A program made the position numbers and the translations under genes. From a virus, in IMG/VR virus record IMGVR_UViG_3300025030_000118, positions 1 through 58,921 of that record: a stretch of DNA of 58,921 nucleotides; one strand, given 5' to 3'. This document shows positions 1 through 58,921 of this stretch, piece after piece. How positions within the stretch are numbered: the first letter of the stretch is position 1; every line of letters starts with the position of its first letter. A model generated the notes under the pieces. That model worked only from the letters and a program-made list of their open reading frames with translations, made no database searches and was not told where the DNA came from.

Positions 1-1463
1 CATCAGTAGCGGGTGGTTTAACATCAACAGACCCACTGGATACAGGAGTAGTTGGACAAATATCTAAGCCTGTATTATTGATGGTTACAGTGGATGCTGG
101 ATATTTCTTTAACTTTCGTGGTGCAGAAGTTGGATCAATAATAGGATCTGGATCTTATCAGATAGATCAGACTCCAGATAATGGAACTTATTCTCTTTTA
201 TCTGGAACTGTTAATGGATCTAATAAAGTTTTCACAACTTCACAATCAAAATATGTTTCTGGAACTCTGCAAGTTTTTCTTAATGGACAAATGCAGGCGC
301 AGGGGACAGGAGTTAATGATTGGGCTGAAACTACTCCTGGATCTGGAACTTTTACTTTTGTTACAGCTCCCATAACAAATGATATTATAACAGCATATTA
401 TCAATCTGTTGTTTCAACGGCTGGAAATGCACAAACTGTAAATGGATATACACATGATCAGAGTCTTTTGACCTCTGCAAGTCCTTCTTTCGTAGGAATA
501 ACTATCGCAGGAAATCCTTTTATTGGTAGAAACTTTTTGATTAATGGTGGTGGTATGGTTAATCAAAGAGTTTCTGATCATACATTAGTAAAAGATATTT
601 ATGGTATTTGTGCTGATAGATTTTATGGAATGTCAACTGGAACTGCTGTTTCTGCTGGAACACTGATTCAAGGATCTGGTATTCCTTGTGGGATTACTGG
701 GTATGGTTTTCATTTTTATGCATTAACATTAACTGGAACTGGTATAGTTTATCTAAGATATAGAATGGAGTCTAAGGATGCTATTAAATTGAAAAATAAA
801 ATAGCTTCTTTTTCTTCAAAGGTTTATCAGGATACTGGAGGAGCGATAAATTATACTGTATATATCCGAAAAGCAAACGGATTAGATGAGTTTAGTACAG
901 TAACAGCAATTTCAAATAGTGGATCGATTTCAGTTTTAGGTTCTACAGAAACTGATTTAAAGTATGAAAATATATCTATGGGTGATTGTTCAAATGGTGT
1001 AGAGATTGAAATAAAAGTAGAGTGTGGTGCAATAACCTTAAAAAACTTTTATTTTACAGAGTTACAATTTGAATTAGGGACAAAATCTACTGCTTTCGAG
1101 CCACGATCTTATGCTGAAGAGTTATCATTATGTCAGAGATATTATGAAAATAGTTGGGATGATGCGGTTCCTCCTGGTACTGCAACATATAATGGATTTA
1201 TTATAAATGTTTTGGGTGCTCTTTTAAATGGACTACATCAACATAGTATTTCTTACAAAATAAAAAAAAGAATAGCAGTAACTCCTATTCTTTATGATTA
1301 TGCAGGAAATATAAATAAAATATCTACTTTTGACGCTGCTGGAGCAAAAACAGATAATGCTGCTGGATCTGTAGGGATTGCAGGAGAATCCAGTTTTAGT
1401 TATACAATAACTGGAAATATTGCAGGAACAGGATGTCATTGGACAGCTAATGCAGAATTATAA
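1..1463 (+). CDS. Tail fibre / receptor-binding protein, 5' partial
   Basis: The reading frame is open from base 3 with no stop, so the gene begins upstream of the window; the apparent TTG start near base 78 is an artefact. About 487 residues are visible. The middle carries a motif beginning FLINGGGMVNQRV and ending ADRFYG. That motif is typical of the carbohydrate-binding-like distal domain of many phage fibre and appendage proteins. The upstream part is rich in Ser, Thr and Gly, as expected for beta-structured fibre shafts. It lies directly before two further fibre genes. The exact receptor cannot be told from sequence. Confidence 0.7.
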   Translation, partial: SVAGGLTSTDPLDTGVVGQISKPVLLMVTVDAGYFFNFRGAEVGSIIGSGSYQIDQTPDNGTYSLLSGTVNGSNKVFTTSQSKYVSGTLQVFLNGQMQAQGTGVNDWAETTPGSGTFTFVTAPITNDIITAYYQSVVSTAGNAQTVNGYTHDQSLLTSASPSFVGITIAGNPFIGRNFLINGGGMVNQRVSDHTLVKDIYGICADRFYGMSTGTAVSAGTLIQGSGIPCGITGYGFHFYALTLTGTGIVYLRYRMESKDAIKLKNKIASFSSKVYQDTGGAINYTVYIRKANGLDEFSTVTAISNSGSISVLGSTETDLKYENISMGDCSNGVEIEIKVECGAITLKNFYFTELQFELGTKSTAFEPRSYAEELSLCQRYYENSWDDAVPPGTATYNGFIINVLGALLNGLHQHSISYKIKKRIAVTPILYDYAGNINKISTFDAAGAKTDNAAGSVGIAGESSFSYTITGNIAGTGCHWTANAEL

Positions 1464-1484
1464 AACAATAGGAGATAAGACATA

Positions 1485-2309
1485 GTGGCTGATAACAGAA
1501 TTAACGCGAATCATGCTGATTCTACGATTCTAACCGGGGCTGACGTTCTCGCTCAATATCTCCTCCTCTGTGGCGTAGATTCTACCCGCAAGGTTCAAGA
1601 GGCGTCCGGAATAGCGACGGATGTAAGCGGGAATTTGATTCTCCCCGCCTCTGCTGGCTATAGAATGAAAAACCCTGCCGGAACCTTTTACTCAGAATTG
1701 AAATCCGGGGCTGTTACAGCAAATAGATCCTGGACTCTGCCGCTTGTCGATGGATCTGCGAATCAAGTGTTGGCAACAAACGGATCTTTGGTTTTGTTTT
1801 TTACGACAGTTCCCGGAACGTGGGAGCCTATACTGGATTATTCTGTATCCGGAGCCGCTATTTCAAATTATGATTTCCCCGCAGTCAGTCTTACGAATTA
1901 TTATGAATTTCGAATCTTCGCAGATATATACAATACCTCCGGGACGGGAAATCAATATCAATTATTTTTTGAAGCAGATTATACAAACACCAATTATTAT
2001 TCACAAATCCATAATTCTTACGGAACTACAAATAGCACGAGCCGACTCAATGAAAATACGATTGGATACATCGAATCGGGAGAATACGCATCATGGGATA
2101 TTAAAAACATTAGGCGAAGGGCGGACGGAAAACCCTGGCTTGAATCTATACAAAACCGAAGAACAGCAGCCTCTAATATAATTCATTCTTCGGGTTTATT
2201 AATGAAAACTGCTTCGGTTGCGGACATCTCTGCCATTCGCTTTGCTTGTGATACAGCAAATGGGATCGGAATAGGCAGCCGATTGATTTTATTGGGATTA
2301 AAAAAATAG
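1485..2309 (+). CDS. Tail fibre protein (fibre unit 1)
   Basis: 274 residues from a GTG start with an AGGAG site about 10 bases upstream. Residues about 20-50 contain ADVLAQYLLLCGVDSTRKVQ and then DVSGNLILP, a segment that recurs in the fibre gene at 2876-3775. This looks like a shared N-terminal virion-attachment module. The rest is unlike its paralogue and probably forms the exposed tip. Base composition is clearly more GC-rich than the surrounding genes, which suggests recent acquisition or exchange. A Cys-pair small gene and a hairpin repeat follow it immediately. Confidence 0.65.
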   Translation: MADNRINANHADSTILTGADVLAQYLLLCGVDSTRKVQEASGIATDVSGNLILPASAGYRMKNPAGTFYSELKSGAVTANRSWTLPLVDGSANQVLATNGSLVLFFTTVPGTWEPILDYSVSGAAISNYDFPAVSLTNYYEFRIFADIYNTSGTGNQYQLFFEADYTNTNYYSQIHNSYGTTNSTSRLNENTIGYIESGEYASWDIKNIRRRADGKPWLESIQNRRTAASNIIHSSGLLMKTASVADISAIRFACDTANGIGIGSRLILLGLKK

Positions 2310-2320
2310 GAGAAGTAATT

Positions 2321-2602
2321 ATGAAATGCCCATATTGTAAATCCTCAAGTCTTATAGAGGTTTTTAATCCCATTAGCGTGATTTGGAGAAATCACGATGA
2401 AGCGGGAAATATCTTCGAAGAGGGATTATTTTTTGGGGGTATCGAAGAGGTTTTACAAGAAGTGAATTTGAATAAACTCAAAGAACTTATAGCCGATCCT
2501 TCGAGTGCAAAAAAGTGCAAATGTAAAAACTGTCTAAAAAAATGGGGAGGAGAGTATGATAAAAATTTAAAAAAGTGGAACAAACTACAAGAAATATTTT
2601 AA
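2321..2602 (+). CDS. Small zinc-ribbon-like protein after fibre unit 1
   Basis: 93 residues with an AGGAG site 8-12 bases before ATG. It has a Cys pair at the N terminus (MKCPYCKSS) and Cys-rich KCKCKNCLKKW near residue 75, the two knuckles of a four-Cys zinc ribbon. No family is recognised. It follows a fibre gene by 11 bases, and a shorter protein of the same design follows the second fibre gene. It may therefore be a chaperone, a tip ligand or a passenger of the cassette; that role is inference. Confidence 0.6.
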   Translation: MKCPYCKSSSLIEVFNPISVIWRNHDEAGNIFEEGLFFGGIEEVLQEVNLNKLKELIADPSSAKKCKCKNCLKKWGGEYDKNLKKWNKLQEIF

Positions 2603-2640
2603 CTCCGCAGATTTGCGGAGGGATTGCCGGAATAAATTAA
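2603..2640 (+). repeat. Intergenic hairpin repeat, copy 1
   Basis: Perfect 7-bp inverted repeat CTCCGCA / TGCGGAG (2603-2609 and 2614-2620) with a 4-base loop, then GGATTGCCGGAATAAATTAA. The same segment with a few changes recurs at 3982-4020, again directly after a small Cys-pair gene. There is no T-run, so it is not a standard intrinsic terminator. It could pause transcription, protect mRNA ends or serve as homology for fibre-cassette exchange. Confidence 0.75.
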
Positions 2641-2653
2641 AGAGGTGTAGAAA

Positions 2654-2832
2654 ATGCCAGTTACAGCATCAGATTTAAAATTATACCAGTCGGCAAATTA
2701 ATTCATGCTGATATTTTTACACCCGGCGAAAGTTGGGCGTACGATGAAGAAAAATGGGGAAAGATTCTACCCAATTTTAATATGGAAATTACAAACAAGT
2801 GCAAAAACTGCGATAATATTTGGAAGAAATAA
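2654..2832 (+). pseudogene. Broken small gene between the two fibre units
   Basis: An ATG at 2654 with a good AGAGGTG site encodes only MPVTASDLKLYQSAN before TAA (2699-2701). This opening is common in phage structural proteins. A second frame (2656-2832) is open across the same bases and continues as IPVGKLIHADIFTPGESW, ending ITNKCKNCDNIWKK. That second stretch resembles the Cys-rich tails of the neighbouring small proteins but has no start codon of its own. The simplest reading is the scar of a recombination that joined a structural-gene start to the body of a small Zn-binding gene out of frame. Confidence 0.5.
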
Positions 2833-2875
2833 AATTCCTAGGTCTTTTGGAGTAGTTTAAAAATGGAGTAAAATT

Positions 2876-3775
2876 ATGGGATATTCAAGATTACCTTCTG
2901 GAGTGTATGTACCTAATCCAGTAACCTCTAATGATGTTCTTGCTCAATACGCTATTTCTATGGGATCTGATGGCACGAGAAAAGTGCAGGATTCGGGCAT
3001 TCTGACCGATGCAAGCGGGAATCTTCACCTGCCCGTCGGAGGAACAATACCTAAAATGGATTATCGAAAAATTCTCGATCAGACGCTTCATCAGATTTGC
3101 CTAAAAACGCTAACGACGGGAGATGCTAATGCAGCAAACTATCAGGGGGTAGCAACTGGTGGAGAAATAGTAGAATTGATTTATCTTCCGGATCATTTTA
3201 TCGTTACCACGGCGGGGACGGGAGGAGGAACACAGGAGGTTCCAAGCGGATATAACCAACCGATAACGGCATTTCCGATGGGTTTAAATTGGACAAACGC
3301 CAATTTTGATAATACAGTGATAAACTGGTCGGGAATCACAAATTGGGGAGCAGGAAGATCCTGGCGATATACGCCTTTTTATTCTGCACACCAAGTTGGT
3401 GCAACCCCCGCCATGGGTTGGCAAATGAAACTTAATTCTGCAACTGCCGCCGCAAGAGGAAGGGCGGGGGCAGGAATTCAAAACCTTGCAAATTGGACGG
3501 GGAATGCGCAATGCCAGAGCTTCCCAACAATTATCGCGGTGGGCGTTCCTTTGTCGGCAAATATCAATCATTTAGATATTTTTTACGCACTGGCGAGGGT
3601 TCTCGATGCTGACGGAAATACGGATATTGTAGTCGGTGATTATGTTGTATTTGTTTCGGCACATTGCGTGAATAATGCTAACCCGCAAGCGGATACGCAA
3701 CCCACAACAGCGGCACCTGGAGGAGAATCTGTAGGAACGGATATTTATATCGTTCCAGGATCGCTGTTGGCATAA
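2876..3775 (+). CDS. Tail fibre protein (fibre unit 2)
   Basis: 299 residues. Residues about 18-57 (NDVLAQYAISMGSDGTRKVQ, then DASGNLHLPVGG) match the N-terminal module of the fibre at 1485-2309, while the C-terminal two thirds are different. The pattern is a conserved attachment end with a variable receptor end. Composition is GC-rich relative to the rest of the window, as in unit 1. Upstream is the broken gene, and downstream by 16 bases is a Cys-pair small gene. It is probably an alternative or second fibre; the receptor is unknown. Confidence 0.65.
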   Translation: MGYSRLPSGVYVPNPVTSNDVLAQYAISMGSDGTRKVQDSGILTDASGNLHLPVGGTIPKMDYRKILDQTLHQICLKTLTTGDANAANYQGVATGGEIVELIYLPDHFIVTTAGTGGGTQEVPSGYNQPITAFPMGLNWTNANFDNTVINWSGITNWGAGRSWRYTPFYSAHQVGATPAMGWQMKLNSATAAARGRAGAGIQNLANWTGNAQCQSFPTIIAVGVPLSANINHLDIFYALARVLDADGNTDIVVGDYVVFVSAHCVNNANPQADTQPTTAAPGGESVGTDIYIVPGSLLA

Positions 3776-3791
3776 TTTAGGAGGATTTATT

Positions 3792-3980
3792 ATGGTGATT
3801 TGTCCGATTTGCTACAGTGTCGAATTTCAAGAAATTACTATATTGAACATCGACAAAGCAAAAATAACAGACGATAAAGCGACCCTAAAGGATAATGGGA
3901 ATTATAAAATAAAATTAAAATGTATTGGATGTAATAATACATTTACTGCGGACGATGCTAAAAAATTTAAAGAGAAATAA
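3792..3980 (+). CDS. Small zinc-ribbon-like protein after fibre unit 2
   Basis: 62 residues with an AGGAG site about 8 bases before ATG. CPIC lies at residues 4-7 and CIGC near residue 47, forming a four-Cys zinc-knuckle arrangement. It parallels the protein at 2321-2602 in position and architecture but is shorter, and similarity outside the Cys pairs is weak by eye. Function is unknown. Its repeated association with fibre genes is the only clue. Confidence 0.6.
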   Translation: MVICPICYSVEFQEITILNIDKAKITDDKATLKDNGNYKIKLKCIGCNNTFTADDAKKFKEK

Positions 3981-3981
3981 T

Positions 3982-4020
3982 CTCCGTAAAGTTGCGGAGG
4001 GGTTGACGGAATAAATTAAA
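3982..4020 (+). repeat. Intergenic hairpin repeat, copy 2
   Basis: CTCCG (3982-3986) and CGGAG (3995-3999) can pair, and the following GGTTGACGGAATAAATTAAA matches copy 1 (2603-2640) at most positions. It closes the second fibre unit and marks the boundary where composition drops back to the AT-rich tail operon. Confidence 0.75.
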
Positions 4021-4035
4021 AGAAGATAATTAGAT

Positions 4036-4521
4036 ATGATAATAGATAACACTAATACATCTCAAATAATATTAGAAATATTATTAGAAGATTTTGATGG
4101 TAGTTTAAAAAATAATATAACTAGTGCTAAAGTTAGGGTATATTATATATTATCTAATCAAGAAGTAGATATATTGTATTCTATAGATTTATTAAATATA
4201 AGTACTGGAAAGTATAGATATGTATGGAATCCTGATAATATTAGTACAGGATATTATATAATTGAGTATACTATAATAGATGAAGATAGTATATCTGCTA
4301 TATTTTTAGAAGATTTAATTATTAATGATATTTCAGATATAAGTACAATAAAAGATAATGTAGATATTATTAGAAAAATAGAAACCGGAAGATGGAAAAT
4401 TCTCAACAATACAATGATATTTTATGATGATGATGGAACTACTCCATTTTTAACTTTTGACCTTAAAAATTCTAATGGAGTATCTTCTAATATAGATGTA
4501 TTTGAGAGGGTACCTCAATAA
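4036..4521 (+). CDS. Virion protein, baseplate/fibre-associated
   Basis: 161 residues. The N-terminal about 95 residues look like a beta-sandwich (Ile/Asp/Ser rich). The C terminus holds ETGRWKILNNTMIFYDDDGT followed by PFLTFDLKNSNG and ends FERVPQ. This tail motif is seen in many phage structural proteins that carry an N-terminal Ig-like or BppU-like domain. Its TAA stop overlaps the ATG of the next gene by one base, so the two are likely made together. The precise position in the virion is not visible from sequence. Confidence 0.55.
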   Translation: MIIDNTNTSQIILEILLEDFDGSLKNNITSAKVRVYYILSNQEVDILYSIDLLNISTGKYRYVWNPDNISTGYYIIEYTIIDEDSISAIFLEDLIINDISDISTIKDNVDIIRKIETGRWKILNNTMIFYDDDGTTPFLTFDLKNSNGVSSNIDVFERVPQ

Positions 4522-5033
4522 TGAGTTTACTAATAACCAGAGGTCTAGGAATATCATCTTCGGGAATAAGTATATCTGAATCAATATCTGGAATTGTTGA
4601 AGATATTGTTTTAATTTTTGGATTAGTTACTGAAATAGAAAATTTAACTGGAATAATTTCTACAGAAGAGGGAACGGTAGATATGTCTGATCAATCAAAA
4701 AATATATATAAGAATGATGATAAAACTTTTAGAGTAACAGTAGTAGATGATTTAAATAGACCTATAAACATAACTGGATATTTAATACATTTAAGTATTA
4801 GATATAATGATTTTTCTACTGCTAGTATACTGGAAAAAGATTCTTCAGTTTCATCTGAAATACTTATTACAGATGCAGCTAATGGTGTAGCTGAGATATA
4901 TTTTATTCCAGAAGATACTACAGATTTAAGCTCTGGAATATATATTTATGATATTAAAGTAACTACTGGTACTGGAAAGGTTTATACTATTGTTAAAGAT
5001 GTTTTATTTATTAAAGAAAGCTTGGCGGCATGA
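4521..5033 (+). CDS. BppU-N-like baseplate/fibre protein
   Basis: 170 residues. From about residue 55 (MSDQSKNIYKNDDKTFRVTV, then NRPINITGYLIHLSIR) the sequence follows the pattern of the BppU N-terminal domain. That fold is used in baseplate and receptor-binding proteins of Gram-positive phages. The first about 50 residues are a separate Ser/Ile-rich segment. TGA overlaps the next ATG (ATGA), indicating translational coupling. The BppU assignment rests on pattern recognition only. Confidence 0.5.
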   Translation: MSLLITRGLGISSSGISISESISGIVEDIVLIFGLVTEIENLTGIISTEEGTVDMSDQSKNIYKNDDKTFRVTVVDDLNRPINITGYLIHLSIRYNDFSTASILEKDSSVSSEILITDAANGVAEIYFIPEDTTDLSSGIYIYDIKVTTGTGKVYTIVKDVLFIKESLAA

Positions 5034-5704
5034 CAGAATACAGAGATTGGTTAAATCAAACAAATTATATTCTTAGTCAGCAAGATAGAGATTCAATTGA
5101 TTATTTATCTCAAGAACTTTCTTATGTTCATGAAGAAAATCTTAGACTTGCTGGTGAAAATGCTGTATGGTTATCTAGAAAAATGTTTGGAACTCCATGT
5201 TCTAATAGGGATGATGCTCATGGAAGATTTCAAGATGTAGTATCTAGATGTCAATTATGTTATGGAACTGGATATTTAGGAGGATATGAAGTAGCTGTTA
5301 CAATACCTATTAGTTTTATACCTAGTAAAGAAATAATAGATATAACTAATGTAGGATTAGCAGTTCTACAACAGCCAATAGCATGGACTAAAAAAACAGA
5401 TCCTGCTATAAAAGAAAGAGATATTATTATATTAACTACTGATATTACTTCTCCTTATGGATCAGTATATAAGAAAAACACTAGGTTTTATATTGCTTCT
5501 GCTACAAGAAGTGAAGTTAAGGGATTAACCAGATATCAAGAAATGGTATTAGATTTTCCAGAGATATCAGATATCATTTATGATATACCAATTAGTGGAA
5601 CTATAGGTGAAAAATATAATAATTTAAAATGTACAATGACAATCAATCCATTTAAACAGGATCTTGTATGTACAATGGAAATTTTTAACTATTGGTGGAT
5701 CTAG
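5030..5704 (+). CDS. Conserved virion protein with Cys knuckle, probable neck/tail-connector protein
   Basis: 224 residues, starting inside the stop of the previous gene. Three Cys residues, CSNRDDAHGRF then CQLCYGTGYLGGYE near residues 56-86, could bind a metal. The remainder is beta-rich with short conserved-looking loops (IPISFIPSKE, TTDITSPYG). It lies just before a likely tail terminator and the sheath, where myoviruses place head-completion and neck proteins. Its role is inferred from that position, and I recognise no named family. Confidence 0.45.
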   Translation: MTEYRDWLNQTNYILSQQDRDSIDYLSQELSYVHEENLRLAGENAVWLSRKMFGTPCSNRDDAHGRFQDVVSRCQLCYGTGYLGGYEVAVTIPISFIPSKEIIDITNVGLAVLQQPIAWTKKTDPAIKERDIIILTTDITSPYGSVYKKNTRFYIASATRSEVKGLTRYQEMVLDFPEISDIIYDIPISGTIGEKYNNLKCTMTINPFKQDLVCTMEIFNYWWI

Positions 5705-5720
5705 AAGAAATATGAAAAAA

Positions 5721-5734
5721 TACAGTATAATATA
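5721..5734 (+). promoter_or_regulatory. Possible late-type promoter (-10 only)
   Basis: TACAGTATAATATA contains a consensus TATAAT but has no TTGACA-like box 16-18 bases upstream. The identical 14-mer occurs upstream of tnpA (40924-40937), and a similar AGTATAATGTA stands before the PAAR-like gene (18717-18727). It may be a late promoter recognised with a phage factor, or chance in AT-rich DNA. Confidence 0.3.
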
Positions 5735-5747
5735 ATGATAAAAGAAT

Positions 5748-6044
5748 ATGTTTAATTTTAATATAGATCTTAATTCTTTACAAAATTTTTTAGATAGAAG
5801 TAAAATTATTAAATTTAGAGATAAAATAAATAAAGATACTTTTAAACTAAAAGATAAAGAATCAATGGCTAGTAAAATAATGTCTGATAATATACCACTT
5901 AGTTATTCTAAAACAGTTAGAGAAAAAATATTAAATAAAATTTATAAAAATAAAATAAAAAAGGATCCAATATCTGAAGAGTCAATAGATATATTTAAAA
6001 TAATTAATAATAATTTTAGGGAAATTTTCAAGGATGGCATTTAA
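5748..6044 (+). CDS. Small Lys-rich protein of unknown function
   Basis: 98 residues, strongly basic and predicted mainly helical, with no recognisable domain. It overlaps the next gene by 11 bases, so it belongs to the neck/tail cluster. The ribosome binding site is weak (AAAAGA). Minor virion or assembly protein is a guess from location. Confidence 0.5.
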   Translation: MFNFNIDLNSLQNFLDRSKIIKFRDKINKDTFKLKDKESMASKIMSDNIPLSYSKTVREKILNKIYKNKIKKDPISEESIDIFKIINNNFREIFKDGI

Positions 6045-6639
6045 TGATTATATTTATGGATTAAGATATAATGTTAAAAATGAAATAATATATGCTATTA
6101 GACACTATTTTGAAAATTATTCTGAGTTTAAAAAAGATAATAGTAATATACAGATACCAGCTATATATGATGAAATACCACTAATAAATAGAACTTATCC
6201 AAATGTAATAATAAAGAATACTGGAGGACAAGATATACCTTTAGGATTAGATAGAGATTTTATAGAGGATGTCTGGTCTGATGATTTAGAAATTCCAAGA
6301 GTAATAGCCGAAAGAAGAGGATATGCAGAAAATATAGGCTTTCAGTTACAAGTACAAGGCGATACAACTCCAGTAAGAGATAGAATGGTAGACAATATAA
6401 TAGCTGCTTTAAAGTTTATAGAAAGACAATATTTATTAAATAGGGGAATTAGAATATTAACAGTTTCTCCAGGAGGAGATACATTAATACCATTAGATAC
6501 TACAAGAGCCATATATCAAACTACAATAAGTATAACAGTTTATGCAGAGCAAGTATATGATACCTTAGTTGATGCAATAACTGCAGTAACTGTTTTAGAG
6601 AAACATGGATGGGTAACAGATTATACACCACATTCATAA
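6034..6639 (+). CDS. Probable tail terminator / sheath-completion protein
   Basis: 201 residues. It sits immediately upstream of the sheath gene, the usual place for the tail-completion protein that caps the tube and sheath and joins the head. The sequence has a central segment (RNTYPNVIIKNTGG-like; PVRDRMVDNIIAALK) and a beta-rich end (TTISITVYAEQVYDTLVDAI). This alpha/beta layout fits the gpU/gp15-type terminator fold. The assignment is by context plus size, not by a diagnostic motif. Confidence 0.45.
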   Translation: MAFNDYIYGLRYNVKNEIIYAIRHYFENYSEFKKDNSNIQIPAIYDEIPLINRTYPNVIIKNTGGQDIPLGLDRDFIEDVWSDDLEIPRVIAERRGYAENIGFQLQVQGDTTPVRDRMVDNIIAALKFIERQYLLNRGIRILTVSPGGDTLIPLDTTRAIYQTTISITVYAEQVYDTLVDAITAVTVLEKHGWVTDYTPHS

Positions 6640-6651
6640 AGGAGTACAAGA

Positions 6652-8082
6652 ATGTCAATAGAAGGATATAAAGAGCCAGGCGCATATTCTCAAATTATTC
6701 AGAATCCTGGAATTTCAAGATCATCTGGAAGACAAACCATCATAGCAATAATAGGAGAAGCTCAACAGGGAACTTTTGATCCAATTTTGTTTTATGATCA
6801 AGATTCTGTAGTAGCTGAGTTTGGACAAGCTAGTACATCTAATCCTTTATCTCTTGGAGCCGAATTAGCTTTTTCACAAAATGCTCCTATTGTTTTACTT
6901 TTACAGGTTCAATCATCTACTAGTACATCAGCTGTTTTAACTAGTACTGCAGTTGCTTCTGGTGCTCTAAATAATTCTTGGTCTTTTACAGTTCAAGACG
7001 GTGGAAGTGGAGAGAGTGCAGTAACTGTTAATATATCTTCAACTCCATCTGGAACTAGTAGTATAGACAATTCATTATCTATTGTTTATGATATTAATCA
7101 TACTTATGGAATACCAGTTTTAGCAACTTCTAATGGAAATGGTACATTTACTTTAACTAATAGAGTTAAAGGAGCCAACCATACTATAAGAATTGTAAAT
7201 ATTCGTCCAGAGTTAGGTCTTCCAATAAATGATCCTTTTTATGAAATTTCCAATGGAACTACAGGAACTATTTCAGATTCTGATTATTCTAATGCTTTAG
7301 ATACTCTAAAACAATATGATACAAATATAATAGTTCCTTTAAATATATCATCAACTGTTAGAAATGCATTAAAATCTCATGTAGATTCAATGAGTGGTCA
7401 TGATGAAAGAAAAGAAAGAATTGGGATAGTTTCTGGAGATATTAATCAGAGTCAGTCTGAAGCAATAGTTATATCTACAGGACTTTCAGATCAGAGAATG
7501 GTGTATGTTTATCCAACATCTGCTTTTAAATATGATCCTATTAATAGATCCAATATGGTTTTAAATGGATCATATATAGCATGTGCTCTTGCTGGAATTT
7601 TATCTTTTTATGATCCAGCTGAGCCTTCAACACACAAAACATTATCAGGATTTACTGCATTAGGAGCAGGTCCTTTTACAAGAACACAAATGAATACTTT
7701 AGCTTCTAATGGTGTTTGTGTAATTGAAGATTTTAGAGGCAACATAAGAGTAAGACATGGAATGACAACTGATTTAACTAGTGCCGATACTCAGGAAATT
7801 TCAGTAGTTAGAGCTGTTGATTATACTGCTACATTAGTAAGAGAAAGTTTAGAGGCTACTTATATTGCTAAAAAAATAGTTTCCACCACAGTGGCATCAA
7901 TTAGTTCTACAACAAAGTCTGTTTTGGAGAGATTAAAAGAAGGAAATATAATATACGATTATAAAAATATAAGAGTTAAACAGAATACATCTGAACCAAG
8001 ACAAATAGATGTAAGATTTGATTTACGACCAGTTTATCCTTGCAATTGGATTGAAATAACCTTAGCTCTTTATAGTTCATAA
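6652..8082 (+). CDS. Tail sheath protein
   Basis: 476 residues with AGGAG before ATG. The N terminus (EGYKEPGAYSQIIQNPGISR) and early IIGEAQQGTFDP are typical sheath-protein openings. The conserved C-terminal core includes FRGNIRVRHGMTTD and ends with DVRFDLRPVYPCNWIEITLA, the region that forms the inner contractile layer in gp18/FI-type sheaths. The variable middle part (about 80-200) would be the surface domain. It is followed by the tube gene, the canonical myovirus order. Confidence 0.9.
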   Translation: MSIEGYKEPGAYSQIIQNPGISRSSGRQTIIAIIGEAQQGTFDPILFYDQDSVVAEFGQASTSNPLSLGAELAFSQNAPIVLLLQVQSSTSTSAVLTSTAVASGALNNSWSFTVQDGGSGESAVTVNISSTPSGTSSIDNSLSIVYDINHTYGIPVLATSNGNGTFTLTNRVKGANHTIRIVNIRPELGLPINDPFYEISNGTTGTISDSDYSNALDTLKQYDTNIIVPLNISSTVRNALKSHVDSMSGHDERKERIGIVSGDINQSQSEAIVISTGLSDQRMVYVYPTSAFKYDPINRSNMVLNGSYIACALAGILSFYDPAEPSTHKTLSGFTALGAGPFTRTQMNTLASNGVCVIEDFRGNIRVRHGMTTDLTSADTQEISVVRAVDYTATLVRESLEATYIAKKIVSTTVASISSTTKSVLERLKEGNIIYDYKNIRVKQNTSEPRQIDVRFDLRPVYPCNWIEITLALYSS

Positions 8083-8105
8083 TTAATTTTAAGAAGGTGT
8101 AAATA

Positions 8106-8711
8106 ATGTCAACATCTGGATTTGATCCCAAAAGAACTTACTCTGATCTAGATGATCCTAATTCTAGAAGAGCTGCTCCTCCAGTAGGTAGATTTGCTGA
8201 AACATGTGATTTTATTGGAGTGGTTGTTAATGGTTTTGGGGTTGGTATGATACAGTCTATTACTCCTATACAAAATAGACCTGTTAATCCAGTTTATGAA
8301 ATAGGAAACATATATCCTGTGGAACTAGTTCCACAAAACTTTAGCGGAACAATCGAATGTAGTAGGGTTACACTATTTAAAAATGATTTGATTTCAGCAA
8401 TATATAGAGGAGATGTTTCAAGAGGAGGGCCTCCTATAGATATAACTAAAATACAAACAATAGCTGATATTACTTTTCCAATGGATATTCAAATGATAAC
8501 AATTAATCCTCTTGGTCCACCTACTATTAGAGAATATACAGAGTGCTGGATAACTAGTTATAGGTTCCCTGTAACAGCTGGAAATAAAATAATAACCGAG
8601 AGTGCATCTTTTGCATTTAGAAGAATAACAAATAGTCCATCAAGTTCATTTGTAGCTCCTACTACTCAACAAGAGGGAGCGGGACAATTAGGACTACCAT
8701 TTAAAGGTTAA
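8106..8711 (+). CDS. Tail tube protein
   Basis: 201 residues with AGAAGG upstream. Size and position after the sheath match the major tube protein, the hexameric inner tube that penetrates the envelope. It is beta-rich with segments GFGVGMIQSITPIQNRPVNP and ECWITSYRFPVTAGNK that suit the split-barrel tube fold. The C-terminal 25 residues are Ser/Thr/Gln rich and probably flexible. The chaperone pair directly follows. Confidence 0.8.
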   Translation: MSTSGFDPKRTYSDLDDPNSRRAAPPVGRFAETCDFIGVVVNGFGVGMIQSITPIQNRPVNPVYEIGNIYPVELVPQNFSGTIECSRVTLFKNDLISAIYRGDVSRGGPPIDITKIQTIADITFPMDIQMITINPLGPPTIREYTECWITSYRFPVTAGNKIITESASFAFRRITNSPSSSFVAPTTQQEGAGQLGLPFKG

Positions 8712-8726
8712 TAACGGAGGAATAAG

Positions 8727-9083
8727 ATGAGCGAAGATAAAATGAAACTATTAGAAAAGCTGATATTGTATGGTAAAATAGAGAAAGATTTAAAAATTGG
8801 AGATTTTGTTTTTACTGTAAAAACTATGTCTGATGAAGAAAATAGAGAACTTTATTCAAATATGGTAGAATCAGAAAATAAAATCGAAAGAAGTCTAAAA
8901 ATAAGAAAAGAGCTAATCGCTAGAAGTATTACAAAAATAAATGGAATAGAAGTTTCTTATGAAGATATAGTAAATATAATTAGCAAATGGCAGTTTAGTT
9001 TAGTGGAAAAAATAATAGATTTTATTAATGATATTAGTAAAGAACAATCTAGTTTTCTTAGCGGAGAAGAAATAAAAAACTAA
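8727..9083 (+). CDS. Tail assembly chaperone, zero-frame product (XkdN-like)
   Basis: 118 residues with CGGAGG upstream. It lies between the tube and tape-measure genes and is mainly alpha/beta (KIGDFVFTVKTMSDEENREL, then KIERSLKIRKELIARSI). This fits the G-type or XkdN-type tail assembly chaperone that coats the tape measure before tube polymerisation. Its last codons form the slippery heptamer at 9074-9080. A minority of ribosomes should therefore shift -1 and make a longer G-T fusion of about 230 residues ending at 9418. Confidence 0.8.
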   Translation: MSEDKMKLLEKLILYGKIEKDLKIGDFVFTVKTMSDEENRELYSNMVESENKIERSLKIRKELIARSITKINGIEVSYEDIVNIISKWQFSLVEKIIDFINDISKEQSSFLSGEEIKN

Positions 9084-9101
9084 TAAAGACCCCCAGGGGT
9101 C
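9074..9101 (+). promoter_or_regulatory. Programmed -1 ribosomal frameshift site
   Basis: The zero-frame codons ATA AAA AAC TAA contain A_AAA_AAC (9074-9080), one of the strongest -1 slippery heptamers, directly before the stop. Seven bases later GACCCC (9088-9093) pairs with GGGGTC (9096-9101). This GC-rich hairpin is exceptional in such AT-rich DNA. The -1 frame is open from upstream of the site to 9418. Placement between tube and tape-measure genes is where lambda-like and P2-like phages use this device. Confidence 0.9.
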
Positions 9102-9418
9102 AGTTTATTTCAATAATATGTGAAGATGCTTTTTGTAATTTAGAGGAATTTAAAATAATGCCACCAGAAAGAAAAATGTGGCATTATTATAATGGTCTGG
9201 AAAAAAGAGAAAGAGAATATAAATGGAAACAAAATTTAATAAAACTAATAGATAATAACGCTGAATTTATAGCAATGTTTTCCAATCCAGAAATGTTTAA
9301 AAAATATAAAGAAAGTCAAGATAGTGTAAGTTATGTTTCACAAACTAATGAAATGAGTGAAGAAGAATTTAGAGAAAAAATGAAGCTTTATGATCATCTA
9401 ACAATTGAAAGAACGTGA
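9080..9418 (+). CDS. Tail assembly chaperone, -1 frame extension (T part)
   Basis: This frame is entered by the -1 shift: the codon after the slippery site is CTA at 9080. It adds 112 residues (KLIKTPRGQFISIICEDAF onward) to the first 118. An internal ATG at 9158 (MPPERKMWHYYNG) would give only 86 residues and has no clear ribosome binding site, so the fusion is the likely product. The acidic, helical C terminus is expected to contact the tape measure. The next gene starts 6 bases after its stop. Confidence 0.8.
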   Translation, partial: LIKTPRGQFISIICEDAFCNLEEFKIMPPERKMWHYYNGLEKREREYKWKQNLIKLIDNNAEFIAMFSNPEMFKKYKESQDSVSYVSQTNEMSEEEFREKMKLYDHLTIERT

Positions 9419-9424
9419 TAAAAA

Positions 9425-11431
9425 ATGCCTAGTGATTATCAAGATTTTACTAATCAGATAGAAGCTAGGCTTAATTTTTTTATTGATGAAAAAGAATTAG
9501 ATGAATCTTATAAAAAAATAGAAAGCTTTATTAATAAAGTTAAAAATAATTATTCTACTGATGTTTACAAAAAGACAGAAAATTATAGTTTTTTAGATAA
9601 TATATCTAAATTTGTATTTTCTAGTGTAAAAACTTCACCAATTATTAATAGTCTGTCCAATATTTTTGGAAAAAATAATAATATTGATATTGTTAGATCT
9701 TCAGAAATAGTAAGAACTATTGAAAAATCTAATGATGTTTTAAGAGACTTAATATCTGAAGAAACTATAGAAGAGTTTGAAGAAGACATTCCATCTGTAG
9801 ATGTATTATCAGTAGATGAAGATTCTACAGATAATGTATTAGAGGGTATAACTGAAGAGATTATGGATGATTCTTCAGATGTAGATTTACCAGATATTGA
9901 TCTTCCAGAAATAAAAAATCCAGATATAAAATTACCTAGTATTCCTTCTCCTGTAGGATATAATACTCCTAGTGTTCCTGAAGTTGTTCCTGCTTCATCA
10001 TCTAATATATCTGAAAATTATTATCCTACTTTTAATCCAGAAACTGATGAATTTGATTATGAAAATATAGATAGGGAATATAATATACCAGAAACTGATG
10101 AATATAAGCCTATATTACCAGAAAATATACCAGATAATTATAAAACAAACTATATTCAACCAGAATATTTACCTACTCCAAAAATGTATAATGTTGATAA
10201 GTATAATCCTATAACTTCGTATAATATGAGTGATAGTTTATTAAATACTATCGATGAATGGAATTATAAAGTACCAGATTTATTTAAAAATATTATAATA
10301 TCTTGGAACAAATTAAAAGATGAGTTTATAAATAGATTAGAGGATATGGGAGATAAGTCTATAGAAAACTCAATATTTAATTTTATTGAAATTTTCAAAG
10401 ACCGTATAAAATATGTTGGTGAGATAGTAATAGGTTCAATATCTAAAGCTGTAGATTTTGTAGGTAGTGTATTTAGTGGGGATTCATCAAAGGTATCTGA
10501 TATAGCTAAAGAGTTAGAAGGTAAACAGTATTGGGAAGATTCTTGTGGTTTTTTTACTAATGAGTTCTTAAAGAAAATGGGAGTTGATGTTACGAAAGAA
10601 GGAGTTGGAAATATTGAATGGGCTCCAGATTATGCAAAAGGAGGAAAAGCTGTAAAGGGATGGAAAGATGCAAAACCTGGAGATGTTATTGTATTTAAAG
10701 ATAATGCTTCTGTTGATCCTTATCCTCATGTTGGGATTATTATTGATCCTTCAACACATACAATTATGGATGTATCTACTGATGCAGGATATAAATCAGT
10801 TATTAGAAAAGCAGAAGATTTAACTACTTCTATGGGATGGAGTTATGAAATTAGAAGTTATTTTGAAGAAGATGAAGATGATAAAAAAGATAAAATTAAT
10901 ATCTTTGATCAAAAATATAAAGATATTTCAAATATTTCATCAGGAAATTTATCAAAAGATTTTACTATTGAAAATAATAAAATAACCATTCCTAAAATAC
11001 CTGAAGAAAGACTTGAGACTATACCGGAACTGCCTAGTAGAAAAAATATTCCTGATGTATCTCCTACTTTTATTAATGAAGAAAACAACAAAGAAGAAAT
11101 ATTTCCTGGAGTATATATTACAAACAAGGGAATGGATTTAGATCCTGTAGAATATGAAGGATATAAAGTTATAATACATGATAATAAAGATACTAGAGAT
11201 GTAGATATATATGAAACATTTAATGATGATGATAATAATAATGATAAATTTTATGAGAAAATAAAATTAATTAAAGATTCTAATAAATGGAAAGTAAAAA
11301 ATAGAACAAAAAAGAAAAAAGTATCCATCATTAATTTAAAAGATTCATATATAAATAAAGAAGATTTTGTTAAAGATATAGGATTAATTGCAAGAAGAAA
11401 CCAAGAATCTATTTTTAGTAATATGGGATAA
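9425..11431 (+). CDS. Large tail protein with NlpC/P60-like hydrolase domain (tape-measure region)
   Basis: 668 residues. The N terminus (FTNQIEARLNFFIDEKELDESYKKIESF) resembles the start of the next gene, and residues about 120-260 are Pro/Asp/Glu rich and probably extended. Residues about 355-480 look like an NlpC/P60-type amidase/peptidase. Cys374 lies in DSCGFFTNEF, AKPGDVIVF comes before His435 in YPHVGIIID. It probably cuts peptidoglycan during infection. Position after the chaperones makes it part of a tape-measure system that seems split over two genes. It lacks the long hydrophobic core, which is in the next gene. Confidence 0.65.
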   Translation: MPSDYQDFTNQIEARLNFFIDEKELDESYKKIESFINKVKNNYSTDVYKKTENYSFLDNISKFVFSSVKTSPIINSLSNIFGKNNNIDIVRSSEIVRTIEKSNDVLRDLISEETIEEFEEDIPSVDVLSVDEDSTDNVLEGITEEIMDDSSDVDLPDIDLPEIKNPDIKLPSIPSPVGYNTPSVPEVVPASSSNISENYYPTFNPETDEFDYENIDREYNIPETDEYKPILPENIPDNYKTNYIQPEYLPTPKMYNVDKYNPITSYNMSDSLLNTIDEWNYKVPDLFKNIIISWNKLKDEFINRLEDMGDKSIENSIFNFIEIFKDRIKYVGEIVIGSISKAVDFVGSVFSGDSSKVSDIAKELEGKQYWEDSCGFFTNEFLKKMGVDVTKEGVGNIEWAPDYAKGGKAVKGWKDAKPGDVIVFKDNASVDPYPHVGIIIDPSTHTIMDVSTDAGYKSVIRKAEDLTTSMGWSYEIRSYFEEDEDDKKDKINIFDQKYKDISNISSGNLSKDFTIENNKITIPKIPEERLETIPELPSRKNIPDVSPTFINEENNKEEIFPGVYITNKGMDLDPVEYEGYKVIIHDNKDTRDVDIYETFNDDDNNNDKFYEKIKLIKDSNKWKVKNRTKKKKVSIINLKDSYINKEDFVKDIGLIARRNQESIFSNMG

Positions 11432-11434
11432 ATT

Positions 11435-13624
11435 ATGTTTGATGATTTTAACGAAAAAGATATAAACAATACTATTAATTTTTCTATTAATGATCGTAGT
11501 CTTGAAGAATCATATAATAAAATTATTTCTTTTTCAAATAAGATCAAAAATGATTTTGATTCTATATCTAAAATAAAAATGGAATTAATTTTTCCAGAAA
11601 ATACTATAACAGCTCCTATAATTGATAATAATATTATTACAAAAGTAGATATTATAGAAAAAAAATTAGAAGATATAGATAAACAATTTAACACAGAAAA
11701 TAATTCAGTTGAGAAAACAACTGATAAAACTTCAGATGAGGTTGAAGAAGCTCGAAAAGATGAGATGACAAAAGAGTTCGAAAAACTCTTAGAACTTTTA
11801 AGTGATTTAAAATTAATAAAAAAACAGGATACTAAAGAAAAAACAAAATTAGATCGTGCTCAGGATTTTATAAGTAATATAAAAAAACATGGTATTTTGG
11901 GAGGTATTTTAGATACTGGTAAGACAGTTATTATGACAATGATAGCTCAGTGGATGACTAAAAAACTATGGGCGTGGGGTGTTCCATTTACTAAAAGATT
12001 AATAATGATCCAATTACCTAAGATAATATTACCTGCTTTAGAAGGAATGTTTTTAGGTGGAGGAATAGAAATTATAGTAGGTACTGGAATATTTTTGGCT
12101 CCTGCGGCAGTAATATATACAATTTTTGATCAAATTGATAAAAAAATTAAACAATCAGAAGAAGAAAGATGGAAATTCATGTATGAAAATCCAGAATATA
12201 GTAAAGTTTCTCCTGATCAACTAGAAAAAGAAGAAAAATATACTAAAAAGATTGAAAATCGTATTAAAACACAAAATGATTTATTGAAAAAAAGTATGGA
12301 GGGAACAACTTTATCAGAAAATAAACATAAATCAGAAGGTAAAAGTTTGTTTCAGGAATGGTTAGATAAATTTGATATATCTAGTAAAAGAGATAGAGAA
12401 TTATTAGAAAGAAAAAAGAATCAAGATTTACTTCCTATTAAAGAAACTTTTTTACCAGGAGAAAATTTAATAGGAATGAGTACATCTTCTTATACAGATA
12501 TAGGTTTTAATACTAAGAACGATAAACCAAATATAAATATAGAGGAGATAGAATTAGATCCATCTTCTACAGATATTGGTATTTCATCTTGGGATGAAAA
12601 AGCCAAAAAAGATTCAGAAAAAATTATTAAATCTTTTGAATCTTTGAGTAAAAATACAGTTATGTTTTTAGATACCTTTGGAATGGATTCAATTAGAGAT
12701 TCAGTTAATAATATTACAGATAAAATGTTAGATATTTTTAGTAACCCAGAAAAATATTTAGATGATATTGGCGATTTTTTAAATAAAAGTTTATCTGGTA
12801 ATAATACAGTAGATATATCTAGTAATGGTGCCGGACAAGGACTGGAAGGATATTTCTTTTCTGCTGGTGGAGTAGGAGTAGAGGGAGAATCCTATGCTAA
12901 AGCACTAGCTAGTATAGAAAGTAGTGGAGGAGATTATAGAGCTGTTGGAGTTCCAAATGAATCATTAGGTGAGCCTTTAGGTGCTTATCAAATAATGGAA
13001 TATAATGTCAAAAATCTTATGGGTCAAACATTAGAAAATCTTGGATATAAAGAAGATTCATCTAAATGGAACAGAGAGGAATTAAAAGAATTTTTTCTTT
13101 CTCATTCGGATGTTCAAGATGAAATGTTAAAATTATTTACAGAAAAAACTCTTAAAACACTTACAAAAAGTGAAATTGAAAAAATACAAAAAATGGCAAA
13201 AGAAGATATTAAAAAAGCCGAAGAATATCTTTATGGTCTTTTGGCGGCTGCTCATCTTAGTGGAAATTGGGAAAACTATAGTAATTTAAACGTAAAAGAT
13301 GTTCTTGGGACTAGTAGTCCTGAATATATAAGAAAAACATTACCTATATATAGAGAAAATAGAAGACAAAAGGATGAAAAATTAGATTTTAAATATGATA
13401 AACCACAATCAAGAATAGATAATATAAATAATATGTTATCAATGATGAATATTAAAGAATTTATCAATAACGAGGAACAAGAAGAAGAGATAGAAGAAAT
13501 AAATCTTGCAGGATCCTTAGATTCGCCTGATAGTTTTATATCAGATATGATGGACGAAAAAGAATATTTTCAACAACCAATAGCTTCATATATTAAAGAT
13601 ACTGATAATCATAATTTAAATTAG
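11435..13624 (+). CDS. Tape-measure-like protein with lytic transglycosylase domain
   Basis: 729 residues. The N-terminal 45 residues (NTINFSINDRSLEESYNKII) mirror the previous protein, suggesting the two assemble in parallel. Residues about 150-230 are hydrophobic with Gly-rich stretches (LEGMFLGGGIEIIVGTGIFL) and could span the host membrane, as tape measures do on ejection. Residues about 485-640 hold an SLT-type fold: the presumed catalytic Glu495 in LASIESSGGDYRAVG and then LGAYQIM. It would cleave glycan strands, complementing the peptidase-type domains of its neighbours. The acidic C terminus is unassigned. Confidence 0.7.
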   Translation: MFDDFNEKDINNTINFSINDRSLEESYNKIISFSNKIKNDFDSISKIKMELIFPENTITAPIIDNNIITKVDIIEKKLEDIDKQFNTENNSVEKTTDKTSDEVEEARKDEMTKEFEKLLELLSDLKLIKKQDTKEKTKLDRAQDFISNIKKHGILGGILDTGKTVIMTMIAQWMTKKLWAWGVPFTKRLIMIQLPKIILPALEGMFLGGGIEIIVGTGIFLAPAAVIYTIFDQIDKKIKQSEEERWKFMYENPEYSKVSPDQLEKEEKYTKKIENRIKTQNDLLKKSMEGTTLSENKHKSEGKSLFQEWLDKFDISSKRDRELLERKKNQDLLPIKETFLPGENLIGMSTSSYTDIGFNTKNDKPNINIEEIELDPSSTDIGISSWDEKAKKDSEKIIKSFESLSKNTVMFLDTFGMDSIRDSVNNITDKMLDIFSNPEKYLDDIGDFLNKSLSGNNTVDISSNGAGQGLEGYFFSAGGVGVEGESYAKALASIESSGGDYRAVGVPNESLGEPLGAYQIMEYNVKNLMGQTLENLGYKEDSSKWNREELKEFFLSHSDVQDEMLKLFTEKTLKTLTKSEIEKIQKMAKEDIKKAEEYLYGLLAAAHLSGNWENYSNLNVKDVLGTSSPEYIRKTLPIYRENRRQKDEKLDFKYDKPQSRIDNINNMLSMMNIKEFINNEEQEEEIEEINLAGSLDSPDSFISDMMDEKEYFQQPIASYIKDTDNHNLN

Positions 13625-13634
13625 GAGATATAAA

Positions 13635-14501
13635 ATGTCAGATGTTAAACATGAATCTTCATCATCTATTGGTAGAACTGGTACTGATAACTCTAATATT
13701 AGAAAATCATTAATCAAAGATGGTAAGCCTTTAACTGGTATTGACTTAAAAAATCAATATGATAAATTATTAGAGTCTAATAAAAAAAGATTTACTATAA
13801 AAATTGATGATACCACCAGGATTACTATGCATATAGACCCTACTCAGTTAAGAATTAAAAAGAGTAAAAGAATAAGAAAAATAGATACTTTAGCTGGTGC
13901 TATATTTCAAGATTTTGGTTTTGATCCAATGTCCATTGAAATAGATGGAACTACGGGATCTTGGTATAAAGAAGCTATAGATTATATAGATACTGTATTT
14001 AGAAATAATAATCCAGGAAATAATAATGTTGATATATATGTAGATGGAAAAGAATATAAAGCTGTATGGAATACTTTTTCCTATACTAGAGATGCTAATA
14101 CCCATATATATAAGTATCATGTTGAATTTCAAATATTAACTGAAAATATAATAAAAGATGAATCAAACTCTAAAAAAGGATCATATATAGATAGTGGATT
14201 TCTTGCTGTTATACCATCTGGTTTAGATTCTAAATCATTTATTGAAACTTCATCTAGTGTTTCATTTACTAATGATCAAATTCCACCAATAGTTTCTGGA
14301 AGAAGAGAATCAAGAGATAATGTGTTTATTTCAGGGGTTGATATAAATGATGTTAGAAACATAAATAAATTTTCTGAACAAATAGGAAGAGTATCTTATA
14401 ATTCGAAACAAATTAATTCTGATTTTATAAATGATACTGTTTTATGGAAACTAAACATGATGATAGGTCTTAATCTTTTTGATAAATATAGAGGAGTTTA
14501 G
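13635..14501 (+). CDS. Baseplate/tail-hub accessory protein (XkdP position)
   Basis: 288 residues with AGGAG upstream. The core about 50-175 (KIDDTTRITMHIDPTQLRIK, GAIFQDFGFDPMSIEIDGTT and KAVWNTFSYTRDANTHIYKY) is a pattern found in tail proteins lying between tape measure and hub in contractile tails (XkdP-like, though no LysM domain is evident). It probably links hub and tube. The last codon abuts the next ATG, so the pair is likely co-translated. Confidence 0.55.
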   Translation: MSDVKHESSSSIGRTGTDNSNIRKSLIKDGKPLTGIDLKNQYDKLLESNKKRFTIKIDDTTRITMHIDPTQLRIKKSKRIRKIDTLAGAIFQDFGFDPMSIEIDGTTGSWYKEAIDYIDTVFRNNNPGNNNVDIYVDGKEYKAVWNTFSYTRDANTHIYKYHVEFQILTENIIKDESNSKKGSYIDSGFLAVIPSGLDSKSFIETSSSVSFTNDQIPPIVSGRRESRDNVFISGVDINDVRNINKFSEQIGRVSYNSKQINSDFINDTVLWKLNMMIGLNLFDKYRGV

Positions 14502-17348
14502 ATGGAAATAGTTCCTAGTTATTTTAAAAATACTAATATACCCGATCTAGATTATTTTTCTACTGGTTATGTAGTAAAAATATATTCTAGATTTTCAGAT
14601 AAGAAACATAAAATAGCTTTTAATAGAAGAAAAGAGGAAAGAAAAAATAGTGGATATTTTGGATTAGATGTTCCTTATAAAGATATATGGGTCGATTATG
14701 ATGCAGATGCCAAATTTACTTCAGAAGATCCAATAGCTCCAATTATTAACATTATGACTAATCATAATGTTACCTCTGGTAATCATAATTGTAATATAAC
14801 TATTGCAGATCATCCAGATATTAAGTTTTTAGAGTGGTCTTTACCAGAGATAAACTGTTTTTCAATAAATAATATTAGAATAGGAGTAATGGATACAATA
14901 ACAGTAGAGCTATGGAGAAAGGGAAAAAAGAGAGAAGAAAGAGGAAGTAAATATGTTGTTCCATTAGTAGAAGAAGATGAAATAAAATCTGAAGTTTTTA
15001 GAGGATTTATTACAAGTATAACAAGATCACAAGATCCAAAAAGCGGATCGTTTATAACATTAAACTGTCTTGATCATATGCATCTTACTGATTTTAGTTT
15101 GCTTAAAATTACAAGAATACATACTATGGATTTTAATTCAGTAACTGGATTTGTTGCAGTTATTAAAATTTTACAATATTTAAACTATATACTAACAGGC
15201 ACAAATAGTGGTCTTTTTGCAGAGCTTCAAAGAATAGGAGAATCTTTAATAAAAGGAATAGATAAAGAATGGGGTAAAGTTTTTACTGAGGATCTTCAAA
15301 AAGAGTTTAAAAGAACAGCTCTTGGTCCTAAGAATTCTTCATTGTTTGAAAGTGGATCTTTTCTTGGACAAGGGAGAGGAGATACACAGCCAAGTTTAGA
15401 TTTTAATGATTGGGAACTTGGACGTATATATGAAACATTATCAAATAATCCTGATATTCCTAAAGCCATACTTGGAGATAAAGGAGTTGCAGATAAAATA
15501 ATAAAAATTATAGAAGAAAGCTTAAATAAATTTTTAGAAGGAACTAAAGAAGATTATAAAAGAGTTAAAAAACTTATGGAATATGATTGGAGATATGTTT
15601 CTTTAATTTTATCTGAGCTTACAATTTTTGAAAATTTCGAAGCAAATAATAGAACAGCAAAATCTTTACTAAGAATGATTGCAAGACAAACCATGAGAGA
15701 AGTTTTTTGTGAAGTATGTCCTACTGAGGGAGGGGTATTAATTCCTCCAAATAGGGGAATATTAAGATATAGAATAGTTCCCTGGATGGATGATCCAGAA
15801 ATTATATTTGATCATTCTGATATAATATCTCAGCAATTTACTGAAACAGAGCAGGGAGTATTTACAGCTGCTATGGTTGCTGGAGGAGAAGCTTTAGGAC
15901 AACTTAATATGGAGACAATAGGTCAAACAGTATTTGATTTTATAACTGGTAGAAATATTGGAGTATTTGCGTTTCCTGATTATTTAGATGAACAATATTA
16001 TACACGACTAGGATTTAGGATGAAAAATGTATGGGATCCTAAAATAACTAAAGTAATACAATCTGCTTTTAGAGGAATGATTGAAAGAGATTATAGTTTA
16101 AGAGAGATGTTTTCTGGAGATGAAACTGTTATAGGTGATCCTAGAATTAAAGCTGGATTAACATGTAGTTTTATAGATTCTGGAAAATATTGGAAAAATG
16201 GTAAAATAAAAGGAGATGGAATTGATGGTTATATGGAAGGAGTTTCGCATTCTTGGACTTTAGGAGGTATTTATAAAACTAGAATTACTTTAAAGTATGT
16301 AAGACAAAAAGGTAAGTTATTTCCACCTTTTGAAAAAAATGTTCAAAAAGTTTTAGATATAGAATCAGAAGAGGGATCTTTACAAGTATCAGATAATTAT
16401 ATAGCATGTAGAAATATTCCAGGATATTATTCAAGTACTATAATAAATGATGTAGATATAGAAATTTTTCTAGGTGCATATTGGAAAGCTATAAGTAATT
16501 GGTCTCCTGCTAATATAAAAGTAACTTATAATTGTCCTTTATATGGATCAGAAAGAATAGGATCTTTTGGTATGACTGTAGATCAATCTAAAAAATATAC
16601 AGGAGATAAAGTTCCATCTAGGATTATTAATGGAGATAATAATTATAATAAAATTAAAGAAAAAATTATGGATCAAAATGAATGTATAAGAATTGCTAGA
16701 TTATATACTATAGACAGTATTAATAAACTAGGTAAGTTTGGAGATATGATTCCACCTTATAGAAATATTGTTAAAAACTTAGCTCATTGTTTTTTTACAG
16801 GAAATAGAGATAATAGAGATAATATAGATGATTCTATTTTTTGTGAAAATGTTTATAAGGAATATAAAACTGCAATACAGATAAAGAAGATTGATTATAA
16901 AATACCAGATATAGATAGATCTATACCAGATAACAATAAAGTTTTTACAACTAATTGTAATAATCAACCATCTTATTATAATATAGGAGCTGATCCTTAT
17001 TCTGAATCAGATTTTTATAATAAATATGTAAAAGATATTAGAAATTTAAAATATGTAGGAGAATCTCCAGGTCTTATAAATGCAAAACAAAGAATGGAAG
17101 AAATATGTAGAAGAAAAGGATATAGTGTTGAATATATAAAAACCTATGAAGATGTAAATTATAGTATGCATGGAATAGGATGTGCAGCTGACTTTTTCAT
17201 ATACATAAAAACTAAAACAAATTTAATTTCATGGGAAGAGTCTATCCAAATAGCTCTTAATTCTGGTTTTCAGTGGATATGGGCTAATCCTGATGCCGAA
17301 AATAGATCATATAAAAAATATATTCATGCATCTTTGTATGGATTATAA
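14502..17348 (+). CDS. Baseplate hub protein with C-terminal M15-like peptidase
   Basis: 948 residues. The first about 650 residues fit the gpD/gp27/XkdQ hub by order and size (early NITIADHPDIKFLEWSLPEI). Residues about 845-948 carry the M15 metallopeptidase signature SMHGIGCAAD, exactly SxHxxGxAxD. Predicted zinc ligands are His890, Asp897 and His942 (KYIHASL). Such domains cut peptide bonds of the cell wall (D-Ala-D-Ala or L-Ala-D-Glu type). Fusion to the hub puts the enzyme at the tail tip. A Tyr/Asn-rich linker joins the parts. Confidence 0.75.
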   Translation: MEIVPSYFKNTNIPDLDYFSTGYVVKIYSRFSDKKHKIAFNRRKEERKNSGYFGLDVPYKDIWVDYDADAKFTSEDPIAPIINIMTNHNVTSGNHNCNITIADHPDIKFLEWSLPEINCFSINNIRIGVMDTITVELWRKGKKREERGSKYVVPLVEEDEIKSEVFRGFITSITRSQDPKSGSFITLNCLDHMHLTDFSLLKITRIHTMDFNSVTGFVAVIKILQYLNYILTGTNSGLFAELQRIGESLIKGIDKEWGKVFTEDLQKEFKRTALGPKNSSLFESGSFLGQGRGDTQPSLDFNDWELGRIYETLSNNPDIPKAILGDKGVADKIIKIIEESLNKFLEGTKEDYKRVKKLMEYDWRYVSLILSELTIFENFEANNRTAKSLLRMIARQTMREVFCEVCPTEGGVLIPPNRGILRYRIVPWMDDPEIIFDHSDIISQQFTETEQGVFTAAMVAGGEALGQLNMETIGQTVFDFITGRNIGVFAFPDYLDEQYYTRLGFRMKNVWDPKITKVIQSAFRGMIERDYSLREMFSGDETVIGDPRIKAGLTCSFIDSGKYWKNGKIKGDGIDGYMEGVSHSWTLGGIYKTRITLKYVRQKGKLFPPFEKNVQKVLDIESEEGSLQVSDNYIACRNIPGYYSSTIINDVDIEIFLGAYWKAISNWSPANIKVTYNCPLYGSERIGSFGMTVDQSKKYTGDKVPSRIINGDNNYNKIKEKIMDQNECIRIARLYTIDSINKLGKFGDMIPPYRNIVKNLAHCFFTGNRDNRDNIDDSIFCENVYKEYKTAIQIKKIDYKIPDIDRSIPDNNKVFTTNCNNQPSYYNIGADPYSESDFYNKYVKDIRNLKYVGESPGLINAKQRMEEICRRKGYSVEYIKTYEDVNYSMHGIGCAADFFIYIKTKTNLISWEESIQIALNSGFQWIWANPDAENRSYKKYIHASLYGL

Positions 17349-17362
17349 AAGAGGAGATTTGT

Positions 17363-18703
17363 ATGGATCCAAGATATATTAATAGAATAAGAGATGATTC
17401 AGTAAGAATCAGTCCTGCTGATGATAATATGCTTTCAACTGAAAGATTTAGAAGAATTAGGACTGGTAGGGTTATTTATGTAAATAGGGTTAACAAGACA
17501 GTAAAAATCCAATGGATGGATCAGGCAGGAGAAACATTTGAAATTCCTTTTCACTATTCTATGGTTGGTGCAACATGGGGAAGGATGCATTCTCCTAAAA
17601 AGAATACAATAGCAATAATTGGGTTTATGGGTGAGAATACTCCATATATTTTAGGGTTTAGACCTATGGATGTAGCAAGTTTAAATACTATCGATGAGGG
17701 AGAAATATATGATAGATGTGAGCATGGTACTTCTATACATTTAAAAAATAAAAGAATAATTAGAACTACGGATGGAAAATGGACTAATCATGATGATTGG
17801 ATAAAACCAAGACAAAGGTCAGCTGGATGGAGATCTAGTGATGGATCAACCACTACAACTGATTCAATATCTGCTTCTCCTGGCGGAATAGAGATAGTTG
17901 TTAGAGAACCATATTCTAAATTTATAAAAAGCTCAGGAGATCCAGGAAAAGGACAATATGTTAAAGGTACTGGATATGCAGAGGATGGTAGATTAACAGA
18001 AGGTCCTTTCTTTAAGGAACATTCTTTTTTATTTATGTATGATGATGGTAATATAATAATACAAAGTGCAGTAGATGATGGAGATTCTGTAGAAAATTTA
18101 GCTAGAATAACAATGGAAGGTAGTGGTAAATTAATAATAGAAGATGCAAAATCAAAAAATGTTATAGAAATGAATCCAGGAACTGAAGATGGAAATGAGC
18201 CAAGTTTTACAATTTTAGGTAATAAATCATTAAATATTAGATCTAATGATAGCGTTAATATTTCAGCTGCTAAAAGTGTGAGAATAGCTTGTGATACTGG
18301 AGATATAAGTTTTATTGGTAATAATTTTAACAATAAGACAAAAAATGGTTCATGGTTTATGAACTGTAAAGATGGTGGTATCTTTTGTAATGATGGAAAT
18401 GCTTCTATTTATTCAACTAAGGGAGCAAGATTATTAGCAAAAGAAGATGCTTGGATTATAGGAGAAAAATATTTAGAAATAAAATGGGGAAAAAACGGAG
18501 TTCCAGGAACTGCCTTAATACAAGGAGTAGGTGATTTAACTCTTAATATAACTGGAAATGTTAATTCTCAGGTAACTGGAAACATGACTAGCTTAGTAAA
18601 TGGTAATTTAAACATAACATGTACAGGATTAGTAAATATAAATGGACAAATGATTAATCTCAATTGTGGTGCAATTGACAGTGGAGATATATTAGTAGCG
18701 TAA
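17363..18703 (+). CDS. Baseplate central spike protein (gpV/gp5-like)
   Basis: 446 residues with AGAGGAG upstream. Residues about 30-105 look like the OB fold of spike proteins (RTGRVIYVNRVNKTVKIQWM, then WGRMHSPKKNTIAIIGFMGE and PYILGF). From about 240 on, short repeats such as NKSLNIRSNDSVNISAAKSV and LTLNITGNVNSQVTGNMTSL predict a trimeric beta-helical needle. It follows the hub and precedes a PAAR-like tip protein, which together make the membrane-piercing device. No lysozyme domain is inserted, and the neighbours supply wall hydrolysis. Confidence 0.8.
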   Translation: MDPRYINRIRDDSVRISPADDNMLSTERFRRIRTGRVIYVNRVNKTVKIQWMDQAGETFEIPFHYSMVGATWGRMHSPKKNTIAIIGFMGENTPYILGFRPMDVASLNTIDEGEIYDRCEHGTSIHLKNKRIIRTTDGKWTNHDDWIKPRQRSAGWRSSDGSTTTTDSISASPGGIEIVVREPYSKFIKSSGDPGKGQYVKGTGYAEDGRLTEGPFFKEHSFLFMYDDGNIIIQSAVDDGDSVENLARITMEGSGKLIIEDAKSKNVIEMNPGTEDGNEPSFTILGNKSLNIRSNDSVNISAAKSVRIACDTGDISFIGNNFNNKTKNGSWFMNCKDGGIFCNDGNASIYSTKGARLLAKEDAWIIGEKYLEIKWGKNGVPGTALIQGVGDLTLNITGNVNSQVTGNMTSLVNGNLNITCTGLVNINGQMINLNCGAIDSGDILVA

Positions 18704-18741
18704 AGTCAACAATTTTAGTATAATGTAAAGAGGAATTATTT

Positions 18742-19017
18742 ATGGGATTACCAGTAGCTCGATTAAATGATCCTACAGCATTTGGTGGAATGATAGTTGA
18801 TGTTCAGGATTATACTGTTAATTCCAATAATATGCCTGTAGCTGAATTAGGAGATATAGCTAGAACAAGAGTAGGAGATGACTGGGTGTTTTTACCTATA
18901 GTATCTGGATCTGGTATGGTTTTTTCAAGAAATAGAAATTTATCAAGAGAAGAAGATATAATATCAAACGGAGATATAATAGTAAATGGTTCTTATAACG
19001 TATATGCAGGTGGATAA
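18742..19017 (+). CDS. PAAR-like spike-tip protein
   Basis: 91 residues with AGAGG before ATG. The opening MGLPVARLNDPTAFGG resembles PAAR-repeat proteins that sharpen the tip of gpV/VgrG spikes, and the rest is short beta strands with Gly turns. The position after the spike gene supports this. No clear His/Cys metal site is visible, so it is a divergent member. Its stop overlaps the next start by one base. Confidence 0.55.
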   Translation: MGLPVARLNDPTAFGGMIVDVQDYTVNSNNMPVAELGDIARTRVGDDWVFLPIVSGSGMVFSRNRNLSREEDIISNGDIIVNGSYNVYAGG

Positions 19018-19724
19018 TGGCTGATACAACTCCATTAAATCTACAAGAATTATTTGATGATAAATTTAAAGGTGCTTTTGATAAACTTGAAGATACCTTA
19101 AAGACAATAAATACAGTGATAAATTATCAAGTTGATCTTACTTCTATTCAAGAACAAATAACGATAATAGAAGATACTATAGAAAATGAAGTGTTAGATA
19201 AATTACAAGATATAACAGATGCAATAGCTGATATCTTAGAACCAATTTTAGATCCTTTATGTAAAATAGAAACTGCAGTATCACAAGAATTAAAAGATTT
19301 TCTAGATGATGCTAAAACAAATTATCCTAATACTTATGAGTTATTAAAAGCAGTAATAGATAAAAATGATAATTATTATAAAAATTTGAAAAATAGAGCT
19401 TTAAGTAACGCAGAATTTAACTTAAAGAAAATACAGGGATTTATAGATCATACATTATCTCTAGATAGTGAAAAACAAAGACTTAATAATATTTTAGATA
19501 ATTTACCTTGGAATGATCATATGTCAATCCCTGATATATTATGTCTGCATAATAGTTTGAGAAATTATTCTTCTTATTTAGATAATAGGAAGAGTTATCT
19601 AGAAAGAGAAATACAGCTTTACCAAGATAAAATCAATAAAAGCCAAACTACTGCAGAAAAGAATACAACTCTTAGTGAAAGTTATACTAATGTTCAAAAT
19701 GTAATAAACAACGATATAGGATAA
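19017..19724 (+). CDS. Coiled-coil baseplate-region protein, unknown
   Basis: 235 residues, almost entirely helical. Heptad-like stretches (SIQEQITIIEDTIENEVLDK; SYLEREIQLYQDKINKSQTT) suggest a coiled coil. The name of a family is not evident. It is tightly coupled (TAATG) to the PAAR-like gene and ends 2 bases before the gp25-like gene, so a structural or assembly role in the baseplate is likely but unproven. Confidence 0.5.
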   Translation: MADTTPLNLQELFDDKFKGAFDKLEDTLKTINTVINYQVDLTSIQEQITIIEDTIENEVLDKLQDITDAIADILEPILDPLCKIETAVSQELKDFLDDAKTNYPNTYELLKAVIDKNDNYYKNLKNRALSNAEFNLKKIQGFIDHTLSLDSEKQRLNNILDNLPWNDHMSIPDILCLHNSLRNYSSYLDNRKSYLEREIQLYQDKINKSQTTAEKNTTLSESYTNVQNVINNDIG

Positions 19725-19726
19725 TT

Positions 19727-20215
19727 ATGTCATACGATATAAAAATAGATAACGAGAGTGGAGAGTTTGATCTTTTAGATCTAGATATAGTTTTTGATGG
19801 TCGGGGTCAGACAACTATGATATCTGGATCTAATAAGCTTTCTCAGGATGTTAATAAAGTTTTATTAACCAATACAGGATCTAATAGATTTCATAAAAAA
19901 TATGGATCTGAAATAAAAAGAATAATTGGACAAAAAGGAAGACCAGAATATATACAGAGTGTAATAAGAGATACTTGTTTAAATGCTATAGGATTATATA
20001 TGTCATTACAGTCTGATCAATCTAAGTATCAATTATTAAATAGTGATGAATATATAAGCGAGATAAAAGAAATAATTACTGATTATTTAGGAGATAATCC
20101 TGATACATATCCATTTGAACCAGAAATTTCTAAGTTTTCAACCTTTTCAGTAAAGATATCTTTATTAAGTATGTCTAATGTTACGGAACAAATAAATTTA
20201 GGAATAAGATTATAA
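19727..20215 (+). CDS. gp25/W-like baseplate wedge protein
   Basis: 162 residues. The N-terminal EFDLLDLDIVFDGRGQTTMI, then SGSNKLSQDVNKVLLT and HKKYGSEIKR, match the gp25/GPW/XkdS family. This subunit nucleates sheath assembly at the baseplate and carries a lysozyme-like small fold. It immediately precedes, and overlaps by one base with, a J-like wedge gene, the standard pairing in contractile systems. Confidence 0.75.
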   Translation: MSYDIKIDNESGEFDLLDLDIVFDGRGQTTMISGSNKLSQDVNKVLLTNTGSNRFHKKYGSEIKRIIGQKGRPEYIQSVIRDTCLNAIGLYMSLQSDQSKYQLLNSDEYISEIKEIITDYLGDNPDTYPFEPEISKFSTFSVKISLLSMSNVTEQINLGIRL

Positions 20216-21660
20216 TGAAAAATTTTTCAGATATTGTAACATCTTTAATTGGTAAAATAAGAGATATATCTCCTAATGTAGATACTAAAATAGGTACAGT
20301 AATTAGAGATATATTTATAGATCCTCAATCTTATGAACTAGAAGGTCTTTGGGACGAGGCAAAAATAGCAAGCGATGCTCAAAGTATTAATACAGCTACA
20401 GGTAAATATTTGGACGCTTTAGTATCTAATTGGGGAACTAGGAGAAAATCAGCAACACATGCAGTAGGTACTGCAAGATTTTTTGTTTATGAAGAAACTA
20501 ATGCAGATATATCTATTCCTGCTGGTACATATTTATCCACAAGAATAGACTCTAGTGGTAGAAATATTGAATTTACTACATCAGAAGAAGGAATAATCCT
20601 TACTGGAGAAACAGAAGTAGAAGTACCTATAGTATGTACTATGTCTGGTTCCATTGGAAACATAGCTTCTAACTCAATAATTAACACAGATACATCTTTT
20701 GTAAATGGAGTTATTAATGATCTTTTGACTACTGGTGGATCAGATGTTGAAACAGATGCAAGTTTAGCATCTAGGGCTCCATTTTCTTTATCAGGATCTT
20801 CTAATGGTACTTCTAATGGATATATCGAGGAAGTACTTAAAGTAGATTATATAAAGGGAGCAAAGGTTATAGAACCAGATAGTACAATGAGTAGAGGTCC
20901 TGGAAAAGTAGATATATATATTCAACATACAACTAATTATACTGGCACTACAACTACTCAAAACATAGAAGCTGGATCGGAAGTTGTATATTTGGGAAGA
21001 CCAGCAATTGTTTTAAATAATCAACCAGTTTCTGCTGTATTAAACATAACTTCAACCTATACAGATGATCAAGGAGAGCATACAATCACTTATCCTTCTT
21101 CTGCTTATAGATTAGAAAAAGATAAAACTTATAATTTTCAAAGTTCACAAGCTCAAGATAGAGTAGTATGGATATCATCAGCTCCTATTAGAGATTATGT
21201 TATTAGTTATGCTTATAATAAAACTATAAAAGATGGACAAGATTCTATAGAAAATAAAAGAGATATTACATCTGATGTTTTATGTAAAGCAGCTTCAGGA
21301 GTACCTATATATATTAAAGCAACTGTTTCTCTATATGAGATGTATACTGAGTCTTATGTGTTATCTAATATTATTACCAAGATAAGTGATTATTTTTCAA
21401 CTAGACAAATAAACCAATCAGTAAACCAATCTGATATAGATCATATAATTAGAATGATTAAAGGTGTTGCAAGAGTTGATTTACCGTTTACTATATTTAA
21501 TAGAGATACAAATTTAGGAGAACAAAGTAATATAGATATAAGAGAACTAGAATATGCTTATCTTGCTCCCTTACAACCAGATATAATAGTATCTGATACA
21601 AGAATAGAATACAAAGGGCCTATTTTACCTGTAGGATCTGATACAGGATTAATAGATTAA
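20215..21660 (+). CDS. Baseplate wedge protein J-like
   Basis: 481 residues. KIGTVIRDIFIDPQSYELEG, ATGKYLDALVSNWGTRRKSA and the beta segment PAGTYLSTRIDSSGRNIEFT are characteristic of the gpJ/gp6/XkdT family. IVCTMSGSIGNIASNSI lies in the conserved core near residue 140-160. These proteins form the wedge ring that opens to trigger sheath contraction. Gene order gp25-like, J-like, large I/U-like protein supports the call. Confidence 0.85.
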   Translation: MKNFSDIVTSLIGKIRDISPNVDTKIGTVIRDIFIDPQSYELEGLWDEAKIASDAQSINTATGKYLDALVSNWGTRRKSATHAVGTARFFVYEETNADISIPAGTYLSTRIDSSGRNIEFTTSEEGIILTGETEVEVPIVCTMSGSIGNIASNSIINTDTSFVNGVINDLLTTGGSDVETDASLASRAPFSLSGSSNGTSNGYIEEVLKVDYIKGAKVIEPDSTMSRGPGKVDIYIQHTTNYTGTTTTQNIEAGSEVVYLGRPAIVLNNQPVSAVLNITSTYTDDQGEHTITYPSSAYRLEKDKTYNFQSSQAQDRVVWISSAPIRDYVISYAYNKTIKDGQDSIENKRDITSDVLCKAASGVPIYIKATVSLYEMYTESYVLSNIITKISDYFSTRQINQSVNQSDIDHIIRMIKGVARVDLPFTIFNRDTNLGEQSNIDIRELEYAYLAPLQPDIIVSDTRIEYKGPILPVGSDTGLID

Positions 21661-21669
21661 GGTATTAAT

Positions 21670-24348
21670 ATGGATGGATCTAAAAATCTTAATACTGATT
21701 TAACAATTTTTAAACCTAGCACAAGAGCTGAAGTTTTATTATCATTATTACCAGATATATATAAAACTTCTAAAAGTTCTAATATATATAAACTATTATG
21801 GACAATATGTGAGGAATATAAAGAATTTAGGGAAAACCTGGGAATAATATCTGCTAATAATTTTCTAAAATATAATGAATCACAAATAGGTTTTTTCGTT
21901 GTTAATAAAGCTAAAAGATATTATATCACTTTTGATATTCCTTTTTGTATTCCTCCAAAGGACATAACAATAGTTACGGTAAAAGGGTATACAGATTATA
22001 TAGTTGAAGATATTAATGAATTTGGATTTACCTTAAACGTATTATCAGATGGTATAGATCAAATAACATGGCACGCAGAAGGAACCATAGGTGCAAGAAA
22101 TAGTCAATATGCAAAAGATGCTTTATATAATAATTTTGGAATTCCTTTAAATATTCCAAGATTTTCAATATATGATTATGATTCTTCTAGTTATAAAAAT
22201 TTAGTTTATGAAACTCTTTTTCCATATCTTTATGTAAAATCTATAAGAGAATTAGAAGATGATGAAATATTTATTCAGCAATCTCCTAAATATAGAGGAA
22301 TAATTAAAGCTAATTTACTATCTGGAGTTCCTGGATCTCATGTATTGAAAGATGAAGATGGTAATTATATATGTATTTTAGAGAGTAGATCTAGATCAAT
22401 AAACTTAAATGATTATTTAGATAATCGAGTTGAGGTTGATGGATCTGAAAGCCAAGCAAATATAAATTTATGGAATCAAAAAAGTTTTTTAAGAAAAGTA
22501 TTATCTTCTGATTTTAAGTATCGAACACTATTGAAATCATTATATAATGCTATATATTCAGGACCTACATTGCAAGGTATGTATCTTGGAACTGAAGCAT
22601 TATTTGCTCAGCCTTATATAAGTTATGATATATGGAGATTAGGAGAATATTATTCTAATTCAACTAATGTGGATATAGTTGATATATATGAAGTATTAAA
22701 TAGTTGGGATCATAGAGGAATAACTTGGAATAATCAACCATCTTTTCCAGGAACTGCTATTGATTATGGAACTATAAGTTCTTTAAACCAAAATTATTTT
22801 TTTGATTTAAAAAATTTAGTTACTAAATGGAATAAATTATCATTTCCGATAGCTTGGGGTGGATATTTAGAAGGAATACAAGATGCAAGTAATAAAGATT
22901 TTACTATTGATAATCCTGTAAAACAAGGTATTATAATTTTTATAAATGGACACATAAAAAAAGAAGATGTTGATTATATAAGAATAGATCAAAATATATC
23001 TTTTATAGATTACAGTCCAGATATAAATGATAAATTAACATATGCATATAGCTATATAAATATAGATAGATCATATTTTACTGGATCTGTAGTTGAAATA
23101 ATGGATTCAACTACTACAACTACAGGTTATATAATTATAGAGATATCTACAGGATATAAAATATTATTACCATTGATAAATGGATTAGTTATATCTTATA
23201 ACAGTACTGGTTATACAATGCCAAATTTAGCAACTGTTTTAAGTAGTATAATTCCAATAAGTGGAAATGTATTAATAAGTTCACCAGCTTTAGTGGGATA
23301 TATGGTAAATATTGATACTGTTAATCCTGATTATTCTTTAATGACTATAAATACAGATAATAATGGAACTGTTTTATTATCTATATTTCCTAATATTGTT
23401 ATTAAAAATGAATTAGGTAAAACATATAATAAAATTTATCCAAATAATAATGGTATTATGTTGAAGCTTAGAGATGAAAATACAAGTAATTCTAAAATAC
23501 TTTATTCCACTAATTCAGAAAAAGAAGTTAATAAGTTACCAAAACTATTATTAAAATATAAGACATCTTCTAGTGTTTTAAGTCAATATAAAATAATTCA
23601 TCTTATAAGAAATATATCAAGTGCCTGGATAGATCAATTATATCCAACAAATGTTCAAAATTCTGATAATTATATAATTATCGGAGGAAAATATGTTAAG
23701 GATAGTAGGTTAAGAACTGATAGTAATAACACAACAAAAAGATCTTATTTAAAATTTGATATGTCGGTTATTCCTACGGATGCAGTTATTGAAGAAGCTA
23801 AAATGATTCTTTATTTTTGCTCAGGATTAACGATAGAAGAAGGAAATAAAGAATGTTTAAGGTTAGGAAGAAGTCTATTAGGAATTAATTCGAGATTATC
23901 TGGATATAATTTTAATAGATTTACTTTTAAAATAAATCTTCCGTGTTATGATAAAACAGAATTTGTTGGAGTATGCAACTTGTATACAAGTTTGGGTATA
24001 TTAAGCATACCACTTACTCAGGATACTATTTTTTATAATGATCAGAGTATAATTGTAGATCAAAACGATGTTGAAATAGATCAACTAGTTACTATACAAC
24101 CGTATAATATTAGTGGGACAATAAAATCAATTATTGAATCTAGTTTAGTAGATTTTACTAATTATGCATCAACTATATATAGTAGAATATTAGGAATGGT
24201 AAAACCATCTCATACAAACTTTGTTTTAGAAGGAAGAAGAGAATCTGATAATTTAATAGAAAAGGTTATAGATAAAAGCTTATCTTCTGGTTTTGTTTCT
24301 AATTATGATATTTCTAGTTTAGTATATTCTAATGGCAGGTTTATATAA
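21670..24348 (+). CDS. Very large baseplate/tail protein with DNRLRE-like segments
   Basis: 892 residues in the slot of gpI/XkdU. The N-terminal 60 residues (AEVLLSLLPDIYKTSKSSNI) fit that family. Residues about 325-395 resemble the second half of a DNRLRE adhesion domain (EVLNSWDHRGITWNNQPSF, then FFDLKNLVTKWNK). Residues about 670-720 resemble its first half (DSRLRTDSNNTTKRSYLKFD, then EEAKMILYF). A segment at about 395-450 (GYLEGIQDASNKDFTID) recurs in the two propeller-like fibres downstream. It is probably a fused wedge-fibre adaptor. Confidence 0.55.
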   Translation: MDGSKNLNTDLTIFKPSTRAEVLLSLLPDIYKTSKSSNIYKLLWTICEEYKEFRENLGIISANNFLKYNESQIGFFVVNKAKRYYITFDIPFCIPPKDITIVTVKGYTDYIVEDINEFGFTLNVLSDGIDQITWHAEGTIGARNSQYAKDALYNNFGIPLNIPRFSIYDYDSSSYKNLVYETLFPYLYVKSIRELEDDEIFIQQSPKYRGIIKANLLSGVPGSHVLKDEDGNYICILESRSRSINLNDYLDNRVEVDGSESQANINLWNQKSFLRKVLSSDFKYRTLLKSLYNAIYSGPTLQGMYLGTEALFAQPYISYDIWRLGEYYSNSTNVDIVDIYEVLNSWDHRGITWNNQPSFPGTAIDYGTISSLNQNYFFDLKNLVTKWNKLSFPIAWGGYLEGIQDASNKDFTIDNPVKQGIIIFINGHIKKEDVDYIRIDQNISFIDYSPDINDKLTYAYSYINIDRSYFTGSVVEIMDSTTTTTGYIIIEISTGYKILLPLINGLVISYNSTGYTMPNLATVLSSIIPISGNVLISSPALVGYMVNIDTVNPDYSLMTINTDNNGTVLLSIFPNIVIKNELGKTYNKIYPNNNGIMLKLRDENTSNSKILYSTNSEKEVNKLPKLLLKYKTSSSVLSQYKIIHLIRNISSAWIDQLYPTNVQNSDNYIIIGGKYVKDSRLRTDSNNTTKRSYLKFDMSVIPTDAVIEEAKMILYFCSGLTIEEGNKECLRLGRSLLGINSRLSGYNFNRFTFKINLPCYDKTEFVGVCNLYTSLGILSIPLTQDTIFYNDQSIIVDQNDVEIDQLVTIQPYNISGTIKSIIESSLVDFTNYASTIYSRILGMVKPSHTNFVLEGRRESDNLIEKVIDKSLSSGFVSNYDISSLVYSNGRFI

Positions 24349-24350
24349 AA

Positions 24351-25175
24351 ATGCAAAGTTATGAAACTTATACTTTTAGTGAAACAATAAGTGGATCAAT
24401 AATAAAAACTTATCATAATCCAGGAGATCATTTAAGAATTGATTTAACTCCTATTGGAGATGGATCGATTACTGAATTTATTCTTCCATCTTACTATTTA
24501 AATTATATATTATATGCTAATTATTTAATACCTGGAGGATTTATAGAATCAGGTATGGGTAATTATCTTTTATTATTTAGAGATATATATCCTTTAATTC
24601 ATAATGTAGATTACATAATAGATACATCAAATGGAGTTAAGTTTATTTTAGCTGATCCTCCAAATGAGGGAGAAATTGTAAGAATTATAAAAAGAAGTAT
24701 AATGAGAAATTGGTATGAACCAATTCCTGAATCTTTTTATACTTTAATAAATAATACATCTTTTAGAATAGATTTATCTCATGCTAATTTAGAAAGAGGT
24801 CAGCATAAATTAGCTGTTGAGTATTATAATACTTTAGGAAATATAATTACTGATTATTTTGATGTTCCTTTTTATGATGATTATGATGTTAGAGCTGATG
24901 ATCTTAATGAAATGTTTTTAAGTTTTATTTCTAGTTTTAATTATAATATTATGGGGAATGGAGAATACACATTTAATAGAAATTCATCAAAAAGTATAAT
25001 ACAAATAAATAGATCATATAATGGAGTTCCAATTATTAATAATTTAGATATATCTTATTTTTCAAGGGATACATCTGAAAGAATAATTTCTGGATATAAA
25101 GAAATTAATAGTTATCTTGACAAAAGTTTAAATATAGATTATAATTTAAACGGAGAATCAATTTTGATAGTATGA
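24351..25175 (+). CDS. Tail fibre/baseplate adaptor protein
   Basis: 274 residues. The region about 140-190 (SHANLERGQHKLAVEYYNTL, DVPFYDDYDVRADDLNEMF) recurs in both following proteins (EPGENKLSVEFY and VPFYDGYNIQPNDLN; EPGYQKLVIEYN and VPFYYKYLIQKDDMNE). That marks a shared module about 60 residues long. It lacks their C-terminal propeller part. The stop overlaps the next start (ATGA). It may be a simpler fibre or the adaptor onto which the longer ones dock. Confidence 0.5.
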   Translation: MQSYETYTFSETISGSIIKTYHNPGDHLRIDLTPIGDGSITEFILPSYYLNYILYANYLIPGGFIESGMGNYLLLFRDIYPLIHNVDYIIDTSNGVKFILADPPNEGEIVRIIKRSIMRNWYEPIPESFYTLINNTSFRIDLSHANLERGQHKLAVEYYNTLGNIITDYFDVPFYDDYDVRADDLNEMFLSFISSFNYNIMGNGEYTFNRNSSKSIIQINRSYNGVPIINNLDISYFSRDTSERIISGYKEINSYLDKSLNIDYNLNGESILIV

Positions 25176-26938
25176 GTATATTTATAGATTTTTATAACAA
25201 TAGAATAAACAAGGCTACTTCTATATCTAAAGTTTATTCTATTCCAGGATCCAACGATATTTATTCTGGTATATATTTATCTGGTGTTCAAGATGGGTTT
25301 AATAAAAATTTTACAATAAATGGATTATCTGGAATTGGATATGTTTCAATTCTAACATTAGATGGTTTTCTTCAGATAATTAATCAAGATTATACATGGA
25401 ATATTAATCAAATAGTATTTAATATTGCTCCACAACCTCAAAATGTTTTATCTATACAAATTACTAATAGATATTCTTATGATGATATATTATCCTGGGG
25501 ATCTCCTATAAGTAATAGTTATTATAGTTTAGAAGAATATGGAATGAGGTTAAATGTATCTTTTACAAAGATAGAACCAGGAGAAAATAAGCTGTCTGTA
25601 GAGTTTTATATTGGAAATGATTTATTTAAAGAAATATTAACTGTTCCTTTTTATGATGGATATAATATTCAGCCTAATGATCTTAATTATTTCAATACTA
25701 TATTTACAAATAAAATAAATAGTGAAAATGATGATAGTGGAAGATATGTTATTAGTTATTCAAGAGATAGATATCCTGATTGTATTCAACAAATTACTAA
25801 ATATAAAAGTGATAATATAAGTGAAGTATTAGATATAAACCATGATTATGATGGATATATTTCAAATATACATGAAGTTGTATATAATGAATCTCTTCCA
25901 CTTAAAAAAGAAGATTTATTCATACAGAGAGATAAAAATGATAATGAATTAATATCTAAAATAGTTATTACTAATGAAAACTCTAATTTTAATTTATCTT
26001 TATTATGGGAATCGACTGATATAGTTAGTTTTGATTATGATAGTCATTTTTATCCTATATATAATGATGATAACTATATATATGGTATATATAGTGTAGA
26101 TAATAATAACTGGAAAATATGGAGAAACGGATATAATGATAACGTAGAAACAATATATGATTTAAATGCCAGTATATTATCTAACTGGGTTATTGATGAT
26201 AATTATATTTATTTATTAATATCCAATATAGGAGATTCTAATAGTAGATATATTAAGAGAATTAATAAAGATGGAAGTGGATTAATTACATTAGGATCAA
26301 TACCTGATAATAGACATGCTAGTTGTATGAAAGTTATTGATAATTATATATATATGATTAATACTATAGATGTTGGTCTTCCATTTACTGTAAATTTGGA
26401 ATATGTTAGCCGATTTATTAAGACTGATTGTTCAGGATTTGAAGATATTAAGGTCTTTAATAGTATATCAAGAAAATATGGTACTATTCCATTCTATCAT
26501 ATTATAAGTGATATTAATTATATTTACTTCTTGAGAATAAATAGTAATAATAGTGAGTTATATAAAATAGATAAAACAGATATGTCTACTGAATTAATGG
26601 TTTCTGGTTTATATAATCCTGTTAATTTACTTTTAGATGGTGATTATATATATATTACTGAATATAACTCTTTTAATCTAATAAAAATAAATAAGAATAA
26701 TAATGAAATAACTAATGTTTTAGAGACATATTTACCTAAAATAATATTAAAAAATAATAATGATATATTTTTATTATCTGATGGAGAATATAGTTTAAGA
26801 CAATATAGTAATAATATTTTTTATAATATAAATACAGATATTAATGGAGTTAATTTTTTCATAAAAGAAATTAATGGAGAATTAAAAATATTTAATATTG
26901 GATCATTAGCTATACAGATATTGAGGTATGTAGGATAA
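25172..26938 (+). CDS. Propeller-like tail fibre protein A
   Basis: 588 residues. N-terminal module: GVQDGFNKNFTINGLSGIGY near residue 36, shared with the next protein. Middle: the EPGENKLSVEFY/VPFYDGY module. From about residue 275 come repeated blades of the type NYIYLLISN..RYIKRINKDGSG, NYIYFLRIN..ELYKIDKTD and DYIYITEYN..LIKINKNN. This spacing is typical of DUF5050/TolB-type beta propellers. Such a propeller at a fibre end probably binds a host surface ligand. It is a paralogue of the following gene. Confidence 0.55.
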   Translation: MSIFIDFYNNRINKATSISKVYSIPGSNDIYSGIYLSGVQDGFNKNFTINGLSGIGYVSILTLDGFLQIINQDYTWNINQIVFNIAPQPQNVLSIQITNRYSYDDILSWGSPISNSYYSLEEYGMRLNVSFTKIEPGENKLSVEFYIGNDLFKEILTVPFYDGYNIQPNDLNYFNTIFTNKINSENDDSGRYVISYSRDRYPDCIQQITKYKSDNISEVLDINHDYDGYISNIHEVVYNESLPLKKEDLFIQRDKNDNELISKIVITNENSNFNLSLLWESTDIVSFDYDSHFYPIYNDDNYIYGIYSVDNNNWKIWRNGYNDNVETIYDLNASILSNWVIDDNYIYLLISNIGDSNSRYIKRINKDGSGLITLGSIPDNRHASCMKVIDNYIYMINTIDVGLPFTVNLEYVSRFIKTDCSGFEDIKVFNSISRKYGTIPFYHIISDINYIYFLRINSNNSELYKIDKTDMSTELMVSGLYNPVNLLLDGDYIYITEYNSFNLIKINKNNNEITNVLETYLPKIILKNNNDIFLLSDGEYSLRQYSNNIFYNINTDINGVNFFIKEINGELKIFNIGSLAIQILRYVG

Positions 26939-28741
26939 ATGGCTGTAAATTTAGATTTTATTTTAAACCAAGAATGTAATGGTGAAATTTCAAGAGTTTA
27001 TTCAGCTCCTGGGTTTTATGATTCTCATCTAAATATATCCTTATCGGGTATTCAGGATGGATTAAATAAAAATTTTACAATAAACGGATTATCTGGAATT
27101 GGATATGATCCGGTTTTAATCAAAAATAACTCATTACAAGTAATCAATGAAGATTATATATGGGATGGACAATCCTTAATAACCTTTAATAGTGCTCTTT
27201 TTTCACATGATACATTAAGTATACAAATTGGAAAAGTTTTATCTAATGGTTCAGTTTGGGGGATTCCTATTAGTTCTTCATGTTATTCTTTAACATCATC
27301 CATAATAGTTACAATAGATATGAATTTGGCTGTTTTAGAACCAGGATATCAAAAATTAGTTATTGAATATAATAATAATGATGGTTTATTAGTAAGAGAA
27401 ATTTTTAATGTTCCTTTTTACTATAAGTATTTAATCCAAAAAGATGATATGAATGAATTAGTGGATGATATTAATAACAATATAAGATTAATAACCGATA
27501 TAGATGGTAACTGGGAAATAAATAGGAACACATCTACAGATTCAATCAATTATATTATAAGAGACTATTATGAGTATGATAATACTTATTTAAGAGATTA
27601 TATTAAAATTAATAGAGATTACCAGGGATTAATTACAGAAATAGAAGAAAGTACCCATACAGGAGGATCTGGAGGAGAATATCTTAATCCTCAAGATGAT
27701 AGTGATAAAAAAACAATAATTAAAAGAAACTCTGATGGAATAGTACAAGAAATAAGAAAATATAATAGTTCTAGTATAATAGGAAACTTAAATACTATTT
27801 CAAACTTTTTTAATTTAGAAACTGGTTCTTTGTTCATTATGAACTTTTTAAATGATAATGATTATTTATATTTTGTTATAAGATATAGAGATAGTTATAA
27901 CTTTAAAATAAAAAGATTGAACTTAACAACTGATGTGATAGAAGATGTAACATATATAACTGGCTATATTCCTTTAGTATGGGATAAGGATAATGATTAT
28001 TTTTATATATTTTGTAACAAAGATGGAGAAAATAGTCAAGTATTACTAAGAGTTAAAATTGATGCATCTGAAACATTAGAAATAGGAAATATAGATTCTT
28101 CTTATAGTTTATATAATGGATGTTTAAAAAGTATAGATAATTATTTATATATTATTTATTATAAAGAAATAGATAATATTTTAGTTCAATTTTTAGGAAG
28201 AATGTTAAAAACTGATACATCTTCTTTATATGATATTATTAGATTTAGATATATGGATATACCAGATTATAGAAATTTTAATAATCATATATCCTATGAT
28301 AATAATTATATCTATATATTAGAAATATATAAAGATAATAGTAAAATATGGAAAATAGATAAATCAGATCTTACCTTTTCTTCTATAGTAAGGGATATTT
28401 ATAATCCTTATTTCATATTAATTAATGACAATAATATATATTTATCTGAGTATAATACATGTAGAATATTAAAGTGTGATAAAGATGGATCTAATTTATC
28501 TTATATAGTTGGATCAGGAGAATATCCTAATGATTTAGAATATCCATCTAATATTTATATATATAATAATAAAATATTCTGGACGGGAAAGGGAATAAAG
28601 TCCATAGAGAATAGTAATTTAGATGGATCAAATAGATCTATATTATATTCTACAAATAATCCATTAGATCAGTTGTTTGTATATAACAATAAAATGTATA
28701 TAGTTGAAAGGAATCAGTATATTATTAGAATAGTATACTAA
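26939..28741 (+). CDS. Propeller-like tail fibre protein B
   Basis: 600 residues starting directly after the TAA of its paralogue. Same architecture: GIQDGLNKNFTINGLSGIGY near residue 37, EPGYQKLVIEYN with VPFYYKY near 140-160, then blades such as DYLYFVIRYRDSYNFKIKRL, NYLYIIYYKE, NYIYILEIYKDNSKIWKIDK and NNIYLSEYN. A Gly/Ser-rich hinge (TGGSGGEYLNP) separates the halves. Tandem duplication followed by divergence is the simplest explanation. Two such fibres may widen the receptor range. Confidence 0.55.
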   Translation: MAVNLDFILNQECNGEISRVYSAPGFYDSHLNISLSGIQDGLNKNFTINGLSGIGYDPVLIKNNSLQVINEDYIWDGQSLITFNSALFSHDTLSIQIGKVLSNGSVWGIPISSSCYSLTSSIIVTIDMNLAVLEPGYQKLVIEYNNNDGLLVREIFNVPFYYKYLIQKDDMNELVDDINNNIRLITDIDGNWEINRNTSTDSINYIIRDYYEYDNTYLRDYIKINRDYQGLITEIEESTHTGGSGGEYLNPQDDSDKKTIIKRNSDGIVQEIRKYNSSSIIGNLNTISNFFNLETGSLFIMNFLNDNDYLYFVIRYRDSYNFKIKRLNLTTDVIEDVTYITGYIPLVWDKDNDYFYIFCNKDGENSQVLLRVKIDASETLEIGNIDSSYSLYNGCLKSIDNYLYIIYYKEIDNILVQFLGRMLKTDTSSLYDIIRFRYMDIPDYRNFNNHISYDNNYIYILEIYKDNSKIWKIDKSDLTFSSIVRDIYNPYFILINDNNIYLSEYNTCRILKCDKDGSNLSYIVGSGEYPNDLEYPSNIYIYNNKIFWTGKGIKSIENSNLDGSNRSILYSTNNPLDQLFVYNNKMYIVERNQYIIRIVY

Positions 28742-28747
28742 TAAACT

Positions 28748-29065
28748 ATGATAAATTTATCAATTAATGATTCAATTACTGATTTTGCAAATAAAGCTGG
28801 AAGTTTAATTGAAGAAGTAATATATAGTCGAGATAATGGAGTAATTAATATAGATAACTTAGCTGGAATATCTGTAACATTTAATGAGAGTTTTTCAGAT
28901 GTTAATAGTATATCTATTACTTTAACCAACAGGGATGGTAATCCTCTTATTGGTAGTGTATCTAATGTAACAACTACTAATTTTTTAGCAAGATGTTATG
29001 ATAATACAGGAGCTGCATCTACTGGAAATTTTAGCTGGTTTGCATATGGTAGGAAGGGAGCCTAA
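28748..29065 (+). CDS. Small fibre-tip-like protein
   Basis: 105 residues. The C-terminal half (VTFNESFSDVNSISITLTNR, then FSWFAYGRKGA) is like the compact C-terminal beta domain found at the ends of phage fibres. It overlaps the next gene by one base. It is likely a short tip or accessory fibre subunit. No ribosome binding site is obvious, so coupling to the gene before it is likely. Confidence 0.45.
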   Translation: MINLSINDSITDFANKAGSLIEEVIYSRDNGVINIDNLAGISVTFNESFSDVNSISITLTNRDGNPLIGSVSNVTTTNFLARCYDNTGAASTGNFSWFAYGRKGA

Positions 29066-29517
29066 TGTCAATATCTTTAAATATTTCAGATAGATCTGGA
29101 CAAATAGCTAGTTTATTAAATTCTTTAAATAGAAAAATAAATAAAGGTATGATAGTTACTGGTCAATTTTATGCCAGTGCTGGAAAACTATATTATCTTA
29201 ATAATTTATATATATTATGGGGAGATCAAAGATATTCATATGTAAGTTCGGCTAATTCGGGAACTATTACTTTATCTGCATGGGAATATGCTTATGTAGT
29301 TGATCCTGGAGGAACTGGCGGAGAAGTTACTATACAAAAAGTTAATAAAGATTCTGCAACATTTCATACAACTACAGATAATTTATGTGTATTAGGAATA
29401 ATGGGTAGTGATAATATTTTTTATTCTATATGGCAAACTTATCCAAAAGATATTCATGAGATTTTGGAGGATCTACAATCACAAATTGATGATATTGATA
29501 TAGTATATCAGGAGTAA
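29065..29517 (+). CDS. Last tail-operon protein, fibre-associated
   Basis: 150 residues. It has a beta-rich body with Gly/Tyr patches (TGQFYASAGKLYYLNNLYIL; WEYAYVVDPGGTGGE) and an acidic coiled C terminus (EILEDLQSQIDDIDIVYQE). It closes the structural operon. A stretch of about 50 bases with AGGAGGCG and a second AGGAG separates it from phoH. The family is not recognised; a fibre or collar component is inferred from position. Confidence 0.45.
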   Translation: MSISLNISDRSGQIASLLNSLNRKINKGMIVTGQFYASAGKLYYLNNLYILWGDQRYSYVSSANSGTITLSAWEYAYVVDPGGTGGEVTIQKVNKDSATFHTTTDNLCVLGIMGSDNIFYSIWQTYPKDIHEILEDLQSQIDDIDIVYQE

Positions 29518-29568
29518 GGAGGCGAAACTGGTCCTTTAATTTGATATAAAAAGGAGAATAAATTATTA

Positions 29569-30717
29569 ATGCTTTTAATAAACTCTAGTTCTTTTATGGA
29601 AAGACCTTATCTGCTTGATGAAGTTCAAAAAGATAAGGTTATTGTTCTCTTTAAGGATATAGATGAGTTGGATGAAATTAGTAAGAAAGATAAGAGTGCC
29701 GGAAGAAGATATGAAGCTAATATGGCAATGAAATCTATTGAAAAAAATTTTGATAGAATTAAGTTTGTAAAATATCTTAGAAACTATGAAGATATTACTG
29801 AAGTAATGACAGAAGATTTTAAACAGAGAATAGAAGCTAAATATAATAAAATTAAAATTTCTAGTGTATATGATGTAGTGAAAGAAGATAATCCCTTTTT
29901 TGAAGTATTTTTAGAAAATGATATGTTTGCTCAGCTTATAAATGATGGCAAAATAGAATACAAAGAATTACAAGAAAATCAATATGGAGTTGTTAAAAGT
30001 AAAGTAAATTCATCTATAGTATATTTAGCCAAATTTAAAAATCATAATTTAGAATTAGTTAAGGAAAGAAATATATGTACCTTAAAAGCTCAAAACCGAG
30101 AGCAAATATATGCTATTGATGCTTTATATGATAAGAGAATAGAGTTAGTTATTTTAGAAGCTTTAGCTGGATCTGGAAAAACATTATTAAGCTTGGCTTC
30201 TGGTATAGATATGATAGAAAAGGGATATTATAATAAAATTATAGTATGTAAGCCTTTAGTAAAAATAGGCGAAGGAATTGGTTTTTTACCAGGAACTAAA
30301 GATGAAAAAATAAGTCCATGGTTGGGTAGTTTACAAGATAACTTAGAAGTGTTTATTAAATCTAAGAACGATAATGTAAAAATGTATTTAGATATGCTTA
30401 TGAGACCTGGAAAATTAGTATTAGAAGATATTAGTTTTCTAAGAGGAAGAAGTTTAAATAAATGTTTTGTTATAATTGAGGAAGCTCAAAATCTAGATAC
30501 ATATTATTTAAACTTGATTTTAAGTCGACTAGGAAAAGGATCCAAAATAGTTTTAAATGGAAACTTGGATCAAATAGATAATATAAATTTATCTAGATAT
30601 AAAACAGCTTTATATACATTAAAAAAGAAGTTTGTTGGAAAAGATCCTGTTGCATATATAAGACTTAATAAGTGTTTGAGATCTAAGATTGCTGAACTTG
30701 CTTGTGAACTTTTGTAA
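29569..30717 (+). CDS. phoH: PIN-PhoH-like ATPase/nuclease
   Basis: 382 residues with AAGGAG upstream. Residues about 1-85 look like a divergent PIN nuclease (VIVLFKDIDELDEISKKDKS, then RRYEANMAMKS). Residues about 175-382 are PhoH: Walker A EALAGSGKTLLS (about 197-208), KPLVKIGEGIGFLPG, Walker B CFVIIEEAQNLD and a C-terminal RLNKCLRSKIAELA. PhoH2-type PIN-PhoH proteins are RNA helicase/RNases in bacteria, and PhoH proteins are common in phages with unclear roles. Some PIN acidic residues appear missing, so nuclease activity is uncertain. A strong terminator follows. Confidence 0.8.
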   Translation: MLLINSSSFMERPYLLDEVQKDKVIVLFKDIDELDEISKKDKSAGRRYEANMAMKSIEKNFDRIKFVKYLRNYEDITEVMTEDFKQRIEAKYNKIKISSVYDVVKEDNPFFEVFLENDMFAQLINDGKIEYKELQENQYGVVKSKVNSSIVYLAKFKNHNLELVKERNICTLKAQNREQIYAIDALYDKRIELVILEALAGSGKTLLSLASGIDMIEKGYYNKIIVCKPLVKIGEGIGFLPGTKDEKISPWLGSLQDNLEVFIKSKNDNVKMYLDMLMRPGKLVLEDISFLRGRSLNKCFVIIEEAQNLDTYYLNLILSRLGKGSKIVLNGNLDQIDNINLSRYKTALYTLKKKFVGKDPVAYIRLNKCLRSKIAELACELL

Positions 30718-30739
30718 TTAATAGATAGAGATAATACAG

Positions 30740-30767
30740 AGAGGGTAAAAATATTTACCCTCTTTTT
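30740..30767 (+). terminator. Intrinsic terminator after phoH
   Basis: GAGGGTAAA (30741-30749) pairs perfectly with TTTACCCTC (30754-30762) around a 4-base loop, followed by TTTTT. It ends the tail-phoH transcription unit just before a new promoter. Confidence 0.9.
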
Positions 30768-30770
30768 CTA

Positions 30771-30799
30771 TTGACTTTCTAAGAGGAATAGATTATAAT
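30771..30799 (+). promoter_or_regulatory. Sigma70-type promoter for clamp-loader operon
   Basis: TTGACT (30771-30776), 17-base spacer, TATAAT (30794-30799). It follows the terminator by 3 bases and precedes dnaX by about 85. The sequence around the -35 box (TTGACTTTCTAA) is identical to that at 50901. Confidence 0.85.
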
Positions 30800-30884
30800 A
30801 AAAATATGAAAGATAGAAATTTTGATCGTGAGTATATGAACTATCCAATTATAAATTCATCTTCAAAAAAAAAAGGAGATATAA

Positions 30885-31919
30885 ATGAGTATATTTAATG
30901 ATTTTAGACCACAAAACTTTAGTGAAATAATAGGACAAGATAACAATATATCTATATTGAAAAAGATAATAAAAGATGATAAAAGAGTGAATACGTTTAT
31001 TTTTTACGGATCTAGAGGAACTGGTAAAACTACAACTGGTAGATTATTGGCAAGAATGTATAACTGTACTTCACCTAAAAAAGACATAGAGCCATGTAAC
31101 GAGTGTGTTAACTGTAAATTATCAATAGATGGAGGACATCCTGATATTTTTGAGATTGATGGAGCTTCTAATAGAGGTATAGATGATTCAAGAAAAATCA
31201 AAGAAATATCTGAATTCAAACCAAGGAAGGGAATTAAAAAAATATTCATAATAGATGAATGTCATATGCTTACAAAGGAAGCTTGGAATTCACTATTAAA
31301 ACTATTAGAGGAACCACCATCTTATTGTATTTTTATTTTATGTACAACTGAAGTTTATAAAGTAATCGATACTATATTTTCAAGATGTTATAAAGTAGAA
31401 TTTAAAAAAATTAATAACAAAGATATAAAAGATACTTTATATAATATCATAGAAAGATATAAAACTTTATATAAAAAAGATGTGGAAATAGATAGTGATA
31501 TAATAGACATTATGATTGACTATTCTAACGGATCTCTAAGAGATGCATTAGTTGCTCTTGAAAAAGCAATTGATGCAAAAGAAAGCGGAAAAGTAGATAT
31601 GAATTCGCTTTTTGATATGGTTAGCGTAGATAACATGAATATATTTTTAAACATATTTAAAAATAAAGATGCTAGTGCTTTTCTCACTTTTTTAGATCAA
31701 ATGTCGGGGACATATACTTTAGAGAAAATAAGAATATCTTTAATGAGGTATTTTAAAGATTTATTTGTAAAGAAAATAAAAGATAAGGAGGATATTGGTA
31801 TTGATATAACATATCTGAGAACCATATTAGATACACTGATAAATATAGGTTTTTTAGGTAGTGATTATCAATATAGAGTTAAGTTTGAGATAAAATTATT
31901 AAATCTATTTATGGATTGA
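30885..31919 (+). CDS. dnaX: DnaX-like clamp loader ATPase (Pol III gamma/tau-like)
   Basis: 344 residues with AAGGAG before ATG. AAA+ features: Walker A GSRGTGKTT (42-50), a zinc module with Cys61, Cys71, Cys74 and Cys77 as in bacterial DnaX, Walker B IIDECH (122-127) and the SRC motif (166-168). It would load the sliding clamp for the phage-encoded DnaE. It is shorter than bacterial tau because the C-terminal polymerase-binding region is reduced. It is first in an operon with a 5' exonuclease and a delta-like subunit. Confidence 0.9.
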   Translation: MSIFNDFRPQNFSEIIGQDNNISILKKIIKDDKRVNTFIFYGSRGTGKTTTGRLLARMYNCTSPKKDIEPCNECVNCKLSIDGGHPDIFEIDGASNRGIDDSRKIKEISEFKPRKGIKKIFIIDECHMLTKEAWNSLLKLLEEPPSYCIFILCTTEVYKVIDTIFSRCYKVEFKKINNKDIKDTLYNIIERYKTLYKKDVEIDSDIIDIMIDYSNGSLRDALVALEKAIDAKESGKVDMNSLFDMVSVDNMNIFLNIFKNKDASAFLTFLDQMSGTYTLEKIRISLMRYFKDLFVKKIKDKEDIGIDITYLRTILDTLINIGFLGSDYQYRVKFEIKLLNLFMD

Positions 31920-31922
31920 AAT

Positions 31923-32774
31923 ATGAAAATAAATAAGCTTTTAATATTTGATAGTAATTTTCTATTTCATAGATCTAAATATGCTTCATTTAAGAACGAT
32001 TCTGGAATATTTTCTAATACTACTTTATTTTATTTTTTGAATGCTGCTAAAAAAATAATAAAAGAACTTAATCCCAATTTTGTAGTTTTTTGTTGGGATA
32101 GTGGATCTAAAATTAGAAAAGAATTATATCCAGAATACAAAGAAAATAGAAAAGGACTATCTGATACAGATAAAGAACAAATGGATATAATTAAGGAAGG
32201 ATTAAATGTATTAGGATTTAATCAAATAATTATATCAGGAGTAGAAGCTGATGATTTAATTTATAGTATTATTGAAAAAGTAAAAAATGATAAAATAGGG
32301 ACTATAGTATATACTAGTGATAATGACTTCTATCCTCTTTTGAATAATAGAGTTATTATCTATTCACCTACTAAAGATAAAAAAATTATCAATAAAGAAG
32401 ATGTGGAAAAAGAAAAAGATATTTCTGTAGATAAATTACAAGATATTAAATGTATTACTGGAGAAACAGGAGATAGAATTCCTGGAATAAAAGGAATAGG
32501 TTTTAAAACTGCTAGAGAATTGATAAAGGAGTTTGGATATTTAGATGATTTACTGAATAATATAGATAAAATTAAAAAGTGTAAAATAAAAGATAAAATA
32601 AAAGATAATATTAGTCAGATAATAATGAATAAAGATCTTGTGGGATTTAAGTTTATTGATTTTGAGTTAGATTTAATATATAGAAAAGACTTTAATATAG
32701 ATAGTGTTTATGATTTTTTCAATCAAGTTTCACCAGGATTATTAAATAAAATAAATGATTGGATAGACTTATGA
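31923..32774 (+). CDS. 5'-3' exonuclease / flap endonuclease (FEN)
   Basis: 283 residues. LLIFDSNFLFHRS supplies Asp10. FCWDSGSKIRKELYPEYKEN, GVEADDLIYSI and YTSDNDFYPLL carry the acidic metal ligands of the Pol I 5'-nuclease/T4 RNase H family. GIKGIGFKTARELIKEFG is the helix-hairpin-helix DNA-binding motif. It would remove RNA primers and flaps during lagging-strand synthesis. It starts 4 bases after dnaX, and its TGA overlaps the next ATG. Confidence 0.85.
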   Translation: MKINKLLIFDSNFLFHRSKYASFKNDSGIFSNTTLFYFLNAAKKIIKELNPNFVVFCWDSGSKIRKELYPEYKENRKGLSDTDKEQMDIIKEGLNVLGFNQIIISGVEADDLIYSIIEKVKNDKIGTIVYTSDNDFYPLLNNRVIIYSPTKDKKIINKEDVEKEKDISVDKLQDIKCITGETGDRIPGIKGIGFKTARELIKEFGYLDDLLNNIDKIKKCKIKDKIKDNISQIIMNKDLVGFKFIDFELDLIYRKDFNIDSVYDFFNQVSPGLLNKINDWIDL

Positions 32775-33727
32775 TACAAACAAGATTTATAGATTTTAAA
32801 GATAATAATAGTAATATTTATATTATTATTGGAGATTCTTATCTTTCTAAAAAGGTAATGGATAAGATCATAGGAAATAAAGAATATATAAACATATATC
32901 CTAAAGATAATATAACAAGTTATAATTATATGTCTTTCAATTATGAAGTTTATCATAATTCTGAAGATATAGATAAAGATAACTTGAAGAAAATAATTAG
33001 TAAGGAATCCAAAAAGATATTATTAGTATCTAAAGATATAAAGATGGGAAATAATAATATTTTTGGGAAGGATAAAGATAAACTCTTTCCAGATAATACA
33101 TTGGTTGTATTTTGTACTTTTTGGAAAAACGAATTAACAAGTTATGTATATAAAATATTTAACAAGAGAAATATTAAAATATCTTATGTTGATGTCGACT
33201 ATTTTTTAGATAGAGTTGGAAGTGATTTATATACAATAATACAGCAAATAAATAACCTTAATTTATTAAATAAAAGTAAAATTATAAGAGAAGATATAGA
33301 TAAAAACATATCTATAACAAGACAAGTAAACAACTATGAAATAATGGATGCAATATTCAAAAAAAATTATGTTTATGCTTTATCGATATCAAGATATACA
33401 AAATCTTCCAACGTTGGGGAAATAATAGGATATTTAAGAAAAAACTTGATTCTATATATGAATATAAAAGGATGGTCAAAATATAGAAATAATGAATCTA
33501 TATTAGAGAGTATTAAAAAAATGGAAGATATGTATGATATTAAGTTTTATATTAATGATAAGAAGCTTAATATAATATTAGAACATTTAAATGAAATTGA
33601 TATAATTAAGGTATTGAAAGCTATTAACTGGGTTGAATTATTTATGATGAAAGATCAAGATGATATAGATTCATGTCTAGAATATATAATATATAAAACA
33701 ATTGAAATATTATATAAAGCGGATTAG
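32771..33727 (+). CDS. Clamp-loader delta (HolA)-like protein
   Basis: 318 residues from ATG 32771, which overlaps the preceding TGA (ATGA); an upstream TTG in frame is unlikely. IYIIIGDSYLSKKVMDKI at the N terminus, then VDRVGSDLYTIIQQINNLNL and IDKNISITRQVNNYEIMDAI, follow the pattern of the delta subunit of Pol III. That subunit opens the clamp and docks on DnaX. Context (same operon as DnaX) is the strongest support. The sequence is too diverged for certainty. Confidence 0.6.
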   Translation: MIQTRFIDFKDNNSNIYIIIGDSYLSKKVMDKIIGNKEYINIYPKDNITSYNYMSFNYEVYHNSEDIDKDNLKKIISKESKKILLVSKDIKMGNNNIFGKDKDKLFPDNTLVVFCTFWKNELTSYVYKIFNKRNIKISYVDVDYFLDRVGSDLYTIIQQINNLNLLNKSKIIREDIDKNISITRQVNNYEIMDAIFKKNYVYALSISRYTKSSNVGEIIGYLRKNLILYMNIKGWSKYRNNESILESIKKMEDMYDIKFYINDKKLNIILEHLNEIDIIKVLKAINWVELFMMKDQDDIDSCLEYIIYKTIEILYKAD

Positions 33728-33771
33728 TTGTTATGTTTGGAACGACTTCTATTGATGTGCCAAAAGATAAC

Positions 33772-34062
33772 TTATGATGATTTACTTTCAGTAATTCTTA
33801 ATATGTTTTCACCTCTAATAGATATATGTATTATTTTATCTATAGTTACTCCATTATTATCAAATGTTTTTTCCAAAGTATATGTTTTATAGTCTTCTTC
33901 ATCTAGTATTATTTCATTATCACTGTATCCGTTTTTGGATATAATCTTTCTAGCAATAGATGGATTATGTTTTTTCACTTTAATTTTTGAATTATGCATT
34001 TCTGGTATATTATTTTTTACCCATTCTTTAATAGTTTTTGTTTCATTCATTTCAATCACCAT
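33772..34062 (-). CDS. Small hypothetical protein, end of minus-strand operon
   Basis: 96 residues; ATG overlaps the stop of the C25-like gene by 11 bases, and a second ATG five codons in is also possible. The sequence is basic in its first half (KVKKHNPSIARKI) and acidic or beta in the second half, with no known domain. It is the last gene before a convergent junction with the delta-like gene, 44 bases apart. No clear terminator is visible there. Confidence 0.5.
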   Translation of the reverse strand: MVIEMNETKTIKEWVKNNIPEMHNSKIKVKKHNPSIARKIISKNGYSDNEIILDEEDYKTYTLEKTFDNNGVTIDKIIHISIRGENILRITESKSS

Positions 34063-35044
34063 CTTTTTTAATTTCTATTATTTTTTCCGGATTACCATAA
34101 ATATTAAACTGAAGTATTGTTTTCTTATCTTCTGGTCCTACCATTCCAAACCTATTTATTGTTTCTATTAGAAATTGTTTTTTAGATTCAAAAAATAAAT
34201 TTCCCAAAGATACAGAATTTTTTACAATTTTTGAATAAAATATTTCTCCTAGTAAATCTGATTGTGATGGTGGTGGAAATACTGGTCCATATGATATACT
34301 GGTGGAACAAATTATTGCATCTGCTCCTAATCCTAATAAATGAAGAGGTATTGAGTTAAGTTTATTTTTATTTGATAATTGTCCTCCATAGCAACATTCT
34401 ATATAATAAATAGATCCGTTGGCTGAAATAATATCTGATATTGATAAAGCTATTGGAAATCCATTTTCATCTTGACCAAAATAATTACTTACGTTTTTTT
34501 TACCATGAAGATTAATATGAGAAATATAACAATCATGAATATTATTATTTTTTAATTTATTGTTTTCTTGAGAAGGTGAAGTTAAATAAATTTTAAAATT
34601 AAACTTATTTTGCAAATATTTACTTATTCTGTCCCATCTTAATGCACAATAATTTATTCCAAACTGTTTTTTTGTTGTAGTAGATCTACTATTATTTAAT
34701 ATTTTGATAAAGAAATCTTTATTCCAGTTGTTTTGCTCGTCTGGTATTCTAGATATTATTTTTTCGGAATATAGATAATCAGGAGCAGATGCTGTATATG
34801 CTCCATCACTTTCTATGTATTTATCTTTGTCGTTTACTGGATTTTTTATATTCATAAAAGGAATTATATCAGGTCCACCTACAATCAAAAATATTTTTTC
34901 ACAACTTGTCTGTATATAATTATAAACTTCTTCTTGTTTAACACCATCATTAAATATATGTATGTTTTCAGATATTTGTTTTATATTATCTATAATATCT
35001 GATCCATATTTACTTATTATTTTATTAGAAGTTATTAATTGCAT
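34052..35044 (-). CDS. Gingipain/C25-like caspase-fold cysteine protease
   Basis: 330 residues with AAGGA before ATG. The order of motifs is that of peptidase C25 and related clan CD enzymes. It runs IFLIVGGPDIIPF (51-63), DGAYTASAPDYLYSEKIISR (80-99), the presumed catalytic His180 in ISHINLHGKK, and Cys217 in IYYIECCYGGQ followed by LLGLGADAIICSTS. The C-x-x-G after the Cys matches gingipain. No signal peptide is seen, so it acts in the cell or in the virion. Substrate unknown; maturation of phage proteins or attack on host proteins are both possible. Confidence 0.65.
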   Translation of the reverse strand: MQLITSNKIISKYGSDIIDNIKQISENIHIFNDGVKQEEVYNYIQTSCEKIFLIVGGPDIIPFMNIKNPVNDKDKYIESDGAYTASAPDYLYSEKIISRIPDEQNNWNKDFFIKILNNSRSTTTKKQFGINYCALRWDRISKYLQNKFNFKIYLTSPSQENNKLKNNNIHDCYISHINLHGKKNVSNYFGQDENGFPIALSISDIISANGSIYYIECCYGGQLSNKNKLNSIPLHLLGLGADAIICSTSISYGPVFPPPSQSDLLGEIFYSKIVKNSVSLGNLFFESKKQFLIETINRFGMVGPEDKKTILQFNIYGNPEKIIEIKKDGD

Positions 35045-35052
35045 TTTTTTCC

Positions 35053-35964
35053 TTATAAATTATTTATTATCTCTATAGTCGTTTCATTACTAGTCTTCTT
35101 GTCGGTTAAAAAACCTACACTCATATGTGAGTAGTATATTTGTTGTAATATTCCATATGCTCTATTAAGTCTTCTATTTAACCAATGATATCTTATTCCA
35201 GATATTGTATTGAGATCAGTATTGTTTTCTAAATATGATATATAATTATCTATCTCCCCTTTTATGGCATTAATTGCAGGTAATCTTGATTGTTTTTGTA
35301 AAGGACTTAAAGGCCAATTATATGGTTGCTCTAAATATACAAGTTCAGATCCAAAAAAATAGTAATAGTAATTTAATCCATCATAAAGATTCGTATATTC
35401 TGGAGGACATAAATCTATTGCTGTTTTCAAATAATTATGAGCATTAGTTAATTTAATTTTTTCATTATTTACTGCTGTGTTATAACCTATCTCTCCAGGT
35501 ATTCCTGTATCTATTGCATAATATTCATCTTCTAAATAATCATATTCGCTATCATTATATATTTTATTTTTTATAACAAAAGGATTATATACATCAATTT
35601 GACTATACCATGGCAAAGGATATGGTTTTAGTCCATAATATCCTGATGGAAAGAACGGGTTACCTGTTAAATAAGTTCCCTTTTGTATTTCATATCCACT
35701 ATCGGGATAAGGATCTCCTTCATAGTCTTCGATACCATGACCTTCAAATCCTTTTAAATAACGTCTAGATTCATCTAATGTACCTAAAACATTATTATAA
35801 TTCACAAAAAATTTCTTATATAAAGCTTCTATAGTTAATCTATTTGGTATTGAAGTATTATTAATAAAATCAATACTATCTGATATTCCAGTATCTTGTT
35901 GTTCTAATCCTAATTTATGTTTACCTAGATTAACTAATTCTTCAGAAGTAAAAGAAGGATTCAT
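35053..35964 (-). CDS. Hypothetical protein, aromatic-rich, next to C25-like protease
   Basis: 303 residues with AAGGAA 6-10 bases before ATG. Rich in Tyr, Asn and Pro in the centre (PYPDSGYEIQKGTYLTG; SGYYGLKPYPLPWYSQIDVY) with helical ends. There are no metal or nucleotide motifs. It overlaps the upstream gene (TAATG) and lies 8 bases before the protease gene. It is a natural candidate for its partner or substrate, perhaps a minor virion protein. That is inference from location. Confidence 0.55.
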   Translation of the reverse strand: MNPSFTSEELVNLGKHKLGLEQQDTGISDSIDFINNTSIPNRLTIEALYKKFFVNYNNVLGTLDESRRYLKGFEGHGIEDYEGDPYPDSGYEIQKGTYLTGNPFFPSGYYGLKPYPLPWYSQIDVYNPFVIKNKIYNDSEYDYLEDEYYAIDTGIPGEIGYNTAVNNEKIKLTNAHNYLKTAIDLCPPEYTNLYDGLNYYYYFFGSELVYLEQPYNWPLSPLQKQSRLPAINAIKGEIDNYISYLENNTDLNTISGIRYHWLNRRLNRAYGILQQIYYSHMSVGFLTDKKTSNETTIEIINNL

Positions 35965-36347
35965 TATATTGTTCCTTGTATTTCTTTTATTTTGTTATTA
36001 TATTTTTCATGTTCTAATAATAAATCATTATTATCTTTTTCTATATCTTTTATTTGTTTATTGTATATTTTAAACATATCGGAAGTTATATCAGGACTCA
36101 TAAGTCTATATATTTCATCCAGTGTTTTTTTATTTTCCTCAATTTTTTCTTTTATGTTTTTATTTTTAGATGTATAGTATTCTTCTTCTGCATTAATATT
36201 ATTATTATCATTAACAATAGATAAACTTCCAAAGCTATTAAAAGATACATCATGAGTGCTTAATATTTTTTTAATTAAGGATAAGCTTTCAGATGTATAT
36301 CCTAGATCAATTATTTTCTTTATCTTTTGAAATATCACCTTTGACAT
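35964..36347 (-). CDS. Coiled-coil hypothetical protein
   Basis: 127 residues from the ATG at 36347, preferred because AAGGAT lies about 7 bases upstream; a longer start at 36374 has no binding site. The C-terminal half is strongly helical (NKNIKEKIEENKKTLDEIYR; NKQIKDIEKDNNDLLLEHEK). Unknown family. It forms a small block with the gene at 35053 and the C25-like protease, downstream of primase. Confidence 0.5.
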   Translation of the reverse strand: MSKVIFQKIKKIIDLGYTSESLSLIKKILSTHDVSFNSFGSLSIVNDNNNINAEEEYYTSKNKNIKEKIEENKKTLDEIYRLMSPDITSDMFKIYNKQIKDIEKDNNDLLLEHEKYNNKIKEIQGTI

Positions 36348-36432
36348 TCTTTTTATCCTTTTTCTTTTTATCATTTTTTTGAATTTGCTCAGAAGGAATA
36401 ATTTTTCCTCCTGTTATTATCTTTTTTAACAT
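36307..36432 (-). CDS. Small Lys-rich ORF overlapping primase stop
   Basis: 41 residues: MLKKIITGGKIIPSEQIQKN, then a Lys/Asp-rich tail. Its ATG lies inside the stop region of the primase gene, and its end overlaps the start of the coiled-coil gene, the tight packing seen for real genes here. The binding site (AAGGAG) is unusually far away (14 bases). Not recognised; moderate to low confidence. Confidence 0.4.
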   Translation of the reverse strand: MLKKIITGGKIIPSEQIQKNDKKKKDKKNVKGDISKDKENN

Positions 36433-37478
36433 AATAAATTTCTTTTCTCCTTGTTAATTATTATTTCAAAAATATCTTTTGATTTTTCAATAGATATTTT
36501 TATGTCTTCTTCTTTCATGTTTCCAGGATCTTTAGAGTCGTAGGGTACTATATATATATCACATATGTTTTTCATGTCTTCGATTACTTGATCTCTTGCT
36601 TTATAACCACTATTATCATTATCGAAAAATAAATATACTTTTTCAGTATATTTCTCTAATAATCTTATTTGATTTTTAGATAAAACACTTCCCATAGTTG
36701 CTACTACATTTGGAAATCCAGCCTGTGTTATTTTAAAAACATCGAAAGGACCTTCTGTTAGTATTATACCATGTTTATTAGAATATTTTTTGACCTTGTT
36801 AAGGTTATATAATATTTCATTTTTCTTAAGCCCATAACTATTAGCATACTTTACTGGGTCTTTGTTAGTTACATCTCTTCCAATAATTCCAACTAGTTCA
36901 TCATTATCGTTTCTAACTGGAATCGTTATTCTTTTAGTGTATCTTACCTTTTCTCCGTTTTGTATTATCCAGTTATCTGTATATCCTAGTTCAAAATACT
37001 TGCATATATTTTCTTTAATTCCTCTTTCATATAAAAAAGGATGTCTTTTTCTATATTTTTCTAATAGTAAATTATCTAGAGGAATACATATATTTTTTTC
37101 TTTATTTATTATATTTAGTTTTTCAGATATAATATTTATTGCATTTTTTCTTTTAATTTCCAACATTATATCATCTTCTATATCTATAGATATTTCATAT
37201 TTGTTTTTTAAATACTCTAAGACATCTTTATCTCTTTCTAGGTTTTTTATTTTTTTTATAAGATCTACTAGATTCCCGCCCCCACACGTGAAGCAGTTAT
37301 ACGTACCATCTTCCATATGTATTCCAAAAGATGGTCTTCTTTCCTTTCCTAGTTTATGAAAAGGACAATAAGACTGAATATTATCACTAATAATTTTGCC
37401 AGTAGTTCTTATATCAAGATCTTTTATTAAAAGATCAATATCTATAGCAGATTTTATAAATTCAAGTATTTTATTCAC
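36426..37478 (-). CDS. dnaG: DnaG-like primase
   Basis: 350 residues. A CHC2-type zinc finger has Cys38, His41, Cys62 and Cys65 (YCPFHK; YNCFTCGGGN). The TOPRIM domain has Glu242 in ILTEGPFDVFK and Asp286/Asp288 in LFFDNDNSGYKARDQ. The middle has the RNA-polymerase-core motif (RITIPVRNDNDELVGIIGRD). It lacks the bacterial C-terminal helicase-binding domain, so it is a compact phage primase. It is joined end to end with the helicase gene. Confidence 0.9.
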   Translation of the reverse strand: MNKILEFIKSAIDIDLLIKDLDIRTTGKIISDNIQSYCPFHKLGKERRPSFGIHMEDGTYNCFTCGGGNLVDLIKKIKNLERDKDVLEYLKNKYEISIDIEDDIMLEIKRKNAINIISEKLNIINKEKNICIPLDNLLLEKYRKRHPFLYERGIKENICKYFELGYTDNWIIQNGEKVRYTKRITIPVRNDNDELVGIIGRDVTNKDPVKYANSYGLKKNEILYNLNKVKKYSNKHGIILTEGPFDVFKITQAGFPNVVATMGSVLSKNQIRLLEKYTEKVYLFFDNDNSGYKARDQVIEDMKNICDIYIVPYDSKDPGNMKEEDIKISIEKSKDIFEIIINKEKRNLLC

Positions 37479-38776
37479 TAGTCATCTATAATCCATTCAT
37501 CTGAATTTGTACTAGTTATTATTACAGTTTCTTCCTCTTTACTTATTTCTCTTATATTAGAATTATCCATATCCCAAGATATTGGTATTATTTTTTTACC
37601 AGGACCTTCTCTGGAAAGCAAGCAATAAAGATGCATTAGTTTATTTTCTCTCATTTCATCACTTTGGTATAATGCCCAGGAAAAATCTAAATACCTATTG
37701 ATTCTTTTAGTAAAACTAACTTGATCTTCATGTGGCTCATGTCTTACTTTTTTTATTTTATCATCTTTTTTTACTTTTTCAACCTCAGATTGCATTTGAG
37801 AAATAAGTACAACTGGCATATTTAATTCTTGTTGTATTTTTTTATTTATAGATAACATTACTTGAGTAATTTGTCTCCATTCATCAAATTTATTACTAAT
37901 ATCAATATGAGATAACTGATCAATAAAAACTATTTGAGTATTATATTTTTCTATACAATATTTTGTGTGTTTGTATATGTCTCTGACGTTACAATCTTCA
38001 TTTACTATTATTAGTTTTCCACCTTCTGTTTGACATACAGATATATTTTTTTCGAATTTTTCAATATCTTCTTCGTTTAAGCTTCCTTTTCTTATTTTAT
38101 CATAAGATATATTAGATAAAACAGCATCTAATCTTCTAGCTATTCTATCTCTTGTCATCTCAAGGGAGAATAATAATACATTAACTCCTTGCTTAAGAAG
38201 ATTATTAATAAGATATAAGGAAAACCAAGTTTTACCTACTTTAGTATCTCCTAGTATTAAATGTAATTCACTCGGCAAAAAACCCTGACTTTCTTGATCA
38301 AAAGATGGGATTAAACTTTTTATACCATTTTCTTTTATATTCAATACATGATCTTCGTAATCTTGTAGTCTGTCTGATTTGTTATACTCAAAATAAACTT
38401 CTTTTTCATCTTGATGTGGAGACATACATTCATATTCTATTTTGTTTAATAAATATGTTTTAATATCTATATTTTCATCTAAATTTTTAATTTTTTCTAT
38501 TATACCATAAATATTAGATAAGTTTTTTCTCCTTATTATTTTTTTCATTATTATATCAATATCTAATGGATCTTCTATTTTATCTATCTGATAGTCCTCT
38601 AGTTCTTTAAATCCTGGAACTTTTTTATATTCTTCCCAATAGTCTTTTATTTCTTTGAAAGCTTTAGAATAATTATCGTTCAAAAATAAACTTTGATCAA
38701 TCTTATATTTAGGACTATCTATTAAATCTGGATTTTGAATTATACAGTTAATTAACATGTTCTCATAATTTGCCAT
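37478..38776 (-). CDS. dnaB: DnaB-like replicative helicase
   Basis: 432 residues. A short N-terminal helical domain (1-100) precedes the RecA-like core: Walker A GDTKVGKT (176-183), VLLFSLEMTRDRIARRLDAV, Walker B TQIVFIDQLSHIDI and VVLISQMQSEVEK. SWALYQSDEMRE corresponds to the arginine-finger and beta-hairpin end. It should form a hexamer driving the fork, with the adjacent loader (38793) and primase (36426). The last base is shared with the primase start. Confidence 0.9.
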   Translation of the reverse strand: MANYENMLINCIIQNPDLIDSPKYKIDQSLFLNDNYSKAFKEIKDYWEEYKKVPGFKELEDYQIDKIEDPLDIDIIMKKIIRRKNLSNIYGIIEKIKNLDENIDIKTYLLNKIEYECMSPHQDEKEVYFEYNKSDRLQDYEDHVLNIKENGIKSLIPSFDQESQGFLPSELHLILGDTKVGKTWFSLYLINNLLKQGVNVLLFSLEMTRDRIARRLDAVLSNISYDKIRKGSLNEEDIEKFEKNISVCQTEGGKLIIVNEDCNVRDIYKHTKYCIEKYNTQIVFIDQLSHIDISNKFDEWRQITQVMLSINKKIQQELNMPVVLISQMQSEVEKVKKDDKIKKVRHEPHEDQVSFTKRINRYLDFSWALYQSDEMRENKLMHLYCLLSREGPGKKIIPISWDMDNSNIREISKEEETVIITSTNSDEWIIDD

Positions 38777-38792
38777 TGTTATTCCTTTATCT

Positions 38793-39572
38793 CTAAAATA
38801 ATGGTTTTAATTTTTTTATATTATTAGATTCTAGTAGAGATTCGAGATAAAAAGATTTTTCTGTTCTATAATCTATATCTCTTTTAACTTCTTTTTCTAT
38901 TAGTTTACCTTTAATTAAGCTTATAATATTTAGAGCATAAGATGATATATCTTTTATTGGACAGTTTGCAGTAATTATAGTTGGTTTGTTTCTTCTATTT
39001 CTATATCTTATGATATAATCTAAATAGAATTCTATATAACTTTTATCTTTTGTATATTCTCTAGATATATCATCTATAACTAAAAAATCTATTTCTTTTA
39101 TTTTTTCTATAAAATCTCTTGTTTTGTTAGAAAACCTATCATCTAAATAAGATATTATTTCTGACAAAGTAGTAAAGAACGGTTTATATTTTTTAGTTCT
39201 TATTGATTCTTTTAATACACATACTGATAACATTGTTTTTCCAGCACCAAGACGACCCCATAAATAAAGTCCTATTCCATTTTCATATGCTTTATCTATA
39301 CTATTTATATATTTTTTTACTGTGTTGTAAGCATTTTTATCATTGTTGTTTTCTTTTTCGAAATCTTCTAGTTCTAGATAATGATATTCTTCATATATTC
39401 CACAAGAGTTATATATTTTCCTTATTTTTTCCTCAACTACACAATAACAATCATTATTATTGACTTTTCCAGTATTGTTACATTCTTTACAATAGTTAAT
39501 TTTTGAATATCTAATATATTCCGAAGCATCGATTTTATTCATTTTGGATAGTTTTTCAGAGTCAAATTTCAT
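38793..39572 (-). CDS. DnaC/DnaI-like helicase loader ATPase
   Basis: 259 residues. The N terminus has a Cys cluster (YCKECNNTGKVNNNDCYC, residues 27-44), as in DnaI-type loaders. The AAA+ core has Walker A WGRLGAGKTML (105-115) and Walker B IDFLVIDDISREY, with sensor-like TIITANCPIKDI. It lies immediately upstream of the helicase in the operon. It would open or place the DnaB-like ring on ssDNA. It overlaps the preceding gene by four bases. Confidence 0.85.
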   Translation of the reverse strand: MKFDSEKLSKMNKIDASEYIRYSKINYCKECNNTGKVNNNDCYCVVEEKIRKIYNSCGIYEEYHYLELEDFEKENNNDKNAYNTVKKYINSIDKAYENGIGLYLWGRLGAGKTMLSVCVLKESIRTKKYKPFFTTLSEIISYLDDRFSNKTRDFIEKIKEIDFLVIDDISREYTKDKSYIEFYLDYIIRYRNRRNKPTIITANCPIKDISSYALNIISLIKGKLIEKEVKRDIDYRTEKSFYLESLLESNNIKKLKPLF

Positions 39573-40714
39573 TTTTTATCCTCTTTATACATATATGCAT
39601 ATTTTCTCATAATATCGATAGATGGTGGAGTATCGATCCAATTATCCCCAGCTTCTTTTATAAAGTTTTTATATTCTTCATCATTAATCCTACAATCATT
39701 TTTGGCTTCTAGTATTATCCTTACAAACACTTTATGTTTTTTATCTATTTCTCTTTTCTTTTCTTTAAATTCTTCACTAAATAATAATGTTCCGTTCTTG
39801 TATAATTTTATTATGTCTTTTATATTCATTTCTCTTTGAGATATATCAATATCTTCTTTATTGAAAGGAAGATTCCATTCGTTTTTATTTTTATTTATAA
39901 TATTTAACGTCCTTCCAATTTGAGGAAGAGAATAATATTTTAATGTCATAGGTAATTCATCACCATCAAATACCATTCCATCATATTTTTTACTTATTGA
40001 GTCTTCATATACGCCCCTTATACATTTAAAAAGATCTTCTAGTTTTATATCTCCATCATTTTTTAGAAGTTTAGCCTCTCTGAGAGATCTTGAAAAAAAT
40101 GATTTACTTATATCTTTTAGATTGTATTCACTAAACATTCTCATAGATATATCATATAGATTGTAATCTGAAAGTTCTTTTTCAACTGGAGGTGGTACTA
40201 CTATTTGTCTTAGTTCTTTTTTCTCCTGACAGTTTTCGATTGTTTTTGATTCTATTTTAATTTCTATTGGTGTTGGTGTTGGATTTTCTTTACATAAATA
40301 TATTTTATCATTTTCGATATATATCATACCATTAATTTTTTTTATTATTTTTTCTATTCGTATTTCACTTTCATTTATATTTTGAGATATTTCTTTCAAT
40401 GTTAATCCTATTTTTTGTATCCATGTATTATTGTGTTTAAAACCATAATGATATTTAATTAAATTAATTATAATTTTCATTGTTATATTTTTAGTAATTA
40501 TACCAATATAGTCTAATATCTCCACAGGCATTACTATATTATTATTTAGTTCTAATAAATTTAATATTTTACTATCAACAAATATACTATAATTCCATAA
40601 ACTGTTTTTACATTCCTCACAAAACGGTAAATTCATTAAATTAATATTTTCATTATTTTTTACTATAATTTTTTCTTCTTTGGCACCCTTTTTGGAACAA
40701 TTTTTACATATCAT
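39569..40714 (-). CDS. Putative primosome/replication-initiation protein with zinc finger
   Basis: 381 residues. N-terminal Cys pairs (ICKNCSKKG at 2-10, FCEECKNS at about 32-39) form a likely zinc finger. A helical section about 60-150 (TLKEISQNINESEIRIEKII) looks like a winged helix. The C-terminal helical part is unassigned. It is first in the operon before loader, helicase and primase, so it may recognise the origin or remodel it like DnaD/DnaA-type proteins. That is inference; no family is recognised. Confidence 0.5.
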   Translation of the reverse strand: MICKNCSKKGAKEEKIIVKNNENINLMNLPFCEECKNSLWNYSIFVDSKILNLLELNNNIVMPVEILDYIGIITKNITMKIIINLIKYHYGFKHNNTWIQKIGLTLKEISQNINESEIRIEKIIKKINGMIYIENDKIYLCKENPTPTPIEIKIESKTIENCQEKKELRQIVVPPPVEKELSDYNLYDISMRMFSEYNLKDISKSFFSRSLREAKLLKNDGDIKLEDLFKCIRGVYEDSISKKYDGMVFDGDELPMTLKYYSLPQIGRTLNIINKNKNEWNLPFNKEDIDISQREMNIKDIIKLYKNGTLLFSEEFKEKKREIDKKHKVFVRIILEAKNDCRINDEEYKNFIKEAGDNWIDTPPSIDIMRKYAYMYKEDKK

Positions 40715-40744
40715 AATTAATATTCCTTATATATTGTTTTTACT

Positions 40745-40773
40745 ATTATATAATAAAAAAAAGATATTGTCAA
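40745..40773 (-). promoter_or_regulatory. Minus-strand promoter for primosome operon
   Basis: On the - strand TTGACA (40773-40768), 17-base spacer, TATAAT (40750-40745), both consensus. It reads into the gene starting at 40714. It is divergent from the + promoter at 40787. Confidence 0.85.
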
Positions 40774-40786
40774 ACCTATTTTGATA

Positions 40787-40814
40787 TTGACAATATAAAT
40801 ATGTATGTTATAAT
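40787..40814 (+). promoter_or_regulatory. Plus-strand promoter divergent from primosome promoter
   Basis: TTGACA (40787-40792), 16-base spacer, TATAAT (40809-40814). It reads toward the IS element and, beyond it, the SSB/DnaE operon. It was probably the original promoter of that operon before the element inserted. Confidence 0.75.
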
Positions 40815-40861
40815 AGAAGAAAAGAAGGTGTTTTTGTCCTCTTTAACCATTGAGAGAAATT

Positions 40862-40879
40862 CCCTCCCTTCAGGTAGGG
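40862..40879 (+). other. Left-end subterminal hairpin of the IS element
   Basis: CCCTCCC pairs with GGTAGGG with one internal mismatch and a TTCA loop. Imperfect hairpins of this kind are recognised by TnpA in IS200/IS605 elements, set about 15-20 bases inside the cleavage site. Confidence 0.6.
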
Positions 40880-40968
40880 GTTATAAATCAGGGTAAATTT
40901 TAGGGGCTAGAGATTTTGTAAAATACAGTATAATATAGGTAGAGATAATAATTTAGGAGCTTATAAAT

Positions 40969-41382
40969 ATGTATCACTTAGATAAAACAAGTAACTCTGT
41001 TTTTTCTTTATTTTTCCACTTTATAACTGTAGTAAAGTACAGACAAAGGATTTTTACAGATGATACTATAGTATCCAATGTAAAACTAATTATGGATGAG
41101 ATAGCTAAAGATTTTGATGTTTTAATTATAGAACAAGAATGTGGAGAAGATCATATACATATTTTATTCAAAGCTAAACCGACCTTAGATATTACTAAGT
41201 TTATAAATATCTTAAAAGGTCACAGCTCTAGGAAAATTAGAGATAAGTATAAAGATTTCTTAAAGGATAAGTTATGGGGCGATAATTTATGGTCTCCGTC
41301 TTATTTTTTGGCTACTTCAGGTAATGTAACAATAGATATTCTTAAAGAATATATAGATAATCAGAGGTCTTTGCAGGAATAA
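40969..41382 (+). CDS. tnpA: IS200/IS605 transposase TnpA (Y1 HUH)
   Basis: 137 residues, complete. VFSLFFHFITVVKYRQRIF at the N terminus, the HUH motif at His62-Ile-His64 (GEDHIHILFKAKP), LKGHSSRKIRD, LWGDNLWSPSYFLAT and the catalytic Tyr128 in EYIDNQ are all in place. It cuts and rejoins single-stranded DNA at the hairpin ends. The preferred substrate is ssDNA such as a replication fork's lagging strand. Its stop overlaps the tnpB start by one base. Confidence 0.95.
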   Translation: MYHLDKTSNSVFSLFFHFITVVKYRQRIFTDDTIVSNVKLIMDEIAKDFDVLIIEQECGEDHIHILFKAKPTLDITKFINILKGHSSRKIRDKYKDFLKDKLWGDNLWSPSYFLATSGNVTIDILKEYIDNQRSLQE

Positions 41383-42599
41383 TGATCACTTATAAATATA
41401 GATTATATCCAAATCGAGACCAGATAGATTTGATGTGGTCTCATTCTAGTAAACTAAATTGGGTTTATAATTATTTTTTAGATCAGAGAATACAAGAGTA
41501 CAAGACTAATCATAAGTCCATCAGTCGTAAAAAACAGCAGTCAGAATTAGTAGATCTTAAAAACAAATATCCGGACCTGAAAGAAATACATTCTCAGGTC
41601 TTACAACAGGTCCCTCTTAGATTATATAAGAGTTATAAAGTTTTTTTCAAGAGATGTAAGTTAGGACAGGGGCCACCTAAATTTAGATCCTGTAAGAAAT
41701 TTTTCACTCTGGTTTATCCTCAGTCAGGTTTCAGTATACAGGATAATATTTTACACACCAAGGTTTATGGAGATATTAAATTCTATAAATCTAGACCAAT
41801 AGAGGGTAATATACAGCAGATTCAGATCACTACTTATAAAAATAAATGGTATCTTTGTGTACTAACAGATCACATTAGACCATCTTCAGATACGGACCTA
41901 AATAAAATGATAGGTATAGATCTAGGAATTACTAATCTTGTAGCGACCAACGAGGGTGAAATCATAAAGAACAAGAATCATGCTAAATATTTTGACAAAC
42001 AGATCAATAAATTAAAGTCAAGGAGGGATAAAAATTGTAAAAAGTATTCTAGGAAATCTAAGGAACTAACTAAGACCATAAACAGATTGTACGACATGAA
42101 GAATAATAAGACCAGGGATTTTCTTCATAAGGTTTCTAAAAACCTATCCAGTAGATTTGGTACGATCTTTATAGAGGACTTAAATCTTAAGACCATGTCA
42201 GAATCTGATATAACTGGATTAAATAGGGAGCTCAGAAACTCCCAATTATCTAGATTTGCAGGTATGGTTATTTACAAGACTAAGAGGACTTTAAAACTGA
42301 ATCCATTTAATACTTCTAAGACCTGTAGTCAATGCGGACATGAATATAATATGCCTTTACACATCAGGGTTTTTAGATGTCTTAATTGTGGTCTTGTAAT
42401 AGACAGAGATGTAAATTCTAGTAAAAACATTTATTGCCTGGGACGGGCCGTTCTATCTAGTAATAAGGAGTTAGAAATGATAGAATGTACTGGATTTTCA
42501 ACTATGACGATCCGGGAATACTGGTCTAATCAGCCAGCACTGCAGACTAAAGATGATAGGAGAGATCCAAAAGAATCTCCTGTCTTTAGGCAGGAGTAG
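41382..42599 (+). CDS. tnpB: TnpB RNA-guided nuclease of IS605-type element
   Basis: 405 residues, full length. RuvC residues are Asp180 (IGIDLGITNLVA), Glu265 (TIFIEDLNLK) and Asp343 (DRDVNSSKNI). A zinc ribbon lies between the last two (CSQCGHEY, then FRCLNCG). The N terminus has the usual TnpB start (YKYRLYPNRDQIDLMWSHSS). TnpB proteins are omega-RNA-guided nucleases that cut the vacated site and so retain the element. The 3' end of the gene overlaps the right-end hairpin, the usual source of the guide RNA scaffold. Confidence 0.95.
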   Translation: MITYKYRLYPNRDQIDLMWSHSSKLNWVYNYFLDQRIQEYKTNHKSISRKKQQSELVDLKNKYPDLKEIHSQVLQQVPLRLYKSYKVFFKRCKLGQGPPKFRSCKKFFTLVYPQSGFSIQDNILHTKVYGDIKFYKSRPIEGNIQQIQITTYKNKWYLCVLTDHIRPSSDTDLNKMIGIDLGITNLVATNEGEIIKNKNHAKYFDKQINKLKSRRDKNCKKYSRKSKELTKTINRLYDMKNNKTRDFLHKVSKNLSSRFGTIFIEDLNLKTMSESDITGLNRELRNSQLSRFAGMVIYKTKRTLKLNPFNTSKTCSQCGHEYNMPLHIRVFRCLNCGLVIDRDVNSSKNIYCLGRAVLSSNKELEMIECTGFSTMTIREYWSNQPALQTKDDRRDPKESPVFRQE

Positions 42600-42604
42600 T
42601 TCAA
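42577..42604 (+). ncRNA. Right-end hairpin, predicted omega-RNA 3' scaffold end
   Basis: CTCCTG (42577-42582) pairs with CAGGAG (42591-42596), then TAGTTCAA. In IS605-type elements the omega-RNA runs along the 3' end of tnpB through this hairpin and takes its guide from the flank, here bases from 42605 on. The 5' end of the RNA cannot be placed. Confidence 0.5.
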
Positions 42605-42606
42605 AT

Positions 42607-42687
42607 GATTATATAATTGAAACACAATTAGAAAATCTATTGACAAAATTATTAAACGATTATATAATTGAAACACAATTAGAAAAT
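42607..42687 (+). repeat. Two 30-bp direct repeats containing -10 boxes
   Basis: The 30 bases at 42607-42636 are repeated exactly at 42658-42687, with 21 bases between. Each copy begins GATTATATAATTG, so each carries a TATAAT. The spacer supplies a TTGACA that completes a promoter with the second copy. The first copy abuts the right end of the IS element. Confidence 0.9.
42640..42668 (+). promoter_or_regulatory. Promoter for SSB/DnaE operon
   Basis: TTGACA (42640-42645), 17-base spacer, TATAAT (42663-42668), then AGGAGG and the ssb start at 42701. Because it lies downstream of the IS element, it would keep this operon expressed despite the insertion. Confidence 0.85.
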
Positions 42688-42700
42688 AGGAGGAAAAATT

Positions 42701-43420
42701 ATGGGAACTGGAGAATATGGTTTCGAGGCTGCTGAAAAAGGATCGAATGAAGTAGCAGAAAAAAAGAGGCAAGGACAAGGAGGAAAAAAGGAATTTTCAA
42801 TGGAAGATTTCCTAAAGAGAAATTTTAGGCTAAAAAATATTGGAGATGAGTCAGCTATTAGATTTTTAGAAGAAGATGAGAGTAAATCAATTCTAACTTA
42901 TAAGAAACATACGATTCAAACTGGAACAGGGTTTAGACATCCTGCATGCTGGGGAACAGGTTGTCCTTTTTGTAAAAAGGGAAATAAACAAAGAACATCT
43001 ATACTTATGAATATTATAGATAAAAGAGATAATTTGGTTAAAATATTTGAGATCAATGCAACAACGTGGGGATGGTTTGTTGCATATAAAAGAAGATTAA
43101 AGAAAAGTGGAAAGCCAGATCTTTTATCCGATAGAGATTTTGTTATTGCGAAGGCTTCCGATAAAGGAGATTTTAATATTACCTATGATGATCCTTCTCC
43201 TTTAACAGATGATCAGAAAAACATGAAAAGATGGGATCTTTCTAAAAAAGCCAGTCCAAGACCTGTGGAAGAACTTAAGAAAATGTTTCCTTCTTTTTTT
43301 GAAGACGATGAAGAAACTCCTTCTTCTCCACCATTTGATACAAATGTTACAGAAGTTAAAGAAGTTACAGAAGATCTTCCTAGTGATGATGATCTTTTTC
43401 CCGATTTTGATAAAGTGTAA
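42701..43420 (+). CDS. ssb: Single-stranded DNA-binding protein (phage type)
   Basis: 239 residues with AGGAGG upstream. The central OB-like region includes a probable zinc site with His80, Cys83, Cys88 and Cys91 (HPACWGTGCPFCKKG). The C terminus is acidic (PSDDDLFPDFDKV), the tail used by SSBs and gp32 to recruit partners. It precedes DnaE by 22 bases. The pattern fits Zn-containing phage SSBs. Identification is by motif and context, not a diagnostic fold signature. Confidence 0.65.
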   Translation: MGTGEYGFEAAEKGSNEVAEKKRQGQGGKKEFSMEDFLKRNFRLKNIGDESAIRFLEEDESKSILTYKKHTIQTGTGFRHPACWGTGCPFCKKGNKQRTSILMNIIDKRDNLVKIFEINATTWGWFVAYKRRLKKSGKPDLLSDRDFVIAKASDKGDFNITYDDPSPLTDDQKNMKRWDLSKKASPRPVEELKKMFPSFFEDDEETPSSPPFDTNVTEVKEVTEDLPSDDDLFPDFDKV

Positions 43421-43442
43421 ATAATTATCATTAGGAGATATA

Positions 43443-46400
43443 ATGTACGTTAATCTTCACTGTCATACTGAATACTCAACATTAGATGGTCTTGCAAAGA
43501 TCAAGGACTATATAAACAGGTGCAGGGATCTAAAAATCCCTGCACTTTCAATTACTGATCATGGAAACGTAGGGGGTCTTTTAGATGTTTATCTAAAATG
43601 TAAGAAGAATAATATAGTTCCCATACTTGGTATGGAGGCTTATCTTGTTGATAATTTAGAATCTATGTTTTCAAGAAAAATTCAAAAAAAGAATCATTTA
43701 TTGTTAATAGCTAAGAACTTAAAAGGATATCAAAACTTATTAAAAATAAGTACAGATAGTAATATTCATGGTTTTTATTATAAGCCTACAGTAGATTATG
43801 ATATTTTAAGAAAATATGGTGATGGTATTATAGCTAGTTCAGCATGTATTGCTGGAGAGATTCCAGAAGCAATTCTAAATAAGGATCTTAATAAGGCAGA
43901 ATTACTATTAAAAAATTATTTAGGAATATTTGGAGATAATTTTTATTTAGAAATGATGCCATCTAGAGATGATAGACAAAAGGAAGTCAATTTAGGACTT
44001 GCTTATTTATCTAGAAAGCATGGAATAAAAACTATTATAACTAATGATAGCCACTATATAAAACAGGAAGATGCTAAGGTTCATGAAATTTTAAAATGTA
44101 TACAAATGAACAAAAAATATGATCCAAATAATATGAGATTTGGAGTAGACGACTATTTTATTATGGATGAAGATCAGATAAGATCTTACTTCAATAAATA
44201 TCATCCAGAAATATCAGAAGATTTAATCAATAATAGTTTTAAAAATATAGAAGATATAGTATCAGGATATAATATAGAGATACCATTAAACCAGATATTA
44301 TTACCTAAATTTAAAATAGAAGATGAAAACTTTCTAAAACAAAAAGAAAAATATGTAAATAAATATGATTTTATTAAAAATGAATTGGATGGTTTCTTAT
44401 TATATTTATGTTCAAAAAATTGGAAAAAGTATGGATTTAAAGAAAATATTTATAAAGAAAGACTTTTATATGAATTAAAAGTTATATGTAATATGGGCTA
44501 TTCCAGCTATTTTCTAATAGTATGGGATTATATAAAATGGGCAAAAGATAGAGATATTATGGTTGGTCCTGGACGAGGGTCTGGAGCGGGGAGTTTAATA
44601 TCTTATATATTAGATATTACAACAGTAGATCCTATAAAACTGGATTTGACTTTTGAAAGATTTTTAAATCCAGATAGAGTTAGTATGCCTGATATCGATT
44701 CGGATTTCCAGGATAATAGAAGAGAAGAAGTAATAGACTATATATGTAAAAAATATGGAGAAAGAAACTCTTGTAATATTACAAATTATAATAAGATGAA
44801 TGCAAGAGGAGTAATAAGAAAAGTATCTTCTGCATATAATTTAGATTTCCAAGATGTAAGTAAATATATAAAAATAATAGAATCCTCTTATGATATTAAG
44901 TTATTATCAATTAGAGATATATTTAAAGATCTTAATAAGAATAAGTGGAAAATATTTGATGGTTTTGGAGATGTAGATAAAATTAAAGAAATATTTAAAG
45001 TTTCATCTGTAATGGAAGGTGTTATATCTAATGATAGTATACATGCTGGAGGAATATGTATAAGTGATGAAGATTTATCTAATTATACAGCACTAAAAAG
45101 AAGCAAAAAGAAAGATAATAAAGACGTAAATATGATTTCTACTCAATATGATAAAGATACCTTAAAGGAAATAGGTCTTTTGAAATTTGATATATTAGGA
45201 GTATCTTATCTTAATGTGATAAAAAATACTATTAATTTAATAAAAGAAAGATATAATAAAGATATTATATTAGAAGATATATCTTTAGATGATAATAATA
45301 TTTATAGGGATCTTAGTATAGGAAAAACTATAGCAATTTTTCAACTTGAGAATAATGTTCCAAAAGGTGTATTGAAAAAAATAAAAGCAAATTGTTTCGA
45401 GGATGTTGTTATTACGAATGCTTTAATTAGACCAGGTCCTTTATCTAATCAAATGGATACAATGTATGCAGAGAACAAAGAGGATCCAAGTAGAATAAAA
45501 TATGATCATCCTATAATGTCTAAAGTATTAGGAAAAACTCATGGGGTTATAGCATATCAAGAGCAAGTAATGGAAATGTCTAAAGTTCTTGCTGGATTTA
45601 ATAATATTCAGGCAGATACTCTAAGAAAGGGAATGGGAGATAAGAATATAGAATATTTTAACAAGCTCAAAATTGAATTTATTGATGGATGCAAAAATAA
45701 AAATAATATTGATAACAATATATCTAATAAAATATGGGATATAATTATCAGGTTTGCTGGATATTCTTTTAATAGGTCTCATTGTGTATGTTATTCATTA
45801 TTATCATGTTGGTGCGCATGGCTAAAATATTATTATCCTTTAGAATATATGCTATCTTGTTTACAGATACAAGGAGGAGATAGATATGAGATATTAATGA
45901 AAGAATCAAAAAGAATAGGAATTAATATATTAGCTCCAAATATAAATCATAGTCAAGAATCATGTTCTATTTATAATAATTCTTTATTAGCTGGTTTTGA
46001 TATAATAAAAGGAATAAGAACACAAGATGTAAAAATATTGATTAATAATAGAACATATAAAGATTTTAAAGATATTGTTTTAAAAACTAATAAATATAAG
46101 ATCGGTAGACAATGTATTATTTCATTATTGAGATTAGGGATAATTCCAAAAAATATGATAGAGGATGAATATTCAGTAAAATCTATTGTAGAAAATATTG
46201 ATGATTATATAAAATATGTAGTAAATTCTAAATATAGTTTATTTGAAACTGTTTCTGGTATTCCAAAAATAGAAGAATATCTAGACAAGGAAATAGAAGA
46301 TTTCGAAGAGAAAAGCTATACAAGTAATATTTTTGCAAGATCTTTAATGGATAAAGTAGAAATCATAAACAAAAAGAGATCTTTTCAATATGAAGATTGG

Positions 46401-46679
46401 GAAAATATTAAAGACGGGAAAGAAGTAATAATAGGTGGTAAAATAAGTAAGCTGGTAATTAAACAGGATAAAAGAGGAGGAAGATATTGTAATTTTGAAA
46501 TTACAATTCCTGGAGTGGATGAAAAGTATAAAATAAGAGTTTTCAGTAATATGTATAGTATATATGAAAACTTAATAAAGATGGATACTTTTATCATGAT
46601 TAAAGGGAATGTTAATATTAGCGAAGAATGGCATTTCAAAGGGATAATTGCTAATAAAATAGGACTATTGGAAAAATAA
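43443..46679 (+). CDS. dnaE: DNA polymerase III alpha subunit (DnaE, C family)
   Basis: 1078 residues with AGGAG upstream. The PHP domain keeps all nine metal ligands: His6, His8, Asp15, His40, Glu65, His85, Cys135, Asp202 and His204. That predicts a working built-in 3'-5' proofreading nuclease, as in mycobacterial DnaE1. Palm catalytic Asp417 and Asp419 lie in SMPDIDSDF, and the third acid is likely in LLKFDILGVS. GPGRGSGAGSLISYILDITT is the conserved nucleotide-binding loop. A C-terminal OB fold (about 990-1070) is present. It is not PolC, since no inserted exonuclease domain is seen. Confidence 0.95.
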   Translation: MYVNLHCHTEYSTLDGLAKIKDYINRCRDLKIPALSITDHGNVGGLLDVYLKCKKNNIVPILGMEAYLVDNLESMFSRKIQKKNHLLLIAKNLKGYQNLLKISTDSNIHGFYYKPTVDYDILRKYGDGIIASSACIAGEIPEAILNKDLNKAELLLKNYLGIFGDNFYLEMMPSRDDRQKEVNLGLAYLSRKHGIKTIITNDSHYIKQEDAKVHEILKCIQMNKKYDPNNMRFGVDDYFIMDEDQIRSYFNKYHPEISEDLINNSFKNIEDIVSGYNIEIPLNQILLPKFKIEDENFLKQKEKYVNKYDFIKNELDGFLLYLCSKNWKKYGFKENIYKERLLYELKVICNMGYSSYFLIVWDYIKWAKDRDIMVGPGRGSGAGSLISYILDITTVDPIKLDLTFERFLNPDRVSMPDIDSDFQDNRREEVIDYICKKYGERNSCNITNYNKMNARGVIRKVSSAYNLDFQDVSKYIKIIESSYDIKLLSIRDIFKDLNKNKWKIFDGFGDVDKIKEIFKVSSVMEGVISNDSIHAGGICISDEDLSNYTALKRSKKKDNKDVNMISTQYDKDTLKEIGLLKFDILGVSYLNVIKNTINLIKERYNKDIILEDISLDDNNIYRDLSIGKTIAIFQLENNVPKGVLKKIKANCFEDVVITNALIRPGPLSNQMDTMYAENKEDPSRIKYDHPIMSKVLGKTHGVIAYQEQVMEMSKVLAGFNNIQADTLRKGMGDKNIEYFNKLKIEFIDGCKNKNNIDNNISNKIWDIIIRFAGYSFNRSHCVCYSLLSCWCAWLKYYYPLEYMLSCLQIQGGDRYEILMKESKRIGINILAPNINHSQESCSIYNNSLLAGFDIIKGIRTQDVKILINNRTYKDFKDIVLKTNKYKIGRQCIISLLRLGIIPKNMIEDEYSVKSIVENIDDYIKYVVNSKYSLFETVSGIPKIEEYLDKEIEDFEEKSYTSNIFARSLMDKVEIINKKRSFQYEDWENIKDGKEVIIGGKISKLVIKQDKRGGRYCNFEITIPGVDEKYKIRVFSNMYSIYENLIKMDTFIMIKGNVNISEEWHFKGIIANKIGLLEK

Positions 46680-48131
46680 ATGATAAATATCATTATAGAT
46701 AACCATAAATCTAAACTTATAGGAGATCTTCCTTTCAATGTAAGAAAAAAAATTGAAATGAAAACATCTTTCAAATATCCTAATTACTTTTTTGTTCCAC
46801 AAAGAGGAAATTGGGATGGATGGATAAAACTTTTTGATAAAAATAGTACATTCCCTACAGGATTACTGTATTATATTATATCAACTTTAGATGATTTTAA
46901 AATTAAGTACTCTTTAATAGATAAAAGAAAAATATATAATAAGAAAAATATAAAAATTGAAAACAAAAATGGTATTATTTTAAGAGATTATCAAGAAAAA
47001 GCATTAATAGACGTGATAGATAATAAAAGAGGAATTGTAAGACTTCCAACTGGTGCTGGTAAAACAATTTTATCGGCTTTTATAATTAAGGAATCTGGAA
47101 TGTATCCTAATATATTTCTTGTTCATAGAAAATCATTATTATATCAAACTATTGAAGTTTTTAAAGATTTTTTTGGAGAAGATAAAGTTGGTCAAGTAGG
47201 AGATAATATTGTAGATTTTAATCCATATGTAAATGTAATTATGTTTCAGACATTATCTAATATTTTTGATATTAAATATGAAAGTCTTGATTCAGTTGAA
47301 AAAGATAAAACAGAGATAAAGAATAAAATTGAATCATCTAATAAAATACAAGAATCTAAAATGATAATAATTGATGAGTGTCATCATGCTGGAGCAAAAA
47401 CAGTTAGAGATATAATGAAGAAAATGGATAATGCTTTATGGAGAATAGGTCTTAGTGCAACACCATATAGAGATGATGGATGTGATCTACTTATAGAATC
47501 TTATATAGGTCGTATAATAAGTTCTATAACAGCATCAGATCTAATAAAGAAAGGAAATCTTGTAAATTCTCGCATGAGGTTTATAAGATATAATCCTGGT
47601 GGTATAAAAAAAAGATTTAAATATGATGAAATATACAAAGAGGAAATAGTTAATAATGAATATAGGAATAAAATAATATCTGAAATAACTTTAAAGCAAT
47701 CACAACTTGGAAGAAGTACATTAATAGTTGTTAAACACATAGAACATGGTAGAAACTTACTTAAAATATTGAATGAAATGAATATAGACGCATATTTTAT
47801 AGAAGGAAAAACTAAAGATAAGGTAAGAAATGAGTATCTAAATAAATTTAAAAATAAAGAAGTTTTAGTAATAATTAGCACTATATTTTCTGAAGGAGTA
47901 GATATTCCATCTTTAGATGTCCTGATAAATGCAGAAGGGGGAAAGTCTCCAACTGCAACTTTTCAAAAAGTAGGAAGAGCTTTAAGACCTTATAAGGATA
48001 AAAAAGAATGTATTTATATAGATTTTATTGACCCATATAAATTTTTATTAGATCATTCTAATCAAAGAATTAAAATACTAGAAACTGAAGATTTATTTAA
48101 TGTAGGAATAGTTAATTATGAAAAAAAATAA
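46680..48131 (+). CDS. SF2 helicase, UvsW-like
   Basis: 483 residues starting directly after the dnaE stop. A small N-terminal domain precedes ILRDYQEKALIDVI (Q-like region), Walker A RLPTGAGKT (121-129), DECHHAG (about 231), LSATPYRDDG and, in the second RecA-like domain, ISTIFSEGVDIPSLDVLI and FQKVGRALRP. T4 UvsW and its relatives remodel forks and recombination intermediates, which fits the neighbouring RuvC-like and RecA genes. Confidence 0.85.
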   Translation: MINIIIDNHKSKLIGDLPFNVRKKIEMKTSFKYPNYFFVPQRGNWDGWIKLFDKNSTFPTGLLYYIISTLDDFKIKYSLIDKRKIYNKKNIKIENKNGIILRDYQEKALIDVIDNKRGIVRLPTGAGKTILSAFIIKESGMYPNIFLVHRKSLLYQTIEVFKDFFGEDKVGQVGDNIVDFNPYVNVIMFQTLSNIFDIKYESLDSVEKDKTEIKNKIESSNKIQESKMIIIDECHHAGAKTVRDIMKKMDNALWRIGLSATPYRDDGCDLLIESYIGRIISSITASDLIKKGNLVNSRMRFIRYNPGGIKKRFKYDEIYKEEIVNNEYRNKIISEITLKQSQLGRSTLIVVKHIEHGRNLLKILNEMNIDAYFIEGKTKDKVRNEYLNKFKNKEVLVIISTIFSEGVDIPSLDVLINAEGGKSPTATFQKVGRALRPYKDKKECIYIDFIDPYKFLLDHSNQRIKILETEDLFNVGIVNYEKK

Positions 48132-48645
48132 GATATTATGTATTGATCCAGCAAAAATAATAAGTGGGTATTCGGTTTTTACTATAGAGGATCAGGATAT
48201 TATTTTATTAGATTATGGTTTAATAAAAACTAAATATAAAAACCATTTATATCTTTTAGAAATATATAACGAGATTAAAAAATTAATAGAAAAACATGAT
48301 ATAAATATATTAATTTTAGAAGATATATATTGTAGAAATGTTAATACATTAATAGTATTAGCCATGGTTAGATCCTGTATAATGTTAACTTCTTTATTAT
48401 ATAATAAAGATATAAAGATAGAAATATATAGAACTAAAACAATAAGAAAAGAGTTATGTGGAAATGGAAACTTTAATAAAGAACAAGTTAGAAAATACTT
48501 AATAGATAATTACAATATGGATGAGGATATTATAAGTTTAGATATAAGTGATTCAATATCTCTAGGAGTATATTATTATATTATAAAGGAGAAAAATAAT
48601 GGCAGTAAAATTGGGAGTAGATCAGACAAAAATAAATCAATATAA
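48118..48645 (+). CDS. ruvC: RuvC-like Holliday junction resolvase
   Basis: 175 residues; the start overlaps the helicase gene by 14 bases. Acidic residues of the RNase H-like fold are Asp10 (ILCIDPAKIISGYSV), Glu68 (ILILEDIYCRN), and Asp142/Asp145 (LDISDSISLGVYYY). NKEQVRKYL is also conserved. It should cut four-way junctions to resolve recombination products before packaging. Confidence 0.85.
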   Translation: MKKNKILCIDPAKIISGYSVFTIEDQDIILLDYGLIKTKYKNHLYLLEIYNEIKKLIEKHDINILILEDIYCRNVNTLIVLAMVRSCIMLTSLLYNKDIKIEIYRTKTIRKELCGNGNFNKEQVRKYLIDNYNMDEDIISLDISDSISLGVYYYIIKEKNNGSKIGSRSDKNKSI

Positions 48646-49156
48646 TTCAATATTAATAACTGCAACAGAGGCTCAAAGTAAAATTCAAGAAGATTTAGAA
48701 ATTAGAATTGATAAACTAACTGATCTAAAAGATGAAATATTTAAATATGTTAATAGTCAAGATCTTAGAATTCAAGATGATCCTGAACTAGATCAAGTTG
48801 AAAAAACTTTAGCGAGAGCTCAAAACTATATGAATAGAGTAATTGAAATTTTATTCGAATCAACTCGAAAAAAGATTGATCTTGAAAGAATGAAAAAATC
48901 AATATATAATAATATGATAGTATGCGTAGAGGGAGGAGATGCAAATACTAGAATATCTTTTATAGAAAATAACCTTACAACCTTTACTCAATCTATTACA
49001 ATAGAAGATGATATGATATCTTTATGTAAAGTTGTAGTAGATAATCTTAAAAAAATACAAGAAACATCTTCAAGACAATTGACAGCAATAAATTATAGAA
49101 TTCAAATGAAAACTACTGGTATGCAAAATATGGATGACTTGAATATGGATATATAG
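48599..49156 (+). CDS. Coiled-coil protein upstream of recA
   Basis: 185 residues with AAGGAG upstream. It overlaps the ruvC 3' end by 47 bases. Mostly helical (TEAQSKIQEDLEIRIDKLTD; DPELDQVEKTLARAQNYMNR), acidic, no catalytic motif. It sits between ruvC and recA, and a recombination mediator or structural partner is possible. Not recognised. Confidence 0.55.
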   Translation: MAVKLGVDQTKINQYNSILITATEAQSKIQEDLEIRIDKLTDLKDEIFKYVNSQDLRIQDDPELDQVEKTLARAQNYMNRVIEILFESTRKKIDLERMKKSIYNNMIVCVEGGDANTRISFIENNLTTFTQSITIEDDMISLCKVVVDNLKKIQETSSRQLTAINYRIQMKTTGMQNMDDLNMDI

Positions 49157-49164
49157 GAGAAAAA

Positions 49165-50232
49165 ATGAAAGAAGATCTTGAAAAACTAAAAGAAAAAGAA
49201 GACAAACTAAAAGAAAAAGAGTTAACGCAGGGAGAAAATCTTGCTAAACTTTTAAGTAAAAAGTTTACTCTGCTTCCAGTTAAAGGAAATGAACATAGGT
49301 TTGAAGTTAATCCCATATCTACTGGATCTTTAATAATGGATTATCAATCTGGAATAGGAGGGTTTCCAAGAGGAAGAATAGTTCATATTTATGGATCTAA
49401 ATCATGTGGTAAAACTACCTTAGCTTTTTCAGTTATGGCTCAAGCTAAAAAGATGGGATTATTATCTGTATTATTAGAAATGGAAAGAGCTCCTATGTTA
49501 AGACAGAGAGCATTAGAGATGGGAATAGATATTTTAGACTCTAATAATTTTATGTTTGATCAGCCAGTATCAGCTGAAGATTGTCTAAATAAATTAAGAT
49601 GGACTTGTCAAGCTGAAAAATTTATTCCAGCAGTAGTTGTAGTTGATTCTGTAGCAGGAATGATGTCTGAAGTTGATATCGATAAGGATTATACAGATTC
49701 TTCCAAGGTTGCTGGAGTTCCATTATTACTTTCTAGATCCCTAAAAGAGATTAACTATTTTGCCAGTAAGAATAATATTTTAGTTATTTTTACTAATCAA
49801 GTAAGAGAAAAAGTTAGTATGACATCAAGATATGTTCAAGAAATTCCACCAGGTGGAAAAGCTATTGGTTTTTATGCTAGTATGGAAGTGACTCTGAAAA
49901 CTCTCAAAGCGGATGAAATTATTGATCCTGATAATAAAGATGAAGATAATAATAAAATAGGACAAGGAGTTTCTTTTGTTTTTTCTAAAAATAAAGTAGC
50001 AGTTCCACATAAGTGTGGTATATTTGATCTATATTTTGATGAAAGAAAAATAGATAATTATAGTGCTTTAATATTAATAGCTACAAAAAAAGATATAGTA
50101 CATCAGGGAGGTCCATGGTTCACTTACAAAGATGAAAAATGGCAGGGTAAAAATAAACTAATAAATGAATTAAGATACAACGAGAAACTATATGAATCAA
50201 TAAAAAATGATATATTTGGAAACAAGAAATGA
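49165..50232 (+). CDS. recA: RecA-family recombinase
   Basis: 355 residues with AGGAG upstream. The N terminus is a charged helix. Walker A GSKSCGKTT is at about 77-85, with Walker B AVVVVDSVAGMM. LVIFTNQVREK and a loop-2-like MTSRYVQEIPPGGKAIGFYA follow. The length is like bacterial RecA. It would carry out strand exchange for phage recombination and replication restart with SSB, the UvsW-like helicase and RuvC-like resolvase. Confidence 0.9.
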   Translation: MKEDLEKLKEKEDKLKEKELTQGENLAKLLSKKFTLLPVKGNEHRFEVNPISTGSLIMDYQSGIGGFPRGRIVHIYGSKSCGKTTLAFSVMAQAKKMGLLSVLLEMERAPMLRQRALEMGIDILDSNNFMFDQPVSAEDCLNKLRWTCQAEKFIPAVVVVDSVAGMMSEVDIDKDYTDSSKVAGVPLLLSRSLKEINYFASKNNILVIFTNQVREKVSMTSRYVQEIPPGGKAIGFYASMEVTLKTLKADEIIDPDNKDEDNNKIGQGVSFVFSKNKVAVPHKCGIFDLYFDERKIDNYSALILIATKKDIVHQGGPWFTYKDEKWQGKNKLINELRYNEKLYESIKNDIFGNKK

Positions 50233-50426
50233 ATATTATAATTTTAGCAGGAGTTACTATTGGGTTAACTGAAATTAATATGAAAGTAGGAGATTCTTTA
50301 GATATAAAAGATGAAAAATATTTAATTAGATCAATCAATGATAATCACGGAATATATGAAAAAGAAATAAAAAAAATATATTATCTATATCCATTAGACG
50401 AAGGAGAAGATAAATGTCCGATATAA
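50229..50426 (+). CDS. Small hypothetical protein
   Basis: 65 residues, overlapping the recA stop by four bases (ATGA) and the MazG-like start by 13. Likely a small beta-rich protein (MNIIILAGVTIGLTEINMKV; KKIYYLYPLDEGEDKCPI). No family seen. Confidence 0.5.
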   Translation: MNIIILAGVTIGLTEINMKVGDSLDIKDEKYLIRSINDNHGIYEKEIKKIYYLYPLDEGEDKCPI

Positions 50427-50746
50427 AAGACTATATTAGAGATGCTCATAAAATAGCAACAGAAAAAGGATTTTATGACACAAAAAGAGATTTTACTCAC
50501 TATTGTATGATGATAATAACTGAGATATCTGAAGCGGTTCAATCAGATAGAAAGAATCATAGTTATGAAGATATTATGGGGGAACTTGCAGACACAACTA
50601 TTAGGCTTTTTGATTTTATAGCATGGTTAGAAGAAGAAGCTGATAAATCTATGATTTTAACCAAAGATAATACCTTTGAAGAAATATTGAAAAAAACAAT
50701 GGAGTATTTCAAAACCAGACCATATAAACATGGAAGAAAATATTAA
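50414..50746 (+). CDS. MazG-like nucleotide pyrophosphohydrolase
   Basis: 110 residues with AAGGAG upstream. ITEISEAVQSDR and MGELADTTIRLFDFIAWLE carry the E-E...E-x-x-D metal-binding pattern of MazG/dUTPase-like all-alpha NTP pyrophosphatases. HGRKY at the end is typical of phage members. It may clean noncanonical dNTPs or lower host (p)ppGpp; the substrate is not readable from sequence. Confidence 0.8.
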   Translation: MSDIKDYIRDAHKIATEKGFYDTKRDFTHYCMMIITEISEAVQSDRKNHSYEDIMGELADTTIRLFDFIAWLEEEADKSMILTKDNTFEEILKKTMEYFKTRPYKHGRKY

Positions 50747-50763
50747 ACCAGGAGATAAAAATA

Positions 50764-50895
50764 ATGGGTAATCTTAGTGATTTTATTAGGGGCATAGGAC
50801 AAAGCATATTATTATTAATCGGAATAATTATTGTATTTTTTCTTGCAATATATGGTCTTTTTTCCTTAATTTTGAAACTACCTACTTTATTCTAG
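50764..50895 (+). CDS. Small single-span membrane protein
   Basis: 43 residues with AGGAG 9 bases before ATG. After MGNLSDFIRGIGQ a hydrophobic run of about 25 residues (SILLLIGIIIVFFLAIYGLF) follows, then LILKLPTLF. It could be a holin-type or regulatory membrane peptide. It lies immediately before a promoter and ends the operon that began with ssb. Confidence 0.6.
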   Translation: MGNLSDFIRGIGQSILLLIGIIIVFFLAIYGLFSLILKLPTLF

Positions 50896-50900
50896 AGGAC

Positions 50901-50929
50901 TTGACTTTCTAAATAAGTTAAGTTATAAT
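50901..50929 (+). promoter_or_regulatory. Sigma70-type promoter
   Basis: TTGACT (50901-50906), 17-base spacer, TATAAT (50924-50929). The block TTGACTTTCTAA is the same as at 30771. It drives the nuclease/HAD/UDG/HD/ThyX gene run. Confidence 0.85.
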
Positions 50930-50952
50930 AATAGAAATAAAAGGGAGAAAAT

Positions 50953-51180
50953 ATGTGTGAATTATTAAACTCAAGAGAGATTCTGTTTCATATTCCAGAT
51001 GAAGGAATTGTTAGAGAAGAGTTAATAAAAGATATTAAGGATAGCATTCCTTATCTATCCTATAATATTATAGAAAAATCTATTATAAGATCACTTAATA
51101 ATGAAAAAATAGTTTTATTAAATAATATTATAAAACCTTCAGGTAATCTCACAATAATGGTAGATGGAATAATTGAATAA
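50953..51180 (+). CDS. Small winged-helix-like protein, unknown
   Basis: 75 residues with AGGGAG upstream, first after the promoter. Sequence suggests helix-helix-helix then a beta hairpin (VREELIKDIKDSIPYLSYNI; EKIVLLNNIIKPSGNLTIMV), like a small winged helix. Possibly a regulator; no family recognised. Confidence 0.5.
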   Translation: MCELLNSREILFHIPDEGIVREELIKDIKDSIPYLSYNIIEKSIIRSLNNEKIVLLNNIIKPSGNLTIMVDGIIE

Positions 51181-51673
51181 TAAAAATAAATCCCAAAAAC
51201 AAGAAAATAAAATATCTAAATTACTAGATATGTGTAAAACCATAAGTTCTGGATCTATATGGTTTTCAAAAGGTGATTTAAAAGATGATGATTTTATACT
51301 AGAAGCAAAAACTACTGATAATGAAAAATATACAATAAGTAGAAAATTAATAAACAAGATATCCGAGGAGTCTTTTTCTAGGTTTAAAAAACCATTAATA
51401 TTTATAACAGTTCAAGATAAAGACTATATATTAATGAAAAAAAATGATTTTATTGAAATATCAGAAATAGGAGAGGAAAAAATCAAAGATCTTTTAATAT
51501 ATAAAGAAGAAAATACTAGAAACAATAGTGGATTTACTATAAATAATGATTTATTTAAAGAAGAATCTATTAGAGAAGTTGTTATGGTTAATTTTATAAA
51601 AAATAACAAAATATTTGATCAGTGGATATGTATAAAAACTGAACTATTTCTGAAAATAAAAGAAGATAAATAA
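51173..51673 (+). CDS. Probable PD-(D/E)XK-type nuclease
   Basis: 166 residues. An in-frame TAA just upstream leaves TTG at 51173 as the first start; it overlaps the previous stop. GSIWFSKGDLKDDDFILEAK carries the GD...ExK pattern, followed by KYTISRKLINKI and KPLIFITVQDKDYILM. That layout matches phage Hjc-like/VRR-type endonucleases. It may process junctions or branched DNA. Moderate confidence because only the core motif is visible. Confidence 0.55.
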   Translation: MNNKNKSQKQENKISKLLDMCKTISSGSIWFSKGDLKDDDFILEAKTTDNEKYTISRKLINKISEESFSRFKKPLIFITVQDKDYILMKKNDFIEISEIGEEKIKDLLIYKEENTRNNSGFTINNDLFKEESIREVVMVNFIKNNKIFDQWICIKTELFLKIKEDK

Positions 51674-51870
51674 TGGAAAAAATAATAGTATTCTTTATTC
51701 AATGCTTATTTTCTATGATTGATTTATTAATGAAATGTAATATTGTTGTATTTGTTTTGAGTATTGTTTTTGGATGTTTATCAAACATATATATTTGGTT
51801 AGGTTATATAGTCTTCAATATATGTGATTATATTGATTTCATATCATGGAAAATAAGAAATATAAGATAA
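51673..51870 (+). CDS. Small membrane protein with two hydrophobic segments
   Basis: 65 residues beginning on the last base of the previous stop. Two hydrophobic spans (IIVFFIQCLFSMIDLLM and VVFVLSIVFGCLSNIYIWLG) and a basic C terminus (WKIRNIR) suggest an inner-membrane protein. A holin or superinfection factor is possible but unproven. Confidence 0.5.
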   Translation: MEKIIVFFIQCLFSMIDLLMKCNIVVFVLSIVFGCLSNIYIWLGYIVFNICDYIDFISWKIRNIR

Positions 51871-51881
51871 GGGATAATATA

Positions 51882-52607
51882 ATGGAAACATTAATTTGGG
51901 ATCTAGATGGAACAATAATACATACTCTTTATAAATATCGAATAGCATCATCTAAGTGTATTACTACCATTCTCGAATCTATTATACCACATACCATGTC
52001 AATTCAGGAAATAGATATTAAACATTCAAAAATAGATACTGAAGATTGTATAAAAAAAGGATTTGGAAATAAAAATAGATTTTCTAATTCATGGATCAAA
52101 ACATACAAAACTATATGTAATGAAAAAAATATTTTACCAAATGAAAATAGTATTAAATCAATAAAAAATAATGCATTATCTTGTTTTAGGAATGATATAA
52201 TTTTTATAGATTATGCTGAAGAAGTTTTAGATTATCTAAAAGATAAATATAATATGTATCTATTTACAATGGGTTCTTATGATATTCAATATGAAAAAAT
52301 AATAAAAGCTAATTTGTTCAGGTTTTTCAATCTTTCTAATATTTTCATTACCAAAGATAAAAATATAAAAACATGGAAAAAGATTTTAGATTTTGTGGGA
52401 GATCATGCTATTACGTCAATTATTGGAGATAGTTTAAGATCTGACATATATCCTGCTATAAAATTGGGACTAAAAAAGGCTATATATTTTGAATCCGAAC
52501 CATGGTTATTTAGTATCTGTACAGATATTAAATATATTGAGGATAGTGAAAGATTTTATAAAATAAAAAACTTAAAAGAAATATTTAATATTCTTGAAGG
52601 TAAATAA
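51882..52607 (+). CDS. HAD-family phosphatase
   Basis: 241 residues. I choose ATG 51882 because AAGGGA precedes it and METLIWDLDGT begins the HAD fold; an upstream ATG (51846) lies within the previous gene without a binding site. Catalytic Asp7 and Asp9 are in WDLDGTII. Motif II is at LFTMGSYD, the Lys of motif III lies near KTWKKILDF, and motif IV is SIIGDSLRSDIYPA. Likely hydrolyses a nucleotide or sugar phosphate. It is grouped with MazG- and HD-type nucleotide enzymes. Confidence 0.75.
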   Translation: METLIWDLDGTIIHTLYKYRIASSKCITTILESIIPHTMSIQEIDIKHSKIDTEDCIKKGFGNKNRFSNSWIKTYKTICNEKNILPNENSIKSIKNNALSCFRNDIIFIDYAEEVLDYLKDKYNMYLFTMGSYDIQYEKIIKANLFRFFNLSNIFITKDKNIKTWKKILDFVGDHAITSIIGDSLRSDIYPAIKLGLKKAIYFESEPWLFSICTDIKYIEDSERFYKIKNLKEIFNILEGK

Positions 52608-53185
52608 TGATAAACAAATTAAAAATAATGAAAGATCTTTGGGATAAAGTTAAAAATTGTTATAAATGTAATATTAATTCTACAATAGGAGAAAATAATC
52701 CTCATGTTTTTATTAGAGGAGGAGTCAATTCAAAAATCTTAGTTATTGGTCAAAATCCTGGAAAAGATGAAGTTATCCAAGGAAAGCCTTTTATTGGTAA
52801 ATCTGGAAAAATATTAAATAAATTACTAGAAGAATCAGGATTGAGAGAAAAAGATTATTTAATAATGAATTCTATTTTTTGCTATACTCCGAAAAACAGA
52901 AAGCCTAAAGAAGAAGAAATAAGAAAATGTAGAGTTAATTATGGATTGAAAATAATATCAATAATGGATCCTAAAATAATAATAACAATGGGATCATCGG
53001 CTTTAGACTTTATATCTGGTGAAACAAAAGAGATAATGCAATATAGAGGAACATGGAAAAAATTTATGGGTAAAAATGTTTTTGTAATGTTACATCCAGC
53101 TTCTGGAATATATAGTAAAGAGAGAAAGGTTTTATTCGAAAATGATTTCAAATATTTTAAAGAAACTTGCAAAAAATATTTATAA
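52607..53185 (+). CDS. Uracil-DNA glycosylase, family 4 type
   Basis: 192 residues. Motif A GQNPGKDE (48-55) and motif B MLHPAS (about 160) are present. Cys18, Cys21, Cys92 and Cys108 (CYKC; FCYTPKNRKPKEEEIRKC) match the 4Fe-4S ligands of family 4 enzymes. It removes uracil from DNA, so this phage should carry ordinary thymine, in line with its own ThyX. The start overlaps the previous stop by one base. Confidence 0.85.
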   Translation: MINKLKIMKDLWDKVKNCYKCNINSTIGENNPHVFIRGGVNSKILVIGQNPGKDEVIQGKPFIGKSGKILNKLLEESGLREKDYLIMNSIFCYTPKNRKPKEEEIRKCRVNYGLKIISIMDPKIIITMGSSALDFISGETKEIMQYRGTWKKFMGKNVFVMLHPASGIYSKERKVLFENDFKYFKETCKKYL

Positions 53186-53283
53186 AATACTATTATTATG
53201 TGATATTTATTTTCATGTTTATAATATGGATAAAACAAGATGGATGACCATTAAGATTAACTTAATATATAAGGGATATCAAT

Positions 53284-54081
53284 ATGAAAAAGACCTTCTT
53301 AAATGAAATTATAATGTCAGATAACCCTCTTTTTAATTATAATAATTTAATTATTTTAGTTCCAGAATTAAGAGATTGTGTTAAATGTAATCAAAACAAA
53401 TATCACTCTAAAAATGTTTTTGGTCACATTATGGATGTAGTAATGTCTTGCGAAAAAGATTTAATACTAAAACTTGCCGCATTGTTTCATGATATAGGAA
53501 AACCAAAGGTAAAAACTTATCATTGTCCTGATTGTGATAAAAAGTATTTGGATAGACCTTTTCATTGTGGTAAAAAGTTTGATGATATTAATTGTCATTT
53601 TTATCAGCATGAAGTAGAAAGTGGAAAAATGATACAAAAAATAATGGAAAGATTAGAATATAATGAGAATATAATTTACAATGTAAGAATATTAGTAGAA
53701 GATCATATGTTTCCTTTCGATATGAATAAAAAAACAGTTAAAAAACTAATAAAAAGAGTTGGTAAAAATAATATAGTAAATCTTATAAAATTAAGAATTG
53801 CGGATATTATGGGATCTAAAAATGATTCAATATCAGATCTTAAAAAAACAAGAAAAATGTTAGATATTATGTCAGAAATAATAGAAGAGGATGAATCTTT
53901 TACTATAAAAGATCTTGCAATAAATGGTAAAGATGTTATAGAAATATTAAATATTAAACCGTCTAAAATAGTTGGAGAAATATTAAAAACATTACTTGAA
54001 GAAGTTAAAAATAATCCAGAGAAAAATAATAGAGAATGTTTATTAGAGATGATATGTTTGTATGATCAGACTTATAAATGA
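53284..54081 (+). CDS. HD-domain phosphohydrolase related to CCA-enzyme HD domain
   Basis: 265 residues with AAGGGA upstream. VPELRDCVKCNQNKYHSKNV, then FGHIMDVVMSC (His48) and LAALFHDIGKPK (His69-Asp70) match the HD part of bacterial tRNA nucleotidyltransferases. The polymerase part is absent. An inserted Cys cluster (HCPDCDKKYLDRPFHCGKKF) looks like a zinc ribbon. Such stand-alone HD proteins in phages could act on nucleotides or RNA 3' ends. Proximity to a tRNA and a Thg1-like gene is suggestive. Confidence 0.75.
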   Translation: MKKTFLNEIIMSDNPLFNYNNLIILVPELRDCVKCNQNKYHSKNVFGHIMDVVMSCEKDLILKLAALFHDIGKPKVKTYHCPDCDKKYLDRPFHCGKKFDDINCHFYQHEVESGKMIQKIMERLEYNENIIYNVRILVEDHMFPFDMNKKTVKKLIKRVGKNNIVNLIKLRIADIMGSKNDSISDLKKTRKMLDIMSEIIEEDESFTIKDLAINGKDVIEILNIKPSKIVGEILKTLLEEVKNNPEKNNRECLLEMICLYDQTYK

Positions 54082-54094
54082 ATAAGGAGATAAT

Positions 54095-54727
54095 ATGGAA
54101 GTTAATTTAAATGTAGAATTATTATCTATAACACCTAATGCTTTAGATTTAATAGAGGAAGCAGGAAGAATATGTTATAATAGTAAGAAAGGTAACCAGG
54201 ATAAAAGAAATAGTTTTATAAAAAAAAGAATAGAAGCAGGACATGAATCTATTATAGAACATTGTTGCGCCACTTTTTTAATTGAAGGTTTTAGCCGAAT
54301 ATCTTCACAACAGCTTACTAGGTATAGAATATGCTCATTTTCCCAAAGATCTCAAAGGTTTACAAAAGAAGATGGTTTTAATTATATTATTCCAGTAACA
54401 ATTAAAGATAGTAAATTTATAAATAGATTTGTAAAATGGATGATGGATGGAAAAGAGCTTTATGATGAAATGATTAATAATGGGATTCCTAAAGAAGATG
54501 CAAGATTTTGTCTCCCTCCAGGAATAGAAACAAAATTAGTTATGACTATGAATTTCAGAGAGCTGAGACATTTTTTGAGTCAGAGATTAGCTAAAGATGC
54601 TCAATGGGAGATAAGAAATGTCGCTAAAGAAATATTAAGAATATTAAAAGAACAAGTAAATGTAATATTTGATGATTTAGGAGACAATAATGATAAAAAC
54701 AAAAACTCAAGAAACAAAGAAGAGTAA
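54095..54727 (+). CDS. thyX: Flavin-dependent thymidylate synthase ThyX
   Basis: 210 residues with AAGGAG upstream. EAGRICYNSKKG, KRIEAGHESIIEHCCATFLI, the ThyX motif RYRICSFSQRSQR (76-88) and ETKLVMTMNFRELRHFLSQR are diagnostic. The usual RHR-x7-S motif reads R-Y-R with Ser86, so the central His is replaced by Tyr77. It methylates dUMP to dTMP using flavin, supplying thymidine for a T-rich genome. Confidence 0.9.
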   Translation: MEVNLNVELLSITPNALDLIEEAGRICYNSKKGNQDKRNSFIKKRIEAGHESIIEHCCATFLIEGFSRISSQQLTRYRICSFSQRSQRFTKEDGFNYIIPVTIKDSKFINRFVKWMMDGKELYDEMINNGIPKEDARFCLPPGIETKLVMTMNFRELRHFLSQRLAKDAQWEIRNVAKEILRILKEQVNVIFDDLGDNNDKNKNSRNKEE

Positions 54728-54968
54728 TAATTCTTTATGGGTTAGAAATTCTTTAGATATAGCAGATGAAAATTTATCTGTTTCTTGTATGTTTCAAAAT
54801 GGAATGATGGTTTCTTTGCCTAATTATTTTATATGTGAAATGTATAATCGAATTCGTAGATTTTATCAGGATACTTCAAAATATCAAATATATTTTGAAC
54901 AACATATTGTTATATTATCATGGGGAAATATCCATATATCATTGGAAGGATATAATCATAACGTTTAG
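54690..54968 (+). CDS. Small hypothetical protein overlapping thyX
   Basis: 92 residues; ATG 54690 follows TTAGGAGACA inside the end of thyX, a good binding site. The core is beta-rich (LSVSCMFQNGMMVSLPNYFI; EQHIVILSWGNIHISLEG). No family seen. Confidence 0.5.
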   Translation: MIKTKTQETKKSNNSLWVRNSLDIADENLSVSCMFQNGMMVSLPNYFICEMYNRIRRFYQDTSKYQIYFEQHIVILSWGNIHISLEGYNHNV

Positions 54969-55017
54969 GACTTCAAGCTTACAAAATATATTATATAATA
55001 GAATAGGAGGTAATAAA

Positions 55018-55260
55018 ATGGAAAATCAAATAGGAGATAATAAACTTTATTATGAGAAAAGAGAAATAAGTTCAGAATTCAACACCTTTTATATTGAGAT
55101 GAAAGGTAATAATGTTGAAATTATAGGAGATGGAACATCTAATGGAACTAAAGTAATAATTAACGGAGAGCAAGTTAAAGGAATACAATCATTAGATATA
55201 TTTTTAAATATCAATAAACCAACAATAGTTGATATAAGCTTAATAGTAATTCCAAAATAA
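55018..55260 (+). CDS. Small hypothetical protein upstream of tRNA
   Basis: 80 residues from ATG 55018, chosen because AGGAGG lies 7 bases upstream; longer frames starting inside the previous gene are artefacts. A TATAAT at 54994-54999 could start a transcript, but no good -35 box is present. Beta-rich with TFYIEMKGNNVEIIGDGTSN and a hydrophobic end (PTIVDISLIVIPK). Unknown function. Confidence 0.55.
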   Translation: MENQIGDNKLYYEKREISSEFNTFYIEMKGNNVEIIGDGTSNGTKVIINGEQVKGIQSLDIFLNINKPTIVDISLIVIPK

Positions 55261-55268
55261 TAGATTAC

Positions 55269-55342
55269 AGGGACGTAGCTCAACTGGCTAGAGCATCAGT
55301 CTCCAAAACTGAATGTTGTGGGTTCGAGTCCCATCGTTCCTG
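55269..55342 (+). tRNA. tRNA-Trp (anticodon CCA)
   Basis: AGGGACG pairs with CGTTCCT in the acceptor stem (one G-U). The D arm is TAGCTCAACTGGCTAGAGCA. The anticodon stem TCAGT/ACTGA holds loop CTCCAAA, giving anticodon CCA. The T arm has GTGGG-TTCGAGT-CCCAT. The 3' CCA is not encoded. It begins 8 bases after a coding gene and ends 12 bases before the Thg1-like gene, whose binding site overlaps the tRNA's immediate 3' flank. The pair therefore share a transcript. Confidence 0.9.
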
Positions 55343-55354
55343 CTGGAGGATATA

Positions 55355-56218
55355 ATGGAAAACAAATCAGATTATTTTAAATCTGTTATCAAAGATTATG
55401 ATAAATATTTAGATAAATCATTATATACAATTTTATGGTTTGATGGTAATAGTTTTCATAATTTCACTAAAAACTTCTTAGATTATTATGATCCTTTTTT
55501 ACATGATTGTATTATTAAAGGAACTCAAAAACTAGTTGATGAATATTTTGGTAATCTATGGTCAACTATTTATCACCAATCAGATGAAATTACTATTATT
55601 ATTCCTCCTATGAAAAACAAAGAGACAGAATTACCTTTTAGTGGGAGAGTTACTAAATATTTATCTGTATTTTCAAGTAAGTTATCATTATATGTTTCTA
55701 ATTATCTTTTATGGATTAACTTAACTAATCCAATGAAACAAGAAAATTTATTATCTCTTGAGATTAAGGAAGATATTGTTAATATTGTTAATATTTTAAA
55801 GAAAATATATAATGGATCTAGAGTGGATAATATTAAATATGATCGTTATGGTACTGGAATTATAAATAAAGGTAAAATAAGTATTGATAAATATGATTAC
55901 TATCCTTCTGGAATTAGAGTTAGTGTTAAAGATTCAGAATGTGTTTTCGATTGTAAGGTTTTTCAACTAGAAGATGAAGAAGAAACAAGATCTTTTCTTA
56001 CTTATAGAAGAGTAGATGCTTTAAGAAACAGTAAGTCATCTCTGGGAAGATTATTTTTTTCCCATAAAGAAATGATTGGAAAATCAAGCTCAGATGTTAT
56101 TTCAGAAATTAATGAAAAATATAATATTGATTGGTATTCTTTTCCTCAAGAGATGAAAAGAGGAACAATAATTAGAAATTCTAACAATATTTTTGAGGAT
56201 GGTTTTGTTGATCATTAG
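55355..56218 (+). CDS. Thg1-like 3'-5' polymerase (tRNA-His guanylyltransferase family)
   Basis: 287 residues from ATG 55355 (GGAGGA upstream); a longer frame starting inside the tRNA is an artefact. Catalytic Asp30 lies in ILWFDGNSFHNFTK and Asp77-Glu78 in YHQSDEITIIIPP, matching the metal ligands of Thg1. Further family marks are LPFSGRVTKYLSVFSSKLS, CVFDCKVFQLEDEEETRSFL and YRRVDALRNSK. The family adds nucleotides to RNA 5' ends, and Thg1-like proteins repair tRNA 5' ends. The Arg of the usual DGRxF is Asn here. Being fused operonically to a tRNA gene suggests tRNA repair. Confidence 0.88.
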   Translation: MENKSDYFKSVIKDYDKYLDKSLYTILWFDGNSFHNFTKNFLDYYDPFLHDCIIKGTQKLVDEYFGNLWSTIYHQSDEITIIIPPMKNKETELPFSGRVTKYLSVFSSKLSLYVSNYLLWINLTNPMKQENLLSLEIKEDIVNIVNILKKIYNGSRVDNIKYDRYGTGIINKGKISIDKYDYYPSGIRVSVKDSECVFDCKVFQLEDEEETRSFLTYRRVDALRNSKSSLGRLFFSHKEMIGKSSSDVISEINEKYNIDWYSFPQEMKRGTIIRNSNNIFEDGFVDH

Positions 56219-56228
56219 TGTTGATGAC

Positions 56229-56257
56229 TTGACTTTATTTTTGAAATATTATATAAT
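56229..56257 (+). promoter_or_regulatory. Sigma70-type promoter
   Basis: TTGACT (56229-56234), 17-base spacer, TATAAT (56252-56257), the third member of the set with 30771 and 50901; all start TTGACTTT. It drives the small-gene run that continues to the end of the window. Confidence 0.85.
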
Positions 56258-56285
56258 AGAAATATAAAAAATAGGAATATTTGAA

Positions 56286-56474
56286 ATGATTATATATTTG
56301 AAATTATATATAAGAACTATCTATCTATTTGAGAAGTTTTTATGTTATATAGGATATCATGATTTATCAATATTAATCGATAATAATGATAATAGATGTT
56401 ATTGTTGTATAAGATGTGATAAAATCTTTTATGAAAAAAATGATGACGGAGTATTAAGAATAAGGAGAGAATAA
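56286..56474 (+). CDS. Small Cys-rich protein
   Basis: 62 residues. A hydrophobic first half (YLKLYIRTIYLFEKFLCYIG) is followed by CYCCIRCDKIFYEK, a zinc-knuckle-like cluster. The binding site AGGAA is weak. Unknown. Confidence 0.45.
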   Translation: MIIYLKLYIRTIYLFEKFLCYIGYHDLSILIDNNDNRCYCCIRCDKIFYEKNDDGVLRIRRE

Positions 56475-56475
56475 T

Positions 56476-57099
56476 ATGACAATAGAAGAATTTTTAGATC
56501 ACGCAATTTATTATGGAATTAGTATAGAATCTAAATTATATCAAAACATGAAATACTATTTATGTAAATATCAGGAGAAAGAATTCTATTTAGTAATCAA
56601 AAATAAAAATAGAATGAAAAAATATTCATGTACTGGGTTTTCAGAGAATATGAAAGATTATTATTATAATATACAATATTTATCCAATAAAAAGCTATTT
56701 GTTTTATTCAGAGATAATTTTGAAGAGGAAGAATGGTATGGAAACTTTTTAGAAGAATTAGATAATTTTGTTTATAGAGATCATTGGATGTTTAAAAATA
56801 GTGATGAAAGTCATATTATGTATCGCTATCCCGAAGCATTTATTAAGGTTGATAGTTTGTTAGATGTTTTTGATAAAATTAATATTCCTATTAAGTTTGA
56901 AATAGGTAAATATTATGAACATACAACGGGAAATAAAATTTATATATGTGGTGAACTAGTTACTTATATGTGGGGAAAATGCCTAGTAGCTGAAAGTAAT
57001 AAAACAGAATTAGTTGTGGTTGGAAAATATGAAAATTCATCAGTTAATTATAAAGAGATTCCCAAAGAAGAATATATGAAATATTATATTAAAGTATAG
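56476..57099 (+). CDS. Hypothetical protein
   Basis: 207 residues, directly after the previous gene (AGGAGAG upstream). Acidic, aromatic, no catalytic motif seen; the last third (KFEIGKYYEHTTGNKIYICG) may form a small SH3-like barrel. Function unknown. Confidence 0.5.
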   Translation: MTIEEFLDHAIYYGISIESKLYQNMKYYLCKYQEKEFYLVIKNKNRMKKYSCTGFSENMKDYYYNIQYLSNKKLFVLFRDNFEEEEWYGNFLEELDNFVYRDHWMFKNSDESHIMYRYPEAFIKVDSLLDVFDKINIPIKFEIGKYYEHTTGNKIYICGELVTYMWGKCLVAESNKTELVVVGKYENSSVNYKEIPKEEYMKYYIKV

Positions 57100-57114
57100 A
57101 AGGATTAAAAAATA

Positions 57115-57648
57115 ATGTTTAAAGATGCTAAACCTGGTGATGCAGTATTGTTTCTATTTTCTCAATATCCTATAATAAAAACTATTCAAAAAGTTACAGA
57201 AGATAGTATATTTATTAATGACTGTGATGTAAATGAAGGAATATTGGAATATAATAAAGAAAATGGTCTTCCAGTAACTGATAAAGATACTATTTATTCA
57301 TTTGGATTAATTCCTTTTGATGATAAGAGATATGATGAAATTATGGATGAAATTGAAAAACAGGATAAAATAATAAGTAGCGAAAAATTTACTTGTAGTG
57401 ATTGTGGAGATAGTTTGGGAATATATCATATTATACAAACTATTGAAAAACAAAAACAAAAGTATGTTATAGGTAATGATAAAAAATATGATATAGATAA
57501 AAAAACAGGCTTTCCACGAGGATCTGTTTTATATGTAGATTTTGATTATTTTGAAGTTAAATGTAATAGATGTAATATGGTTTGTAGAGATAAAGAACTA
57601 ATAAAAAGAATAGAGAATAAGTTTCATGAAATGTTAAATAAATTATAA
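57115..57648 (+). CDS. Hypothetical zinc-binding protein
   Basis: 177 residues with AAGGAT upstream. It opens with AKPGDAVLFLFSQYPIIKTI, like an SH3/KOW-type barrel. It has CSDCGDSLG (about residue 97) and VKCNRCNMVC (about 144), two knuckles of one zinc site around a long loop. No family is recognised. It may bind nucleic acid. Confidence 0.5.
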   Translation: MFKDAKPGDAVLFLFSQYPIIKTIQKVTEDSIFINDCDVNEGILEYNKENGLPVTDKDTIYSFGLIPFDDKRYDEIMDEIEKQDKIISSEKFTCSDCGDSLGIYHIIQTIEKQKQKYVIGNDKKYDIDKKTGFPRGSVLYVDFDYFEVKCNRCNMVCRDKELIKRIENKFHEMLNKL

Positions 57649-57780
57649 AAATTGAAATCAAAAAACAGTACAATGTAAATGTAGAGAATGTAACAATAAG
57701 AAATTTATAATAATGGAAAATATTAGAAAACTAATAAAAGTAAAATCAATAAATATTATAGAGAAATAAAGGAGATAATA
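57649..57780 (+). pseudogene. Gap with possible remnant of a zinc-binding ORF
   Basis: After the stop at 57648 an open stretch, entered after an in-frame TGA, reads VQCKCRECNNKKFII and continues to TAA at about 57770. It resembles the Cys knuckles of neighbours but has no start with a binding site except an ATG at 57714 (18 residues). Likely a decayed gene. The next gene's AAGGAG is at its end. Confidence 0.3.
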
Positions 57781-58077
57781 ATGAAAGATGGTTTTTATGT
57801 AAATTCAGGCGGAAATGTTAATAAGGTTGACCCAATAGTTCACGATCCTAATGATATCAAAAAACCAGAAATAAAATTTGATAGTAAAAAAGCTAAAAAA
57901 CTTAAAAATAAAATTGAACAGAAAAGAAAAAAAATAGAAAACAAAATGGATAATATGTATGAAGAGGATACAGAAAATACTAAGAAATCTAAAACAAAAG
58001 ATAAAGTTTTTGTAAATTATTCAGGAAATATTGTTGAAGCAGACTCTTTAGAAAGATTATTAGAAGATGAAGAGTAA
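57781..58077 (+). CDS. Small charged hypothetical protein
   Basis: 98 residues with AAGGAG upstream. Two short similar pieces at the ends, FYVNSGGNVNKVD and VFVNYSGNIVEAD, bracket a Lys/Glu-rich helix (KKAKKLKNKIEQKRKKIENK). That suggests a duplicated beta-hairpin motif around a coiled linker. Overlaps the HNH gene by 11 bases. Unknown function. Confidence 0.5.
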   Translation: MKDGFYVNSGGNVNKVDPIVHDPNDIKKPEIKFDSKKAKKLKNKIEQKRKKIENKMDNMYEEDTENTKKSKTKDKVFVNYSGNIVEADSLERLLEDEE

Positions 58078-58546
58078 TATATTATTATTGAATTATGATT
58101 ATACTCCCATTAATATTATAAATACTAGAAGATTTATAATATTAGCCATGAAAGATAAAATAGATTTATTAAATGATGCTCAGGATACTATATCTACAGT
58201 TGATACATGTTATGGAGTACCATCTATAGTTAGAATGAAATATTATATAAATCAAAAATTTAAAAATAATAATGTATCTAGAAGAAAAATACTAATAAGA
58301 GATAATTATATATGTCAATATTGTGGCAAATCTGGAAACACAATAGATCATATAATACCTGAATGTAAAAATGGAGAAACTAGCTGGAATAATTGTGTAT
58401 GTTCATGTAAAACATGTAACTTAAAAAAGGGTAATAAAAAAATAGAAGAAGTAAATATGAAATTACTAAGAAAACCAAAACCTAGTAATTATTTTTTTAC
58501 ATTACCAATAAAACATCCTAAAGAATGGAATGAGTTTTTATTATGA
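58067..58546 (+). CDS. HNH endonuclease
   Basis: 159 residues. Zinc ligands are Cys83/Cys86 (CQYCGKSG) and Cys114/Cys117 (CSCKTCN). The catalytic Asp94-His95 lies in TIDHIIPE, with Asn109 downstream (SWNNC). The N terminus (LLLNYDYTPINIINTRRFII) is like bacterial HNH proteins often found in phages. It may be a nicking, packaging-associated or homing enzyme. It is not inserted in another gene, so a homing role is not obvious. Confidence 0.85.
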   Translation: MKSNILLLNYDYTPINIINTRRFIILAMKDKIDLLNDAQDTISTVDTCYGVPSIVRMKYYINQKFKNNNVSRRKILIRDNYICQYCGKSGNTIDHIIPECKNGETSWNNCVCSCKTCNLKKGNKKIEEVNMKLLRKPKPSNYFFTLPIKHPKEWNEFLL

Positions 58547-58728
58547 ATGATCATATTTATCAACATAGTGATGATGATTATTACTATTATAATGAAAACG
58601 GGAACAAAGTACCTTATGATAATAATAGCGGATACTTTATTTTGAGAGATCAAGTATGTGAATTGAATAATATAGTAATAGAATTACAAGAAAAAGTACA
58701 ACAGCTAGAAAGGGATAAGTATGAATAA
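58543..58728 (+). CDS. Small hypothetical protein with coiled-coil end
   Basis: 61 residues; ATG overlaps the HNH stop (ATGA). Asp/Tyr-rich head (HSDDDYYYYNENGNK) and a C-terminal coil (LNNIVIELQEKVQQLERDKY). Overlaps the next start by 8 bases. Unknown. Confidence 0.45.
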   Translation: MNDHIYQHSDDDYYYYNENGNKVPYDNNSGYFILRDQVCELNNIVIELQEKVQQLERDKYE

Positions 58729-58921
58729 GTGTGAACATGAATTAGAAAACTTAATATGTAAAAAATGTAATAAATCATTTTTACCATTAGATGATATTAA
58801 AGACTTAATAAATGATTTTATTTCTTTAAATTCCTCTTTGGTTTCTCTACAAGTATTAATCGAATCAGGAAGATACATTGATGCTTTTTTTCAGTTAAAG
58901 GATATTAGAGAAGGAAATTGT
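58721..58921 (+). CDS. Hypothetical zinc-knuckle protein, 3' partial
   Basis: 67 codons are visible from ATG 58721 (AAAGGGAT upstream), open to the window end. MNKCEHELENLICKKCNKSF has C-x-H and C-x-x-C, a small zinc site, followed by helices. Not recognised; the C terminus is outside the window. Confidence 0.5.
   Translation, partial: MNKCEHELENLICKKCNKSFLPLDDIKDLINDFISLNSSLVSLQVLIESGRYIDAFFQLKDIREGNC

Follow-up and report, generated by a model that had tools for sequence, protein, structure and literature searches.

A divergent Thg1-like protein with altered nucleotide-pocket residues is encoded beside a tRNA-Trp gene on a viral DNA fragment

The stretch of DNA analyzed here (the window) is a single IMG/VR virus record, IMGVR_UViG_3300025030_000118, of 58,921 bases with a GC content of 27%, and is probably a fragment of a phage genome. 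An 80-aa ORF, a tRNA-Trp gene and a gene encoding a Thg1-like protein (TLP) form a compact run on the same strand (Table 1). The stop codon of the 80-aa ORF lies 8 bases upstream of the tRNA gene, and the tRNA ends 12 bases before the ATG of the TLP gene, as had been predicted. A search for intrinsic terminators between positions 53000 and 57200 of the window found none, and the three genes are probably carried on a shared transcript. This gene order was absent from all of the TLP loci compared. Among the matches listed, the tRNA was the only part of the region with DNA similarity to known phages. Single-protein scans of IMG/VR with the TLP and with the nearby HD-domain protein found no close relatives, and RecA of the window had just two matches in IMG/VR, both of them distant. 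Two features elsewhere in the window were recognized only by eye. The protein encoded at 34052-35044 on the minus strand, which had no Pfam match, contains two motifs, one with His-Gly (SHINLHGKK) and one with Cys (YIECCYGGQ), that recall caspase-like peptidases, and two ORFs at 40969-42599 on the plus strand, within the replication gene block, resemble TnpA and TnpB of IS200/IS605.

Table 1. Genes, sites and residues at the tRNA-Trp-TLP locus (window coordinates)
Feature	Position	Strand	Basis or remark
HD-domain protein	53284..54081	+	HD and tRNA_NucTran2_2 matches; resembles CCA-adding enzymes in their C-terminal half only
80-aa ORF, unknown family	55018..55260	+	Shine-Dalgarno-like site of its own
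tRNA-Trp, anticodon CCA	55269..55342	+	ARAGORN, Rfam RF00005, sequence inspection
GGAGG, Shine-Dalgarno-like, for the TLP gene	55345..55349	+	Sequence inspection; starts 2 bases past the tRNA discriminator
TLP, 287 aa	55355..56218	+	Pfam, PHROG, PDB sequence match, AlphaFold model
Trp28, replacing the incoming-NTP arginine (BtTLP R28)	55436..55438	+	Alignments
Metal ligand Asp30 (BtTLP D30)	55442..55444	+	Alignments
Asp43-Tyr44, replacing BtTLP K43-P44	55481..55486	+	Alignments
Metal ligands Asp77-Glu78 (BtTLP D75-E76)	55583..55588	+	Alignments
Insert-bearing stretch, residues about 118 to 196	55706..55942	+	Alignment, model
Lys201, replacing the gamma-phosphate arginine (BtTLP R131)	55955..55957	+	Alignments

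The tRNA gene was called by ARAGORN at 55269-55343, and Rfam RF00005 matched it with 67.3 bits against a gathering threshold of 29 bits (E = 1.6e-12), values that argue against a chance match. The RNA folds as a canonical cloverleaf with an A1-U72 pair and discriminator G73, in agreement with its original description as complete, and it is the sole tRNA in the record. A CCA tail is not encoded; G73 is followed by CT-GGAGG-ATATA-ATG. We considered several specific roles for this tRNA. Editing of a mismatched 5′ acceptor strand was rejected because all seven pairs from 1-72 to 7-66 form, with one G-U pair at 4-69, and hence the tRNA needs no 5′ editing. There was no sign of UGA recoding, the anticodon being CCA and the genes being read in table 11. 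Codon bias was unhelpful as an explanation since Trp has a single codon; in the window proteins counted, 0.8% of residues are Trp.

TLPs are polymerases whose nucleotide addition takes place at the 5′ end. The product of the downstream gene scored 50.5 bits with the Pfam Thg1 family (PF04446; cut-off 29.2 bits; E = 2.5e-13) and also matched PHROG 4717, annotated as tRNA-His guanylyltransferase (E = 1.3e-36). Its only PDB sequence match was the TLP of Bacillus thuringiensis (BtTLP, 4kgk). An AlphaFold model built from 32 aligned sequences had core blocks mostly at 85-96 pLDDT; the top PDB match of this model was 4kgm (E = 3.3e-14), followed by 4kgk, and all 32 structure matches with E below 0.001 were Thg1 or TLP entries. 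The protein is thus predicted to have the Thg1/TLP fold. A search of a defense-system library gave no match to the TLP.

We next compared the window TLP with its relatives in an alignment of 273 distinct TLPs (the window TLP included) drawn from phages, IMG/VR and bacterial genomes; residue roles are given in BtTLP numbering. The residues kept in the window TLP are D30, D77, E78, S76, K101, D199, R218, D221, N225 and G270, of which D30, D77 and E78 are invariant across all aligned TLPs. The earlier assignment to the Thg1 family and the naming of Asp30, Asp77 and Glu78 as intact metal ligands were correct. The description as intact applies to the metal site only. Solved structures and kinetics have indicated that R28, K99, R131 and R16′ bind the triphosphate of the incoming NTP in the transfer step, and that E12 forms salt bridges with R28 and R131 (PMC3701042). 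K43 is assigned to the activating ATP, and a BtTLP K43A substitution lowers adenylylation about tenfold while leaving guanylylation unchanged (PMC3701042). The window TLP has other residues in place of R28 and R131 of the incoming-NTP site, probably also of R16 and E12, and in place of the activation lysine K43; K99 is kept (as K101). Position 43 is K or R in 263 of the 273 TLPs, and P44 is present in 272, the window TLP alone being different. The Arg16 to Asp and Glu12 to Ile changes are less certain than the others: they appear in a gap-free phmmer alignment, while MAFFT places a gap near window residues 16-19. We prefer the gap-free version because it agrees with the N-terminal helix modeled at residues 4-13.

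The window TLP also contains a large insert. In one alignment, the span from K101 to F198 comprised 97 aa in the window TLP compared to 24-75 aa in other TLPs. The insert amounts to about 70 extra aa and was modeled largely with low confidence, notably at residues 155-188. In yeast Thg1, alanine at the positions corresponding to R28, K99 and R131 leaves nucleotidyl transfer badly impaired (PMC3701042), and on this basis the loss of R28 together with the R131 to K change could mean that polymerase activity has been lost. As NTP-binding residues and K43 are replaced, ordinary 3′-5′ repair by the window TLP cannot be assumed; with its nucleotide-binding pocket rebuilt in this way, its chemistry may differ from what the family name suggests.

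The R131 to K change was found in exactly 15 of the 273 TLPs, the window TLP and 14 others, and all 15 have lost R28 and carry K at position 156, which is Lys227 in the window TLP. The 14 others have M, F or H in place of R28; in nearly all of them position 12 is R and position 16 is acidic. These proteins, from Lak megaphage C1 and 13 IMG/VR loci, are referred to here as Lak-type TLPs, a clade named in this analysis. One reservation applies to the sampling: the peptide pattern of one TLP scan contained R28, two other patterns contained none of R28, K43, P44 and R131, and one further pattern touched the stretch up to K43-P44 with other residues allowed. The 14 Lak-type TLPs were monophyletic with a support of 100 when the pocket columns were left out of the alignment. 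A tree holding the window TLP with them had a likelihood 14 log units above that of the free search (p-AU 0.65). Shared descent of the window TLP with the Lak-type clade is thus favored, and no firmer statement is made because the window TLP sits on a long branch. To judge from the alignments, the coordinated pocket change is an overlooked feature of the window TLP that is common to a little-noticed group. A monophyletic set of phage TLPs altered at transfer-step residues offers a direct test of which half-reaction phages need.

The original prediction held that the tRNA-Trp gene is functionally coupled to the TLP gene. TLP loci were reduced to 222 at 80% identity, and the tRNA-bearing gaps were shuffled within each locus. 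Any tRNA was present within about 4 kb of the TLP gene in 28 of the 222 loci and directly beside it in 9, compared to 9.1 expected (p = 0.60), with the same outcome at 90% and 60% identity. Of 17 TLP loci taken from the phage collection, 16 lacked a tRNA in the surrounding stretch that was read. The tRNAs that do adjoin TLP genes vary in isotype (Pro, Leu, Cys, Arg, His and Trp). One lineage of three loci, L098, L104 and L143, whose TLPs are 66-72% identical, has kept a Met-Pro tRNA array ahead of the TLP gene at a distance of about 20-40 nt; this is real synteny with other isotypes, and the layout recurs without being enriched. tRNA genes were somewhat more frequent in TLP loci (31 of 208) than in ThyX control loci (5 of 79; p = 0.03), which is weak evidence for a general link to translation. 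The chance-level adjacency in the 222 loci led us to reject tRNA-TLP linkage as a conserved unit, and together with the tRNA-free collection loci and an acceptor stem that needs no editing it speaks against functional coupling of this tRNA-Trp to the TLP. The tRNA adjacency is eye-catching, yet it provides no evidence of coupling. As a separate observation, in another locus (L287, 3932-4871) a gene for tRNA-His, the classical Thg1 substrate, begins 12 bases after the TLP gene.

Genes for RNA repair were common around TLP genes. RlaP was found in 33 of 208 TLP loci compared to 1 of 79 ThyX loci. HD-kinase (22 TLP loci), two RNA ligase groups (17 and 10) and CCA enzymes (11) were found in no ThyX locus, and NADAR (14) and macro (9) genes occurred in at most one ThyX locus each; this comparison is biased towards TLP loci because the profiles were built from them. 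Gene identities were checked by Pfam, the macro match being below the cut-off. Within a locus, the repair genes were no closer to the TLP gene than other genes were. We conclude that phage TLP loci are enriched in RNA-repair genes, which agrees with the linkage of kinase, macro and ligase genes to TLPs in bacteria (PMC2904730). In the 58.9-kb fragment a search for RlaP, RNA ligase, macro and NADAR genes found none, and no repair-type kinase was present among the window proteins scanned. An RNA-repair setting, as first proposed, is plausible from the greater frequency of these genes in TLP than in ThyX loci; a repair role is likewise plausible for the family but cannot be assumed for the window TLP, whose transfer site is rebuilt. 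The only window member of this circle of genes is the HD-domain protein. It had been described as related to the CCA enzyme and as a candidate for acting on the other tRNA end. The relationship stands for the C-terminal half, but domain searches found no nucleotidyltransferase (PolyA_pol) head domain, and without this catalytic half the protein itself is no CCA-adding enzyme.

Several other TLP loci had arrangements of their own. Genes resembling CCA-adding enzymes lie immediately upstream of the TLP gene in three of them (L112, where the gene was checked by Pfam, and L059 and L165, where it was assigned by similarity), such that enzymes for both tRNA ends adjoin. In L132 (2802-3986), the gene directly upstream of a phage TLP encodes a fusion of NADAR and NAD synthase. 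One 49.8-kb contig, IMGVR_UViG_3300002220_000984, carries two different TLP genes (L291 and L319), whose products share 35% and 31% identity with the window TLP over their best segments; these paralogues possibly divide labor.

The best explanation for these results, to which we give an even chance, is that the window TLP is a divergent phage enzyme for RNA 5′-end repair or activation and that its tRNA-Trp neighbor is incidental. During infection, the TLP would work at the 5′ termini of RNAs that are damaged or truncated, for the most part tRNAs. It would activate the 5′-phosphate with GTP or ATP, and nucleotides would then be added opposite the 3′ strand by means of a re-arranged phosphate site formed by Lys101, Lys201 and perhaps Lys227. 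The tRNA-Trp would serve separately as a spare tRNA, tied to the TLP by the shared transcript alone. TLPs were already known from phages, as 85 phage-collection records match the family and phage members are mentioned in PMC3601020, PMC7824862 and PMC2904730. A role against host defenses was proposed in 2010 (PMC2904730), so the anti-nuclease idea attached to this locus is not new. A dedicated pair, in which the TLP maintains or repairs the adjoining tRNA-Trp and both together overcome a tRNA-Trp-cutting host nuclease, would be in keeping with the tight spacing, the probable co-transcription, the tRNA arrays that end within about 40 nt of the TLP start in L098, L104 and L143, and the known success of spare phage tRNAs against tRNA nucleases, PtuAB and PrrC among them (PMC11555353). 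We nevertheless consider it very unlikely, as adjacency is at the chance level, the neighboring isotype differs from case to case, the paired acceptor stem leaves nothing to edit and characterized TLPs act on many tRNAs (PMC6471195). An adder of G-1 to tRNA-His is less likely still: the family name speaks for it, but the record contains no tRNA-His, bacterial tRNA-His genes mostly encode G-1, and bacterial TLPs prefer to repair truncated tRNAs (PMC6471195).

The pocket changes themselves allow two further readings. The activity of the window and Lak-type TLPs might be confined to 5′-end activation, which would leave AppRNA or GppRNA caps, or to joining of the activated end to an RNA 3′-OH, with no polymerization. 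R28, R131, R16 and E12, which take part in transfer and the associated salt bridges (PMC3701042), are lost or exchanged together while the metal site and the activation site (S76, T38 and L49) stay, and ligation through 5′-App was earlier suggested for Thg1 generally (PMC2904730). On the other hand, the window TLP has lost K43, the residue that positions the ATP used in activation (although BtTLP K43A still guanylylates), the transfer-site residues K101 and R218 are kept, and a literature search found no biochemistry for the Lak-type clade. We regard this reading as unlikely; that Lak-type TLPs, including that of the window, have abandoned templated 3′-5′ polymerization for an RNA capping enzyme or ligase built on the Thg1 fold seems a little more doubtful still. 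Equally doubtful is a pseudoenzyme or decaying gene that has kept its metal ligands while being catalytically dead or binding RNA only. The window TLP has one of the longest branches in the tree, a unique loss of P44, D in place of K43 and a long low-confidence insert, all of which would fit decay. However, its ORF of 287 codons is intact and has its own Shine-Dalgarno-like site in a genome of 27% GC, the three carboxylates and other family-invariant residues are kept, and most of the pocket changes are common to a clade of intact genes.

Among known systems, the window TLP resembles BtTLP (4kgk/4kgm) in its fold, its three metal carboxylates, the activation serine, K99 and R147, and differs from it by R28>W, R131>K, K43>D, P44>Y, by R16>D and E12>I in the gap-free alignment, and by the about 70 more residues between K101 and F198. 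It shares with the Lak-type TLPs the loss of R28, R131>K, K156, a Cys before the R131 position, Tyr for Trp146 (in most of them) and an acidic residue at position 16 (again in most). Unlike the window TLP, the Lak-type proteins retain P44 and, in most cases, K43; position 12 is R in nearly all of them, and they contain only 42-56 aa where the window TLP has 97. Bc431v3 gp143, 201phi2-1 gp319, phage G gp378 and the TLPs of Fusobacterium and Burkholderia phages are likewise phage-borne members of PHROG 4717, but have a canonical NTP site where aligned and no adjoining tRNA in the collection loci examined. The tRNA-Trp is, like T5 tRNA-Tyr and SP15 tRNA-Lys (PMC11555353), a phage-encoded elongator tRNA; unlike these spare tRNAs it is of another isotype, with no strong tRNA promoter or matching host nuclease evident here.
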